Source: Comamonas kerstersii
GTDB lineage: Bacteria > Pseudomonadota > Gammaproteobacteria > Burkholderiales > Burkholderiaceae_C
Direction of reading: 5' to 3'
Length of the DNA: 64,000 bases
Assembly (NCBI RefSeq): GCF_008801935.1
Contig: NZ_VZOT01000001.1
Coordinates: forward strand, 372,001 to 436,000
Position numbers and translations under genes: made by a program
The notes under the pieces: generated by a model
Told to the model about the DNA's origin: nothing
Seen by the model: only the letters and a program-made list of their open reading frames with translations
Databases searched by the model: none
Part shown: positions 1 through 64,000 of the stretch, piece by piece
How the letters are laid out: each line of letters begins with the position of its first letter
How positions within the stretch are numbered: position 1 is the first letter of the stretch

Positions 1-15
1 CCTGCTAAATAATTC

Positions 16-95
16 ATAGCTGCTAGCGCATATATATAAAGGACTTCAGATAGTTTTCTATCTGAAGTCCTTATTTTTCAAGCGCTAACAGCTAT
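16..95. repeat. Dispersed nested-palindrome element, copy 1
   Basis: The outer arms are ATAGCTGCTAGCGC (16-29) and GCGCTAACAGCTAT (82-95). Inside lies a perfect 15-bp inverted repeat, 39-53 against 58-72, around a TTTT loop. A T-rich run follows the right arm. The element sits 17 bp past the stop codon of the minus-strand binding-protein gene that ends at 113. It belongs to a family found at nine other places in this window. Confidence 0.85.
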
Positions 96-112
96 TGTTT
101 TTTAATCGATGC

Positions 113-1108
113 TTACTGAGGCTGAAAACCACTTTCGACAATGATGCGCTTCCACACTGCCGTGTAATCACGCTCACGCTGGTGCAGCTGTGCAGGCGTC
201 ATGGGGTCGACGACCAGCCCGATGGCTTCGAGCTGCTCACGGATATGGGGTTCCTGCACGCTGTCTGCCAGCGCGTGCGCAAAGCGCTGCTGAAACGCTG
301 CAGGCACACCCTTGGGCGCGTAAATACCGTAGTACGGCATGTCTTCCAGCCCCTTCATACCCAGTTCGGCAAAGGTAGGCACTTCGGGCAGCAGGGGCTG
401 GCGCTTGCCGCCCAGCACGGCCAGTACGCGCACCTTGCCTTCCTTGTGGTAGTTCACAAAGTCCTGCACCGAGCCAATGCCAGCCTCGATCTGGCGGCCC
501 AGCATGTCACCAATCATGGGGCCACTGCCCTTGTAAGGCGCAGAGATCAGATCCAGCTGGTAACGCTGCGCCAGCTGCTTGACCAGAAACTCGGGCGTCG
601 ATGCAGGTGCAGGAATGCCCACGGCGCTGCGGCCCTCCGCGTCTTTGCGCACCCATTGCAGATACTCCTCAAAGGTCTTGGCGGGGTGCATGCCGGAGAC
701 GGCAAAGGTGTTCACGAACGAGGCAAAACCGCCCATGGGCGTGAAGTCCTGCTCGGGGTCAAAACCTGCATGGCGCACCACCTGCGGCAGGATGGAAATG
801 CTGTGGTCGTGCGTCAAAAACAGCGTCGTGCCATCGGCCGGAGAACTTTTAAGCAACTGGGCAGCAATCTGGCCACCAGCGCCTGGTTTGTTTTCGATGA
901 TGACCGTGCGGCCCAGGCGCTGGCTCAGCGGCTCCTGCAGCAGGCGCGCAATCACGTCCGTGCCACCACCGGGAGGAAAGCCCACCAGAATGCGAATCGG
1001 GCGCTCCGACGCCCACGACCAGCGCCAGCCTGCCACGCTGGCGGTAGCCAGCACTGCTGCTTGGGTGGCAGTTTGGGCGAGGAAGCGACGGCGGGAGGGA
1101 TGGGTCAC
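113..1108 (-). CDS. Bug/TctC-family tripartite tricarboxylate transporter substrate-binding protein
   Basis: This is a predicted periplasmic solute-binding protein of the Bug (TctC) family, 331 aa, the usual length. The N-terminus carries a twin-arginine motif (SRRRFLAQ) and a hydrophobic stretch ending near WSWASE, so export by Tat is likely. The mature part starts with the typical RPIRILVGFPPGGGTDVIARLL segment. The start is GTG at 1106-1108, preceded by CGGAG. No TctA or TctB membrane partner lies next to it, so this is an orphan binding protein, as is common in Burkholderiales. The ligand (a carboxylate, amide or other small organic) cannot be told from sequence. argH lies upstream on the same strand, separated by a terminator. 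Confidence 0.93.
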   Translation of the reverse strand: MTHPSRRRFLAQTATQAAVLATASVAGWRWSWASERPIRILVGFPPGGGTDVIARLLQEPLSQRLGRTVIIENKPGAGGQIAAQLLKSSPADGTTLFLTHDHSISILPQVVRHAGFDPEQDFTPMGGFASFVNTFAVSGMHPAKTFEEYLQWVRKDAEGRSAVGIPAPASTPEFLVKQLAQRYQLDLISAPYKGSGPMIGDMLGRQIEAGIGSVQDFVNYHKEGKVRVLAVLGGKRQPLLPEVPTFAELGMKGLEDMPYYGIYAPKGVPAAFQQRFAHALADSVQEPHIREQLEAIGLVVDPMTPAQLHQRERDYTAVWKRIIVESGFQPQ

Positions 1109-1246
1109 AAATTACTCCGGTAGTGAAATAAAGAAAAAGCCATACACGGCCATCTGCCAGCCTACCGGACGAAATGCATCGAAAAATGAATAAACACCAA
1201 GCATATGGCGATGCATCACATCGTGAACACCGCAGAAAGACAAAGA

Positions 1247-1270
1247 AAAAGGGACGCCGAGGCGTCCCTT
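1247..1270 (-). terminator. Intrinsic terminator of argH
   Basis: A 10-bp stem, AAGGGACGCC (1249-1258) and its complement (1261-1270), is followed on the minus strand by a T-rich run (CTTTTTCTTTG). It lies 32 bp beyond the argH stop codon. Confidence 0.8.
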
Positions 1271-1302
1271 GATGGCGTGCAGCACAAGCTGCCAGAAGCA
1301 CT

Positions 1303-2757
<1,455 letters not shown>

Positions 2758-2809
2758 GGGAGGGCAAAATTTCCAGAAATGACAGACACCCGGAATAGCC
2801 GGATGCCCT

Positions 2810-3889
2810 ATGCACAATCCGCAAATTCTATCGAGCCAATCCACTTTCCCCGCATCTTCCGAGCAGACGACCCCTCAGACTGCTTCAGCGCCCCCGGTGC
2901 TGATCTTCGATGCCTGCCATCTGGGCGTGGTCTTGCGCGCCGTGCTCGGGGTGGAATTGACGCTGGCCATTGCCGCCCTGTACACCAGTGCAGACGCACA
3001 GGACTGGCTGCTGCACATGGCCTGGCTCACCAGTGGCGGCCTGCCCGGCACACTCGTCTGGCTGCTGCTGGCCTGCAGCCTCAAGCGCGTGCTGCACCGC
3101 ATGGATGCCCCCCTGCAATACGCCAGCGGCGTGGGGCTCGGGGTGGGGGCCGGGCTGTATGCCAGTGCCATGCTGGCCATCTCCGGCGAGATCACAGCCT
3201 TGCACTGGCTGGCCAATGCCATCGTCGGCGGCCTGTTTGCCGCCGTGCTGGTCGGCTACCTGGTGCTGCGCGCCGAAGGCAGGACTCCTGCTGCCACCAC
3301 CGCGCAACTCACGGCGCTGCAGGCACACATCCGCCCACACTTTCTGTTCAACGCCCTCAACAGCGCGGTGGCGCTGGTGCGCGAACAGCCCTCCAAGGCC
3401 GAGCAGCTGCTCACCGATCTGAGCGACCTGTTTCGTGCCACCTTGCGCAATCCACGCAGCACCATTTCCCTGCAGGAAGAGATCGAGCTGGCCCAGCGCT
3501 ATCTGGATATTGAGCAGGTACGGTTTGGCGACCGGCTGCAGGTGGAATGGCTGCTCGACCCGGCTGCTCTGCACGCCCGTCTGCCCCCACTTCTGCTGCA
3601 GCCCTTGGTGGAAAATGCGGTCAAACACGGGGTAGAACCCTCAGAAATTGGCACAAAAGTAACAATTTCAGCGCAGTTAACGCGAAAAAAATTCATTTTG
3701 CTCACGGTCACCAATACACTGCCCCAGGAGGAGCACCGAGGAGACAGAGCCGCCAGCCGCCTTGGCCAGGGCATGGCGCTTGCGAACGTCGAGCGGCGTT
3801 TGCGCTTGTTACATGATGTCCAGGCCACTTTCAGCGCAGGCCCCAAAGACCGTGTCTTCGAGGTCAAGATTTTGCTTCCATCCAGTTAA
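2810..3889 (+). CDS. Sensor histidine kinase, LytS/AlgZ (FimS) type
   Basis: This is a membrane sensor kinase of the His_kinase (PF06580) class, 359 aa. The first half has about four hydrophobic segments (residues about 30-155) and no obvious periplasmic sensor domain. The phospho-acceptor histidine lies in [15 protein letters not shown], near residue 173. The ATP-binding N box NAVKHGVEP is near residue 270, and a G-rich segment ([13 protein letters not shown]) near residue 325. The response regulator gene begins 21 bp downstream, so the pair forms one operon. By family it corresponds to AlgZ/FimS of Pseudomonas, which acts with AlgR. The regulon here is unknown. The ATG at 2810 gives a protein that starts directly before the predicted membrane domain. 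Confidence 0.9.
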
Positions 3890-3910
3890 CAGACCACTCG
3901 GAGATAAGCC

Positions 3911-4693
3911 ATGCATGTGCTGATTGTCGATGATGAATTGTTGGCTCGAAACCGCCTGCGCGTCCTTTTGAGCGAATGTGAAGATCCCGCATCACCCTTT
4001 GTCATTGAAGAGGCTGCGAGCACCGCTCAGGCGCTGGAATTCCTGCAGCGCAGCCCCATTCCAGTAAACATTCTCTTTCTCGACGTGCAGATGCCTGGCC
4101 CCAACGGCCTGGTGCTGGCACAGACCGTGCGCAGCATGAGCAAGCCACCTGCCGTCGTCTTCGTCACTGCCCATGCCATGTATGCAGCCAACGCCTTTGA
4201 GCTGGAGGCAACGGACTACCTCACCAAGCCCGTGCGACTGGAGCGCCTGCAGCAGACGCTGGCCAAGATACGCCGCATTCGCGCACTGGAAGGGCTGGGT
4301 GATGCTACGGATCACCTGCCAGCGCTGGTCATACGCGACCGTGGCCGTGCCGAGCGCGTGCCGCTGCACCAGATCATTTATTTCAAGGCCGAACAGAAAT
4401 ACGTCACGGTGCGTACTGCCTCTCGCACCTACATCTACGACAACTCACTGAGCGAGCTGGAAAACCGCTTCCCCAGCCAGTTCGTGCGCATTCACCGCAA
4501 TGCACTGGTGGCGCCATCACAGATGCGCGCGCTGGACAAGCACTACACCGATGACGACATGGAATGCTGGGTGCTGCGCCTGCACAGCGTGCCAGAGACG
4601 CTGCAGGTGTCGCGCCGCCAGCTCGCATCTGTGCGCCATGTGCTGCACAGCATGAGCCACTGCGCAGCAACGCCCCAGGCCGAGCCAGCCTGA
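3911..4693 (+). CDS. LytTR response regulator, AlgR-like
   Basis: This is a DNA-binding response regulator, 260 aa. The receiver domain (about 1-125) has the acidic pocket VDDE, the phospho-acceptor Asp58 in LDVQMPGPNG, the switch region VTAHAMYAANAF and the conserved lysine in DYLTKP near 106. The C-terminal half (about 140-240) is a LytTR domain with the typical YFKAEQKYVTV and FVRIHRNALV segments. It sits 21 bp after the histidine kinase gene and is followed by a strong terminator. AlgR-type regulators commonly control surface structures and cyclic-di-GMP, but no target is visible here. Confidence 0.93.
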   Translation: MHVLIVDDELLARNRLRVLLSECEDPASPFVIEEAASTAQALEFLQRSPIPVNILFLDVQMPGPNGLVLAQTVRSMSKPPAVVFVTAHAMYAANAFELEATDYLTKPVRLERLQQTLAKIRRIRALEGLGDATDHLPALVIRDRGRAERVPLHQIIYFKAEQKYVTVRTASRTYIYDNSLSELENRFPSQFVRIHRNALVAPSQMRALDKHYTDDDMECWVLRLHSVPETLQVSRRQLASVRHVLHSMSHCAATPQAEPA

Positions 4694-4704
4694 GACCTGG
4701 ACAT

Positions 4705-4739
4705 AAAAAACGGCACCGTTTTCTGGTGCCGTTTTTTTT
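4705..4739 (+). terminator. Bidirectional terminator between the LytTR regulator and ZIP genes
   Basis: The stem CGGCACC (4711-4717) and GGTGCCG (4725-4731) is flanked by A6 on the left and T8 on the right, so it can serve both convergent genes. Confidence 0.9.
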
Positions 4740-4752
4740 GTGCCTTCAGCCT

Positions 4753-5574
4753 TCAGTGCGCATGCCCGCCATGGGCCAGCCCACTGACTACGGTGACCAG
4801 CACAATGCCCATCACCAGCCAGGCGATCTGCACCAGACTTTCACGCGCAGACAGTCGCTTTTGCAGTTGCGGAATCAGGTCTGACAGCGCCACATAGACA
4901 AAGCTGCTGGATGCCACGGTCAGAAAGTAAGGCTGCCAGTCTTCCAGGTGGCCGACGAGGAAGTAACCTGTCACGCCGCCCAGCGCCGTCACCGCACCTG
5001 CCAGCGAGACTTTGAGCACCGCCAGACTGCGGTGGCTGCTATTGCGCAGCACCACCAGATCGCCAATGTGGTGAGGCACTTCGTGGGCCAGCACAGACAC
5101 GGCGGCAATCATGCCCAGACGCATGTCTGCCATGAATGCCGAGGCGATCAGAATCCCGTCGCCAAAGCAGTGCACGCTGTCGCCCGTCAGCAGCGACCAG
5201 CCCTTGCTGTGTACGTGGTGATCATGATCATGGTCGTGCCCATGTGCGTGTGCATGGTGGTGATGCCCATGTGCCTCATGGCTGTGCTCATGGCCGTGGT
5301 GCCACAGCTCCGCCTTGGTCAGCAGAAAGAAGAACACCACACCGATCAGCAGCGTCATGAACAGGTCATGTGCGCTGGCCTCGCTGTTAAAGGCTTCGGG
5401 CAAGAGGTGCATGAAGGCCGTGGCCAGCAGCGCACCTGCGGCCAGACTCAGCAGTCCCTGCTGCCCACTGCCTGTGTGGCCCTTGCCAAAACCAAGCTGC
5501 AAAAGAAAGTTAGCCACCCAGACGCTGCCGATACCAGCAGCAAGGGTGGCCAGAATGATGGCGACCAATGTCAT
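4753..5574 (-). CDS. ZIP-family divalent metal transporter
   Basis: This inner-membrane ZIP permease of 273 aa is likely to move zinc or another divalent metal into the cytoplasm. It shows the two metal-site signatures of the family: HCFGDGILIASAF in one membrane helix and LAHEVPHHIGDLVVL in the next. Between helices III and IV, about residues 91-127, lies a loop with some 17 histidines interspersed with Asp, Glu, Ala and Gly, the classic variable metal-binding loop. About eight hydrophobic segments are visible. It is convergent with the two-component operon and shares its terminator. No Zur-like operator was evident upstream. The cation cannot be assigned from sequence. Confidence 0.92.
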   Translation of the reverse strand: MTLVAIILATLAAGIGSVWVANFLLQLGFGKGHTGSGQQGLLSLAAGALLATAFMHLLPEAFNSEASAHDLFMTLLIGVVFFFLLTKAELWHHGHEHSHEAHGHHHHAHAHGHDHDHDHHVHSKGWSLLTGDSVHCFGDGILIASAFMADMRLGMIAAVSVLAHEVPHHIGDLVVLRNSSHRSLAVLKVSLAGAVTALGGVTGYFLVGHLEDWQPYFLTVASSSFVYVALSDLIPQLQKRLSARESLVQIAWLVMGIVLVTVVSGLAHGGHAH

Positions 5575-5761
5575 AGCTCACTACGATGTTCTGTGGTCAG
5601 ACAGGGCTGACCGATGCCTGATTGTCCATGAAAGCCCATGCGCGCTTTGCGAGCTTTTCGGACAAACTGCATTGCCTGCATGGGTGCTTGCGGGCTTTCA
5701 AGAACGCCCTTATCAAAACACGCTACACCACCTGTCAAGCCCCTGGGAATCCCCCAGCGCA

Positions 5762-6793
5762 TCAGTGCTTGACCGAAGCCTTGCGCCGCCAGGCGTCAAC
5801 CACATGCTCATCCAGCAAAAACTGCTCGACCATCGCCCAGCCGCTCACAAAGCGCTCAAGGTAGATGCGAGATGCACCGGGAGATAAATCAGCGGGCTCA
5901 AAACCCGCCAACTTGAGCCCATCGCGCATCTTTGAAGTGCTAGCAATGCGCTGCAAAGCCTGCTCCATCACGGATCGTTCTTGCTCAGGCACCGCTTTCG
6001 GAACAAACAAAGCCGTCCAGCCATGCTCAAACGGTAGCCAGCCTGCCTCTTCAAATGTCGGCGTCTCCGACTGCCCCGCGAATGGTTTTCTGCCACTTTG
6101 CACCAGTGTTCGCACCTGTGTGCTTGAGGCACCTATGCGATCACAGCGCGCCAATGCCAGGTCTGCGCCTTGCTCCAGCACCGCTGCAAAATCGCCGTTG
6201 ACACTGTAGGGCTGCACCTGCCATGCATGATTGGTGGCTTGTTCCATGCCATGCACCCACAGCTGCATACGCCCTTCAGAAAACGGCAATGCAATGCGAA
6301 CAGGACGGTCCAGCTGCGCTACCCAGCTGTGCAATTGCCCAGCAGCTTGCAAGGGCGATTCCGAATGCACAAACGCGCACCAGCGCTTAAACCCAAGCAA
6401 CAGCAAAGGCTCAAAATTGGCAATATGGGCAGGGTGTGCCAGGCTGGACGTACTCACTCGCAGAGATTCCTCGGGTGCAACCAGTACAGCGTACTGTTGC
6501 GCTGCACCTGACAAGCTCCAGCGAAAAGCTGCATCACCCTGGCCACGAGTTGCAGCATCCACCACGATCTGCCGCCCCAACATGCGTGAAAGCTCATGAG
6601 CCAAAGCTTGTGCTGTATCAAACCGGAAGCCCTGAGCAAACGCGGGTTGCACGATCACCCAGTTTGCTTGGCTCTGCAGGGGCTGTCCGATGCTGAGCTT
6701 CTCCTCTGCACAGACGTGTGAAACAAGCGCTGCAATGGATAGACATGCGGCCCTCGCACGCCAACGCGTCCATACATTCATGGAACTGAACAT
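5762..6793 (-). CDS. Divergent Bug/TctC-like periplasmic binding protein
   Basis: This 343-aa protein probably has a secretory signal (RARAACLSIAALVSHVCAEE) and would be periplasmic. The C-terminal part (VPKAVPEQERSVMEQALQRI, then a DGLKLAGFEPADLSPG-like stretch) matches the late region of Bug/TctC binding proteins. The usual N-terminal phosphate-loop-like segment PGGG is replaced by unrelated sequence, so it is a diverged member. I chose the ATG at 6793 because AAGGGGGGAT lies directly before it; the frame opens 12 codons earlier at 6829. An alternative ATG is at 6781. It has no transport partner nearby and the ligand is unknown. The 187 bp between this gene and the ZIP gene show no convincing feature. 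Confidence 0.72.
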   Translation of the reverse strand: MFSSMNVWTRWRARAACLSIAALVSHVCAEEKLSIGQPLQSQANWVIVQPAFAQGFRFDTAQALAHELSRMLGRQIVVDAATRGQGDAAFRWSLSGAAQQYAVLVAPEESLRVSTSSLAHPAHIANFEPLLLLGFKRWCAFVHSESPLQAAGQLHSWVAQLDRPVRIALPFSEGRMQLWVHGMEQATNHAWQVQPYSVNGDFAAVLEQGADLALARCDRIGASSTQVRTLVQSGRKPFAGQSETPTFEEAGWLPFEHGWTALFVPKAVPEQERSVMEQALQRIASTSKMRDGLKLAGFEPADLSPGASRIYLERFVSGWAMVEQFLLDEHVVDAWRRKASVKH

Positions 6794-6874
6794 GTATCCC
6801 CCCTTGCAGACACTCAGCTTTATAAGCAAAAACCCTTACTACCTATCAGCGCAAGCGTAATTTTGAAGAAATTG

Positions 6875-7183
6875 TTATATCCGAACCCATCGCCATAATG
6901 CAGCAGTTACGGCCCCCAGCACCACAACCAGCAAAAATGGTGCACGCAGCAGCAAAGCGATGGCGGCCACCACCAAGGCAGCCAGGCGTGCATCCAGCGC
7001 CAGCGCCTGCCCTGCGGCAAAGGTATTCATCACTGTCAAGGATGTCAGCAAGGCCACCGTCATGCAGGCTGCAATATGCGCCATGCGCGGGTTCTGCAAA
7101 TAGCTCGCCGGAATCGCATAACCCAGAAACTTGGTGGCAAAGGCTACGGCGCAGGCCAGCAAAATCCAGTGCCACATGCTCAT
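6875..7183 (-). CDS. azlD: AzlD-family branched-chain amino acid export subunit
   Basis: This small membrane protein of about 102 aa begins MSMWHWILLACAVAF and has three or four hydrophobic helices, the AzlD pattern. AzlD works with the larger AzlC in exporting branched-chain or related amino acids. The ATG at 7181-7183 overlaps the azlC stop codon (ATGA), which implies translational coupling. The open frame runs further upstream to 7306, but that extension is antisense-like arginine-rich sequence inside azlC and is not needed. No terminator is seen after it. Confidence 0.9.
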   Translation of the reverse strand: MSMWHWILLACAVAFATKFLGYAIPASYLQNPRMAHIAACMTVALLTSLTVMNTFAAGQALALDARLAALVVAAIALLLRAPFLLVVVLGAVTAALWRWVRI

Positions 7184-7869
7184 GCCTGCTCCCTGATCAG
7201 GCGCGCGCTGCGCCACCAGCCCCATGCTGCCCCTACAACGGCCGCCACCAGAATGGGCAGCCCCGGTGGCAGCAGCGGAACGGCGAGCATGGTCACAACG
7301 CCGCACAGCACGGCCAGCGCCACCGGCTCACGCTGCCTCAGGCGTGGCCACAGCAGGCCCAGGAATGCCGCCACAGCAGCACCATCCAGTCCCCATTTGC
7401 GCGGATCACCCAGCGCATCGCCCAGCAAGGCTCCCAGCAGGGTGAAAGCATTCCACAGCACAAACACCCCCAGCCCTGCCGTCCAGAAGCCGCGCTGCTG
7501 CTCCTGCGGCTCCAGCTGGCCAGATGCCGTGGCGGCGGACTCATCAATCGTCAGCTGCGCCGCCGCAGCCTTGCGCCAGCCACGTGGCTGCAGCATGCGG
7601 TTCATCTGCATGCCATAGACGGCATTGCGCACGCCCAGCAAACTGGCGGCCCCCAGCGCCGCAGCACCTGTGCCGCCACCGGCGATGACGCCAATAAAAG
7701 CAAACTGCGAGCCGCCGGTGAACATCAGTGCGCTCAGCGCCATGGTCTGCCAGAGATTCAGCCCGGCCCCCACTGACAGCGCCCCAAAGGAGATGCCATA
7801 CAGACCGGTGGCAATCGAAATGGACAGCCCCATGCGCATGGCAGGCGTCCAGGATGATGGTGCGATCAC
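7180..7869 (-). CDS. azlC: AzlC-family branched-chain amino acid export permease
   Basis: This is an inner-membrane permease of 229 aa. The segment MRMGLSISIATGLYGISFGALSVGAG and the GGSQFAFIGVIAGGG helix match AzlC/YgaZ proteins. Hydrophobic helices run through the whole protein. It forms a translationally coupled pair with azlD. The regulator often found next to azlCD (Lrp or AsnC type) is absent. The repeat element at 7891-7970 lies 21 bp before its start codon, so either the promoter lies beyond the repeat or the repeat forms part of the 5' leader. Confidence 0.93.
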   Translation of the reverse strand: MIAPSSWTPAMRMGLSISIATGLYGISFGALSVGAGLNLWQTMALSALMFTGGSQFAFIGVIAGGGTGAAALGAASLLGVRNAVYGMQMNRMLQPRGWRKAAAAQLTIDESAATASGQLEPQEQQRGFWTAGLGVFVLWNAFTLLGALLGDALGDPRKWGLDGAAVAAFLGLLWPRLRQREPVALAVLCGVVTMLAVPLLPPGLPILVAAVVGAAWGWWRSARLIREQA

Positions 7870-7890
7870 GTGTCCCTCTATGTTTTTTCT

Positions 7891-7970
7891 ATAGCTGCCA
7901 GCGCTGATAAAACAAAGGTTTCAAATAGAAAACTATCTGAAACCTTTGTAAATCAAGCGCTAGCAGCTAT
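7891..7970. repeat. Dispersed nested-palindrome element, copy 2
   Basis: The outer arms are ATAGCTGCCAGCGC (7891-7904) and GCGCTAGCAGCTAT (7957-7970). The inner stem is 17 bp with one mismatch, 7912-7928 against 7933-7949, around AAAA. A T6 run follows the right arm. It lies 17 bp past the polA stop and 21 bp before azlC. Confidence 0.88.
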
Positions 7971-7987
7971 TTTTTCAATAGCCATGA

Positions 7988-10798
7988 TTAATGGGCTTCT
8001 TCCCAATTGTTGCCTATGCCTACCTCCGCCAGCAAAGGCACAGACAGCTGGGCCACGCTGGCCATGACCGCCGGGATGCGCGCACGCAGCCAATCGGCAT
8101 CCCCTGCGGGCAGCTCAAACACCAGTTCGTCATGCACCTGCATGATGACTTGGATCTCAGGCTTTTCGGCATCGAGCATGGACTGCACGGCCACCATGGC
8201 CTTTTTGATCAGATCTGCTGCCGTGCCCTGCATGGGCGCGTTGATCGCTGCGCGCTCTGCCGCCTTCTTGCGCGGGCCGTTGCCACCGTTGATTTCCGGC
8301 AGATACAGGCGGCGGCCAAACACGGTTTCCACATAGCCTTGGCTATGTGCCAGCTCCACGGTTTCGTCCATGTAGCGCTTCACGCCGGGGTAACGCTGGA
8401 AGTACTTGTCGATGTAAGCCGCTGCGGCCTTGGTCTCAATGCCCAGATTCTTGGCCAAACCAAAGCTGCTCATGCCGTAGATCAGGCCAAAGTTGATGAC
8501 CTTGGCATAGCGACGCTGCTCGCTCGTCACGTCTTCCACGCTCACGCCAAACACTTCGGCGGCTGTGGCCTTGTGTACGTCCAGCCCTTCGCGGAAGGCC
8601 TTGAGCAGCGCCTCATCGCCCGAGAGGTGGGCCATGATGCGCAGCTCAATCTGTGAGTAGTCGGCGCTGGCAATCAGCCGGCCTTCCGGTGCCACAAAGG
8701 CTTCGCGGATGCGACGGCCTTCGGGCGTGCGCACGGGAATGTTCTGCAGATTGGGATCGTTGCTCGACAACCGCCCCGTCACGGCCACAGCCTGCGCATA
8801 GTGCGTGTGCACACGGCCGGTGCGCGGCAGCGCCATCTGCGCCAGCTTGTCGGTATAGGTGCCCTTGAGCTTGGAAAGGCTGCGGTGCTCCAGAATCTTG
8901 GCAGGCAGCGGATAGTCCTCGGCCAGCTTTTCCAGCACTTCTTCGTCCGTGCTGCGCGCACCGGTGGCGGTTTTCTTTACCACGGGCAGGCCCAGCTTGT
9001 CGAAAAAGATTTCGCCCAGCTGTTTGGGAGAAGCCAGATTAAAGGGCTGGCCTGCAATCTCATAAGCCTCGTTTTCCAGCTGCAGAATGCGCGCCCCCAG
9101 ATCATTGCTCTGGCGAGCCAGCTCACCGGCATCAATGCGCACACCGTTACGCTCAATGCGGAACAAGGCTTCACTGGTGGCCATTTCCAGTTCATAGATA
9201 TGGCGCAGCTTGGCGTCTGCCTCAATCTGCGGCCACAGCACCTCGTGCACGTTCAGCGTCTGGTCCGAGTCTTCGCAGGAGTAGGCTGCCGCCTTGTCCA
9301 CCGGCACCTGGGCAAAGGGGATCTGGTTCTTGCCCTTGCCACAGAGGTCTTCGTAGCTGATGCCGGTGCGGCCCGTATGGCGCAGTGCAAGACTCGTCAG
9401 GTTGTGCGGGCGATGCACTTCCAGCACATAGGACTGCAGCATGGTGTCGTGCGCATAGCCGCGCACGGTGATGCCGTGGTTGGCAAACACGTGCTGGTCG
9501 TACTTCACATGCTGGCCCAGCTTTTTCTTGGAAGCGTCTTCCAGCCATGGCTTGAGCTGCGCCAGCACCCAGTCCATGGGCAGCTGCTGGGGCACCTCCA
9601 TGCCTTCGTGGCGCAGCGGGATATAGGCGGCCTCGCCGACCTTGACGCTCAGCGAAATGCCAACAATCTGCGCACGCATTTCGTCCAGCGAATCGGTCTC
9701 GGTGTCAATGGCCGTCAGCCTGGCCGCGTGGATCTTGTCCAGCCAGCTGTGGAACTGCTCTTCGGTCAGGATGGTGGTGTAGACCACATCACGCTGCTGA
9801 GCAGCCACGGCCACTTCCGTGCTGGCCGCATCATCCAGATCAAACATATCGCCCTGAGCAGAAGCAGGCTTGGTGGCAGTTGACGACGTCTCTGCGGCTG
9901 GCACAGCATGGCTGGCCAGAGCGCGCGCCAGGCCCTTGAAGCCATATTGCTCATAAAACGACTGCAGTCTGGCGTTATCTGGCTCGTCCAGTGTGATGTC
10001 ATCAAAGGCAGGGAGACCAGGAATGTAGTCAGCCAAGTCGCAATCGGTTTTCATCGTGACCAGCTGGCGGCTCAGCGCCAGCTGGCCCGAGGCAATCGCC
10101 TCGCGCAGGTTGTTGCCAGCCACGCCCTTGATGGCTGCGGCGTTGGCAATCAGATTGTCCAGCGTGCCGTATTCTTCCAGCCACTTGGCAGCGGTCTTGG
10201 GGCCGACCTTGGTCACACCGGGCACGTTGTCCACGGTGTCACCAATCAAGGCCTGGTAATCAATCATCTTCTCGGGCGGCACACCAAACTCGGCGGTGAC
10301 ACCAGCCACGTCACGGCGCTTGCCATTCATGGTGTCGATGATGGTGATGCGCTCGTTCACCAGCTGCGACAAATCCTTGTCACCGCTGGAGACGATCACC
10401 TCCATGCCCTGCGCTGCGGCCATGTGTGCCAGCGTGGCAATGACATCGTCGGCTTCGACCCCGGGCACGGCCACCACCTTCCAGCCCAGCATGTCCACCA
10501 CGGCGTGGATGGGTTCAATCTGGCTGCGCAGGTCATCCGGCATGGGCGATCGCGTGGCCTTGTACTGGTCGTACATGGCATCACGGAACGTGGGGCCGGA
10601 GGCATCAAACACACACACGGCGTAGTCTGCCGTGATGTCCTTGCGCAGCGACTGCAGCATATTGATCATGCCGCGAATGGCCCCGGTCGCAGGGCTGGAA
10701 GGATCTCCGGGCACGGCACGCAGATCGGGCATGGCGTGGTAGGCGCGGTACAGGTAACTGGAGCCGTCTACCAGCACCAATGTCTTGGAATTCGTCAT
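7988..10798 (-). CDS. polA: DNA polymerase I
   Basis: This 936-aa enzyme has the three domains of Pol I: an N-terminal 5'-3' exonuclease (LVDGSSYLYRAYHAMPD at the start, GVEADDVIATLA near 115), a 3'-5' proofreading exonuclease that keeps the metal-binding motif DTETD near residue 366, and a C-terminal family A polymerase with DYSQIELRIMAHLSGD near 711 and QVHDELVFELP near 886. It fills gaps in DNA repair and removes Okazaki primers. The start is the ATG at 10796-10798 (MTNSKTLVLVDGSS); the frame opens 20 codons earlier but the family begins here. It is divergent from the DUF2782 gene. Confidence 0.98.
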   Translation of the reverse strand: MTNSKTLVLVDGSSYLYRAYHAMPDLRAVPGDPSSPATGAIRGMINMLQSLRKDITADYAVCVFDASGPTFRDAMYDQYKATRSPMPDDLRSQIEPIHAVVDMLGWKVVAVPGVEADDVIATLAHMAAAQGMEVIVSSGDKDLSQLVNERITIIDTMNGKRRDVAGVTAEFGVPPEKMIDYQALIGDTVDNVPGVTKVGPKTAAKWLEEYGTLDNLIANAAAIKGVAGNNLREAIASGQLALSRQLVTMKTDCDLADYIPGLPAFDDITLDEPDNARLQSFYEQYGFKGLARALASHAVPAAETSSTATKPASAQGDMFDLDDAASTEVAVAAQQRDVVYTTILTEEQFHSWLDKIHAARLTAIDTETDSLDEMRAQIVGISLSVKVGEAAYIPLRHEGMEVPQQLPMDWVLAQLKPWLEDASKKKLGQHVKYDQHVFANHGITVRGYAHDTMLQSYVLEVHRPHNLTSLALRHTGRTGISYEDLCGKGKNQIPFAQVPVDKAAAYSCEDSDQTLNVHEVLWPQIEADAKLRHIYELEMATSEALFRIERNGVRIDAGELARQSNDLGARILQLENEAYEIAGQPFNLASPKQLGEIFFDKLGLPVVKKTATGARSTDEEVLEKLAEDYPLPAKILEHRSLSKLKGTYTDKLAQMALPRTGRVHTHYAQAVAVTGRLSSNDPNLQNIPVRTPEGRRIREAFVAPEGRLIASADYSQIELRIMAHLSGDEALLKAFREGLDVHKATAAEVFGVSVEDVTSEQRRYAKVINFGLIYGMSSFGLAKNLGIETKAAAAYIDKYFQRYPGVKRYMDETVELAHSQGYVETVFGRRLYLPEINGGNGPRKKAAERAAINAPMQGTAADLIKKAMVAVQSMLDAEKPEIQVIMQVHDELVFELPAGDADWLRARIPAVMASVAQLSVPLLAEVGIGNNWEEAH

Positions 10799-10897
10799 AG
10801 CTGCTGATTGTGCCTGCACGCTCCGCTGCAGGAACAGACATGGTTTTGCAGGTGTCACAAATTCGCCTGCTGTGCGTAACAGAAATACAATGCAGCC

Positions 10898-11239
10898 ATG
10901 CGCGCAGCCACCCTCCTCCTCACCGCCCTGTTCATCTCTGCCCCTGTGCTTGCACAGGAGGGCAGCGACGCAGCTTCTTCACCCTCTGCGGCCCAGCCCG
11001 AAGCAGCTGCAACGCAAGAGCCTGCCAAGCAAGGCGACCGCCACAACCAGCGCATTGAGCGCATCCAGCACGAAGACGGTGGCAGCCGCGTAGACGAACT
11101 GCGCGTAGGTGGTGAAACCAAGAACATCATGGTGCAGCCCAAGGTGGGCAACCTGCCCGCCTATGAGGTTCAGCCCCAGAATATCGAAGGGGCTGACGGC
11201 ACCAATGGCCGCCGCGTCTGGCGCGCCATCCAGTTCTGA
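10898..11239 (+). CDS. DUF2782 family secreted protein
   Basis: This 113-aa protein has a clear signal peptide (MRAATLLLTALFISAPVLAQE), an Ala/Glu/Gln-rich linker, and a C-terminal segment RIEHEDGGSRVDELRVGG-like through PAYEV to the end, which matches DUF2782, a periplasmic family of unknown function in beta- and gammaproteobacteria. It lies between polA (divergent) and thrB (same strand, 61 bp downstream), an arrangement common for this family. A small hairpin (11260-11267 with 11272-11279) separates it from thrB without a convincing adjacent T run, so co-transcription is possible. Confidence 0.85.
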   Translation: MRAATLLLTALFISAPVLAQEGSDAASSPSAAQPEAAATQEPAKQGDRHNQRIERIQHEDGGSRVDELRVGGETKNIMVQPKVGNLPAYEVQPQNIEGADGTNGRRVWRAIQF

Positions 11240-11300
11240 TACCGCAACTCTTTCTCTGACTGCTGCATGACTGCAGCAGCTGGACTTTTTTAGCCCAAGC

Positions 11301-12257
11301 ATGGCCGTTTTTACCGAAGTCTCCGACAAAGACGCGCGCGAGTTGCTGCGTCGTGTTCCCCTGGGTCAGCTGACCGAACTGCGTGGCATTCAGGGTGGTA
11401 TTGAAAACACCAACTACTTTCTGACCACCGACCAGGGCGAATGGGTACTGACCCTGTTCGAGCGCCTGCGCGCTGAGCAGCTGCCCTTTTACCTGTATCT
11501 GATGCAGCATCTGGCCCACAAAGGCATTCCTGTGCCTGCACCCCAGGCCGATGCCAAAACGGGCGACATCCTGCACAAGGTCTGCGGCAAGCCAGCAGCC
11601 ATCGTGCAAAAGCTGCGCGGCAAGAGCCAGCTGCAGCCCGGGCCCGTGCACTGCGCTGCCGTGGGCGACATGCTGGCCCGCATGCATCTGGCAGGGCGTG
11701 ACTATGAACGCGAGCAGCCCAATCTGCGCGGCCTGGCCTGGTGGAACGAGACCGTGCCCACCGTGCTGCCCCATCTGAATGCCGAACAGGCTGACCTGCT
11801 GCAGGCCGAGCTGGCCTTCCAGAACCACACGGCAGCATCCAGTGCCTACAAGGCCCTGCCACGCGGCCCCGTGCATGCCGATCTGTTCCGCGACAACGTC
11901 ATGTTTGACGACGAAGAGCTCACAGGCTTTTTCGACTTCTACTTTGCAGGCTGCGACACCTTTTTGTTTGACCTGTGCGTCTGCCTGAACGACTGGTGTA
12001 TTGACCACGCCAGCGGCGCTCACCACGCGGCCAAGGCACAGGCCATGCTCGATGCCTACCAGGCCGTGCGGCCGCTGGAGGCGGCCGAGCGCCAGCTGCT
12101 GAACGCCATGCTGCGCGCCGGTGCACTTCGCTTCTGGATCTCGCGCCTGTGGGACTACTACCTGCCGCGCGAGGCCTCCATGCTCGTGCCTCACGACCCC
12201 GCCCACTTTGAACGTGTGCTGCGTCAGCGCCTGCACCACCCCATCAGCCTGGACTGA
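11301..12257 (+). CDS. thrB: Homoserine kinase (ThrB, aminoglycoside-phosphotransferase fold)
   Basis: The enzyme phosphorylates homoserine on the way to threonine. At 318 aa it is the APH-fold form typical of Pseudomonas and Burkholderiales rather than the GHMP kinase of E. coli. Visible marks are GGIENTNYFL near residue 35 (nucleotide loop), PVHADLFRDNVMF near 190 (catalytic Asp and Asn of the Brenner motif) and GFFDFYFAG near 210 (metal-binding Asp). It is followed by a perfect 11-bp hairpin at 12272-12302. Confidence 0.95.
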   Translation: MAVFTEVSDKDARELLRRVPLGQLTELRGIQGGIENTNYFLTTDQGEWVLTLFERLRAEQLPFYLYLMQHLAHKGIPVPAPQADAKTGDILHKVCGKPAAIVQKLRGKSQLQPGPVHCAAVGDMLARMHLAGRDYEREQPNLRGLAWWNETVPTVLPHLNAEQADLLQAELAFQNHTAASSAYKALPRGPVHADLFRDNVMFDDEELTGFFDFYFAGCDTFLFDLCVCLNDWCIDHASGAHHAAKAQAMLDAYQAVRPLEAAERQLLNAMLRAGALRFWISRLWDYYLPREASMLVPHDPAHFERVLRQRLHHPISLD

Positions 12258-12271
12258 GCCATCAGCCCCCT

Positions 12272-12302
12272 GCAAGCCATGCCGGTCACATGCATGGCTT
12301 GC
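12272..12302. other. Perfect 11-bp hairpin after thrB
   Basis: GCAAGCCATGC (12272-12282) pairs with 12292-12302 around a 9-nt loop, 15 bp past the thrB stop. No T run follows, so it is not a canonical intrinsic terminator. It could be an mRNA 3'-end stabiliser. Confidence 0.6.
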
Positions 12303-12459
12303 CTCCACGCTCTCTGCCCCTGCCCGCAGCTGGACGAGCGGATGCAAATACCCCGGTGATGCCACCCTTCTCCGGGCAGCATCACCCCCAGCCCTGGGGT
12401 ACAGTGGAGCTCCCTGCAAGCGCTGCGCCCTGCAGCTTTTTTCTTGCGTTTTCACCACT

Positions 12460-13302
12460 ATGAAACTTCATATCGTTCCCGCCAGCACTGGAATACACTG
12501 GGTCAAGCTGGGAATACAGACGTTCTGGCGCCAGCCCATGGCGCTGACGGCCCTGCTTTTTCTGAGCATGGCAGCCGTATCGCTGATTGGTCTGTTTCCC
12601 TTCATTGGCACCTATGTTGCGCTGGTGTTCATGCCCACCGTGTTCCTGGTGATGATGCTCGGTGCTGCCGAAGCCCATCAAGGCCGCACGCCCCATCCCG
12701 GGCTGGTGCTCGCCCCCTTCAAGGCTGGCAAGTCACGCATCCAGGCACTGGCCATTCTGGGTTTGTTCTACACGGCAGGCATCTTGCTGATTGCCGCGCT
12801 GACCTCGCTGTTTGATGACGGCACACTGGCCAAGCTCTCACTGGGCAATGAGCCCATGACACCCGAGCTGGCGGAGCAAATCGTGCAGCAGCCCGGCTTT
12901 CAGATTGCGCTGTGGGGGGGCTTTGTGCTCTACAACCTGCTGGCCATGCTGATGTGGCATGCCCCTGCGCTGGTGCAGTGGCACGGCGTGTCTCCCGTCA
13001 AGGCCATTTTCTTCAGCATCGTGGCCTGTCTGCGCAACTTCCGCGCCTTTCTGATGTATGCCCTGGGCTGGTTTGGCCTGACCATTGCGGCAGGTCTTGC
13101 GCTGTCTTTGCTCACCCTGCTGCTCTCCGGCCTGATCGGCAGCTCCGCCGCCATTGCGGCCAACATTCTGACCATCATGCTGGGCATGGCCCTGGTGACC
13201 ATGTTCCTGAGTTCTGCGGTGTTTACCTTCCGCGACTGCTTCTCGCCACCGGATCAGGAGCGCAAGCTGCATGTAGACGATGTGACGTACGACTACAAAT
13301 AA
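12460..13302 (+). CDS. BPSS1780-family membrane protein
   Basis: This polytopic inner-membrane protein has 280 aa and about six hydrophobic segments. The N-terminus MKLHIVPASTGIHWVKLGIQ followed by TFWRQPMALTALLF is characteristic of the BPSS1780 family, which is widespread in Burkholderiales and has no assigned function. I chose the ATG at 12460 because the upstream part of the open frame (from 12121) overlaps thrB and is not membrane-like. A bidirectional terminator follows, shared with uvrD. The 202 bp between thrB and this gene hold a hairpin and probably the promoter. Confidence 0.85.
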   Translation: MKLHIVPASTGIHWVKLGIQTFWRQPMALTALLFLSMAAVSLIGLFPFIGTYVALVFMPTVFLVMMLGAAEAHQGRTPHPGLVLAPFKAGKSRIQALAILGLFYTAGILLIAALTSLFDDGTLAKLSLGNEPMTPELAEQIVQQPGFQIALWGGFVLYNLLAMLMWHAPALVQWHGVSPVKAIFFSIVACLRNFRAFLMYALGWFGLTIAAGLALSLLTLLLSGLIGSSAAIAANILTIMLGMALVTMFLSSAVFTFRDCFSPPDQERKLHVDDVTYDYK

Positions 13303-13320
13303 GCCGTAAGCTGTATCAAA

Positions 13321-13349
13321 AAAAGGGACGCTATCTGCGTCCCTTTTTT
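13321..13349. terminator. Bidirectional terminator between the BPSS1780-family gene and uvrD
   Basis: The stem GGGACGC (13325-13331) and GCGTCCC (13337-13343) is flanked by A7 on the left and T6 on the right, between two convergent genes. Confidence 0.9.
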
Positions 13350-13360
13350 GTTGAAGTGCC

Positions 13361-15790
13361 TCACTCCACAATGGTCAGCTTGGCAATCGCCAGCGCCAGC
13401 CACTTGGTGCCATGGCGTGGGAAGTTGATCTGGGCGCGCGCATCATCGCCCGTACCTTCCACGGCCAGTACCTTGCCTTCACCAAACTTGGTGTGAAACA
13501 CCGTCTTGCCTTTGGTGATGCCATGCGCAGGCGCAGCCTTTTGCACCGGCACTTCAGGGCTCTTGAAGACTTCTGGCCCTTTGGGCGAATATGAGCCAAA
13601 TTGGCCTCTGGCGCCCATCCCCCAAGTGCTGGCAGCTCCACTCTTAGGCGCAAAACTACCAAAACCGCCCTTGGCGCTGAGCCACTTGAGTGCACCTTCC
13701 GGCAATTCATCAATAAAGCGGCTGGGCAGGTTAAAGGTGGTGCGCCCGTGCAGCATGCGGCTTTGCGCATGGCTCAGGTACAGGCGCTTACGGGCACGGG
13801 TGATGGCCACATACATCAGGCGGCGCTCTTCCTCCAGCCCCCCCCGGTCGCTCATGGAGTTCTCATGGGGGAACAGGCCTTCTTCCAGACCGCCAATAAA
13901 GACGCAGTCAAACTCCAGCCCCTTGGAAGCGTGCACGGTCATGAGCTGCACGGCGTCCTGCCCGGCCTGCGCCTGGTTGTCACCGGCTTCCAGTGCGGCA
14001 TGCACCAGGAAGGCCTGCAAGGGCGACAGCGTCTCACCCGTTTCAGCATCGGTGCCATTGAGCGGGGCATCCAGCACGGGCAGCGAAAAATCCAGCCCCT
14101 GGCTGGCTGGGCTCTGGGTCAGCGCCTGGCCGGTTTCATCCACGGGCAGCGCCACGGCATCCTTGCCAAAGCCTTCCTGCGTGACAAAGCTCTCGGCTGC
14201 GTTGATCAGCTCCTTCAAGTTTTCAATACGGTCCTGGCCTTCTTTTTCCGAGCTGTAGTGGTCGATCAGACCGCTGACTTCCAGCATGCGCTCAATGGTC
14301 TGGCGCAGCGTCTTGCCCTCGGTCTCTTCGCGCAGTACCTGGATCTTGGCCACAAAGCCCTGCAGCTTGGCACCAGCCGCGCCGCTCACCGCCGTGACCG
14401 CATCGCTGAGCGAGCAGCCTGCGGCACGCGCGGTTTCCTGCAGTGTCTCCACACTGCGTGCGCCAATGCCACGTGCGGGGAAGTTCACCACGCGCAGGAA
14501 GCTGGTGTCGTCGTGCGGGTTCTCAATCAGGCGCAGATAGGCCAGTGCATGCTTGATTTCGGCACGCTCAAAAAAGCGCATGCCGCCATACACACGGTAC
14601 GGAATGCCTGCGTTGAACAGCTTGGACTCAATCACCCGGCTTTGCGCATTGCTGCGGTAGAGCACGGCAATTTCCTGGCGGCTAAAGCCGTCGTTCTTCA
14701 CCAGATCCTTGATCTCGCCGACGATCCAGCTCGCTTCGTCCAGATCCGTGGGCGACTCCATCACGCGCACAGGCTCGCCCGCACCCTGGCTGGTGCGCAG
14801 GTTCTTGCCCAGACGCTGGCTGTTGTGCTCAATCAGCGCATTGGCACAGTCGAGGATGTTGCCGTAGCTGCGGTAGTTCTGCTCCAGCTTGATCTGGTGC
14901 TGCACATCAAACTCGTGCACAAAGTCGCTCATATTGCCCACGCGCGCACCGCGGAAGGCGTAGATGCTCTGGTCATCATCGCCCACGGCCAGCACGCTCG
15001 ATGTGGACTGCAGCTTGCCGCCCACCACCTCACCTGCCAGCTGCTTGAGCCAGGCGTACTGCAGCTTGTTGGTGTCCTGAAACTCATCCACCAGAATGAA
15101 GCGAAAGCGCCGCTGGTAGTGGGCACGCAGGGCGGCATCGTCACGCAGCAGCTCAAAGCTGCGCAGCATCAACTCGCCAAAGTCCACCACGCCTTCGCGC
15201 TGGCACTGGTCTTCGTAGAGCTGGTAGAGCTCGACCTTCTTCTTGGTATCCGGGTCTGTGACCGGCACATCCTTGGGCCGCATGCCCTCTTCCTTGCAGC
15301 CGGCGATAAACCAGGTCAGCTGCTTGGGCGGGAAGCGCTCCTCATCCACATTGAACTGCTTGCACAGGCGCTTGACGGCCGAGAGCTGGTCCTGCGTGTC
15401 CAGGATCTGAAAAGTCGCTGGCAGCCCCGCTGCCACATGGTGCGCCCGCAGCAGGCGGTTGCACAGGCCGTGGAAGGTTCCAATCCACATGCCACGCACG
15501 TTGTAAGGCAGCATGGCAGACAGGCGTGCCGTCATTTCCTTGGCAGCCTTGTTGGTGAAGGTCACGGCCATGATGCCGCCGGGCGAGACCTGCCCGGTCT
15601 GCAGCAGCCAGGCAATGCGCGTGGTCAGCACCCGCGTCTTGCCCGAACCAGCGCCCGCCAGCACCAGCGCATGGCCCTGCGGCAAGGTCACAGCCGCGCG
15701 CTGTTCGTCATTCAGGCCTTGCAGCAAGGGAGAGTTCTGGGAGGGCGGTGTGCCAGCATCGGCACCATCGAGCAGGTCAATTGGAAACAT
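13361..15790 (-). CDS. uvrD: UvrD-family DNA helicase II
   Basis: This superfamily 1A 3'-5' DNA helicase of 809 aa acts in nucleotide excision and mismatch repair. The Walker A motif AGAGSGKT is at residues 45-52, Walker B/DEFQDTN near 250, GDDDQSIYAFRGA near 285, the QNYRS motif near 320 and VAITRARKRLYL near 675. It has the usual C-terminal SH3-like segment KTVFHTKFGEGKVLAVEG. The start is the ATG at 15788-15790 (MFPIDLLDGADAG). It could alternatively be called PcrA or Rep-like, but length and tail favour UvrD. It is divergent from guaC. Confidence 0.95.
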   Translation of the reverse strand: MFPIDLLDGADAGTPPSQNSPLLQGLNDEQRAAVTLPQGHALVLAGAGSGKTRVLTTRIAWLLQTGQVSPGGIMAVTFTNKAAKEMTARLSAMLPYNVRGMWIGTFHGLCNRLLRAHHVAAGLPATFQILDTQDQLSAVKRLCKQFNVDEERFPPKQLTWFIAGCKEEGMRPKDVPVTDPDTKKKVELYQLYEDQCQREGVVDFGELMLRSFELLRDDAALRAHYQRRFRFILVDEFQDTNKLQYAWLKQLAGEVVGGKLQSTSSVLAVGDDDQSIYAFRGARVGNMSDFVHEFDVQHQIKLEQNYRSYGNILDCANALIEHNSQRLGKNLRTSQGAGEPVRVMESPTDLDEASWIVGEIKDLVKNDGFSRQEIAVLYRSNAQSRVIESKLFNAGIPYRVYGGMRFFERAEIKHALAYLRLIENPHDDTSFLRVVNFPARGIGARSVETLQETARAAGCSLSDAVTAVSGAAGAKLQGFVAKIQVLREETEGKTLRQTIERMLEVSGLIDHYSSEKEGQDRIENLKELINAAESFVTQEGFGKDAVALPVDETGQALTQSPASQGLDFSLPVLDAPLNGTDAETGETLSPLQAFLVHAALEAGDNQAQAGQDAVQLMTVHASKGLEFDCVFIGGLEEGLFPHENSMSDRGGLEEERRLMYVAITRARKRLYLSHAQSRMLHGRTTFNLPSRFIDELPEGALKWLSAKGGFGSFAPKSGAASTWGMGARGQFGSYSPKGPEVFKSPEVPVQKAAPAHGITKGKTVFHTKFGEGKVLAVEGTGDDARAQINFPRHGTKWLALAIAKLTIVE

Positions 15791-15912
15791 GGTGGCATTG
15801 TAGAAAGTCACCTGCATGCCAGCGGCTTGCAGGTGCATCATGCGGCAGGCGGTATACGCCCAAGCATATACCCCTCATTCCATATCTACACCTGTACCCC
15901 ATGGGCTGGCCG

Positions 15913-16070
15913 TATAGAATCAATCACCGGGCCCAAGTTTTTGTGGTCCGGTTTTTTTTGGCCAAAATCTGCCAAGCCTGAAACCGGCAACAAGCCAAGC
16001 GCCTTTCTGTTGAAAAAAATGGAGGTGGGTGAGATTCCCACCCATGACCTTTTCTGGAGCTTGGAACATC
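15913..16070 (+). promoter_or_regulatory. guaC leader with intrinsic terminator and second hairpin
   Basis: A -10-like TATAGAAT lies at 15913-15920. It is followed at once by an 8-bp hairpin with one G-U pair (15926-15933 with 15945-15952) and a T run to 15959, a strong intrinsic terminator on the plus strand. No plus-strand gene upstream needs it, because the previous one ends at 13302 with its own terminator. A second hairpin, GGTGGG (16024-16029) with CCCACC (16037-16042), lies 28 nt before the guaC start. A premature-termination or attenuation device is possible, or the product may be a tiny RNA. The mechanism is inference. Confidence 0.5.
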
Positions 16071-17048
16071 ATGGAAATCTTCGACTACGACAACATTCTG
16101 CTGCTGCCCCGCAAGTGCCGTGTGGAAAGCCGTTCTGAATGTGACACCAGCGTCGAGCTGGGTGGCCGCACCTTCAAGCTGCCTGTCGTACCTGCCAACA
16201 TGAAGACGGTGTTGGATGAGAAGATCTGCACTTTCCTGGCCGAAAACGGCTACTTCTATGTGATGCACCGTTTCGACATCGACAACGTGGCATTCACCAA
16301 GGAAATGCAAGCCAAGGGCTTGTTCGCCTCGATCTCGCTGGGCGTGAAGCAACCCGACTACGACACCGTAGACCGCTTTGTGGCCGAAGGCATCTGCCCT
16401 GAATACATCACCATCGACATCGCCCACGGCCATGCCGACAGCGTGCGCAACATGATCCAGTACCTGAAGGCCCAAATCCCTGCGGCCTTCGTCATCGCCG
16501 GCAATGTGGGCACGCCCGAAGCCGTGATCGACCTGGAAAACTGGGGTGCAGATGCCACCAAGGTGGGGATTGGCCCCGGCAAGGTGTGCATTACCAAGCT
16601 CAAGACCGGCTTTGGCACGGGCGGCTGGCAGCTGTCGGCCCTGAAGTGGTGTGCCCGCGTGGCGACCAAGCCCATCATTGCCGACGGCGGCATCCGCAGC
16701 CATGGCGACATTGCCAAGAGCATCCGCTTTGGCGCCACCATGGTGATGATTGGTTCGCTGTTTGCTGGCCATGAAGAGTCTCCCGGCAAGACCGTGGAAG
16801 TGGACGGCCAGCTGTACAAGGAGTACTACGGCTCGGCTTCGGACTTCAACAAGGGCGAATACAAGCACGTGGAAGGCAAGCGCATTCTGGAACCCGTCAA
16901 GGGCAAGCTGGCCGATACGCTGATCGAAATGCAGCAGGACGTGCAGTCTTCCATCAGCTACTCCGGTGGCAAGAAGCTCATGGACATCCGCAAGGTCAAC
17001 TACGTCATCCTCGGCGGTGACAATGCTGGCGAACATCTGCTGATGTAA
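16071..17048 (+). CDS. guaC: GMP reductase
   Basis: The enzyme converts GMP to IMP with NADPH, returning guanine nucleotides to the purine pool. The 325-aa TIM-barrel protein carries the catalytic Cys173 in [13 protein letters not shown], the [11 protein letters not shown] segment and [15 protein letters not shown]. Unlike IMP dehydrogenase it has no CBS domains. The length and the start [16 protein letters not shown] fit the shorter bacterial GuaC type. The ATG at 16071 is preceded by GGAGC; the frame is open 14 codons further but that part is unlike the family. A terminator follows at 17076. Confidence 0.95.
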
Positions 17049-17075
17049 TTCAGCGGCACGGTTTGTCAACTTAGA

Positions 17076-17105
17076 GCAGGCTGCCCTTGAGGCAGCCTTT
17101 TTTAC
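17076..17105 (+). terminator. Terminator after guaC
   Basis: The stem GGCTGCC (17079-17085) and GGCAGCC (17091-17097) is followed by a T run. Confidence 0.85.
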
Positions 17106-17256
17106 GCCTGCTGCCCAGAGAAAGTTCCACAAAGCTGTGTAAAGCTATGCAAACAAAATGCAAGCTCGAGCAACAGTTTGTAGCTATGGCGAACTTCATA
17201 TCGAAAGCAAGTACTAACCCTATGTAAGTACATTTCCCTTAGATTGGAGTTCCTAC

Positions 17257-18309
17257 ATGAAGAAAAAAATCATCGCTTCGCTGCCTTTGATCGCGATGGC
17301 TTCCACCGGTGCCGTGTTTGCACAGTCGTCCGTCAACCTCTACGGTAATCTGGACGAAGCTGTGACCGTGATCGATGGCAAGAAGACATGGTCGGGTCTG
17401 AACTCCGGCGGCAGCTCTGACAGCTACTTCGGTCTGCGCGGTCAGGAAGATCTGGGCAACGGCCTGAAGGCCCAGTTTGTGCTGGAATCCGGCATCAATG
17501 CTGACACTGGCACTGGCGAAAACGGCAGCGGCCTGGATTTCAAGCGCCGCGCTACCGTGGGCGTGCTGGGGAACTTCGGTGAAGTCCACCTGGGCCGTGA
17601 CGAAACTGCTGCCTACAAGGCCATGGATCGCTACGACGTGTTCAACCACGCCGGCATTGGCGGCTCGCGCGCCTGGACGCTGCATAACGACCGTGACGAC
17701 GAGCGCAAGGACAATATGATTGCCTACGTCTCGCCCAACTTCGGCGGTCTGACGTTTGCAGCCAACTACGCCTTTGGTGAGCAGGGCAACAGCACCTGGA
17801 AGACCAAGGCCTACTACAACGCGGCCGTGTCCTATGAGAACGGCCCATGGTCGGCTGCTTTTGCCGCTGAGCAGCAAAACAACATCGACTACGACACCAG
17901 CAACATCCGCCAGCGCGCTTACTCGCTGGGTGGTTCCTATGACTTTGGGGTAGCCAAGGTGGCTGCGGCCTATCGCCAGGCCAATAACCAGCCTGCCGGC
18001 CAGTCTGACTACAAGGACAAGACTTACACCCTGGGTGCCTCCGCTCCCGTGGGCGCAGCAGGTCTGGTGAAAGCCTCGTACAACCGCTACGAGTACCACA
18101 CCCCAGGCGCTGCCACCGAGTTCAAGGCGGACCAGATTGCGCTGGGCTACGAGCACAACCTGTCCAAGCGCACTGCGCTGTACGGTACCTACTCGTACCT
18201 GAAGAACAAGAATGGCGGCACCATGAGCCTGGTGGCTGACGCTGGCGCTACCCCTGATGACAACGGCAAGCAGCATGGCGTGCAGATTGGTCTGCGCCAC
18301 GCTTTCTAA
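17257..18309 (+). CDS. Outer-membrane porin, Omp32-like
   Basis: This general porin (Gram-negative porin family, Porin_4 type) has 350 aa and a 16-stranded barrel expected. A signal peptide (MKKKIIASLPLIAMASTGAVFAQ) precedes SSVNLYGNLDEAV, and the chain ends in aromatic Phe (LRHAF), the signal for insertion by the BAM complex. Segments such as FGLRGQEDLGNGLKAQFVLE and VGVLGNFGEVHLGRDETAAY are typical of comamonad porins such as Omp32, which is anion-selective. The codon choice looks strongly biased, as expected for an abundant protein. GGAG lies 7 nt before the ATG. The gene is followed by its own terminator. Confidence 0.95.
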   Translation: MKKKIIASLPLIAMASTGAVFAQSSVNLYGNLDEAVTVIDGKKTWSGLNSGGSSDSYFGLRGQEDLGNGLKAQFVLESGINADTGTGENGSGLDFKRRATVGVLGNFGEVHLGRDETAAYKAMDRYDVFNHAGIGGSRAWTLHNDRDDERKDNMIAYVSPNFGGLTFAANYAFGEQGNSTWKTKAYYNAAVSYENGPWSAAFAAEQQNNIDYDTSNIRQRAYSLGGSYDFGVAKVAAAYRQANNQPAGQSDYKDKTYTLGASAPVGAAGLVKASYNRYEYHTPGAATEFKADQIALGYEHNLSKRTALYGTYSYLKNKNGGTMSLVADAGATPDDNGKQHGVQIGLRHAF

Positions 18310-18333
18310 GGTCGGTTGACCTCCTGGTGGGGA

Positions 18334-18362
18334 AAGGAGCCTTTCACAAGGCTCCTTTTTCT
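18334..18362 (+). terminator. Terminator after the porin gene
   Basis: A 10-bp perfect stem, AAGGAGCCTT (18334-18343) with 18348-18357, is followed by T. Confidence 0.9.
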
Positions 18363-18448
18363 CGCCTGTCACAGCCAGCTCCACTTCGGTCGTGCTGGCT
18401 GTTTTTCTGCTGGGTGCGATCGCCATGCTGGGCGCTTGCCGCAGACAT

Positions 18449-18478
18449 AAAAAAAGGAGCTTTTTCAAGCTCCTTTTT
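18449..18478 (-). terminator. Terminator after the sodium:solute symporter gene
   Basis: The stem AAGGAGCTT and AAGCTCCTT (within 18454-18475) has an A7 run on its left, which is a T7 run on the minus strand. It lies 20 bp past the symporter stop. Its core resembles the porin terminator 115 bp away. Confidence 0.85.
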
Positions 18479-18498
18479 CATGGGCAAGAGGCCAGTGC

Positions 18499-19953
18499 TT
18501 AGACGGCAGAGCCCTGGTAATGCATGACCTGTGCCTGCGTATTGCGCATCCACTGGGGCAGCAGAGAACCGAACACCATACCCGTGGTCGCACCAATCAG
18601 ACCTGCCAGCTGCTGCGGGAAGGCATCCGACCAGCCGGGCACGATGATGAACAGCAGCCAGGTCCCCAGGCCCATGACCACGGCAGCAATAGCGCCCTGG
18701 GTGGTTGCGCCCTTCCAGTACAGACCAAACACCAGTGGAATGAACGCACCCACCAGCGGCACCTGATAGGCGCCAGAAACCATTTCATAGATGGAGCTGT
18801 CCTGCATGGTGATGGCGTAGACCAGCACGCACAGCGTGAATACCACCACAGAAATACGCATGGCCTTCAGGGTTTGCGCATCGGTCAAGCCAGGCTTGAA
18901 GTTACGCAGAATGTTTTCCACAAACGAGGTAGAAGGCGCCAGCATGGTGGCAGAAGCAGTCGAGGTAATGGCAGACAGCAGCGCACCAAAGAAGGCAATC
19001 TGCACGGCAAAAGGCATGCGCTCCATAACCAGCGTAGGCAGAATCTTCTGGGGGTCATCGTCCATCAGCGCCGCCGTCACTTCAGGCATGACCAGCACTG
19101 CCGCTGTCACCGTGAACATGGGGATAAACGCAAACAGAATGTAGAGCGCACCGCCAATGATGGGGCCCAGACGCGCCACATTGCTGTCCTTGGAAGACAT
19201 CACGCGCTGGAACACGTCCTGCTGCGGGATGGAACCCAACATCATGGTGATGGCCGAGGCAATGAAGAACAGCCAGGTCTTGCTATCCGCATCCTTGGGC
19301 AGGAACTGCATCTTGCCTTCGGTCACGGCGTAGTCGATCACCTTGTCGGCACCGCCAGCCAGATCGGCAGCAAACCAGGCAATCACGATCAGACCGCCGC
19401 AGATCACCACCATCTGGATCAGATCGGTCAGCGCGACCGACCACATGCCACCAAACAAGGTGTAGATCAGCACGATGAAGGTACCCAGAATCATGCCCTG
19501 CGTGATGGACAGCCCGCCAGCGGTGAGCATGTTGAACACAATGCCCAGCGCCGCGATTTGCGCCGCCACCCAGCCCAGATAGCTGAAGATGATGATGAAG
19601 GAGCACAGCATCTCCACCGCCTTGCCATAGCGCAGGCGGTAGTAGTCACCGATGGTGATCAGGTTCTTCTTGTAGAGCTTGTAGGCAAAGAACAGACCCA
19701 CCAGGATCAGACAGAACCCCGCGCCGAACGGGTCTTCCACCACACCGCCCAGCCCTTCCTGCACAAACTGCGCAGACACCCCCAGCACCAGCTCCGAACC
19801 GAACCAGGTCGCGAACGTGGTCGCCACCACGATGTACAGCGGCAGGTTACGGCCTGCCACGGCGTAGTCCGCCGTATTGTTTACGCGACGCGCTGCGTAC
19901 AGCCCAATGGCGACAGACACCAGCAGGTACACGGCGATAAAGGTAATCAGCAT
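18499..19953 (-). CDS. Sodium:solute symporter (SSS) family transporter
   Basis: This inner-membrane symporter of 484 aa has about 13 hydrophobic helices. The N-terminal helix, then ADYAVAGRNLPLYIVVATTFATWFG-like sequence and the GDYYRLRYGKAVEM segment, are typical of SSS proteins. It couples sodium or proton entry to uptake of an unknown solute; the family covers proline, pantothenate, acetate and other substrates. The gene stands alone between the convergent porin and the ubiB group. The 256 bp upstream hold repeat copy 3 and no other visible feature. Confidence 0.9.
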   Translation of the reverse strand: MLITFIAVYLLVSVAIGLYAARRVNNTADYAVAGRNLPLYIVVATTFATWFGSELVLGVSAQFVQEGLGGVVEDPFGAGFCLILVGLFFAYKLYKKNLITIGDYYRLRYGKAVEMLCSFIIIFSYLGWVAAQIAALGIVFNMLTAGGLSITQGMILGTFIVLIYTLFGGMWSVALTDLIQMVVICGGLIVIAWFAADLAGGADKVIDYAVTEGKMQFLPKDADSKTWLFFIASAITMMLGSIPQQDVFQRVMSSKDSNVARLGPIIGGALYILFAFIPMFTVTAAVLVMPEVTAALMDDDPQKILPTLVMERMPFAVQIAFFGALLSAITSTASATMLAPSTSFVENILRNFKPGLTDAQTLKAMRISVVVFTLCVLVYAITMQDSSIYEMVSGAYQVPLVGAFIPLVFGLYWKGATTQGAIAAVVMGLGTWLLFIIVPGWSDAFPQQLAGLIGATTGMVFGSLLPQWMRNTQAQVMHYQGSAV

Positions 19954-20078
19954 GGTTGCTGCCCCTCCGGAGATGAAAAAAGTGTGAATGGAAAAAATTG
20001 AGGCGCGATTATGGACACGTCACAGCGCCTGCATGGAAAAAAATGCGGCGCTGTCTGCTTCAGGCCACAAAAAAAACA

Positions 20079-20156
20079 GAGCACCTAGCGCAAGCACTGC
20101 CTTAGTTTGAAAGCGAAAACTCACTCAAAGTAAGGAAGTACAAGCGCTAGGCGCTC
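20079..20156. repeat. Dispersed nested-palindrome element, copy 3 (diverged)
   Basis: The outer arms are GAGCACCTAGCGC (20079-20091) and GCGCTAGGCGCTC (20144-20156). The inner stem CTTAGTTTGA with TCAAAGTAAG has one mismatch. It lies between the ubiB stop (20210) and the symporter start (19953). The arms differ from the main consensus in the outer few bases yet stay largely complementary. Confidence 0.65.
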
Positions 20157-20209
20157 TCTTTATTGATACGCCAGCCCCTTGCTGAACGCCAGGGCTGCAG
20201 GCCAACTCC

Positions 20210-21775
20210 TCAGAAAAACCTTATGTGAGCAAGGATTTGCATCGCCAGCATGCCGAATACAAAACCCAGCCCACCATAGACCAGCCCTTGCAGCAGACGA
20301 TTGGTGCGCCGCTGCTCACGCAGCAGCTCTTGTACCACCTGCTGGTCCGAAGTGTTTTTCTGCTGCAGAAACTGATGCACCAGACGTGGCAGTTCAGGAA
20401 TGAGCTTGGCATAGCGCGGCGCTTCTTCGCGCAGCTCATGCCAGAAGCGCTGCGGCCCCATCTGCTCGAGCATCCACTTTTCCAGAAACGGCTTGGCCGT
20501 GCTCCACAGGTCCAGATTGGGGTCGAGCTGACGGCCCAGACCTTCGATGTTGAGCAGGGTCTTTTGCAGCAGCACCAGCTGCGGCTGAATTTCCACCTGA
20601 AAGCGGCGTGAGGTCTGGAACAGGCGCATCAGCACCATGCCCAGCGAAATCTCGGCCAGCGGGCGGTCAAAGTAAGGCTCACAGACGGCACGAATGGCGG
20701 CCTCCAGCTCTTCCACACGCGTGGTAGAGGGTACCCAGCCACTTTCAATGTGCAGGGCTGCCACGCGCTTGTAGTCGCGGCGGAAAAACGCCAGGAAGTT
20801 CTGCGCCAGATATTCCTTGTCAAATTCCGTCAGCGTGCCAACGATGCCAAAGTCCAGCGAGATATAGCGGCCAAAGCTCTCTGGCTCCAGGCTCACCATG
20901 ATGTTGCCCGGGTGCATGTCGGCGTGGAAAAAGCCGTCACGGAAGACCTGGGTGAAGAACAACGTCACACCATCGCGGGCCAGCTGCGGAATGTCCACCC
21001 CTGCTTCGCGCAGACGCTCGACCTGGCTGATGGGCACGCCCTTCATGCGCTCCATGACCATGACTTCGGCATGGCAGTAGTCCCAGAAGATCTCCGGGAT
21101 CAGCACCAGGTCCAGCCCTTCCATGTTGCGGCGCAGCTGCGCTGCGTTCGAGGCTTCGCGGATCAGGTCCAGCTCATCGTGCAGGTAGTTGTCAAACTCT
21201 GCCACCACCTGGCGGGGCTTGAGGCGCTTGCCATCGTGCGAGAGCTTTTCTACCCAGCCCGCCATCATGTGCATGAGGGCCAGATCCTTGTCGATCACGT
21301 TCTTCATGCCGGGGCGCAGCACCTTCACGGCCACTTCCCGCTCGTTACCCTCGCGGTCACGGATCACGGCAAAGTGCACCTGCGCAATCGATGCACTGGC
21401 TACGGGCGTGCGGTCAAAATGCACAAAGACTTCATCGACCGGGCGGCGGAAGTTGCGCTCAATGGTGTCAATGGCAATCTGGGTGTCAAACGGCGGCACA
21501 CGGTCCTGCAGCCGCGCCAGCTCTGCGGCCACATCCGGCGGCAGCAAGTCGCTGCGCGTAGACAGCACCTGGCCAAACTTGACGAAGATGGGGCCCAGCT
21601 GCTCCAGCGCTTCGCGCAGGCGCTGACCACGCGGTGCATCGAGCTTGCGACCAATGGTCAGCACGCGGCGCAAGGCGTTCAGCGTAGGGTGCTTGAAGCT
21701 GGAGAGCACCAGTTCATCCAGCCCGTAGCGCAGCACCACCCAGACAATGGTGAAGCCTCGAAAGAAGCGGCTCAT
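20210..21775 (-). CDS. ubiB: Ubiquinone biosynthesis protein kinase-like UbiB
   Basis: UbiB is an atypical ABC1/ADCK kinase-like protein required for ubiquinone synthesis and thought to use ATP to extract or present the lipid intermediates. The 521-aa product has the diagnostic KxGQ motif in [15 protein letters not shown] near residue 72, the invariant lysine in VAVKVLRPG near 150, HADMHPGN near 285, the metal-binding LDFGIVG near 305, and two hydrophobic helices at the C-terminus (about 495-520). Its start overlaps the ubiJ stop (ATGA), so the pair is translationally coupled. Confidence 0.97.
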
Positions 21776-22323
21776 GGCTGCAGACGATCTGTGTCGCTGG
21801 CAGGTTTACGACCGCCGACGAACTGACGCACAGCACCGGCCACCGTACGGCCCATGCTGGCAATGGTGTGGGCTGGCACGTCACCGACGATGCGGGCCAG
21901 GTCTTCTTCCACATCCCACTCCACGTTGTCGACCAGCCAGTTGATGTCTGCGGCCAGCTGCACATCACCCTCGATGCGCAGCGAGGGCTTGTCGCCACGC
22001 AGCGCCAGCTGTGCCAGGGCCAGCGGATTGCTGTCCATGATTTCCAGCTGCAGGTCGGGCTGTGCACCTTCTGCCGCCAGATTCAGCAGACCAGCAGGAG
22101 TGATGACCAGCGCCATGTCGAAGTTGCGCCACTGCACGCGTGCCACACGCCCCTTCTGACGCACCAGCCGCTCCATGGCTTCACGCTCCTGCATCAACAC
22201 ATGGTTGAGAAACAGGACGATACGCTGTTGGGTTTCGTGGACAAACCAGCCTGGTGGCTGTACAGCCTGCGCTGCACGTTCAACCAAACCGTTCAGAAAT
22301 GAAAAAGGGGACTGTGATGCCAT
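21772..22323 (-). CDS. ubiJ: SCP2-domain ubiquinone accessory factor UbiJ
   Basis: This 183-aa protein has an N-terminal SCP2 (sterol carrier) lipid-binding fold and a C-terminal tail with acidic, coil-like sequence ([20 protein letters not shown]). UbiJ forms the soluble Ubi complex with UbiK and helps hold polyprenylated intermediates. The position directly before ubiB and after ubiE supports this. Its start codon lies in the loop of a terminator-like hairpin (22302-22330), which may limit read-through or translation. Confidence 0.9.
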
Positions 22324-22330
22324 AGTCCCC
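22302..22330 (-). promoter_or_regulatory. Terminator-like hairpin enclosing the ubiJ start codon
   Basis: On the minus strand GGGGACT (22330-22324) pairs with AGTCCCC (22313-22307), followed by TTTTT. The loop ATGGCATCAC contains the ubiJ start codon, and the likely ribosome-binding purines (AGGGG) lie in the stem. It could end the Tim44-like transcript, or control ubiJ translation, or do both. Confidence 0.6.
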
Positions 22331-22356
22331 TGATTATTCCTGAAGTCGAGCGTTTA

Positions 22357-23346
22357 TTAACCTAAAGCCTGTAAACCCGCTACCAGCCACCCGGTGGAAT
22401 TGTCCTTGGGCTTGGTCATGTTCCACACTTCACGGAAGGGATTGGGGCCTGCAGAGGGCTCCTCGCGGATGAGGCCAGAGAATTCCACACTGGCCATGTA
22501 GGCATTGCCCAGGTCTTCGATACCCAGCAGCTTGCCATCAATCATGACCACATCGGTCTGGTTAGGCTGGCCCTGGCTTTCCGCCTCACGCGCTTCCAGC
22601 TGCTGGCGAATTTCAGCCAGCATTTCGTCCGTCATCATGGCGCGCAGGGTATTCACATCGCCCTTGTCCCATGCTGCCTGCAGGGTGATGAAGTTGCGCT
22701 TGGCAGCCTCCACAAAGCCATTGGCGTCAAAGTCTGCGGGCACATCCCAGTGCGACGCAGTATCTGTGCCCAGCGAAGCGCCAATCATGGAACCGCTGGC
22801 AGCGCCAGGGATTTGCTCCCAGGGACGTGCCGATGCGTCGTTACCGACTTTCTCAGGCTTGTACTGAGGAGGAGTTACCACGCGGTCTGTGGAGGCCTCT
22901 GCACCTGCACCCTGGAAGGCGAAGGGCGAAGCTGCTGCGGCAGCAGGCTTTTTCTGGCTGCGGGCACGCATGATCATGCCGACCACCACCATGATGACCA
23001 AGGCCAGCAGGCCAAACATCAGCATGTTGGCAAAGGCTTCACCAAAGCCCAGTGCATTGGCCAGCCAAGCCAGGCCCAGACCCGCCGCCAGGCCGCCGAG
23101 CATGGCGCCCCAAGGCTTCTTGGCAGGCGCAGCTGCAGGAGCAGCGGGTTTGGCTGCAGCATTGTTTTGCTGCGCATTTTGCTGTTGAGCAGGACGGGCA
23201 GGCGCTGCAGGTGGTGTTGCCTGGCGCTGCGTCACATTGCTGGACTGTTTGCCTATGGAGCTGCCACTGCCCATACGCCTAGCTTCTGCCAGAGGATGCA
23301 TGACGACCAAAGCCGCCGCCAATGTCAAAACCCACACCTTTTTCAT
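22357..23346 (-). CDS. Tim44-like domain protein
   Basis: This 329-aa protein has a signal sequence or anchor (MKKVWVLTLAAALVVMHPLAEA), then a low-complexity Ala/Pro/Gln region (about 35-80), a Gly-rich pair of hydrophobic helices (about 85-135) and a C-terminal Tim44/TLCD-type domain (about 195-329; WDKGDVNTLRAMMTDEML). Bacterial Tim44-domain proteins are membrane associated and of unclear role. It lies between ubiE and ubiJ in the ubi cluster, a common neighbourhood in Burkholderiales, but a direct part in ubiquinone synthesis has not been shown by anything seen here. Confidence 0.88.
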   Translation of the reverse strand: MKKVWVLTLAAALVVMHPLAEARRMGSGSSIGKQSSNVTQRQATPPAAPARPAQQQNAQQNNAAAKPAAPAAAPAKKPWGAMLGGLAAGLGLAWLANALGFGEAFANMLMFGLLALVIMVVVGMIMRARSQKKPAAAAASPFAFQGAGAEASTDRVVTPPQYKPEKVGNDASARPWEQIPGAASGSMIGASLGTDTASHWDVPADFDANGFVEAAKRNFITLQAAWDKGDVNTLRAMMTDEMLAEIRQQLEAREAESQGQPNQTDVVMIDGKLLGIEDLGNAYMASVEFSGLIREEPSAGPNPFREVWNMTKPKDNSTGWLVAGLQALG

Positions 23347-23429
23347 CGCTTGATCTCCAACTCAATTACAACAATCTTGACCTAGCCAAATCCCACAAAC
23401 ACTGTTTGCATGCGTCACACCTCAACTGC

Positions 23430-24161
23430 TTAGCACTTGATACCTACATGCAGCGCCACAATGCCGGCTGACATGTTGTGATAGTCCACGTGGCCAAAGC
23501 CTGCTTCCTGCATCATGGCCTTGAGCGCTTCCTGGCCAGGGTGCATGCGAATGGATTCGGCCAGATAGCGGTAGCTGTCAGGGTCCCCCGCCACCATCGA
23601 ACCCATTTTGGGCAGGATGTTGAAGGAGTACCAGTCGTAAGCCTTTTCCAGCGGCTTGGCTACCTTGGAAAACTCCAGCACCAGCAGCTTGCCACCGGGC
23701 TTGAGCACACGGTTCATTTCCTTGAGTGCCACATCCTTGTGTGTCATATTGCGCAGACCGAAAGCCACACTCACCAGATTGAAGTGGTTGTCGGGGAAGG
23801 GCAGCTTTTCGGCATCGCACACCAGTGTGGGCAGCACAATGCCTTTGTTGATCAGACGATCACGGCCCACGCGCAGCATGGCCTCGTTGATGTCGGTGTG
23901 CACCACGGTGCCGCTGGTGCCGACCTTCTTGGAAAAGGCCATGGACAGGTCACCCGTGCCGCCGGCGATATCCAGCACCTGGTCGCCTTCCTTGAGGTTG
24001 GCCACCATGACGGTGTAAGCCTTCCAGGCGCGGTGCAGACCGGCCGACATCAGGTCGTTCATGACATCGTACTTGGAGGCCACGGAATCAAACACACCGC
24101 GTACGCGTTTGGCTTTTTCGCTTTCGTCGACCGTCTGGAATCCAAAGTGTGTGCTGCTCAT
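23430..24161 (-). CDS. ubiE: Ubiquinone/menaquinone C-methyltransferase UbiE
   Basis: This SAM-dependent methyltransferase of 243 aa makes the C-methylation step in ubiquinone synthesis. Motif I is [12 protein letters not shown], and the UbiE signatures [17 protein letters not shown] and [12 protein letters not shown] (last residues) are present. The ATG at 24159-24161 ([13 protein letters not shown]) is the conserved start. The open frame extends 26 codons further without similarity. It heads the ubiE, Tim44-like, ubiJ, ubiB group, whose intergenic gaps are 83, 33 and -4 bp. Confidence 0.97.
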
Positions 24162-24256
24162 AAGCTTCAAATGTAAACAGAGCGCAGCGCTGTCACCAGC
24201 GACAACCCCGCAGGAACGCAGGGCATACCGACTCTGCAATCAAAATTTTTTAGCAG

Positions 24257-24282
24257 GCAAAGCAGCCTCGAATATGCTTTGC
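24257..24282. other. 8-bp dyad in the ubiE upstream region
   Basis: GCAAAGCA (24257-24264) pairs with TGCTTTGC (24275-24282) around 10 bp, about 100 bp before ubiE. The 253-bp gap to the DUF971 stop otherwise shows a G/C-rich hairpin near its left side (GCAGCGC with GCGCTGC, near 24379-24398). Either could be an operator or hairpin; no known site is recognised. Confidence 0.35.
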
Positions 24283-24414
24283 AAGCTACGTTAAATATAG
24301 CACCCAGCACTGCCATGCCCCAACACTGGGATTTCAGCTGTGACAGCAATACATCAGTGCAGATAGCCAAGACCTCACGCAGCGCAACCAAGCGCTGCGC
24401 TGTGTGGGCAGTGC

Positions 24415-24861
24415 TTAGCTGCCGCAGCCGCAGGAGCCACTGCCGCAACCACCGCCGCTGCTGCCTGTGCCGCAGCTGCCGCCAGCCTTTTCGGGCATGG
24501 GCGTGTCACGGTCTACGCCGGCTGCCTGCAGGCGTGCGAAATAGTCGTTCCACAGCGCATCCTGCTTGCTGCCCAGTTCGTACAGGTAGTTCCAGGTGTA
24601 GAGGCCGCTTTCGTGGCCATCGCTGAAGAAGGGCTTGATGGCGTAGTTACCAACCTGCTCGATGTTGACGATGGTCACATCGCGTTTGCCGGTCTGCAGC
24701 ACTTCCTGGCCCGGGCCATGGCCCTGCACTTCAGCAGAGGGCGAGTACACGCGCATCAGCTCAAAGGGGATGCGAAAGGTCTGTCCGTCGGAGTAGCCGA
24801 TTTCCAGCACACGAGAAGCCTCGTGCACCGTCAGCGACTGGGGGATGGGCATATCTGCCAT
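24415..24861 (-). CDS. DUF971 (GBBH-like N-terminal) protein with Gly/Cys-rich tail
   Basis: This 148-aa protein has a DUF971 domain (about 5-105), the fold found at the N-terminus of gamma-butyrobetaine hydroxylases and fused or next to Mrp/ApbC proteins. Visible marks are LEIGYSDGQTFRIPFELMRV and GNYAIKPFFSDGHESGLYTW. The last 20 or so residues are almost only Gly, Ser and Cys, with five cysteines, and could hold a metal or Fe-S cluster. The Cys-rich tail is a known variation in betaproteobacteria as far as I recall, but its function is not established. It lies downstream of the HIT gene, separated by repeat copy 4. Confidence 0.85.
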   Translation of the reverse strand: MADMPIPQSLTVHEASRVLEIGYSDGQTFRIPFELMRVYSPSAEVQGHGPGQEVLQTGKRDVTIVNIEQVGNYAIKPFFSDGHESGLYTWNYLYELGSKQDALWNDYFARLQAAGVDRDTPMPEKAGGSCGTGSSGGGCGSGSCGCGS

Positions 24862-24883
24862 AGTGGGGATTACCTAGAAAACA

Positions 24884-24964
24884 ATAGCTGCCAGCGCTGG
24901 TATTTCCTTGATTTCAGATAAAAAACACTCTGAAACCCAGGAAAGATCAACGCAAGCAGCTCAT
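24884..24964. repeat. Dispersed nested-palindrome element, copy 4
   Basis: The left arm is ATAGCTGCCAGCGC (24884-24897) and the right arm GCAAGCAGCTCAT (to 24964). The inner stem TTTCCTTGATTTCAGA with TCTGAAACCCAGGAAA has 14 of 16 pairs. It begins 4 bp past the HIT stop codon and ends 22 bp before the DUF971 start. Confidence 0.82.
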
Positions 24965-24968
24965 ATTT

Positions 24969-25412
24969 TTAAGACCAGCGTACCAGAGCCTGGGCAATGG
25001 CAGCGTCCGTGGCGACAAGCGCTTGCTCTAATTGTGCTTCGCGTTGCAAATCGCGTTCACGCAAGGGGTTTGCCCAGACGGAGGCCGGGAAATGGCTGTC
25101 CCAGTCATAACGGGCAATCACGTGCCAGTGCAGGTGCGGCACCATATTGCCCAGCGCCGCCAGATTGATCTTGGTCGGCTGCAGCTGCGTGCGGATGACG
25201 CGCTCCACCTCAGCCACCACCGCCATACAGGTGTTGCGATCGAGTTCAGACAGGTCCGACAGTTCCGCCACATGCGCATTCCAGATCACGCGATAAAAGG
25301 CAGGAAAGCCCGCCTCCTGCGCGCGGATCACACGCAGCTGCTGGCCCTGCCAGACGGACAGTCCACCCGCCTCGCGGCACAGCACGCAATCTGCGTTGTG
25401 GTCCAGAGCCAT
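24969..25412 (-). CDS. HIT-family hydrolase
   Basis: This 147-aa histidine-triad protein carries the HLHWHVIAR motif near residue 95, the nucleotide-hydrolysing HIT signature, and a C-terminal tail. An N-terminal pair CVLCREAGG could bind zinc as in some HIT proteins. Members hydrolyse AMP- or diadenosine-linked substrates. The ATG overlaps the stop of the preceding oxidoreductase gene (TAATG), indicating coupling. The exact substrate is unknown. Confidence 0.92.
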   Translation of the reverse strand: MALDHNADCVLCREAGGLSVWQGQQLRVIRAQEAGFPAFYRVIWNAHVAELSDLSELDRNTCMAVVAEVERVIRTQLQPTKINLAALGNMVPHLHWHVIARYDWDSHFPASVWANPLRERDLQREAQLEQALVATDAAIAQALVRWS

Positions 25413-28400
25413 TACAGCAACACCCGCTCAATGCCGCCCTGATTGGCGCGCTGCACGTATTCGGGCAGCCAGTTTTCACCCAGGATCTGCTTGGCCATCT
25501 CGACCACGATGTAGTCGGCCTCCAGCAGGCCGTTTTGCAGGTCATTGCCGTAGCGGCTCAGGCCTTGCAGGCAGCTGGGGCAGCTGGTCAGGATCTTGAC
25601 GTTGTCCTTTTCGCCCACGGCGCCCTTGGCGCGCAATTCGGCTTCACCCTTGCGCAGTTCGCCTTCCTTGCGGAAGCGGATCTGCGTGGAGATGTCAGGA
25701 CGTGTCACGCCCAATGTGCCGGACTCACCGCAGCAGCGGTCGCTCTTGAGCACCTGATCGCCCACCAGGGCCTTGACGGTCTTCATGGGGTCCTGCAGCT
25801 TCATGGGGCTGTGACAGGGGTCGTGGTACAGATAGCCTCCCTGACCTTCTGGCAAGGTGATGCCCTTTTCCAGCAGGAACTCATGGATGTCGATGATGCG
25901 GCAACCCGGGAAGATCTTGTCGAAGTGGTAACCCTGCAGCTGGTCATAGCAGGTACCGCAGCTCACGACCACGGTCTTGATGTCCAGGTAGTTCAGCGTC
26001 GTGGCTACGCGGTGGAAGAGCACACGGTTGTCCGTGATCATCTTGTCCGCCACGTCGTACTGGCCCGAGCCGCGCTGGGGGTAGCCGCAGCACAGATAAC
26101 CCGGAGGCAGCACTGTCTGTACACCCGCATGCCACAGCATGGCCTGCGTAGCCAGACCCACCTGGCTGTACAGGCGCTCAGAGCCGCAGCCGGGGAAGTA
26201 GAACACCGCTTCCGTATCCGCATGGGTGGACTGCGGGTTGCGGATGATGGGCACGTAGTCCTTGTTCTCGATATCCAGCAGTGCACGCGCCGTCTTGCTG
26301 GGCAGACCACCGGGCAGCTTTTTGTTCACGAAGTGAATCACCTGCTCCTTGATCGGAGGCTTGCCCACGGTGGCAGGAGGACGCTTCATCTGGGGCTTGG
26401 CCACGGCGTGCAGCAGGTCCGACGCCAGGCGCTGTGCCTTGAAGCCCACGCCCACCATGCCCTTGCGCAGCAGGTTGATGGTGTCGGGGTTCGTGGCGTT
26501 GAGCATGGCCATGGCCATCTTGTTGCCGGGGTTGAAGCTCTTCTTGCCCATCTTGCGCAGCAGGTTGCGCATGTTCATGGTCACATCGCCAAAGTCGATC
26601 TTGACCGGGCAAGGCGTGAAGCACTTGTGGCAGACGGTGCAGTGGTCGGCCACGTCTTCAAACTCCTGCCAGTGCTTGATGGACACACCACGGCGTGTCT
26701 GCTCTTCGTACAGGAAGGCCTCAACCAGCAGCGAGGTGGCCAGAATCTTGTTACGGGGCGAATACAGCATGTTCGCGCCGGGCACGTGCGTGTTGCACAC
26801 GGGCTTGCACTTGCCGCAGCGCAGGCAGTCCTTGACGGAGTTGGCAATCTCGCCAATGTCCGACTGCTGCATGATCAGCGATTCATAGCCCATCAGGCCA
26901 AACGATGGCGTGTAGGCATTGGTCAGGTCGGCATACATCAGCGCTTCGCGGGGCGACTCGGCTGGCACCAGACCATTCTTTTCACGAATCAGCTTGCCGC
27001 GGTTGAAGCGGCCGTGGGGGTCCACGCGCTTTTTGTAGTCCGCAAAGGGCTGCAGCTCTTCGTCGCTCAGGAATTCCAGCTTGGTAATGCCAATGCCGTG
27101 CTCACCCGAGATCACACCATCCAGACTGCGCGCCAGTTCCATGATGCGCGCCACGGTTTCGTGGGCCGTCTGCAGCATCTCGTAGTCGTCGGAGTTGACG
27201 GGGATGTTGGTGTGCACATTGCCGTCACCGGCGTGCATGTGCAGCGCCACCCACACGCGGCCCTTGAGCACGCGTTGGTGGATATTCACCACTTCCGCCA
27301 GGATGGGCTTGAAGGCCTCACCGCTGAAGATCTGCGCCAGCGGCTGGCGAATCTGCGTCTTCCAGCTGGCGCGCAGGCTGTGGTCCTGCAGCTGCGGGAA
27401 CAGGGTGGCCACATCGGCCAGCCAGCCCGCCCACTGGGCACGCACATCACGGACCAGGTCCATGGCCTGGTGCACGCGGTCTTCCAGCAGCTCGGCCGAA
27501 GGAATTTCAGCCGCGCCATCCTGCTTGCCCAGCGGCAGATTGTTCTTCTCAAAGAATTCCAGCAGGGCATCGCACAGCTTGAGCTTGTTGCGCAGGCTCA
27601 GCTCGATGTTGATGCGCTCGATGCCATCCGTGTACTCCCACATGCGGGGCAGCGGAATCACCACGTCTTCATTGATCTTGAAGGCATTGGTGTGGCGCGA
27701 GATCGCTGCCGTGCGCTTGCGGTCCAGCCAGAACTTCTTGCGAGCTTCTGCGCTGATGGCCACAAAGCCTTCGCCGTTGCGCGAATTGGCAATACGCACC
27801 ACTTCGCTGGTCACGCGCGCCACTTCGTCGGCGTTATCGCCCACGATGTCGCCAATCAGCACCATCTTGGGCAGGCCGCCATTGCCCTTCTTGGACTTGG
27901 TGGCGTAACCCACGGCTTTCAGATAGCGGTCATCCAGATGCTCGAGGCCCGCCAGCAGCACGCCGCTGCGCTTTTGCTCCTCGAACATGTAGTCCTTGAT
28001 TTCCACGATCGAAGGCACAGCATCCTTGGCGTTGCCAAAGAACTCCATGCACACGGTGCGGGTGTGCTCAGGCATGCGGTGCACCACCCAGCGTGCGCTG
28101 GTGATGAGGCCGTCTGTGCCTTCTTTCTGCACACCGGGCAGACCGGACAGGAACTTGTCGGTCACGTCCTTGCCCAGGCCTTCCTTGCGGAACTTGTGGC
28201 CGGGAATGTCCAGACGTTCCGTGCGCAGCAACTGCTTGCCCGAAGCATCGAAATACTTCAGCTCAAAGCTGGCCATCTCAGCGTCGTGAATCTTGCCGAG
28301 GTTGTGGCCCACGCGCACCACCTCCAGCCATTCGGCATCAGGTGTCACCATGCGCCAGCTGGCCAGGTTGTCCAGAGCGGTACCCCACAGCACGGCCTTC

Positions 28401-29311
28401 TTGCCGCCGGCATTCATGGCGATATTGCCGCCAATGCAGGATGCCTCGATCGAGGTGGGGTCCACGGCAAACACAAAGCCTGCGCGCTCTGCAGCCTCGG
28501 CCACGCGCTGCGTGACCACGCCAGCCTCGGTCCAGACCGTAGGCACGGCCTTGTCCACGCCGGGTAGCTGCACCATTTCCACTTCGGTAATGGCCTGCAG
28601 CTTTTCGGTATTGATGACTACCGAGCGCCAGGTCAGCGGAATGGCACCGCCGGTGTAGCCTGTGCCACCCCCACGGGGGATGATGGTCAGACCCAGCTCG
28701 ATACAACCCTTGACCAGGCCGGCCATCTCGGCTTCGGTATCAGGGGTCAGTACGACGAAGGGGTATTCCACGCGCCAGTCGGTCGCGTCCGTCACATGGC
28801 TGACGCGCGAGAGGCCGTCGAACTTGATGTTGTCCTTGTGGGTGAGCTTGCCCAGCGTCTTGCGCACACGCTGGCGCAGCTCGGCCGCTTCCTCGAACAT
28901 GCGGTCAAACTCACGCACGGCGCGGTTGGCGGCTTCAATCAGCTGGCCGACCAGCTGGTCGCGGTGCGGGTCTTCCTGGGGAATGCGGCGCTTTTGCACT
29001 TCCGCCATGCGGTGCTGCAAGGCTTCGACCAGCAGCTTGCGGCGGTCGGGGTTGTGCAGCAGGTCATCCTGCAGGTAGGGATTGCGCTGCACCACCCACA
29101 TATCGCCCAGCACTTCGTAGAGCATGCGGGCAGAGCGGCCGGTCTGGCGCTCCTGACGCAACTGGTTGAGCACATCCCAAGCGGATGAGCCCAGCAAACG
29201 GATCACGATTTCCCTGTCGGAAAACGATGTGTAGTTGTACGGGATCTCTCGGAGTCGGGCAGGTTCGGCAACCTTGGCTTCAAGCATTGCCTGCTCAATC
29301 GGTGCATTCAT
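25412..29311 (-). CDS. DUF3683 FAD-linked oxidoreductase with Fe-S and CCG domains (YdiJ-like)
   Basis: This giant flavoprotein of 1299 aa is unusually long because it carries an N-terminal DUF3683 segment (about 1-110) before a YdiJ-like core. The FAD-binding PCMH domain follows ([12 protein letters not shown] near 215), then the FAD-oxidase C domain with [14 protein letters not shown] near 694, two 4Fe-4S motifs [11 protein letters not shown] near 832 and [11 protein letters not shown] near 895, and two CCG domains (CCGYPQRG near 1070 and CCGESG near 1193). The core resembles E. coli YdiJ, a D-2-hydroxyglutarate dehydrogenase; lactate or glycolate is also possible. The ATG at 29309-29311 ([10 protein letters not shown]) is chosen. 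The electron acceptor is probably the quinone pool. Confidence 0.9.
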
Positions 29312-29715
29312 GGATATAGACCGGGTTGGGCGCGGAGGGCGCACCGTAAGTCATGGGGATGATGATTTTATGCCAGCCCCTCTGGCGCGCAGACGGAGCA
29401 TCCAGAGAGACCTGACATCGCAATGCGCAAAATCGTTTTGCTATGGTTTTGTTCTCTTTTCGCCACTACGCAGAATCCACAATTTCGCGCAACAAATAAC
29501 AAAAAAGAAAAAGAATCCCATCGCCATTGATTCGTTTTTTTTCGTTCCTTCTAGAATGAATGGACTGTCCAAGGTCCATATCGCATGCGCAAAACATGCC
29601 GTGGCTGGCGGCCATCTGCACTCGTTTTCCCGAGGCAGACGTCATTCATGTCATAAAACTGACACATCCATCTATAGGATGCAAACACCCGTTCTACACG
29701 TAGAGGAGTCTTTCC
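29312..29715. promoter_or_regulatory. Divergent intergenic region upstream of ugpB
   Basis: This 404-bp gene-free stretch separates the minus-strand oxidoreductase from ugpB. The left half (29312-29550) is A/T-rich near 29430-29560 and shows no gene. Near the right end lies a Pho box (29648-29665) and a -10-like element at 29673-29680. An AGAGGAG ribosome-binding site lies at 29701-29707, close before ugpB. No repeat element of the dispersed family is present here. Confidence 0.7.
29648..29665 (+). promoter_or_regulatory. Pho box for the ugp operon
   Basis: ATGTCATAAAACTGACAC matches the Pho box consensus CTGTCATAWAWCTGTCAY at 16 of 18 positions. A further imperfect 11-bp half-repeat (CGTCATTCATG) lies directly upstream. 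A -10-like TATAGGAT follows at 29673-29680, about 7-9 bp beyond the box, as in promoters where PhoB replaces the -35. This suggests PhoB activation of ugp during phosphate starvation. It is an inference from sequence and context. Confidence 0.82.
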
Positions 29716-31035
29716 ATGCAATTCAAGCGAATCGCCCTGGCTGCAGCACTGGCTGCAACCACTGCCGGTGCTGCCAACGCTGCTACTGAAATTCAGTGGT
29801 GGCATTCCATGACCGCCGTGAACAACGAGTGGGTCAATGATCTGGCCAAACAGTTCAACGAAAGCCAAAGCGAATACAAGATCGTCCCCACCTTCAAGGG
29901 TGCCTACGACGAGTCCATGACCGCCGCCATCGCTGCCTTCCGCTCTGGCAACGCTCCCCACATCCTGCAGGTGTTTGAAGTGGGCACCGCCACCATGATG
30001 GCCTCCAAGGGTGCGACCGTGCCTGTGGGCAAGGTCATGTCTGACGCTGGCGCCAAGTTCGATCCCAGCGCCTACATCCCTGCCGTGGCTGGTTACTACA
30101 CCGCCCCCAACGGCCAGATGCTGAGCTTCCCCTTCAACAGCTCCACCACCGTCTTCTACTACAACAAGGACGCCTTCAAGAAGGCAGGTCTGGACCCCGA
30201 AAAGGCTCCCAAGACATGGCCTGAAGTGTTTGCTGCAGCCAAGAAGCTCAAGGAATCCGGCCACAGCTGCCCCATGACACTGGGCTGGCAGGGCTGGACC
30301 CAGCTGGAGTCTTTCTCTGCCTGGCATAACGTAGAGTTCGCCACCCACCAGAATGGTCTGGGCCAGGACGGCCACAAGGCACGCCTGAAGATCAACTCGC
30401 CCCTGCACGTCAAGCACATCGACAACCTGGCCCAGGCAGCCAAGAACGGCGAGTTTGTGTACAAGGGCCGTGGCTCTACCGCACAGGCTTCCTTTGTGGC
30501 TGGCGAATGCGCCATGATCCAGACATCGTCCGGCTTCTACGGTGACGTGTCCAAGAACGCCAAGTTTGCCTACGGCCTGGCACCTCTGCCCTACTACGAT
30601 GACGTGTCCGGCGCTCCTCAGAACACCGTGATCGGCGGCGCTTCGCTGTGGGTGATGTCTGGCAAGAAGCCCGAAGAGTACAAGGGCGTGGCCAAGTTCT
30701 TCGAATTCCTGTCTCAGCCTGAAATCCAGGCCGCTTCGCACCAGCGCACCGGCTACCTGCCTGTGACCATGGAAGCCTTCAAGATGACGGAAGACTCCGG
30801 CTTCTACAAGAAGAACCCCGGCACCGACGTCGCTGTGAACCAGATGGTCCGCAAGGTGACCGACAACTCGCGCGGTATCCGCCTGGGCAACTATGTGCAG
30901 ATCCGTACCATCGAGGATGAAGAACTCGAACAGGTATGGGCAGGCAAGAAAACTTCGCAGGAAGCTCTGGACAGCATCGTCAAGCGTGGTAACGAGCTGC
31001 TGGCTCGCTTCGAACGCGCTAACGCGGGCAAGTAA
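29716..31035 (+). CDS. ugpB: sn-Glycerol-3-phosphate ABC transporter binding protein UgpB
   Basis: This periplasmic solute-binding protein has 439 aa, against 438 in E. coli. The signal peptide MQFKRIALAAALAATTAGAA is followed by TEIQWWHSMTAVNNEWVNDL and FRSGNAPHILQVFEVGTATM, the UgpB pattern. It binds glycerol-3-phosphate and glycerophosphodiesters. It is the first gene of ugpB-A-E-C-Q, and the Pho box lies 51 bp before its start. The 222-bp spacer to ugpA contains several hairpins, which would favour higher yield of UgpB than of the membrane parts. Confidence 0.97.
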   Translation: MQFKRIALAAALAATTAGAANAATEIQWWHSMTAVNNEWVNDLAKQFNESQSEYKIVPTFKGAYDESMTAAIAAFRSGNAPHILQVFEVGTATMMASKGATVPVGKVMSDAGAKFDPSAYIPAVAGYYTAPNGQMLSFPFNSSTTVFYYNKDAFKKAGLDPEKAPKTWPEVFAAAKKLKESGHSCPMTLGWQGWTQLESFSAWHNVEFATHQNGLGQDGHKARLKINSPLHVKHIDNLAQAAKNGEFVYKGRGSTAQASFVAGECAMIQTSSGFYGDVSKNAKFAYGLAPLPYYDDVSGAPQNTVIGGASLWVMSGKKPEEYKGVAKFFEFLSQPEIQAASHQRTGYLPVTMEAFKMTEDSGFYKKNPGTDVAVNQMVRKVTDNSRGIRLGNYVQIRTIEDEELEQVWAGKKTSQEALDSIVKRGNELLARFERANAGK

Positions 31036-31045
31036 TCCGCTTCAG

Positions 31046-31248
31046 CAGAAGGGCTAATACCCTTCTGAGTTACACGGTACAGGGGCTGCGCACTTGGCGC
31101 AGCCCCTGTCTGCTAGGCACAATACGCGCACATTCGCTGAGACATAGTGTTTCGCCTCTTTTCGTTTTGACGCGATTTGTCGCAAAACACCATGCGATGA
31201 CTTTCACTCCGCCCCCGAGGTCACTCACCCCGGTGGTTTTTTATTTTG
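31046..31248 (+). other. Three-hairpin spacer between ugpB and ugpA
   Basis: The first hairpin is CAGAAGGG (31046-31053) with 31060-31067. The second is a perfect 13-bp stem, 31079-31091 with 31097-31109. The third, CCGAGGT (31215-31221) with ACCCCGG (31227-31233), has one mismatch and is followed by a T-rich run from 31237, a terminator-like layout. ugpA begins 10 nt after it with no clear ribosome-binding site. Confidence 0.65.
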
Positions 31249-31257
31249 TGATCCATC

Positions 31258-32139
31258 ATGGAAAAACGCGTACTTTTCCGCTCCGGATGGCTACCTTGGG
31301 TGCTGATTGCGCCCCAGCTGCTCATCATCGGCATCTTCTTTTTCTGGCCTGCCGGCCAAGCCGTGCTCCAGTCTTTCCAAATGGAAGATGCGTTCGGCCT
31401 GTCGACCGAATGGGTCGGACTGGACAACTTCCGCAACCTGCTGGATGACCCGAGCTATCTGACCTCCTTCCAGCGCACTGCCGTGTTCTCCGTGCTGGTC
31501 GCAGGTGCCGGGATTGCAATTTCTCTGGTGCTGGCCATTTTTGCAGACCGCATCGTGCGCTTTGCCATGGTGTACAAGACGCTGCTGATCGTGCCCTACG
31601 CGGTGGCACCCGTGATCGCAGGTGTGCTGTGGGTGTTCATCTTCTCGCCTTCGATTGGCGTGGCGACCTACTACCTGGGCAAGCTGGGCTACGACTGGAA
31701 CTACCTGATGAATGACAACCAGGCCATGGCGCTGGTGGTGATTGCATCGGTGTGGAAGCAGATCTCCTACAACTTCCTGTTCTTCCTGGCGGGCCTGCAG
31801 TCGATTCCCAAGGCCCTGATCGAAGCTGCTTCGATTGACGGTGCTGGCCCATGGCGCCGCTTCTGGAACATCCAGCTGCCGCTGCTGTCGCCCACGACCT
31901 TCTTCCTGCTGGTGATCAACATCGTCTACGCCTTCTTTGACACCTTCGGCATCATCGATGCGGCGACCCAGGGTGGCCCCGGCCAGTCGACCTCGATTCT
32001 GGTCTACAAGGTGTACCAGGACGGCTTCAGAGGCCTGGACCTTGGCAGCTCCGCCGCCCAGTCCGTGATCCTGATGTTTATCGTGGTGGTGCTCACTGTG
32101 ATCCAGTTCCGCTACGTCGAGAAGAAAGTGCAGTACTGA
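31258..32139 (+). CDS. ugpA: sn-Glycerol-3-phosphate ABC transporter permease UgpA
   Basis: This inner-membrane permease of 293 aa has six predicted helices. The EAA loop that contacts the ATPase reads [20 protein letters not shown], near residue 196. It pairs with UgpE to form the channel. No good Shine-Dalgarno sequence precedes the ATG at 31258; a T-rich run of a possible terminator lies just before it. ugpE follows with 2 bp between the genes. Confidence 0.97.
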
Positions 32140-32141
32140 TC

Positions 32142-32990
32142 ATGGTTGACCGTAATCCCTGGCTCAATATCCTGTCCCACGCCGTACTGATCATCGGCGT
32201 GGCCATCGTGGCCTTCCCGCTGTATCTGGCGCTGATTGCTTCCACGCACACGGCCGATGCCGTGGTGCAGTCGCCCATGCCGCTGCTGCCTGGCGCTGAA
32301 ATGTGGGAGAACTACAAGGCAGCGCTCTTTGGCTCCGGCAAACTGGGCTCCAACACCAACGTCGTGCACATGATGTGGGTGAGCTTTGTGGTGGCCATTG
32401 TCATCACCGTGGGCAAGATCGCGATCTCGCTGCTGTCAGCGTTTGCCATCGTGTACTTCCGCTTCCCCTTCAAGATGCTGTGCTTCTGGGCCATCTTCCT
32501 GACGCTGATGCTGCCCGTGGAAGTGCGTATCCTGCCTACCTACAAGGTGGTGGCGGATCTGGGCCTGCTCAACAGCTATGCGGGTCTGACCCTGCCCCTG
32601 ATCGCTTCGGCGACCGCCACCTTCCTGTTCCGCCAGTTCTTCCTGACGGTGCCGGATGAGCTGGTGGAAGCCGCCCGCATTGACGGTGCTGGCCCCATGC
32701 GCTTCTTCAAGGACATTCTGGTGCCCCTGTCCAAGACCTCGATCGCGGCGCTGTTCGTGATCCAGTTCATCTACGGCTGGAACCAGTACCTGTGGCCCCT
32801 GCTCATGACCACTTCGGAAGACATGTACCCCGTGGTGATCGGCATCAAGCGCATGCTGGCCGGTGGTGAAGCAGCGGTGGACTGGAACATTGTGATGGCA
32901 ACTGCCATTTTGGCTATGCTGCCTCCCACGGCAGTGGTGATCCTGATGCAAAAGTGGTTCGTCAAAGGCTTGGTGGATACCGAGAAGTAA
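32142..32990 (+). CDS. ugpE: sn-Glycerol-3-phosphate ABC transporter permease UgpE
   Basis: This is the second permease subunit, 282 aa, with six helices. The EAA motif is EAARIDGAGPMRFFKDILVP near residue 180. It is paired with UgpA, 2 bp after it, and lies 59 bp before ugpC. Length and order match E. coli ugpAEC. Confidence 0.97.
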   Translation: MVDRNPWLNILSHAVLIIGVAIVAFPLYLALIASTHTADAVVQSPMPLLPGAEMWENYKAALFGSGKLGSNTNVVHMMWVSFVVAIVITVGKIAISLLSAFAIVYFRFPFKMLCFWAIFLTLMLPVEVRILPTYKVVADLGLLNSYAGLTLPLIASATATFLFRQFFLTVPDELVEAARIDGAGPMRFFKDILVPLSKTSIAALFVIQFIYGWNQYLWPLLMTTSEDMYPVVIGIKRMLAGGEAAVDWNIVMATAILAMLPPTAVVILMQKWFVKGLVDTEK

Positions 32991-33049
32991 TCCCCACGGC
33001 CACATCCTCCCGCTTTTGACCAATTACTAGATACGAACGAGATACTGTT

Positions 33050-34057
33050 ATGGCATCCATCTCCTTAAAGAACATCGTTAAGCGCTACGGCACAGGCAAG
33101 ACCGCTGTCCCCGTGATTCACGGCATCAACGTCGAAATCAAAGACGGCGAATTCGTGGTGCTCGTGGGCCCCTCGGGCTGCGGCAAGTCCACGCTGCTGC
33201 GCATGATTGCTGGCCTGGAAGAAATCACCGGCGGCGACCTGCTGATCGGCGACAAGCGCGTCAACGATCTGGAACCTGCCAAGCGCAACATCGCCATGGT
33301 GTTCCAGAACTACGCACTCTACCCCCACATGACCAACTACGAGAACATGGCCTATGGCCTGAAGCTCGCCAAGGTCCCTGAAGACGAAATCAAGCGCCGT
33401 GTGGACAAGGCCGCCAAGATTCTGGAACTGAGCCATCTGCTCGAGCGCACTCCGCGCCAGCTGTCTGGTGGTCAGCGCCAGCGCGTGGCCATGGGCCGTG
33501 CCATCGTGCGCCAGCCCCAGGTGTTCCTGTTTGACGAACCCCTGTCCAACCTGGATGCCAAGCTGCGTGGCCAGACCCGTCTGGAAATTCAGAAGCTCCA
33601 CGCAGAGCTGGGCATTACCTCCATCTTCGTGACCCACGACCAGGTGGAAGCCATGACGCTGGCACAGCGCATGGTGGTGATGAACGGCGGCCATGTGGAG
33701 CAATTCGGTACTCCCGAAGAGGTCTACCACACCCCTGCTTCGACCTTTGTGGCCAGCTTCATCGGCTCGCCCCCCATGAACCTGCTCAAGAACTCCCCCA
33801 GTGGCAAGCCCGGTCTGATTCTGGGCATCCGCCCCGAGCACATCGACCTGGTCGAAACCGGTGGCGTGGCATTCCGTGTGGAAACCGTGGAACTGCTGGG
33901 TGCCGAGCGCCTGCTGTACGGCAAGGTGGGCGACGAAAGCGTGACCGTGCGCGTGGAAGAAGGTAAGCCTTATCCCAAGCCCGGCGAGACTGCGCAGATC
34001 TGGGCCCGTCAGGATCGTCTGCACTGGTTTGACGCTGAAACCGGCAAGCGCGTGTAA
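33050..34057 (+). CDS. ugpC: sn-Glycerol-3-phosphate ABC transporter ATPase UgpC
   Basis: This ATPase of the sugar (MalK/UgpC) class has 335 aa. The Walker A motif GPSGCGKST is at residues 40-48, the signature [17 protein letters not shown] near 135, and Walker [13 protein letters not shown] near 158. The C-terminal TOBE regulatory domain ([10 protein letters not shown]) is present. It energises uptake by UgpAE. The gene is followed by a structured intergenic element and a terminator before ugpQ. Confidence 0.97.
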
Positions 34058-34066
34058 GTTGGATGT

Positions 34067-34164
34067 GTCTACGCTGCTGCATACTTCGTTGCTCAGCCTT
34101 GCCGTAGCGCTGCTACTGTCTGCGGCTGAGCGCCTCGTCTGGACCGCTTCGCTGCACCGTAGAC
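34067..34164. other. Structured intergenic element between ugpC and ugpQ
   Basis: Nested inverted repeats are present: GTCTACG (34067-34073) with CGTAGAC (34158-34164), GCTCAGCC (34091-34098) with GGCTGAGC (34124-34131), and GTAGC (34104-34108) with GCTAC (34112-34116). I recall similar long cloverleaf-like intergenic sequences in Burkholderiales, but I cannot confirm a family from here. It is unrelated in sequence to the 80-bp palindrome family. Confidence 0.55.
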
Positions 34165-34188
34165 CCCTCCTTAGCGCATAGAAATCCC

Positions 34189-34220
34189 AAGCGCCCCAGC
34201 TTTGCTGGCGGCGCTTTTTT
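34189..34220 (+). terminator. Terminator before ugpQ
   Basis: The stem GCGCC-CCAGC with GCTGG-C-GGCGC has a one-base bulge and is followed by T6 that ends one base before the ugpQ ATG at 34222. It would end most ugpBAEC transcripts. Confidence 0.75.
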
Positions 34221-34221
34221 C

Positions 34222-35019
34222 ATGACTGCATCATTGATCACAATGACTACTGCTTTGAAACCCTGGCCCTACCCCCGCTGGGTGGCCCACCGCGGTGCTG
34301 GCAAGCTGGCACCAGAGAACACCATGAGCGCCTTCCGCCTGGGCGCACACTACGGCTACCGCATGTTCGAGTGCGACGCCAAGCTCTCCAAGGACGGCGT
34401 GCTGTTCCTGATGCACGACGCCACGCTCAACCGCACGACCAATGCACAGGGCACAGGCAGCGACCTGACCATGGGTGAGATCGCCCAGCTGGACGCAGGC
34501 AGCTGGCACTCACGTGCTTTTGCTGGTGAAGCCCTGCCTACGCTGGAAGCGCTGAGCCGCTGGTGTCTGGCCAACCACTACTTCCTGAACGTGGAAATCA
34601 AGCCCACGCCCGGCCAGGAACTGGAAACCGGCCACGCCTGCGGTGCGCTGATGAACAAGATCTGGCCACAGACAGAAGTGCAGCCGCTGTTCACCTCGTT
34701 CAAGCCTGATGCACTCCAGGGTGCCAAGGAAGTCGCGCCCCATATCCCCCGCGGCCTGCTGGTGGACAAGTTGGCCGATAGCTCGGGCGATGCCGACCTG
34801 CAGATCGCCCTGGATCTGGGCTGCCAGGTCATGGTGCTCAACCACGCGCTGTGGACACCCGAGCTGGTGGCCAAGGTGCATGGTGCAGGCCTGCGCTGCA
34901 GCAGCTACACGGTAAACGACGAATGGGCGGCACAGCGCCTGATCGATCTGGGCACCGACGCCATCATCACCGACCGTGTGGACCTTTTCAGCCCTGCACA
35001 AAGCGGTGCACACATCTAA
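34222..35019 (+). CDS. ugpQ: Glycerophosphodiester phosphodiesterase UgpQ
   Basis: The enzyme splits glycerophosphodiesters into glycerol-3-phosphate and an alcohol. The 265-aa GDPD barrel shows VAHRGAGKLAPENT, the metal-ligand pair ECD in MFECDAKLSKDG, and MHDATLNRTTNAQG. It belongs with the ugp transporter. The start is uncertain: ATG 34222 directly follows a terminator T run with no Shine-Dalgarno, and ATG 34243 (MTTALKPWPYP) is an alternative. Low expression by read-through or an internal promoter is possible. Repeat copy 5 follows. Confidence 0.94.
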   Translation: MTASLITMTTALKPWPYPRWVAHRGAGKLAPENTMSAFRLGAHYGYRMFECDAKLSKDGVLFLMHDATLNRTTNAQGTGSDLTMGEIAQLDAGSWHSRAFAGEALPTLEALSRWCLANHYFLNVEIKPTPGQELETGHACGALMNKIWPQTEVQPLFTSFKPDALQGAKEVAPHIPRGLLVDKLADSSGDADLQIALDLGCQVMVLNHALWTPELVAKVHGAGLRCSSYTVNDEWAAQRLIDLGTDAIITDRVDLFSPAQSGAHI

Positions 35020-35023
35020 AACA

Positions 35024-35103
35024 ATAGCTGCCAGCGCTTGCAAAAAGCCAATTTCAGAATCAAAACCATCTGAAATGATTGTTTGACAAGCGCAAGCCGC
35101 TAT
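35024..35103. repeat. Dispersed nested-palindrome element, copy 5
   Basis: The outer arms are ATAGCTGCCAGCGC (35024-35037) and GCGCAAGCCGCTAT (35090-35103). The inner stem is shorter, based on TTTCAGA with TCTGAAA. It begins 4 bp past the ugpQ stop and precedes a normal terminator at 35108-35141. Confidence 0.82.
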
Positions 35104-35107
35104 AAAA

Positions 35108-35141
35108 ACAAAGACCTCTCCGACTGGAGAGGTCTTTTTTC
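35108..35141. terminator. Bidirectional terminator between ugpQ and the N-formylglutamate amidohydrolase gene
   Basis: An 11-bp stem, AAGACCTCTCC (35111-35121) with 35126-35136, is followed by a T run and preceded by A-rich sequence, between convergent genes. Confidence 0.9.
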
Positions 35142-35160
35142 ATGCCCGTCTGTCTGGTGA

Positions 35161-36063
35161 TCAGCTACGGGGCAGATACTGCATCTGCTCACGCACATGC
35201 TGCGCCACCACACGCATTACTTCCTGCAGATGCTGCTGCACCTGCGCAAAGTTGGCACTGGGCTCACGCGTGTCTTCATCCAGATAGATACGGCGGTTGA
35301 TCTCAATCTGCAGGCTATGGCGCTGGTACTCGGGCTGCCCAATGCGGCCAATCAGCGCCACGCCCTTGTACGGGTCGTTGTAGGCCACGCTATAGCCCTG
35401 GCTTTGCAGCGTCTCGCCAATCAGGCGGATAAAGGCCGGGTCACAGGTGGTGCCATCACGGTCCCCCAGCACAAAGTCCGCCAGCTGGCGCTCGGGCTGG
35501 CCCAGACGCACAAAGACATCGCTGGGCATGGAGTGCAGATTGATGTGCCACACACCACCAAAGCGGTCCACACTCCAGCGGATAGCCTGTGCCAGCGCCG
35601 CATGGTAGGGACGCCAGTAGCGCTCAATGCGCTGCTGCACCTCCACCACACTGAGCTTGCGGTCGTACATGGGGGTTGCCTTGCCCGCCTGGCTGATCTT
35701 TTCCCAGATCAGCCCCAGCCCCTGCTGCGTCTTCACGCTGGGTGTCAAAGGCTCGGGCCATACCCCATCCAGCATGGCGGGGTTGATGTCGCCTTCCTCG
35801 CGGTTGGGGTCAATGTAGGTGCGAGGAAAAGTGGCCTCAATCAGCGTCGCACCGTGCTCGGGAAAGGTTTCCCACAGCTGCTGCACCAGCGAGTCTTCAC
35901 CACGGCGCAGCAGTTGCAAGGGCACGCAGCTGCCAAAGTCAGCCGGGTAGGCCGTGCCGCTGTGCGGAGAGTCACACACCAGCGGCAGTACTTCACCCTG
36001 CGGCGGATGCAACAGTACAGGCGCATCCGGGCGGGGCTTCAAAAATTCAGGCAAGTCTTGCAT
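35161..36063 (-). CDS. N-formylglutamate amidohydrolase family protein
   Basis: This 300-aa protein of the N-formylglutamate amidohydrolase (FGase) family would release formate and glutamate from N-formylglutamate. Family marks include CDSPHSGTAYPADF near residue 31, the RTYIDPNREEGDIN segment near 82, and INLHSMPSD near 175. Its ATG overlaps the stop of the upstream Bug gene (TGATG), which implies coupling of uptake and hydrolysis. No other hut genes are near, so histidine degradation is not indicated and the substrate could be another N-acyl amino acid. Confidence 0.9.
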   Translation of the reverse strand: MQDLPEFLKPRPDAPVLLHPPQGEVLPLVCDSPHSGTAYPADFGSCVPLQLLRRGEDSLVQQLWETFPEHGATLIEATFPRTYIDPNREEGDINPAMLDGVWPEPLTPSVKTQQGLGLIWEKISQAGKATPMYDRKLSVVEVQQRIERYWRPYHAALAQAIRWSVDRFGGVWHINLHSMPSDVFVRLGQPERQLADFVLGDRDGTTCDPAFIRLIGETLQSQGYSVAYNDPYKGVALIGRIGQPEYQRHSLQIEINRRIYLDEDTREPSANFAQVQQHLQEVMRVVAQHVREQMQYLPRS

Positions 36064-37046
36064 CAGTCAATTCTGATGTTGGCACGCTTGGCCACAGCGG
36101 TGTAGCGCTCAATAGCCGCATCAATTTGCTTGGCAAACTCTTCGGGGGAGTTGCCCATGCCCTCACCCGCGATTTCCTTTTGCTTCTTCTGGAAGTCGGG
36201 GTCCTGCATCACTTGGTGCGCAGCAGCGTTGAGCTTGTCAATGATGGGCTTGGGTGTGCCAGCAGGCGCGACCAGACCAAACCAGCCGCCATCACCCATC
36301 TCGGGGAAGCCCAGTTCGGTGTAGGTGGGCACATCAGGCAATACCTCTGCACGCTTGAGACCCAGCACCGCCAAGGGACGCAGCTTGCCAGCCTTGATGT
36401 TGGTCAGCGAAGAAGACAGGTTATCGGTCATGGCATTGACCTGGCCACCCAGCGCATCATTCAGGGCCTGGCCAGCGCCCTTGTAAGGCACATGCAGCAG
36501 CTCAATGCCAGCCAGGTTCATGAAGTTCTCGATATTGGCGTGGCCCAGCGAACCCGTGCCGGGGGAGGCAAAGCTGTACTTGCCGGGTTCTTTCTTGGCC
36601 AGCGCAATGAATTCCTGCATGGTGTTGGCAGGCACGCTGGGGTGCACCACAAACACGCTGGGCACAGCCATCACATTGGTGATGGGCGCAAAGTCCTTGC
36701 GCGCGTCATAAGGCAGCTTGCTCATGATGGCAGGGTTGGAGCCGTGGGTAGATACGGTCGCCATGCCGATGGTGTAGCCATCAGGGGCCGATTTGGCAAT
36801 TTCCGCAGCGCCAATGGAGCCACCCGCACCGCCCTTGTTTTCAATCACCACCGCCTGACCCAGGATGGGGCCCATCTTGTCAGCCAGCAGGCGGGCGACG
36901 ATGTCGGTAGAGCCACCTGCCCCAAAAGGCACGATCAGCTTGATGGGGCGGCTGGGATAGTTATCAGCGGCCCAGACAGCAGGTGCAATGGCAGCCATGG
37001 TGGCAGCAGCGGCAACAGTCTTCAGCAGAGTGCGGCGCAGATTCAT
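36063..37046 (-). CDS. Bug/TctC-family substrate-binding protein
   Basis: This periplasmic binding protein of 327 aa has a signal peptide MNLRRTLLKTVAAAATMAAI ending at AVWAAD. The family segment YPSRPIKLIVPFGAGGSTDI and SAPDGYTIGMATVSTHG are present. The ATG at 37044-37046 has AGGAG before it. It overlaps the amidohydrolase gene by one base and is divergent from a LysR gene, an arrangement suggesting that the regulator responds to the ligand. The ligand may be an N-formyl or related amino-acid derivative, which is inference. Confidence 0.95.
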   Translation of the reverse strand: MNLRRTLLKTVAAAATMAAIAPAVWAADNYPSRPIKLIVPFGAGGSTDIVARLLADKMGPILGQAVVIENKGGAGGSIGAAEIAKSAPDGYTIGMATVSTHGSNPAIMSKLPYDARKDFAPITNVMAVPSVFVVHPSVPANTMQEFIALAKKEPGKYSFASPGTGSLGHANIENFMNLAGIELLHVPYKGAGQALNDALGGQVNAMTDNLSSSLTNIKAGKLRPLAVLGLKRAEVLPDVPTYTELGFPEMGDGGWFGLVAPAGTPKPIIDKLNAAAHQVMQDPDFQKKQKEIAGEGMGNSPEEFAKQIDAAIERYTAVAKRANIRID

Positions 37047-37080
37047 GGGGTTTCTCCTAGGTTGGGGAACAGGTATGAGA

Positions 37081-37096
37081 AGAATGCACACATTCT
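37081..37096. promoter_or_regulatory. Dyad AGAATG-CACA-CATTCT
   Basis: This perfect 6-bp dyad with a 4-bp spacer lies in the 119-bp region between the divergent Bug and LysR genes. It may be a regulator or promoter site for the Bug operon. Confidence 0.5.
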
Positions 37097-37141
37097 TTTC
37101 TGCTTGTAAAAAAGAAAAAAGAGACAAAAAAACAAGCATGC

Positions 37142-37156
37142 ATTACCAAAGGTAAT
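37142..37156. promoter_or_regulatory. T-N11-A dyad before the LysR gene
   Basis: ATTACCAAAGGTAAT is a perfect palindrome that contains TTACCAAAGGTAA, a T-N11-A LysR-type box, 9 bp before the regulator start. Auto-repression of the regulator is a natural reading. Confidence 0.65.
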
Positions 37157-37165
37157 AATTCAGGC

Positions 37166-38074
37166 ATGAGACTGCAGTCCCCTTCGATTTCCGAACTCCA
37201 TGCCTTTGCGCAGGCCGCGCGCCTGGGCAGCTACACGCAGGCAGCCGAATCGCTGCAGGTCACACAGGGCGCCATCAGCCGTGCGATTGCGCGCCTGGAA
37301 GAGCATCTGGGCTTTGCCGTGTTCGAGCGCCAGGGCAAGCGCAATGTGCTGACCACGGCAGGCCGCCAGTATCTGGATGCGATTGCACCGGCCATCTTCA
37401 CCATCGAATCCACCACCCAGGCCATGCGCCGCAAACGCGAAGGCCGCCGCGTGCGCCTGTCCATGCCACCCACGCTGTTCAGCCACTGGCTGATTCCGCG
37501 CCTGCCGGACTTCAATGCACGCCATCCGGATACCGTGCTGTCCTTCGCTCCCTATCGGCGCGATGATCCGCTGACCGCGCCTGACATTGACGCCTGGATT
37601 CGCATTGGCAGCATGCCCTTTCCTGACACCGTAGAGGCTGACTACCTCATAGGCCGCGATCTGGTGCCAATCTGCCTGCTGCAGGATGCGCTGAGCATCT
37701 GCCGCCCCCAGGATTTACTGCGCCGCCCGCTGCTGGCCCACACCAATTACCCGGATAACTGGTCACGCTGGTTTGAAAAAATGGGCTGTGACGGCCCCTA
37801 CCCTGCCCCTGTGGCGGACTTTGAGCAGGTCGGCATGCTGGTGCAGGCAGTGATTGCAGGCATGGGCGTGGCCGTGCTGCAACGCTGCCTGATAGAAGAT
37901 GATCTGCTGGCCGGGCGCATCGCCATTCCCATACATCGGCCGTTTCAGCTGGAGCGTGGCTACTTTCTGTGCCAGCCTGCGGGACGCCCCGCTTCGCATG
38001 CCATGGAAGATTTTCGCCAGTGGCTGCTGGCACAGGCAGCCACAGACAACCAGCGCTATGCCGTGGAGCAGTAA
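37166..38074 (+). CDS. LysR-family transcriptional regulator
   Basis: This 302-aa regulator has an N-terminal winged helix (about 5-65; AARLGSYTQAAESLQVTQGAISRAIARLE) and a C-terminal effector-binding domain. The arrangement resembles GcvA-like members. It is divergent from the Bug and N-formylglutamate amidohydrolase pair and probably controls it, with the palindromes in the shared region as candidate sites. The effector is unknown. Two alternative Met starts do not exist nearby, so 37166 is probably right. Confidence 0.93.
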   Translation: MRLQSPSISELHAFAQAARLGSYTQAAESLQVTQGAISRAIARLEEHLGFAVFERQGKRNVLTTAGRQYLDAIAPAIFTIESTTQAMRRKREGRRVRLSMPPTLFSHWLIPRLPDFNARHPDTVLSFAPYRRDDPLTAPDIDAWIRIGSMPFPDTVEADYLIGRDLVPICLLQDALSICRPQDLLRRPLLAHTNYPDNWSRWFEKMGCDGPYPAPVADFEQVGMLVQAVIAGMGVAVLQRCLIEDDLLAGRIAIPIHRPFQLERGYFLCQPAGRPASHAMEDFRQWLLAQAATDNQRYAVEQ

Positions 38075-38095
38075 ACCATACAGAAGCGGCGTGAC

Positions 38096-38380
38096 TCAGC
38101 GCCCCTTGCGCCAGCCGCCCGACATCAGCCACTGGCAACTGCCCAGCGCCAGCACCAGGGCAGCGTAGGTCATCATGCGCCCGTCCTGCCCGCTGAGCAC
38201 CAGCCCCATGGCCAGCACCACAATGCCCAGCAAGGCATTGATGCCTGCCATCCAATACCATGGCAGCAAGTGTTCTTTTTTGCGCCATACCAGACGGGCT
38301 CCGGCAGCCAGCACTGCCGCGACAAACACCGCGGGTGCAACAAAGCTCAACAGATGAATAAGAAAGTCAAGGGCAGACAT
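38096..38380 (-). CDS. Small membrane protein, unknown
   Basis: This hypothetical membrane protein of 94 aa has three hydrophobic stretches (residues about 8-28, 43-62 and 70-86) with a basic tail. I do not recognise a family. The ATG at 38378-38380 (MSALDFLIHLLSF) is preferred; the open frame runs 22 codons further to 38446. It sits between the LysR gene (convergent) and hemA (divergent), 71 bp from hemA. Confidence 0.55.
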   Translation of the reverse strand: MSALDFLIHLLSFVAPAVFVAAVLAAGARLVWRKKEHLLPWYWMAGINALLGIVVLAMGLVLSGQDGRMMTYAALVLALGSCQWLMSGGWRKGR

Positions 38381-38437
38381 GAAATGACACAGATCAAGGC
38401 TTTGAACACATAGGCAGCGCAAAACAGCAGCAAATTT

Positions 38438-38443
38438 TATAAT
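38438..38443 (+). promoter_or_regulatory. Possible -10 TATAAT of hemA
   Basis: A consensus TATAAT ends 8 bp before the hemA ATG, so transcription would start at or next to the start codon. No good -35 match stands 16-18 bp upstream. Confidence 0.5.
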
Positions 38444-38451
38444 CACGCCCT

Positions 38452-39747
38452 ATGGCAGTCTGGGCTTTAGGCATCAACCACAACACGGCACCGTTGGATC
38501 TACGGGGCCGTTTTGCATTTGCGATCGACCAAATCGCACCCACGCTGCATGGGCTGCGCAGTGCATTGACCAGTGCAACGCAGCATCCTGAGGTGGAAAC
38601 CGCCATCCTCTCCACCTGCAACCGCACTGAAATCTACTGCGCTGCAGGCGCGCCAGCGCTGGATCACACCCTGCAATGGCTGGCCCAGTCCGGTGGCGTC
38701 AGCCCCAATGTGCTGCGCTCGCACTCCTACCTGCTCGAAGATGGCTCCGTAGCCCGCCACGCCTTCCGCGTGGCCTCGGGTCTGGACTCCATGGTACTGG
38801 GCGAAACCCAGATTCTGGGCCAGATGAAAAACGCCGTGCGTGCCGCAGAAGAAGCTGGTGCGCTGGGCTCTACGCTGAGCCAGCTGTTTCAGCGCAGCTT
38901 TGCAGTGGCCAAGGAAGTGCGCTCCTCCACCGAAATTGGCGAACACTCGATTTCCATGGCCGCCGCCGCCGTGCGCCTGGCCGGTCAGCTGTTTGAAGAC
39001 CTGAGCCAGATCCGCATTCTGTTCGTGGGCGCTGGCGAAATGATTGAGCTGGCCACCACCCACTTTGCCGCCAAGCGCCCCGCCCAGATCACGATTGCCA
39101 ACCGCACCATGGAGCGCGGCGAAAAGCTGGCCGAGCGCTTTGGCGCCAGCGTCATGCCGCTGGCCGAGATTCCCAACCACCTGCACGAATACGACGCCAT
39201 CATCAGCTGCACAGCATCCACCCTGCCCATCATTGGCCTGGGTGCGATTGAAAGCGCGCTGAAGAAACGCAAGCACCGCCCCATGTTCATGGTGGACCTT
39301 GCTGTGCCCCGCGACATCGAACCCCAGGTGAAGAACCTGCGCGACGTGTATCTGTACACCGTGGACGATCTGGCCAGCGTAGTGCGCACAGCCCAGGCCC
39401 AGCGCCAGGCCACCGTGGCACAGGCCGAGGTCATCATCGACGCCGGTGTGCGCAACTTTGTGCAATGGATGCAGCAGCGCGCCCAGGGCGGCGTGGTGCC
39501 TCTGATCCAGCAGCTCAACGCCCAGACCGACGAATGGCGGGCGCTGGAAATTGCCCGAGCCAAGAAGCTGCTGGCCAAGGGTGAAGACATTGACGCCGTG
39601 CTCGACGCCCTGTCGCGCGGCCTGACCCAGAAAATGCTGCACGGCACATTGGCTGCCCTGCACAAGGGCTCGCCCGACGAGCGCGCCCAGACGGTGGACA
39701 CTGTCTCCAGACTGTTCCTGCGCTCCGGCAAGGCCGGCGAGCGTTAG
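38452..39747 (+). CDS. hemA: Glutamyl-tRNA reductase
   Basis: The enzyme reduces glutamyl-tRNA to glutamate-1-semialdehyde, the first committed step of the C5 heme pathway. The 431-aa product has the catalytic Cys56 in STCNRTEIY, the [15 protein letters not shown] motif near 107, and an NADPH-binding Rossmann domain near 185 ([12 protein letters not shown]). It is followed by prfA, as in many proteobacteria. A possible -10 hexamer lies right before the ATG, consistent with a leaderless or very short leader. The absence of a Shine-Dalgarno sequence agrees with this. Confidence 0.97.
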
Positions 39748-39850
39748 CGCCCCTGTCTGCTCCGGCTTAGCGCCAAATCACCTGACAGTGCCTGCCACAC
39801 AGGCGCTTCCAGCTACCTTTTGTGTAGCACCTCCCCCTCTCAGACTGACC

Positions 39851-40933
39851 ATGAAACCATTCCTGCGCACCCAGCTGGAGCGCTATGCCCAGCGCCTTGA
39901 AGAACTGGACTTTCTGCTCTCGCGCGAAGACATCATGGGCGACATGCAGCAGTACAACCGCATCTCGCGTGAACATGCCGATGTCACCGCCGTCGCAGGC
40001 CGCTACAGGCGCTACCAGCAGGTCGAAGCCGATATCGCCACGGCCCGTGAGATGCTGGATGACCCCGACATGGCTGACATGGCGCAGGAAGAAATCACCG
40101 CCGGTGAAGCCGAACTGATCAGGCTCGAAGACGAGCTGCAGCGCCTGCTGCTGCCCAAGGACCCGGACGACCAGCGCCCCGCCTATGTGGAAATCCGCGC
40201 CGGTACGGGCGGTGATGAGTCCGCCCTGTTCGCCGGCGATCTGGCCCGCATGTACACCCGCTACGCCGCCAACATGGGCTGGAAGGTGGAGATCATGAGC
40301 GCCAACGAAAGCGAGCTGGGCGGCTACAAGGAAGTGGTGCTGCGCATCGAGGGCGACAACGTCTACGGCCTGCTGCGCTTTGAATCCGGCGGCCACCGCG
40401 TGCAGCGCGTACCTGCCACCGAAACCCAGGGCCGCATCCACACCAGTGCCTGCACGGTGGCCGTGATGCCCGAGCCCGATGCACAGCAGGCCATCACCCT
40501 CAACCCTGCCGATCTGCGCATCGACACCTTCCGCGCCAGCGGTGCCGGTGGCCAGCACATCAACAAGACCGACTCCGCCGTGCGCGTGGTCCACATTCCC
40601 ACCGGCATCGTGGCCGAGTGCCAGGACGGTCGCAGCCAGCACAGCAACAAAGCCAAGGCACTGCAGGTGCTGCAGGCCCGTATCCAGGAAAAGGAGCGCA
40701 AGGAACGCGAAGCCAAGGAAGCCGCGCTGCGCAAGGGTCTGATTGGTTCGGGTGACCGCAGCGACCGCATCCGCACCTACAACTTCCCGCAGGGCCGCCT
40801 GACGGACCACCGTATCAATCTGACGCTGTACAAGCTGCTCAATATCATGGAAGGTGACCTGGGCGATGTGATCGAGGCCCTCAAACAGGCACGTGAGGCC
40901 GAGTTGCTGGCAGAACTGGAAGTCAACAGCTGA
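39851..40933 (+). CDS. prfA: Peptide chain release factor 1
   Basis: RF1 recognises UAA and UAG stop codons. The 360-aa protein has the GGQ motif in [16 protein letters not shown] near residue 234 and the stop-codon-recognition region about residue 180-195. The glutamine of GGQ is the target of PrmC, whose gene is next. The ATG at 39851 ([14 protein letters not shown]) is used; the frame is open 21 codons further but unlike the family. The 103-bp gap from hemA has no obvious terminator. Confidence 0.97.
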
Positions 40934-40976
40934 AGCCTTTCACAGCCAAATTGGCCTTCAAGGCTTATCCCACCTG

Positions 40977-40990
40977 CGCTAACAGCTATA
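40977..40990. repeat. Single-arm remnant of the palindrome family
   Basis: GCGCTAACAGCTAT is identical to the right outer arm of copy 1, without a left arm. The preceding GCCTTCAAGGC palindrome could be a decayed inner stem. It ends 4 bp before the prmC GTG start. Confidence 0.6.
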
Positions 40991-40994
40991 CAAA

Positions 40995-41849
40995 GTGAAT
41001 ACTTCTCTGACACTGCGCCAAGCCCTGCTCCACGCCCACCAACTGGGCCTGGAGCGCATTGATGCGCAGATACTGCTGCTGCACGCCATCGGCCAGCCCG
41101 GTGCCGGTCGCGCCTGGCTGCTCACGCATGACGATGATGCCCTCACGCCTGCGCAGCAGGCACAGTTTGCAGCGCTGTGCGCCCAGCGCCTGGATGGTGT
41201 GCCCGTGGCCTACCTGACAGGCTGCAAAGAATTTTTCGGTCTGCCGCTGCAAGTGGATGCCCGCGTGCTCGATCCGCGCCCCGACACAGAGACGCTGGTG
41301 GAATGGGTGCTGGATGTGATTGAAAAAAAGCTTGCACCTGCGGTGATTGACCTGGGCACCGGCAGCGGCGCCATCGCCCTGGCGGTGCAAAGCCAGCGCA
41401 AGGATGCCACCGTCACTGCCGTGGACTTCAGCCAGGATGCGCTGGACGTGGCACGGGCCAACGCCCAGCGCCTGCAGCTGCCTGTGCACTTTGTGCAGTC
41501 TTCCTGGCTGGAGCAGGTCGAAGGCGTGTTTGATGTGATTGCCAGCAACCCGCCCTATATCCGCGAAGATGATGCCCACATGCCAGCGCTGCGCCACGAG
41601 CCCCGCCACGCACTGACCAGCGGCGAAGATGGCCTGGATGACATCCGCACAATCATTGCCCAGGCTCCTGCGCATCTGAAGGCCGGTGGCTGGCTGCTGC
41701 TGGAGCATGGCTGGGACCAGGCACAGGTCGTACAGCAGCTGCTGCGTGAAGCTGGTTTTACCGAAGTGCACAGCCGCCAAGACCTGGCAGGCATTGAACG
41801 CTGCACCGGTGGCCAAATCCCGCTGACAGCCAGCGCCCCAATACAGTGA
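40995..41849 (+). CDS. prmC: Release factor glutamine N5-methyltransferase
   Basis: PrmC methylates the GGQ glutamine of release factors 1 and 2. The 284-aa protein has a SAM-binding motif (VIDLGTGSGAIALAV) near residue 116 and the catalytic NPPY in ASNPPYIREDD near 184. The start is GTG at 40995. It has no clear Shine-Dalgarno, and the arm of a repeat remnant abuts it. The hemA-prfA-prmC order is conserved in proteobacteria. Confidence 0.95.
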   Translation: MNTSLTLRQALLHAHQLGLERIDAQILLLHAIGQPGAGRAWLLTHDDDALTPAQQAQFAALCAQRLDGVPVAYLTGCKEFFGLPLQVDARVLDPRPDTETLVEWVLDVIEKKLAPAVIDLGTGSGAIALAVQSQRKDATVTAVDFSQDALDVARANAQRLQLPVHFVQSSWLEQVEGVFDVIASNPPYIREDDAHMPALRHEPRHALTSGEDGLDDIRTIIAQAPAHLKAGGWLLLEHGWDQAQVVQQLLREAGFTEVHSRQDLAGIERCTGGQIPLTASAPIQ

Positions 41850-41906
41850 AATAATGTCAGGCACTGCTGGCACAAAAACTGGCCAGCTCCCCTGCAAGGA
41901 GAACCC

Positions 41907-42230
41907 ATGAGCGACGTACAACAACGCATTGACCAACTGGTCAAAAACAACGACATCCTGCTGTTCATGAAGGGCAGCGCCAGCTTTCCCATGTGCGGCT
42001 TTTCCGGCCGTGCGGTGCAGATTCTCAAGGCCTGCGGCGTAGACCCCAAGGCCATCGCCACGGTGAACGTACTGGAAGACCAGGAAATCCGTCAGGGCAT
42101 CAAGGACTACAGCAACTGGCCCACCATTCCTCAGCTGTACATCCGCGGTGAATTCATCGGCGGCTCGGACATCATGATGGAGATGTACGAATCGGGCGAG
42201 CTGCAGCAAGTGATCAACGGCGAAGCCTAA
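41907..42230 (+). CDS. grxD: Monothiol glutaredoxin GrxD
   Basis: This 107-aa Grx4-type glutaredoxin has the CGFS active site with Cys30 in PMCGFSGRA, a lysine near residue 22 (MKGSA) and the WPTIPQLYI segment for glutathione binding. It can hold a 2Fe-2S cluster between two molecules and takes part in Fe-S delivery. GGAG precedes the start. It follows prmC by 57 bp and ends at a terminator. Confidence 0.97.
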   Translation: MSDVQQRIDQLVKNNDILLFMKGSASFPMCGFSGRAVQILKACGVDPKAIATVNVLEDQEIRQGIKDYSNWPTIPQLYIRGEFIGGSDIMMEMYESGELQQVINGEA

Positions 42231-42301
42231 AGCACATGCGCACCGCCGGGACCATGCCAAGCCCAATGACCAGTGCGACTGGCATGGCCCCAGCTTTATC
42301 T

Positions 42302-42328
42302 GAAACCGCCCCTGTGGGCGGTTTTTTC
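42302..42328 (+). terminator. Terminator after grxD
   Basis: An 8-bp stem, AACCGCCC (42304-42311) with GGGCGGTT (42316-42323), is followed by a T run. Confidence 0.9.
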
Positions 42329-42433
42329 GTTCTCGACCGCAGGGCAGCGGTACGAAGCAATGTTCAACGCCGGCATGCGAAGGAGGCATGCAACCCAGTG
42401 ACATTCGGCCGTCACCAGCCACTCCCCTGACTT

Positions 42434-43888
42434 ATGACTCTCACCCAAAGCCTGCTCATCATTGCGTTGTTGATTGCTGCCAGCGCCTTTATTGCCGTGG
42501 CCGAGATTTCTCTGGCCGCATCCCGTCGTCTGCGTCTGCGTCAGATGGCCGACGAAGGCGACCCTCGCGCGGAAAAAGCCATCCAACTGCAGGAGCAGCC
42601 CGGTGATTACTTCACCGTGGTGCAAGTCGGTCAGAACGCGATTGCGATTCTGGGCGGTATCGTCGGTGAAAGCACGTTCAGCGCCCCGCTCACCGATTTG
42701 CTGGACGACTGGATCGGCCCCAGCATGGCGCAAAACCTGGGCTCGGTGACCTCGTTCTTTCTCATCACCTCGCTGTTCATCCTGTTTGCTGACCTGCTGC
42801 CCCGCCGCCTGAGCATGGTCGAGCCTGAACGCCTGCTGCTGGTGGTGCTGCGCCCCATGCTGCTGTGCATGACCATCTTTCGCCCCGTGGTGTGGTTCTA
42901 CAGCCGCATCACCGATGCCGTCATCCGCATGACAGGCCTGCCCGACAAGCGCAACGAGCAGATCACCTCGGACGACATCCTGGCCATGACCGAAGACGGC
43001 GCCCGCGCCGGTGTGCTGGCCGAGCGTGAACAGCAGGCCATTGCCAACATCTTTGAGCTGGACACTCGCACCGTGGCCTCGGCCATGACTACGCGCGACA
43101 GCGTGGCCTACTTTCTGCGCGATGACCCTGACCATGTGATTCGCGCACGCATTGCCGAAGAGCCCTTCTCCACCTACCCCGTCTGCGAAGGCGATATCGA
43201 CCACGTCATCGGCTATGTGGACGCCAAGGATTTGTTCCAGCGCGTGCTCAACAACCAGCCCATCTCGCTGCTGGACGACAGCCTGATCCGCAAGGTGCTG
43301 ATCGTGCCCGACAAGCTGACGCTGGCTGAGGTGCTGGACCAGTTCCAGCAGGCCCATGAAGACTTTGCCGTCATCCTCAACGAATACAGCCTGGTCGTGG
43401 GCGTGGTGACGCTGAACGACGTGATGAGCACGGTGATGGGCGACCTGGTCTCGCCGGACGATGAAGAGCAGATCATTCAGCGTGACGAGCACTCCTGGCT
43501 GATCGACGGCATCACGCCGATTGATGATGTGATGCGCGTGCTTGACCTCGAAGAGCTGCCCCATGAAGAGGAATACGAAACCCTCGCAGGCTTCCTGATG
43601 GTGATGCTGCGTCGCGTGCCACGCCGCACGGACAGCGTGGACTGGGGCGGCTACCGCTTCGAAGTCATGGACGTGGACAGCTACCGCATCGACCAGGTGC
43701 TGGTCTCACGCCAGCGCGAAGAGCCTAATGGCACGGAACTCGTAGCACCTGCCGCAGCCCTGTCTGCCGTTGCCGCAGTGGCAGCCACGGCCGCACCTGT
43801 GGCACCTGCGGACGACAGCGCACAGGCAGAGACCGCACCTGCTGCCAAGCCAGGCGCAACCAGCCCACAAACACCTATAGTGCCCTGA
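42434..43888 (+). CDS. CorC/HlyC-type CNNM and CBS-domain membrane protein
   Basis: This 484-aa protein has an N-terminal CNNM (DUF21) membrane domain of about four helices (about 1-175), two CBS domains (about 200-325), a CorC_HlyC transporter-associated domain (about 340-430) and an Ala/Pro-rich tail. Such proteins take part in magnesium or cobalt export (CorC, MpfA, YfjD type). The old label hemolysin is not supported by function. The gene is isolated; no partner transporter is near. Confidence 0.92.
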   Translation: MTLTQSLLIIALLIAASAFIAVAEISLAASRRLRLRQMADEGDPRAEKAIQLQEQPGDYFTVVQVGQNAIAILGGIVGESTFSAPLTDLLDDWIGPSMAQNLGSVTSFFLITSLFILFADLLPRRLSMVEPERLLLVVLRPMLLCMTIFRPVVWFYSRITDAVIRMTGLPDKRNEQITSDDILAMTEDGARAGVLAEREQQAIANIFELDTRTVASAMTTRDSVAYFLRDDPDHVIRARIAEEPFSTYPVCEGDIDHVIGYVDAKDLFQRVLNNQPISLLDDSLIRKVLIVPDKLTLAEVLDQFQQAHEDFAVILNEYSLVVGVVTLNDVMSTVMGDLVSPDDEEQIIQRDEHSWLIDGITPIDDVMRVLDLEELPHEEEYETLAGFLMVMLRRVPRRTDSVDWGGYRFEVMDVDSYRIDQVLVSRQREEPNGTELVAPAAALSAVAAVAATAAPVAPADDSAQAETAPAAKPGATSPQTPIVP

Positions 43889-43926
43889 AGGCGCAACACA
43901 GCTGGGCAACTGGCAGCTTAAAAACA

Positions 43927-44005
43927 ATAGCTGCCAGCGCTCACAAACAAAGGACTTCAAAGGCATTTACCTTTGAAGTCCTTATTTTTTGCGCGCTAGG
44001 CGCTT
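43927..44005. repeat. Dispersed nested-palindrome element, copy 6
   Basis: The left arm is ATAGCTGCCAGCGC (43927-43940) and the right arm GCGCTAGGCGCT (to about 44005). The inner stem is a perfect 14 bp, AAGGACTTCAAAGG with its complement. It lies between the convergent CorC-like and lytic transglycosylase genes, so it could terminate both. Confidence 0.85.
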
Positions 44006-44025
44006 AACTTTTAATAGCTAAACAT

Positions 44026-44679
44026 TCAGCTGCTTCTCTCTGGCTCATACAGCCACTGCTTCTGGGCACGCAGCACCAGGTCCGGATAGGCGCTCTTGCC
44101 GCGACTGCCGTTGTAGCGGCCCAGCGCCATGAACAGATCACCACGCTCCATGTCCAGATAGTGCCGCAGGATGACGCAGCCAAAGCGCAGATTCACCTGG
44201 GTCTGGAACAGCACATGGGTGTTGCCATCGCCAATCAGCCGCACCCAGAAAGGCATGACCTGCATATAGCCAATGGCACCGACCGGGGACACGGCGTATC
44301 GGCGGAAACTGCTTTCCACCTGGATCACGCCCAGCACCAGCGAGACATCCAGCCCCGCACGCTTGGCTTCGTACCAGGCAGTCTGCAGAAACTCCTTGCG
44401 CACTTCCAGATCAGGCATGCGGCTGCGCAGACGGTCGCTGATGGCCACCAGCCAGCGCAGATAGTCCATGCGCGCCTCGGTGCTGGCAAAGACCGGCTCC
44501 GGTGGACTGGGGTCATGCACGGCAGCGCTCAGGGCACTGCGCACCGAGTCAGCCAGCGGCTCTTCCAGCTGAGAGCCAGCCCAGACGCTGGCAGCGCTGC
44601 TGCCCACCGCGCACGAAGCGGCCAGACGCAGCCACTGGCGTCGCGACACAGTGCAGGATGGGGACAGCAGATTCCGCAT
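44026..44679 (-). CDS. Lytic transglycosylase with Tat-like signal
   Basis: This exported SLT-domain protein has 217 aa. The N-terminus SRRQWLRLAASCAVGSSAAS is a twin-arginine-like signal. The catalytic glutamate lies in LGVIQVESSFRRYA, near residue 120, followed by SPVGAIGYMQVMP. It would cleave peptidoglycan. It is shorter than the large soluble Slt enzymes, containing little but the catalytic domain. proS lies 68 bp upstream on the same strand. Confidence 0.93.
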   Translation of the reverse strand: MRNLLSPSCTVSRRQWLRLAASCAVGSSAASVWAGSQLEEPLADSVRSALSAAVHDPSPPEPVFASTEARMDYLRWLVAISDRLRSRMPDLEVRKEFLQTAWYEAKRAGLDVSLVLGVIQVESSFRRYAVSPVGAIGYMQVMPFWVRLIGDGNTHVLFQTQVNLRFGCVILRHYLDMERGDLFMALGRYNGSRGKSAYPDLVLRAQKQWLYEPERSS

Positions 44680-44747
44680 GGAGCACCTCTCTCAGTGAAG
44701 CATGCTCAGGCCACCGCAATGGCAGGCCCGAGCACAGAGCACAAGGC

Positions 44748-46490
44748 TTACAGGCCCAGCTTGGCCTTCAGATGGGCCAGCACTTCGCCGGTAGCCACCT
44801 TGGTCGCTTCGGTATCGCGGCGGTGCTGGTATTCCACCACGCCGTCCTTCAGACCACGGTCACCCAGCACCACGCGGTGGGGCACGCCGATCAGTTCCCA
44901 GTCGGCCAGCATGGCACCGGGACGCTCGTCGCGGTCGTCCAGCATCACGTCCACGCCCAAAGCCAGCAACTCGCTGTAGAGCTTTTCAGCTTCGGCCTTC
45001 ACAGCTTCGCTGCGGCCCATGCCGATGGGGCAGATCACCACGGTGAAAGGCGCGATGGCGTCAGGCCAGATCATGCCGCGCTCGTCGTGGTTCTGTTCCA
45101 CGGCCGCAGCAGGCAGACGGGTGATACCAATGCCGTAACAACCCATTTCAAAGAACTGGGGCTTGCCGTTGTCACCCAGGAAGGTGGCATTCATGGCCTT
45201 GGAGTACTTGGTGCCCAGATAGAACACGTGGCCAATTTCAATGCCGCGCTCAATCGCCAGCTCACCCTTGCCGTCTGGGGACTTGTCGCCTGCGACCACA
45301 TTGCGCAGATCCGCCACCACTTCTGGCTCGGGCAGATCACGGCCAAAGTTCACACCGGCCAGGTGGAAGTCCACCTCGTTGGCACCGCAGACAAAGTCCG
45401 CCATCACCGCCACTTCACGGTCTACGACCAGCTTCACGGGCTTCTTCAGGTTGACGGGGCCCAGGTAACCTGGCTCGCAACCGAAGTGGTCCACGATTTC
45501 CGCCACGGACGCAAAACGGAAGTTGGCCAGACCTTCAATCTTGCCGACCTTGATTTCATTCATTTCATGGTCGCCGCGCAGCAGCAGCAGCCAGACCTGG
45601 GTCTTGACGATTTCGCCTTCTTCGTTGAGCTCGTCCGTAGCCAGTACCAAGGACTTCACGGTCTGCTGCAGGGGCAGGCCAAGCTGCTCGGCCACGGCTT
45701 CGCAGGTGCTGTTGCCGGGTGTAGCCACCTTTTCCATGGGCTTGGAAGCCGCAGGACGTGGGCCTTCGGGAGGCAGGCACTCTGCCTTTTCAATATTGGC
45801 GGCGTAGTCGCTGTTGGGGCAGTAGACGATGGCGTCTTCACCCGTAGAAGCAATCACCTGAAACTCTTCGCTCAGGTCGCCACCAATCGCGCCGGAATCG
45901 GCACGCACAGCACGGTACTGCAGACCAAAGCGGTCAAAAATGCGCTGGTAGGCCGCGCGCATGGTCTGGTAGCTGATCTGGGCACTGTCGCGGTCCTTGT
46001 CGAAGGAGTAGGCGTCCTTCATGATGAACTCGCGGCCACGCATCAGACCAAAGCGGGGACGGCGCTCGTCGCGGAACTTGGTCTGGATCTGATACAGGTT
46101 CTTGGGCAGCTGCTTGTAGCTCTTGAACTCCTGGCGGGCGATGTCCGTCACCACTTCTTCGGAAGTGGGCTGGATCACAAAGTCGCGGCCGTGGCGGTCC
46201 TTGATGCGCAGCAGCTCGGGGCCCATCTTGTCAAAGCGGCCCGTTTCCTGCCACAGCTCGGCAGGCTGCACCACGGGCATGGTGGTCTCCATGGCACCTG
46301 CACGGTTCATTTCTTCGCGCACGATGGCTTCGACCTTGCGGATCACGCGCAGGCCCATGGGCATGTAGTTGTAAATGCCAGCACCCAGCTTTTTGATCAT
46401 GCCAGCCCGCATCATGAGCTTGTGGCTGACCACTTCGGCGTCCGCCGGAGCTTCTTTCAGGGTGGAGATAAGAAATTGGGAGGCTTTCAT
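44748..46490 (-). CDS. proS: Prolyl-tRNA synthetase
   Basis: This class II synthetase is the bacterial long form with an editing insertion, 580 aa. Motif 2 is [21 protein letters not shown] near residue 140, and the C-terminal anticodon domain ([12 protein letters not shown]) is intact. The ATG at 46488-46490 ([13 protein letters not shown]) is chosen; the frame extends 94 codons further upstream but that part overlaps the rppH gene on the opposite strand. It is divergent from rppH, with 94 bp between starts. Confidence 0.97.
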
Positions 46491-46526
46491 GAGGGAGATA
46501 CTGAACGGGATATCAATGCGGCAACC

Positions 46527-46554
46527 TTGCCGATCCCAGACTGCCGTGCATAAT
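46527..46554 (+). promoter_or_regulatory. Possible rppH promoter
   Basis: TTGCCG (46527-46532) and CATAAT (46549-46554) are separated by 16 bp, with TG just before the -10. It lies 31 bp before the rppH start. It is a moderate sigma-70 match. Confidence 0.5.
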
Positions 46555-46584
46555 GAACGCAATCTAGAAAATTGGGGTTCGATT

Positions 46585-47247
46585 ATGCTTGACCGGGACG
46601 GATTTCGCCCGAACGTAGGCATCATCTTGCTCAACCAGAAGAACCAAGTGTTCTGGGGCAAACGCATACGCACCCACAGCTGGCAGTTTCCACAGGGCGG
46701 TATTGACCGGGGCGAGACACCCGAGCAGGCCATGTACCGAGAACTGCACGAGGAAGTGGGGTTAAAGCCCAACCACGTTCGCGTGGTCGCCCGTACAAGG
46801 GACTGGTTGCGCTATGAGGTGCCTGATCGTTTCATACGCCGCGATGCGCGAGGTCACTACAAAGGCCAAAAGCAGATCTGGTTTCTACTCCAGTTGCTCG
46901 GCCAGGATTGGGATCTGAACCTGCGCGCTACCGACCACCCAGAGTTTGATGCCTGGCGCTGGAACGACTACTGGGTACCACTGGACGTGGTGGTGGAATT
47001 CAAGCGCGGCGTGTATGAAATGGCACTCACAGAACTGGCACGCTACGTGCCCCGCGCCGAACAGCAGCGCAACCGCTTTTTGCGCAGCGGCATGCGACCT
47101 CGTGAGGGACTGCCTGAACCCGGTGTTCCCACCAGCCGCCCCGCTCCCGCACTGCGCAACCCAGGGCTTTTGAACAATAGCCACATGGAATTGCCGCCCG
47201 GCGCCAGCTTCGATCCAGATCCTCAGAACACCCACTTCCGGGGATAA
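46585..47247 (+). CDS. rppH: RNA pyrophosphohydrolase RppH
   Basis: RppH removes pyrophosphate from 5' ends of mRNA and starts RNase E decay. The 220-aa protein has a Nudix box at about residues 38-59, containing [15 protein letters not shown] and the preceding QFP. E. coli RppH is 176 aa; here the C-terminus is extended by a Pro-rich tail. The ATG at 46585 ([12 protein letters not shown]) is chosen. A bidirectional terminator follows. Confidence 0.96.
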
Positions 47248-47286
47248 AAAAACCGCTGTACGGTCTCTCCGTGCAGCGGTTTTTTC
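47246..47286. terminator. Bidirectional terminator between rppH and proB
   Basis: A long stem of about 14 bp with one or two mismatches (A-rich left, T-rich right) starts right at the rppH stop codon and faces proB, which ends at 47302. Confidence 0.9.
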
Positions 47287-47301
47287 TTGGGCCGTGCTCA
47301 A

Positions 47302-48438
47302 TCAGTGCAGCACCACCATATTGTCGCGGTGCACCATCTCGGGCTCGCCACGGTAGCCCAGCAGCTGCTCCACTTCCGACGAAGCATGCTTGCACAGCAG
47401 CCGTGCTTCGGCACTGGAGTAGTTGGCCAGGCCACGCGCCACTTCCTTGCCGTGTGCATCGCGCACGGCAATCACATCGCCACGCGAGAATTCACCGTCC
47501 ACCGCAACCATGCCCACGGGCAGCAGGCTCTTGCCTTCGCTTTGCAGCTTGCGCACCGCACCTGCATCAATGATGACGGAGCCGTGCAGCTGCAGGTGGT
47601 CCATCATCCACTGCTTGCGCGCCTGGTTCTTGTGTGTGGGTGCAACCAGCAGCGTGCCAATGGCTTCACCACGTGTCAGGCGCAGCAGCACATCGGGCTC
47701 ACGGCCCCAGGCAATCACGGTCGAAGTGCCCGAGCCTGCGGCACGCTTGGCTGCCAGAATCTTGGTCAGCATGCCGCCCTTGCCAATGCTGGAGCCTGCG
47801 CCACCGGCCATGGCTTCGAGCTCCGGATTGCCAGCCTGCGCTTCGTGCACAAATTGGGCGTCAGGGTTGCGGCGCGGGTCTGCGGTGTACAGGCCCTTCT
47901 GGTCGGTCAGGATCACATAGGCATCGGCATCCACCAGATTGGCCACCAGCGCACCCAGGGTGTCGTTGTCACCAAACTTGATTTCGTCGTTGACCACGGT
48001 GTCGTTTTCGTTGATCACCGGAACCACACCATGCCTGAGCAGCGTCAGCAAGGTCGATCGCGCATTCAGATAACGCTCCCGGTCTGCCAGGTCCGCATGG
48101 GTCAGCAGCACCTGGGCACTGCCCACCTTGAAGTCACGCAGCTTGGTTTCATACATCTGCACCAGCCCCATCTGCCCCACGGCGGCGGCGGCCTGCAGCT
48201 CGTGAATTTCCTTGGGACGCGTTGCCCAGCCCAGACGCTTCATGCCTTCAGCCACAGCGCCACTGGAGACCATGATCACCTCGCGGCGAACACCGTCATC
48301 TCCATGCACCAGGGCCGCCAGCTGGCGAGACCATTCCTCAATCGCTGCTTCATCCAGCCCCCGGCCCTCATTCGTGACCAGACTGGAACCTACTTTGACA
48401 ACGATGCGACGCGCATCTTGCAGAACACGGGAAGACAT
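47302..48438 (-). CDS. proB: Glutamate 5-kinase
   Basis: The enzyme makes glutamyl-5-phosphate, the first step of proline synthesis. The 378-aa product has the amino acid kinase fold (about 1-260; [37 protein letters not shown]) and a C-terminal PUA domain (about 285-365), the long form. It is on the same strand as obg, a linkage common in Burkholderiales. The short palindrome variant lies between obg and proB. Confidence 0.97.
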
Positions 48439-48452
48439 TCTTATGAGCTTTT

Positions 48453-48491
48453 TTAGGCGCTAGAGCTTGTGCATCAAGCGCTAGCAGCTAT
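48453..48491. repeat. Short palindrome variant (no inner stem)
   Basis: The right arm GCGCTAGCAGCTAT (48478-48491) is paired with TAGGCGCTAGAGCTTG (48454-48469), 13 of 16 matches, across a 5-nt loop. The inner stem of the long copies is absent. It lies between the obg stop and the proB start. Confidence 0.7.
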
Positions 48492-48519
48492 TAATCCAAG
48501 AGCACTATGACGTGCTGTT

Positions 48520-49752
<1,233 letters not shown>

Positions 49753-50013
49753 TTAAGCAGCAGGCGTGATTTTGACAGTGTGCTTAGACAGAGCGCCCTT
49801 GGTCTCGAAAGACACATGGCCGTCCACCAGAGCGAACAAAGTGTGATCCTTGCCCATACCGACGTTCGCACCGGGGTGGAACTTGGTACCACGCTGACGC
49901 ACGATGATCGAGCCTGCGCTGATCAGTTCGCCACCGAAGGCCTTAACACCAAGCATTTTTGGCTTGGAATCACGTCCGTTGCGCGTAGAGCCGCCGCCTT
50001 TTTTCTGTGCCAT
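49753..50013 (-). CDS. rpmA: 50S ribosomal protein L27
   Basis: The 86-aa protein of the large ribosomal subunit starts [20 protein letters not shown], the conserved N-terminal tail that reaches the peptidyl transferase centre. It shows [11 protein letters not shown], the family signature. It follows rplU by 18 bp. Confidence 0.98.
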
Positions 50014-50031
50014 GACTTAGCTCCTTAGGAA

Positions 50032-50343
50032 TTAAGCGGCGATCGCCACGATTTGCAGCTCAGTGAACTGCTGGCGATGGCCTTGGTGCTTGGCGTAGTG
50101 CTTACGACGACGCAGCTTGAAGATGCGCACCTTGTCGTGCTTGCCGTGAGCAACCACAGTTGCCTTCACAGTAGCGCCGGACACCAGGGGTGTGCCAACC
50201 TTCAGTTCAGCGCCGTTGCCGACTGCCAAAACTTGGTCGATCACGATTTCCTGGCCTACGTCCGCAGCAATCTGTTCTACCTTGATTTTTTCGCCAGCGG
50301 CAACGCGATACTGCTTGCCACCGGTTTTTATGACCGCGTACAT
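50032..50343 (-). CDS. rplU: 50S ribosomal protein L21
   Basis: The 103-aa ribosomal protein L21 begins [20 protein letters not shown] and ends with the [19 protein letters not shown] region. The ATG at 50341-50343 is the family start; the frame runs 24 codons upstream. It is the first gene of rplU-rpmA and is divergent from ispB. Confidence 0.98.
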
Positions 50344-50470
50344 GTAAACCTCTTTCGATTCTTGAGTCTCCGTAGACGAATTTCCACGGAAGCCGACTAT
50401 TGTACGCGTAAACACCTGTCGGCGTCTAAGCCTCCTGAATATTCCCTGATGGATAAGGCTAAGCTCTTCC

Positions 50471-50476
50471 TATAAT
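50471..50476 (+). promoter_or_regulatory. -10 TATAAT of ispB
   Basis: A consensus TATAAT lies 12 bp before the TTG start and 15 bp before a GTG start. Transcription would begin within a few bases of the start codon. The -35 region is weak (GATGGA at 17 bp). Confidence 0.65.
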
Positions 50477-50488
50477 CCAGCGACTCTC

Positions 50489-51484
50489 TTGGTGGCGACT
50501 ACCTTGACTACAACAAACCTTACCCCCAATCCACTCGCTCTGATTGCCGATGACATGCAGGTGGTTGACCGCGTCATCGCACAGCGCTTGACCACCAGCG
50601 TGCCTCTGATCGGCCAGATTTCGCAGTACATCATTGCAGCAGGCGGCAAACGGCTGCGCCCTGCGCTGCTTCTGATGGTGAGCAATGCCCTGGGCAATGC
50701 CGATCAGCGCAAGTATTCACTGGCCGCCGTGGTGGAGCTGATTCATACGGCCACCCTGCTGCACGATGATGTGGTGGACGAGTCCACCATGCGCCGAGGC
50801 CGCCCCACAGCCAATGAGTCGTTTGGCAATCCTGCCAGCGTGCTGGTGGGCGACTTTCTGCACACCCGCTCGTTCCAGATGATGGTGGAAGCCGGCAATA
50901 TGCGCATCCTGCAGGTGCTGTCGGATGCCACCAACGTGATTGCCGAAGGCGAAGTACAGCAGCTGATCAACACGCATGACGCCTCGCTGGACATGACGGG
51001 GTATCTGCACGTCATCCGCTCCAAGACCGCCAAGCTGTTTGAAGCCAGCACACAGATTGCAGCCATTCTGGCCGATGCTTCTGCGGAAGTAGAAGCCGCC
51101 TGCGCCACCTTCGGTCAGGCGCTGGGCACAGCCTTCCAGATCATTGACGACGTACTGGACTACGACGGTGATGCACAGGAAATGGGCAAGAACTTGGGCG
51201 ACGACCTGCGCGAAGGCAAATGCACACTGCCCCTGATCATTGCCATGCAGCGCGCCAGTGCAGACGATGCACAGCTGATTCGCCATGCCATCGAGCAAGG
51301 CTCCACCGATCAGCTGCAGGCCATCTTGCATATTGTCAAAACCACAGGTGCACTGGATGCAACACGCCAGGCCGCACACGATGAGGCCATGCGTGCCATC
51401 GCCGCCCTGGGTCAGCTTCCGCAAAATGCCTATACTCAGGCGATGGAACAACTCGCATCGCAGCTCCTGCTTCGCCGCACTTGA
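50489..51484 (+). CDS. ispB: Octaprenyl diphosphate synthase (ubiquinone side chain)
   Basis: This trans-prenyltransferase of about 331 aa makes the octaprenyl chain for ubiquinone. The aspartate-rich motifs are LLHDDVVDES near residue 90 and QIIDDVLDYDGD near 217. The start is not ATG: TTG 50489, GTG 50492 or TTG 50504 are all possible. A consensus -10 only about 12 bp upstream suggests a short or absent leader. It is divergent from rplU. Chain length (octa against nona) is inferred from the family name. Confidence 0.92.
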   Translation: MVATTLTTTNLTPNPLALIADDMQVVDRVIAQRLTTSVPLIGQISQYIIAAGGKRLRPALLLMVSNALGNADQRKYSLAAVVELIHTATLLHDDVVDESTMRRGRPTANESFGNPASVLVGDFLHTRSFQMMVEAGNMRILQVLSDATNVIAEGEVQQLINTHDASLDMTGYLHVIRSKTAKLFEASTQIAAILADASAEVEAACATFGQALGTAFQIIDDVLDYDGDAQEMGKNLGDDLREGKCTLPLIIAMQRASADDAQLIRHAIEQGSTDQLQAILHIVKTTGALDATRQAAHDEAMRAIAALGQLPQNAYTQAMEQLASQLLLRRT

Positions 51485-51633
51485 GCCACTGAGGGTCGCA
51501 GAACCACAGAACGCGACCCTCACACACATCAAATGAACCGCAAAAGCCTGCAACAACAGGCTTTTTGCACCTGTACAGCTACCCCGGTGATAGAGGATGA
51601 TGCGAACGACACAACATTTTCCGAACTGGGTTC

Positions 51634-53376
<1,743 letters not shown>

Positions 53377-53457
53377 GTGTCCGCGTGAATACGGCTGCAG
53401 ACATAAGCGGCCGGTTCCAGCATCTACAACAGCACTGAGAGCAGAGGGAGTAGCGTG

Positions 53458-54681
53458 ATGGCAAACGCAACAATTGGCCGAGCGCCAGCCAAGGAATTCA
53501 TCTTTGAATGGGTAGGCAAAGACCGGCAGGGCAAAGAGCTGCGCGGCGAAATGCGAGCCACAGGAGAAGCACAGGTCCAGGCGTCGCTGCGCCGCCAGGG
53601 TATCTTCATGACCAAGCTGAAAAAGCGCGCCCTGCGGGCTGGCAAGAAGATCAAGCCCAAGGACATTGCCGTCTTCACGCGCCAGATGGCTACCATGATG
53701 AAGGCGGGCGTGCCCTTGCTGCAGGCCTTCGACATCGTGGGCCGCGGCAACCCCAACCCCAGCGTGACCAAGCTGCTCAACGACATCCGTCAGGATGTAG
53801 AGACCGGCACTTCACTGAGTGTGGCGTTTCGCAAGCACCCCATGTACTTCGATGCGCTGTACTGCAACCTGGTCGAAGCGGGTGAAGCCGCAGGTATTCT
53901 GGAAACCCTGATGGATCGCCTGGCCACCTATATGGAAAAGACCGAGGCCATCAAGGGCAAGATCAAATCAGCCCTGATGTACCCCACCTCGGTCGTGCTG
54001 GTGGCCTTTATTGTGGTGACGGTGATCATGATCTTTGTGATCCCTGCCTTCAAGGAAGTCTTTACCTCCTTTGGTGCCGATCTGCCCGCCCCCACCCTGC
54101 TGGTGATGTCCATCAGCGAGTTCTTTGTGGACTACTGGTGGCTGATCTTTGGCGTGCTCGGTGGAGGTTTTTACTTTTTCATGCAGGCCTGGAAGCGCAG
54201 CCCCAAGATGCAGCGCGTCATGGACCGCCTGCTGCTGAAAATGCCCATCTTTGGCGTGCTGATCGACAAATCCTGCGTGGCGCGCTGGACGCGTACGCTC
54301 TCGACCATGTTTGCCGCAGGCGTGCCCCTGGTGGAGGCACTGGACTCTGTGGGCGGCGCTTCCGGCAACAGCGTCTACAAGGAGGCCACCGACCGCATCC
54401 AGCATGAAGTAGCCACCGGCTCCAGCCTGAACGTGGCCATGGCCAATGCCAATGTCTTTCCATCCATGGTGCTGCAGATGTGCGCCATTGGCGAGGAGTC
54501 GGGTGCCATTGACCACATGCTGGGCAAGGCTGCCGACTTCTACGAACAAGAGGTCGATGAGATGGTGGCCGGGCTTTCCAGCCTGATGGAGCCCATCATC
54601 ATCGTGTTTCTGGGTGGCATCATCGGCAGCATCGTGGTGGCCATGTACCTGCCTATCTTCAAATTGGGACAAGTGGTTTGA
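53458..54681 (+). CDS. pilC: Type IV pilus inner-membrane platform protein PilC
   Basis: This T2SSF-type platform protein has 407 aa. Two homologous T2SSF domains (about 75-195 and 280-400) each end in hydrophobic helices. The FTRQMATMMKAGVPLLQA and WTRTLSTMFAAGVPLVEA repeats are the diagnostic paired motifs. ATG 53458 is preferred to the GTG at 53455. AGGGAG lies upstream. The stop overlaps the pilD start (TGATG). Confidence 0.96.
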   Translation: MANATIGRAPAKEFIFEWVGKDRQGKELRGEMRATGEAQVQASLRRQGIFMTKLKKRALRAGKKIKPKDIAVFTRQMATMMKAGVPLLQAFDIVGRGNPNPSVTKLLNDIRQDVETGTSLSVAFRKHPMYFDALYCNLVEAGEAAGILETLMDRLATYMEKTEAIKGKIKSALMYPTSVVLVAFIVVTVIMIFVIPAFKEVFTSFGADLPAPTLLVMSISEFFVDYWWLIFGVLGGGFYFFMQAWKRSPKMQRVMDRLLLKMPIFGVLIDKSCVARWTRTLSTMFAAGVPLVEALDSVGGASGNSVYKEATDRIQHEVATGSSLNVAMANANVFPSMVLQMCAIGEESGAIDHMLGKAADFYEQEVDEMVAGLSSLMEPIIIVFLGGIIGSIVVAMYLPIFKLGQVV

Positions 54682-55550
54682 TGGACGTTTTTGCACTGGG
54701 GGATATCGCCCTCGCAGCTTTGCTCGGTCTGCTGATTGGCAGTTTTTTGAACGTCGTCATCCATAGACTTCCACAGATGCTGGAGCAGCAGTGGGACGCT
54801 GAATGCGCCCAGCATGCTGCCTCCAAGGCTGGCAAGGCATACACGCCAGCAGCCCCTGCACTCACGCTGTGCAGGCCGCGCTCACGCTGCCCGCACTGTG
54901 GCCATGCCATTGTCTGGTACGAGAACATTCCCGTGCTCAGCTGGCTGGCACTGCGCGGCAAATGCCGCGGCTGCAGTCGCCGCATCAGCATTCGCTATCC
55001 ACTGGTAGAGCTCGCCACCGCAGCCCTGTTTGCCTGGTGCATCCACCGCTGGGGCTTCACACCCACAGGCCTGGCCTGGTGCGGCTTCAGTGCCGCCCTG
55101 CTGACGCTGGCACTGATTGACTGGGACACCACCTATCTGCCGGACGACATCACCCTGCCGCTGGTGTGGAGCGGCCTCATCGTTACAGCCCTGCAGTGGA
55201 ACAGTATTGCGCTGTCAGAAGCCCTGTGGGGGGCTGTGGCGGGCTATCTGTCACTGTGGCTGGTGTACTGGGGCTTCAAGCTGCTCACTGGCAAGGAAGG
55301 CATGGGCTATGGCGACTTCAAGCTGTTTGCAGGACTGGGGGCGTGGTTCGGCTGGCAGGCGCTGGTGCCGCTGATTTTGCTGGCCTCGGTGATTGGCGCC
55401 ATCGTCGGCATTGCCATGAAGCTGCGCAGCAGCCTGCGCGAAGGTGGCTACATCCCCTTTGGCCCATTTCTGGCTGGCGGTGGCTTTGCCGTGCTGTTCT
55501 GGGGCCATGACCGCATCATGCGCACCTTGCTGCAAGGCCTGGGGATCTGA
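54681..55550 (+). CDS. pilD: Prepilin peptidase PilD
   Basis: This bifunctional leader peptidase and N-methyltransferase has 289 aa. The cytoplasmic zinc-like site has CPHC near residue 71 and CRGC near 95. The catalytic aspartates lie in LIDWDTTYLPD near 147 and in GYGDFKLF near 210. Several membrane helices follow. It processes type IV pilin and type II pseudopilins. The 2-bp gap to coaE suggests one operon through coaE. Confidence 0.97.
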   Translation: MDVFALGDIALAALLGLLIGSFLNVVIHRLPQMLEQQWDAECAQHAASKAGKAYTPAAPALTLCRPRSRCPHCGHAIVWYENIPVLSWLALRGKCRGCSRRISIRYPLVELATAALFAWCIHRWGFTPTGLAWCGFSAALLTLALIDWDTTYLPDDITLPLVWSGLIVTALQWNSIALSEALWGAVAGYLSLWLVYWGFKLLTGKEGMGYGDFKLFAGLGAWFGWQALVPLILLASVIGAIVGIAMKLRSSLREGGYIPFGPFLAGGGFAVLFWGHDRIMRTLLQGLGI

Positions 55551-55552
55551 AT

Positions 55553-56161
55553 ATGCAGCGCGCTTACCGGCTGGGCCTGACGGGAGGCATTGGCAGCGGC
55601 AAAAGCACCGTGGCCCAGATCCTGGCCAGCGCGGGTGCTGCGATCATGGATGCGGATGCCATCGCGCGCAGCATTACCGCGCCCCATGGGGCCGCCATCG
55701 CCCCGATTGCTGAGGCCTTTGGACCCCAGGCCATTGGTGCAGACGGTGCACTGGACCGTGCCTACATGCGCCAGCTGGTGTTTCAGGACGCCACGGCCCG
55801 CCAGCGGCTGGAAGCCATCACCCACCCCTTGATTGCCCAGCTGACCGAGCAGCAGGCGCTACAGGCCCAGCAACGCGGCGCGCGCCTGCTGGTGTTTGAT
55901 GTGCCTTTGCTGGTGGAATCTGGCCGCTGGCGCCAGCAGCTGGATGCGGTGCTGGTCGTCGATTGCGAGCCCGAAACCCAGATCCAGCGCGTCATGGCCC
56001 GCAACGGGCTGGAGCGCACTGCAGTGGAAAAAATCCTCGCGGCGCAAGCCCGTCGTCAGCAACGCATGGCAGCCGCTGACTATGTGATCTACAACGACGG
56101 CATAGATTTAGCAGCATTGCGCACAGAAGTGCTATCAATTTCGGCATGGTTGCCGCTATGA
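55553..56161 (+). CDS. coaE: Dephospho-CoA kinase
   Basis: The last step of coenzyme A synthesis is carried out by this 202-aa kinase. The P-loop GLTGGIGSGKST is at residues 8-19, followed by DADAIARSIT. The HPLI motif is near residue 87. It follows pilD by 2 bp, the usual pilD-coaE-zapD-yacG order. Confidence 0.96.
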   Translation: MQRAYRLGLTGGIGSGKSTVAQILASAGAAIMDADAIARSITAPHGAAIAPIAEAFGPQAIGADGALDRAYMRQLVFQDATARQRLEAITHPLIAQLTEQQALQAQQRGARLLVFDVPLLVESGRWRQQLDAVLVVDCEPETQIQRVMARNGLERTAVEKILAAQARRQQRMAAADYVIYNDGIDLAALRTEVLSISAWLPL

Positions 56162-56243
56162 TGACAACCGTGTCGCCTTTTTATGGCGGGCACGCATGTG
56201 ACCCCGTACCTTTTTTGCCTGCGCCTACCGGGATACTGCCAGC

Positions 56244-56999
56244 GTGATCCTTTACGAGTACCCTTTCAACGAACGGCTACGCACCTACTTGCGTCTGGAA
56301 CAACTCTTCCGGCGTTTGTTTGAACTCGTCTCGCGCGAATCGTCCATTGATCACCATTTCGCACTGGCCACCATGTTCGAAATCATGGACGTGGCCTCCC
56401 GTGCTGACCTCAAGTCCGACCTGCTGCGCGATCTTGATCGCAACAAAAGCATGTTCGAAAACCTGCGTGACAACCCAGCCATTGCGCAGGACATGCTGGA
56501 CCACATCATCCAGCAGTTGAACCAGTGCTACAGCGCGCTGCACACCCAGACCGGCAAGACCGGCCAGCCCCTGACCGAGATTGACTGGCTGATGAGCATT
56601 CGCAGCCGTATCAGCATCCCTGGCGGCACCAGCAGCTTTGACCTGCCGGCCTACCACCGCTGGCAAAACTGCCCTGCTGAACAGCGCCATGCCGATCTGC
56701 AGCAGTGGACCCAATGCCTCAGACCGCTGGCCGATGCACTGGCGCTGCTGCTGCGCCTGCTGCGCGAAACTGGCTCGCCCCAGAAAGTGGCTGCCACCAA
56801 CGGGCAATTCCAGCAGTCACTGCAGGCTGGCAAAGCCTACCAGCTGCTGCGCCTGCGCATCTCCACGGAGTCCGGCCTGATTCCTGAAATCAGCGCCAAC
56901 CGGCTGATGGTGTCTGTGCGCCTGCTGCGCGCCAATGAACAGGGTGCCCTGCAAGCGACCAGTGAAAATGCGGTTTTTGAGCTCACGCTGTGCGCCTGA
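56244..56999 (+). CDS. zapD: Cell division protein ZapD
   Basis: ZapD cross-links FtsZ filaments and supports Z-ring formation. The 251-aa protein begins MILYEYPFNERLRTYLRLEQ and has the helical N-terminal domain and C-terminal beta-domain of the DUF1342 family. The start is GTG at 56244. It lies 82 bp after coaE and 27 bp before yacG. Confidence 0.94.
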   Translation: MILYEYPFNERLRTYLRLEQLFRRLFELVSRESSIDHHFALATMFEIMDVASRADLKSDLLRDLDRNKSMFENLRDNPAIAQDMLDHIIQQLNQCYSALHTQTGKTGQPLTEIDWLMSIRSRISIPGGTSSFDLPAYHRWQNCPAEQRHADLQQWTQCLRPLADALALLLRLLRETGSPQKVAATNGQFQQSLQAGKAYQLLRLRISTESGLIPEISANRLMVSVRLLRANEQGALQATSENAVFELTLCA

Positions 57000-57026
57000 G
57001 CGCCGCCACATGCCAGACTTATACGC

Positions 57027-57230
57027 ATGAGCGATTCGACCATCCACCCCACCGTGCAATGCCCGACCTGCGGCGGCCCTAGCCTGTTTGCGCCCAGCAA
57101 TGCGTGGCGTCCTTTCTGCAGTCAGCGCTGCAAGAACATTGATCTGGGCGCCTGGGCTGCCGAAGCGTTTCGTGTGCCAGCCCAGCCACCACAGGACAAT
57201 GAATACGGCGACCCGCGCAAGGAAGATTAA
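57027..57230 (+). CDS. yacG: DNA gyrase inhibitor YacG
   Basis: This small zinc protein of 67 aa has the four-cysteine site C12, C15, C31 and C35 (CPTCGG and CSQRC). The [19 protein letters not shown] segment is the family signature. YacG inhibits GyrB in E. coli. It ends the coaE-zapD-yacG run; repeat copy 7 starts 6 bp after the stop. Confidence 0.95.
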
Positions 57231-57236
57231 AAAACC

Positions 57237-57315
57237 ATAGCTTTCAGCGCCCAACAAATAAGGGATTCAAATAGTTTTCTATCTGAATACCTTTGTTTTT
57301 CAGCGCTAGCAGCTC
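57237..57315. repeat. Dispersed nested-palindrome element, copy 7
   Basis: The left arm is ATAGCTTTCAGCGC (57237-57250) and the right arm GCGCTAGCAGCT (57303-57314). The inner stem is AAGGGATTCAAATAG with CTATCTGAATACCTT, 13 of 15 pairs, around TTTT. It fills the gap between the convergent yacG and NUDIX genes, touching the NUDIX stop. Confidence 0.85.
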
Positions 57316-57780
57316 TTATTTCTGCAGTTCTTCCACCGCATACACACTGGCATCAAACGGCAGGCCGCGCTCTTCGCTGAGCCACTGCAGCACCGGCAGC
57401 GAGCCTTCCAGCACCGGACGTACCTGCAGCGGCAATTGCTGCCAGGCCATCTGCTGGCCTTCGAGCATGGCGAACTCACCCTCCCACTGCGTGATCTTGC
57501 ACCAGTGCAAGCGCACCAGGGCGTGGCTGTATGCGTGCTCCGTCACCTTCCAAGGCAGGCAGTTGGTAATGGTGATGCCTAGCTCTTCCTGCAACTCGCG
57601 GCGCAGCGCCTGCTCCACGGTTTCGCCAGCTTCGAGCTTGCCGCCGGGAAACTCCCACCAGCCCGCGCGGGGCTTGCCCTCAGGGCGGCTGGTGATCAGC
57701 AGCGCGCCATCGCTTTCGCGAATCAGCACGCCCACGGCGACTTCGGTATGTTTACGTTCTGCAGGGGTAGTCACTGTCAA
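57316..57780 (-). CDS. MutT-type NUDIX hydrolase
   Basis: This 154-aa Nudix protein has the MutT box with GGKLEAGETVEQALRREL followed by QEELGI, near residues 47-69. Its WWEFPGGK context is like MutT, the 8-oxo-dGTP diphosphatase that sanitises the nucleotide pool. It follows the DUF815 ATPase gene by 12 bp, so the two are co-transcribed. Confidence 0.93.
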   Translation of the reverse strand: MTVTTPAERKHTEVAVGVLIRESDGALLITSRPEGKPRAGWWEFPGGKLEAGETVEQALRRELQEELGITITNCLPWKVTEHAYSHALVRLHWCKITQWEGEFAMLEGQQMAWQQLPLQVRPVLEGSLPVLQWLSEERGLPFDASVYAVEELQK

Positions 57781-57792
57781 AAATCTGCTTTC

Positions 57793-58737
57793 TTAAATTT
57801 CAGCGCCGTCAGTCAGGCCTTCGACATCGGCAATGCGCTGACGCGGTGCTGCGGGGCGCTCACTGCGACCGGCATAGTCACGCGCAAACTGCTGGGCCAC
57901 ACGGCCGCTGCGTGAGCCGCGCTCCAAGGCCCAGACCAGCGCTTCAGGCTCCGCCGCTTTGATGGCAGCCTCGTCCAAGCCCATGGAGTGCAGCCACTGC
58001 GCCACCACGCGCAGGTATTCGTCCTGGCTGAAGGGGTAGAAGCTCACCCACAGGCCAAAGCGCTCAGACAGCGAGATTTTCTCTTCGACGACTTCGCCGG
58101 GGTGGATCTCACCATCCTTGCCCTTGGTGGTCTGCAGGTTGTCGCTCATGTACTCGGGCAGCAGATGGCGGCGGTTGCTGGTCGCATAGACCAGCACATT
58201 GGGCGTGGCAGCAGACACAGAACCATCCAGGATGGACTTCATGGCCTTGTAACCGGGCTCGCCTTCCTCAAAGCTCAGGTCGTCGCAATAGATGATGAAT
58301 TTCTCAGCACGACCAGCGACCACGTCCACGATATCGGGCAGATCGGTCAGATCGGCCTTGTCCACCTCAATCAGGCGCAGCCCCTGCGGGGCATAAGCAT
58401 GCAGACAGGCGCGAATCAGCGATGACTTGCCCGTGCCCCGCGCCCCCGTGAGCAGCACATTGTTGGCCGTGCGGCCCTGCACAAACTGCTCGGTATTGCG
58501 CGCGATTTTTTCTTTCTGCGCATCAATGTTCTGCAGGTCCGACAGCTGCATGGCGCCCACATGGCGCACAGGCTCCAGCACCCCGCAGCCGTTGGCGCGC
58601 TTGCGGTAGCGCCAGGCAATGGCGGCATTCCAGTCAGCGGGCGCCTGCAGCGGCTGCGGCAGCACAGATTCAATGCGTTGCATGAGCCGCTCGGCACGTT
58701 CGACCAGGCGCTCCAGAGGGTTCATCACATCTTGCAC
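57793..58737 (-). CDS. DUF815 AAA-type ATPase
   Basis: This cytosolic P-loop ATPase of the DUF815 family has 314 aa. Walker A is LLTGARGTGKSSLI near residue 97, and a DDLSFEEGE segment near 153 looks like Walker B. The arginine-rich region near residue 185 (YATSNRRHLLPEYM) is typical. The function is unknown; neighbours are argJ and mutT. An alternative ATG is at 58725 (MNPLERLVER). Confidence 0.9.
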   Translation of the reverse strand: MQDVMNPLERLVERAERLMQRIESVLPQPLQAPADWNAAIAWRYRKRANGCGVLEPVRHVGAMQLSDLQNIDAQKEKIARNTEQFVQGRTANNVLLTGARGTGKSSLIRACLHAYAPQGLRLIEVDKADLTDLPDIVDVVAGRAEKFIIYCDDLSFEEGEPGYKAMKSILDGSVSAATPNVLVYATSNRRHLLPEYMSDNLQTTKGKDGEIHPGEVVEEKISLSERFGLWVSFYPFSQDEYLRVVAQWLHSMGLDEAAIKAAEPEALVWALERGSRSGRVAQQFARDYAGRSERPAAPRQRIADVEGLTDGAEI

Positions 58738-58763
58738 GGTAGGGTCTCCATTTTTTAATTTTG

Positions 58764-58843
58764 ATAGCTGCTTGCGCCGATCAATGCTTGGTTTCAGATA
58801 GTTTTCTATTTGAAACGCTTATAAATCCAGCGCAAGCTGCTCT
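58764..58843. repeat. Dispersed nested-palindrome element, copy 8
   Basis: The left arm is ATAGCTGCTTGCGC (58764-58777) and the right arm GCGCAAGCTGCTCT (58830-58843). The inner hairpin has TTTCAGATAG with CTATTTGAAA around TTTT. It is 26 bp before the DUF815 start and 165 bp past the argJ stop; the region 58844-59008 has nothing else recognisable. Confidence 0.85.
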
Positions 58844-59008
58844 TAAAAAAGAAAGGAGCCATCAGGCCCCTCACAGCATCTCCAGCGCTGCAGAGCGCCC
58901 AGCCCGCAGGGCGGTGCAGGCGCGACGCAAGCTCGCAGACAGTGGCAGCGCCACGGCAAGAGCTTGCAACAAAGCCTGCAGGGCGTTTTGCAGCGCCACA
59001 GCCACCTA

Positions 59009-60238
59009 TCAAGAGCGGTAGTCGGCGTTGATGGAAACATAGTCATGGCTCAGGTCGCAGGTCCACACGTTCTGCGACGCATCACCACGGCCCAGCAGCA
59101 CACGCACGGTGATTTCCTGCTGCTTCATCACGCGCTGGCCATCTTCTTCCCTGTAGGAAGGATTGCGGCCGCCATCGACCACCACGTGCACATCGTCCAG
59201 GTACAGATCAATCTTGGTCTGGTCCAGGTCCGCAATGCCAGCATAGCCCACGGCAGCCAGGATGCGGCCCAGGTTGGGGTCAGAGGCAAAGAAGGCGGTC
59301 TTGACCAGGGGCGAGTGGGCAATGGAGTAAGCCACCAGACGGCATTCCTCTTCGGTCTTGCCGCCCTCCACCTTGACGGTGATGAACTTGGTAGCGCCTT
59401 CACCATCGCGCACGATGGCCTGAGCCAGCAGACGCGCCACGTCCTGCAGCGCGGCCTTCAGTGCCTGGGCTTCGGCGCCGTCCCAGTTGGTGATGACCTC
59501 ATTGCCCGCCTTGTGCGTAGCAATCAGCACAAAGGAGTCGTTGGTGGAGGTGTCGCCATCAATGGTCACGCGGTTGAAGGAGCCATTAGCCAGTTCCTTG
59601 ACCAGGCCCTGCAGCAACTCGGGCGCGATGGCTGCATCGGTGGCCAGATAGCCCAGCATGGTCGCCATATTCGGGCGAATCATGCCTGCACCCTTGCTGA
59701 TGCCGGTGATGTGCACCGTCTTGCCACCCACTTGCACGCTGCGGCTGTAAGCCTTGGGCTGGGTGTCGGTGGTCATGATGCCTTCGGCAGCTACGGCCCA
59801 GTTGTCGGCCTTGGCGGCCGCAATGGCGGCAGGCAGACCGGCCACAATGCGGTCCACAGGCAGCTCTTCCATGATCACGCCGGTGGAGAAAGGCAGCACC
59901 TGCTGCTCGCTCACGCCCAGCTCCTTGGCCAGCGCAGCGCAGGTCTTGCGGGCATTGGCCAGACCAGCTGCGCCCGTGCCTGCATTGGCATTGCCGGTGT
60001 TGATCACCATGGCGCGGATGCCCTGGCCTGCGGCCAGATGCTCACGGCAGACTTGCACAGGTGCTGCACAGTAACGGTTCTGCGTGAACACGCCTGCGAC
60101 GCTGGCGCCTTCATCCAGCAAAAACACGGTCAGGTCTTTGCGGTTGGCTTTGCGCACACCGGCTTCGGTCACACCAATACGAACACCAGCGACGGGGAAC
60201 AGGTCAGCGGCGACGGGAACGGGCAAATTCACAGGCAT
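59009..60238 (-). CDS. argJ: Ornithine acetyltransferase / N-acetylglutamate synthase ArgJ
   Basis: ArgJ transfers the acetyl group from N-acetylornithine to glutamate in the cyclic arginine pathway. The 409-aa precursor has the self-cleavage site in [11 protein letters not shown] near residue 190, where the Thr becomes the N-terminal nucleophile of the beta chain. The C-terminal NAD(Y) segment is intact. It lies 127 bp after secA, beyond the secA terminator. Confidence 0.97.
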
Positions 60239-60301
60239 TGCAGGGCTTCCTACAGAAAAACAGTTAGTCCCTGATTATGGAGACAAACCGCTGCGCACAA
60301 T

Positions 60302-60330
60302 GAAAAACACGGGCATGCAGCCCGTGTTGT
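60302..60330 (-). terminator. Terminator after secA
   Basis: A 9-bp stem, AACACGGGC (60306-60314) with 60320-60328, has a 5-nt loop. On the minus strand the stem ends in TTTTT. It lies 36 bp past the secA stop. Confidence 0.85.
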
Positions 60331-60365
60331 TTGTGGATGTAGGCATCAACGCCTGCAGAAGTCCA

Positions 60366-63089
<2,724 letters not shown>

Positions 63090-63325
63090 GCGAACGGAAG
63101 CCACTGAGCAGCGCTGCAAACAGCAGCACCGGCAGCGGCCAAATCCCTAATGTAGAGTTGTCATGCAGATGGGCTCATTCAGCGACAAAACAAGAGCCTC
63201 ATGCACTGAAAGCCAAAAATTGATTCTAACTGCCGCTTGCGCTTTAGCTCCAGTCTCCTGCAGACAGCCCGTGCACGCACAGCATGATGTGCTGATAATG
63301 CACAAATCCTGACACCTGATCTGCC

Positions 63326-63652
63326 ATGCATTCGCGCCGCCATATCGCTATTTCTCTGGAACAAGCCGCACACACCTCACCCATGCTGTCGTCATTGGTA
63401 AAGCAGGCACAAGACGCCAATGCGCGCCTGAAGTGCATTGCCCCACTGCTGCCTCCGGGCCTGCGGCCGCACGTGCAACCCGGCCCGCTGGAAGGTGACG
63501 TCTGGTGCCTGATCGTGAAAAACAGCGCTGCGGCCAGCAAGTTGCGCCACCTGCTGCCGGGGCTGGAGGCGCATCTGCGCAACAAGGGCTGGAACGTGAA
63601 CCGCATTCAGATCAAGATCTTGAATGCGTCACCCTGGCAAAGCCCCATGTGA
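63326..63652 (+). CDS. DUF721 family protein (DciA-related)
   Basis: This 108-aa protein begins MHSRRHIAISLEQAAHTSPM and carries a DUF721 domain. DUF721 includes DciA, the ancestral helicase loader of bacteria without DnaC. Its place next to secA is common in Burkholderiales. The length is short for DciA, so a role in helicase loading is inference. It is divergent from secA; the 236-bp gap between them shows no recognised site. Confidence 0.82.
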   Translation: MHSRRHIAISLEQAAHTSPMLSSLVKQAQDANARLKCIAPLLPPGLRPHVQPGPLEGDVWCLIVKNSAAASKLRHLLPGLEAHLRNKGWNVNRIQIKILNASPWQSPM

Positions 63653-63667
63653 GCCTGGGTACAGACG

Positions 63668-63692
63668 AAAAAAAAGACCCTGATGGGTCTTT
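63668..63692 (-). terminator. Terminator of the tRNA-Thr operon
   Basis: The stem AAAGACCC (63673-63680) and GGGTCTTT (63685-63692) is followed on the minus strand by T8. It lies 15 bp past the CCA of the second tRNA and also faces the DUF721 gene. Confidence 0.9.
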
Positions 63693-63707
63693 ACATAACT
63701 GAAGAAA

Positions 63708-63783
63708 TGGTGCCGGTTGTCGGATTCGAACTGACGACCTACCGCTTACAAGGCGGGTGCTCTACCAACTGAGCTAAACCGGC
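63708..63783 (-). tRNA. tRNA-Thr (anticodon TGT), copy 2
   Basis: This 76-nt cloverleaf on the minus strand has acceptor GCCGGTT, D arm GCTC-AGTTGGTA-GAGC, anticodon loop CTTGTAA with TGT, and T arm GTTCGAATC. The 3' CCA is encoded. It decodes ACA and ACN codons. It is identical to the copy at 63842-63917. Confidence 0.97.
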
Positions 63784-63841
63784 TATCCACAGCGCAGCGT
63801 GAATTGCTACCGGGATAAGGATGCCGCAAAGCATCCTGAAT

Positions 63842-63917
63842 TGGTGCCGGTTGTCGGATTCGAACTGACGACCTACCGCTTACAAGGCGGGTGCTCTACC
63901 AACTGAGCTAAACCGGC
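63842..63917 (-). tRNA. tRNA-Thr (anticodon TGT), copy 1
   Basis: This identical 76-nt tRNA-Thr(TGT) is the promoter-proximal copy, with encoded CCA. The 58-bp spacer before copy 2 carries a 7-bp hairpin (63818-63824 with 63831-63837), a likely processing element. A -10-like TATTAG lies upstream on the minus strand at 63931-63936; the -35 is unclear. Confidence 0.97.
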
Positions 63918-64000
63918 GAAAGCTGAAATTCTAATACAAGTTTTGCGCTTGCAGAAAAATTCAGGACTTTATTTCACACGTTTGAGTGCGGGGCGTTTGC

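Follow-up and report, generated by a model that had tools for sequence, protein, structure and literature searches.

A family of fixed-length hairpin sites after genes in Comamonas, possibly read as folded DNA by a co-evolving protein

Why should a palindrome of about 80 bp recur eight times between the genes of a short stretch of bacterial chromosome, and is it a mobile element, an RNA signal or something else? The stretch in question, hereafter the window, is 64,000 nucleotides of the 3.51-Mb Comamonas kerstersii assembly (G000:C1:372001-436000). A first-pass annotation, made from the sequence alone, had placed eight copies there and described a dispersed, non-coding, REP/MITE-like family present in many copies, for which it favored recent or continuing mobility or selection for an RNA function. 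As described below, the family is real and relatives have copies too, but neither of the suggested causes fits it well.

A repeat of fixed length

All eight copies lie where they had been annotated (Table 1). In an unfiltered covariance-model search of both strands of the window, the same eight were the top sites, with scores of 55–83 bits compared with 18 bits for the next; the model had been trained on 35 sequences, the window copies among them. None of the eight overlaps a gene in our own calls, in agreement with the claim that they are intergenic, and the core of each lies 1–167 bp past the stop codon of at least one neighbor. Pfam matched 17 of the 18 neighboring ORFs, the remaining one being an opposite-strand alternative reading beside c2. 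Folding as single-stranded DNA gave every one of the eight a better result than any of its 200 dinucleotide shuffles (z −4.3 to −10.5). Rfam matches in the window consisted of two tRNAs, with nothing at gathering score on the copies, and a search over eight loci gave a single match on an element, at 29.7 bits compared with a gathering score of 83. Two tandem tRNA-Thr(TGT) genes lie on the minus strand of the window at 63708-63783 and 63842-63917.

Table 1. Long and short hairpin copies in the window (core positions; gene strands in parentheses)
Feature	Position	Strand	Description and neighbors
c1	18..93 (16-95 with AT ends)	.	19 bp after TctC-like gene (113-1054, -)
c2	7893..7968	.	between AzlC-like gene (7180-7839, -) and DNA polymerase I-like gene (7988-10798, -); exact arms
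c3	20080..20155	.	flanked by SSF symporter-like and ABC1 kinase-like genes (both -)
c4	24886..24961	.	7 bp after HIT-domain gene (-)
c5	35026..35101	.	between convergent GDPD (+) and FGase (-) genes; 6 nt after stop codon
c6	43929..44004	.	between convergent CNNM/CorC-like (+) and SLT-domain (-) genes
c7	57239..57314	.	between small gene call (+) ending at 57230, with ZapD-like gene upstream, and NUDIX gene (-)
c8	58766..58841	.	between DUF815 ATPase-like and ArgJ-like genes (both -)
Short form	48455..48489	-	35 bp, asymmetric, one arm as in the long form; 11-bp gap between arms

The copies had been described as near-fixed in length, which is correct, but the reported spread of 78–81 bp is a matter of boundary choice: every copy has a 76-bp core running from AGC to GCT, and all eight measure 80 bp when the AT...AT ends are included. 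The reported density of about one per 7 kb is likewise true locally (8 in 64 kb) but not beyond the window, as a half-site profile found 95 copies in 1.256 Mb of the genome's own sequence, about one per 13 kb, which scales up to ∼265 per genome. Loose arm matches alone also exceed expectation (39 versus 19.3). Across the whole genome, exact arms with a gap of 40–60 bp allowed identify 28 copies, and the gap is 52 bp in all 28; at fixed length with up to three mismatches there are 192, compared with 0 for a reversed control pattern.

The length rule extends to the genus. A half-site profile trained on 48 own copies was applied at 25 separations to 2.02 Mb of DNA (nine sequence sets from six genus genomes); separation 0 gave 151 copies and the other 24 gave none. 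An indel within one of the halves would escape such a profile but not a scan of the arms alone (15-base arms, up to seven mismatches of 30), which returned 129 sites at 76 bp, one at 75 bp and one at 77 bp in 2.10 Mb of the genus; the other lengths between 40 and 129 bp gave a mean of 1.75 and at most 8. For four copies compared with two relatives each (flanks 87–98% identical), a 136-bp span is kept in seven of eight cases, and in the eighth, at 135 bp, the core is still 76 bp. The rule holds less strictly in other genera. A 0.40-Mb stretch of G015, a genome of another genus, has four copies at separation −1 and none elsewhere, and among the matches listed, sites of 75 bp account for 6 of 6 in G015, 1 of 18 in G010 and 1 of 7 in G004.

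The covariance model matches 28 of 41 genus genomes, where counts take in both strands and a count of 117 is a lower bound, and 10 of 60 family genomes (one per genus). The 13 genus genomes without a match suggest that the function is dispensable, with the caveat that the model scores switched arms low. In the exact-arm scan, the named records, 80 of at least 99 stretches, belong to Comamonas, Giesbergeria, Paenacidovorax, Diaphorobacter, Simplicispira, Acidovorax and one Comamonadaceae bacterium, all of which we take to be Comamonadaceae. Viral contigs gave 0 exact-pattern matches and plasmids gave no blastn match to the typed consensus at E 1e-3, in sets from which records near this genome may be absent.

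The window also contains a short form of the hairpin, which the first-pass annotation had missed. Searches of 400 kb allowing up to five mismatches found 16 short-form matches in contig C2 of the same genome, some of them by chance, whereas in G015 the short form outnumbers the long, with 37 at gap 11 compared with 5 at gap 51. Of the 60 family genomes, 6 have matches to a strict short-form pattern, with the highest counts in G015 and G010, and a mismatch near the foot of the stem seems to be kept in this form (also in G000:C2 and G015). An autonomous element with the same ends was considered and rejected: among 56 orphan half-sites from four sequence sets, the 32 listed look by eye to be mostly short forms or decayed long copies.

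Fold, strand and gene context

Each copy is built from an outer stem, an unpaired A/T-rich internal loop, an inner stem and an A4/T4 tip. The outer stem has the consensus AGCTGCYAGCGCTTG, the internal loop has 6 nt on each side, the inner stem contains TTTCAG and the tip is 4 nt long; counting the A-rich and T-rich tails, the site occupies ∼104 bp. A first alignment of 35 sequences gave a weak pairing signal, with 75.2% of cells paired compared with 72.8% after shuffling and 1 of 500 shuffles as high. The pairing test was run on copies pooled with those of G069 and then rerun on the 95 own copies alone, where the stems have 2027 Watson-Crick cells versus 1851 expected (z 11.1), and slid partners give z −1.2 to 1.8. 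Covariation is absent from the internal loop (z 0.9, with one slid control at 3.8) and from the tails (z −0.6). The tip is anti-complementary (z −9.8), and most slid tip controls are negative too, the tip being A4 or T4.

A structured RNA family would be expected to have G-U in excess of A-C in the transcript, and this is not what we find. On the sense strand of 46 own tandem copies, GT and AC mismatches number 82 and 83 (o/e 0.95 and 0.92), and in 70 tandem copies from six genomes the transcript strand has 140 G-U and 133 A-C. The tails of the 70 tandem sites are symmetric, with A at 0.67 upstream and T at 0.71 downstream. Since the mismatches in the stems do not favor the transcript strand, selection probably acts on a DNA fold rather than an RNA one, and the mismatches and tails together speak against the RNA function that had been suggested. 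There is a strand asymmetry of another kind. Depletion in leading-strand sequence is weaker for G-T (o/e 0.92) than for A-C (0.77), which can fit a hairpin on the lagging-strand template but can equally be plain mutation bias. The latter is possible because A-C exceeds G-T in the stems on contigs C1–C3 whatever the gene direction (95 G-T versus 208 A-C on the negative-GC-skew strand). The sign of GC skew changes in G069, and there the second half is even (27 versus 29) and not reversed. An initial GT/AC count at convergent sites, 78 versus 161 on the plus strand, was not tied to gene direction.

The copies are concentrated at the ends of genes. Among the 151, convergent genes flank 68, tandem genes 70 and divergent genes 4; the remaining 9 overlap a gene call. 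Background intergenic regions of at least 100 bp number 134 convergent, 555 tandem and 235 divergent (chi-square p 5e-23). Convergent regions alone are strongly enriched (68 of 142 intergenic copies versus 134 of 924 background regions, p 1e-17), and in 15 of the 70 tandem copies the core starts 5–8 bp past a stop codon. These gene calls were made with our own codon-usage script, with Pfam as a check on the window neighbors. In 16 of the 18 genomes compared, the gene upstream of c5 has its stop codon within the left tail (35014-35026), 6 nt short of the core, and in many genomes a separate terminator-like hairpin can be seen by eye after the element.

Age of the sites and change of their arms

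Six of the eight window sites (c3–c8) were compared in five relatives, c1 and c2 having given no usable two-sided flank match. The c5 site is present in all five (G107, G069, G088, G061 and G080). Sites c3 and c4 are present in G107, G069 and G088 and absent from G061 and G080; c6 is present in G069, G061, G080 and G088, and in G107 with changed arms; c7 is present in G069 and, with changed arms, in G107, and absent from G080; and c8 is present in G107, G069 and G080. In every present case the best separation between −4 and +4 is 0. Where sites are missing in some relatives, the sequences are too diverged for insertion ends to be defined.

The copies are old, and the recent or continuing mobility proposed for them is not supported. 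They share sites between species with flanks only ∼70–86% identical, and the closest pair among the 95 own copies is 85% alike in the interior. Several pairs reach 80–85%, above the maximum of a simulation with independent columns (74–78%), which ignores stem pairing. With both strands of the 95 copies taken together, each 24-mer is counted at most twice, so that a master sequence is not apparent, and a scan of 147 copies for target-site duplications turned up none that stands out (the best of 3872 end/length choices has z 3.6).

The c5 site provides the clearest record of how such a site evolves. A search of the genus matched all 53 genomes somewhere, some by the element or a weak paralog alone, and yielded 30 loci including our own, 20 with a model match, all 76 bp long, and 10 without. 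In the 18 loci that have the 738-bp gene, parsimony requires at least 303 substitutions within the 76 bp, and no length change was seen; the parsimony script scored the 76-bp spacing only, and a length-free model search gave 76 for the 17 of 18 that it matched. Two of the 18 orthologs (L033 and L044) score low. The spacer of ∼20 nt between element and terminator underwent about nine length changes, two loci without a recognized terminator being counted as a state, and the distance from stop codon to element changed twice. The interior changes faster than third codon positions (4.62 versus 2.56 parsimony changes per site), and no change is seen in the AGC/GCT ends or, within the inner blocks, at the TCA and GA positions.

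The arms themselves differ in the sister species G107, which has 35 sites of the type GCCSTTG-N46-CAASGGC and 0 of the type GCGCTTG-N46-CAAGCGC, compared with 0 and 67 in G000; the other 51 genomes have 0–3 and 0–64, respectively. All six G107 orthologs of c3–c8 carry the new GCC/GGC core, that of c3 on just one of its arms, as would be seen if sites changed one arm at a time. A single short-form site in G107 also has the new core. The drift of the arms may be more gradual than a switch. Exact arm pairs vary widely among element-bearing genomes, from 0 in G064 and 2 in G069 to 64 in G101. The arms of G069 differ from our own at positions 5, 6, 9 and 15 with p values of 5e-9 to 2e-21, which are optimistic because the counts were symmetrized. 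Restriction avoidance was considered as a cause and is unlikely, since GCGC and AGCGCT are not depleted in 57 kb of G107 (o/e 1.12 and 0.99). The change of arms would be best explained by a trans-acting reader of the sites.

Known hairpin families and candidate explanations

REP/BIME elements sit after genes. They are extragenic hairpin DNA, as here, in which REPs of 20–50 nt lie behind a tetranucleotide, most often GTAG (PMC8266576), whereas the Comamonas copies have no such tag and a fixed 76-bp geometry. REPINs, the REP doublets that form hairpins in Pseudomonas fluorescens and E. coli, have the same plan as our copies: inverted conserved ends, a spacer of set length and a hairpin with compensatory changes. 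The anatomy is thus REPIN-like, but membership fails. The ends are not tagged by GTAG, the foot of the stem being ATAG or AGAG with G in first place in 10% (48-copy profile); there is no dominant master sequence and there are no near-identical copies; no cognate RAYT gene tracks or adjoins the copies; and, unlike REPINs, the sites are common to several species and have changed arms at old sites. A MITE with terminal inverted repeats would be accompanied by a target-site duplication, which is not seen in the 147 copies. The Beta-proteobacterial repeat element (BRE) of Bordetella is similar in length (75–91 bp) and is reported also in Comamonadaceae, but it averages 69.0% G+C, forms tandem groups of variable copy number, lies in some cases within coding sequences and numbers at most 29 per genome in the accessible portion of PMC3110155; on this description we provisionally set it apart.

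A relative of the short form is in print. In the part of PMC5217627 available to us, a spaced motif of Acidovorax ebreus TPSY, GCTTAT(N)5AAGCG, has 114 copies, of which 107 are intergenic (44 convergent, 4 divergent and 59 co-oriented). The motif matches the core of the 35-bp short form (AGCGCTTATnnnnnAAGCGC), and its gene context is close to that found here. That portion of the 2017 report gives the short hairpin core alone, without the 76-bp form, a cross-species length test, a strand test or a proposed function. The same table has a motif of Polaromonas naphthalenivorans, ATAGCT(N)22CAAAAG, with 125 copies, which may be related to the Comamonas hairpins (PMC5217627, same portion). The first-pass annotation knew of no described name for the family; a short relative had been printed as an unnamed motif. 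Our literature search, from which subscription journals were mostly excluded, found no paper on the 76-bp form, and a term search of PMC3733652 and PMC6006769 gave 0 occurrences of Comamonas, Acidovorax, Delftia or Comamonadaceae.

The genome has one RAYT-like gene (G000:C1:475481-476182), which scores 40.7 bits against the NCBIfam model REP_Tyr_transpos, below its cut-off of 80. A relative of this single-copy, fast-changing gene is matched in 48 of the 53 genus genomes, two of these matches being weak (G083 and G086). All 13 genus genomes in which the element model has no match carry it. Five element-rich genomes, on the other hand, either gave no match to it (G064, which is 85% complete, G071 and G095) or matched it partially and weakly (G083 and G086). 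The Y1_Tnp matches of G083, G086 and G095 score like IS200-type TnpA, and G064 and G071 are without any. The RAYT locus (3.3 kb, with 1.5 kb on each side of the matched part) contains 0 copies. Given this phyletic pattern and locus, we rejected a dependence of the copies on RAYT, and with it the RAYT link that had been proposed for them. The RAYT copy of G107 has one in-frame TAG. Elsewhere in the C. kerstersii genome, locus L022 (G000:C18) has one IS200/IS605-type TnpA gene, adjoined by what we read as a TnpB-like gene.

We consider it about an even chance (∼0.5) that the copies are selected DNA hairpin sites of fixed geometry, read by a postulated co-evolving protein. Each copy would work as a DNA site in the form of a folded hairpin, although covariation and strand tests stop short of proving hairpin formation inside the cell. 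A putative trans-acting protein would recognize three features placed at set distances, namely the arms, the AGC...GCT ends and the TCA/TGA blocks, and would probably do so while the hairpin is extruded from DNA or formed on single-stranded DNA at replication. The combination of fast-changing letters with constant length suggests that such a protein reads the folded shape. The cellular role would be architectural or insulating, at the ends of transcription units. We infer all three of these elements, the protein reading, DNA as the selected form and the role at the ends of transcription units, from the sequence comparisons above.

This reading competes with several others. The copies might be REPIN-like, non-autonomous mobile hairpins that spread long ago, perhaps with low-rate copying by a RAYT-type or other single-strand transposase, their length being that of the copied unit. 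Such an origin would account for the RAYT-like gene in the genome, for the lesser depletion of G-T than A-C on leading-strand sequence, as expected of lagging-template hairpins, for the own pairs that are more alike than simulated and, easily, for the shared 75 bp of the G015 copies (6 of 6 among the matches listed and 4 of 4 in the stretch scanned). We nevertheless regard it as unlikely, because the gene occurs in all 13 genomes without a model match and is missing or weak in five element-rich ones, its locus is free of copies, the copies have no consensus GTAG, master sequence or near-identical members, and new insertions leave the switched arms at old sites unexplained.

Bidirectional terminators or stabilizers of mRNA 3' ends, selected as RNA hairpins, are improbable. 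They would explain the placement past stop codons, the convergent enrichment and the A-tract and T-tract tails around a GC-rich stem base. The sense strand, however, has no G-U excess, the A-tract upstream of tandem sites is about as strong as the downstream T-tract that a Rho-independent terminator would have, and c5 is followed in many genomes by the terminator-like hairpin of its own noted above; moreover, we know of no one exact length that terminators need. It is very improbable that the copies are decaying relics without current function, with compensatory changes arising by template switching within the palindrome. The rapid change of the c5 interior relative to third codon positions would be in keeping with decay, but the element length is constant while the neighboring spacer varies, the AGC/GCT ends and the TCA and GA positions of c5 are unchanged, and template switching should also mend the loop and the tip, both of which remain non-complementary.

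If hairpin sites read by a co-evolving protein are indeed what these copies are, they may, as a more tentative proposal, represent a new kind of chromosomal site: several hundred vertically inherited, geometry-locked hairpins after genes, rewritten in step as the specificity of the putative reader drifts. The genus would then hold a natural record of a genome-wide set of sites in which geometry was kept while the letters were rewritten. The constant length, together with the contrast in arms between sister species, leads to sharp predictions about a binding protein, and for that reason these sites would give direct access to the part that dispersed hairpin DNA plays in a chromosome, a question long open for REP-like elements.
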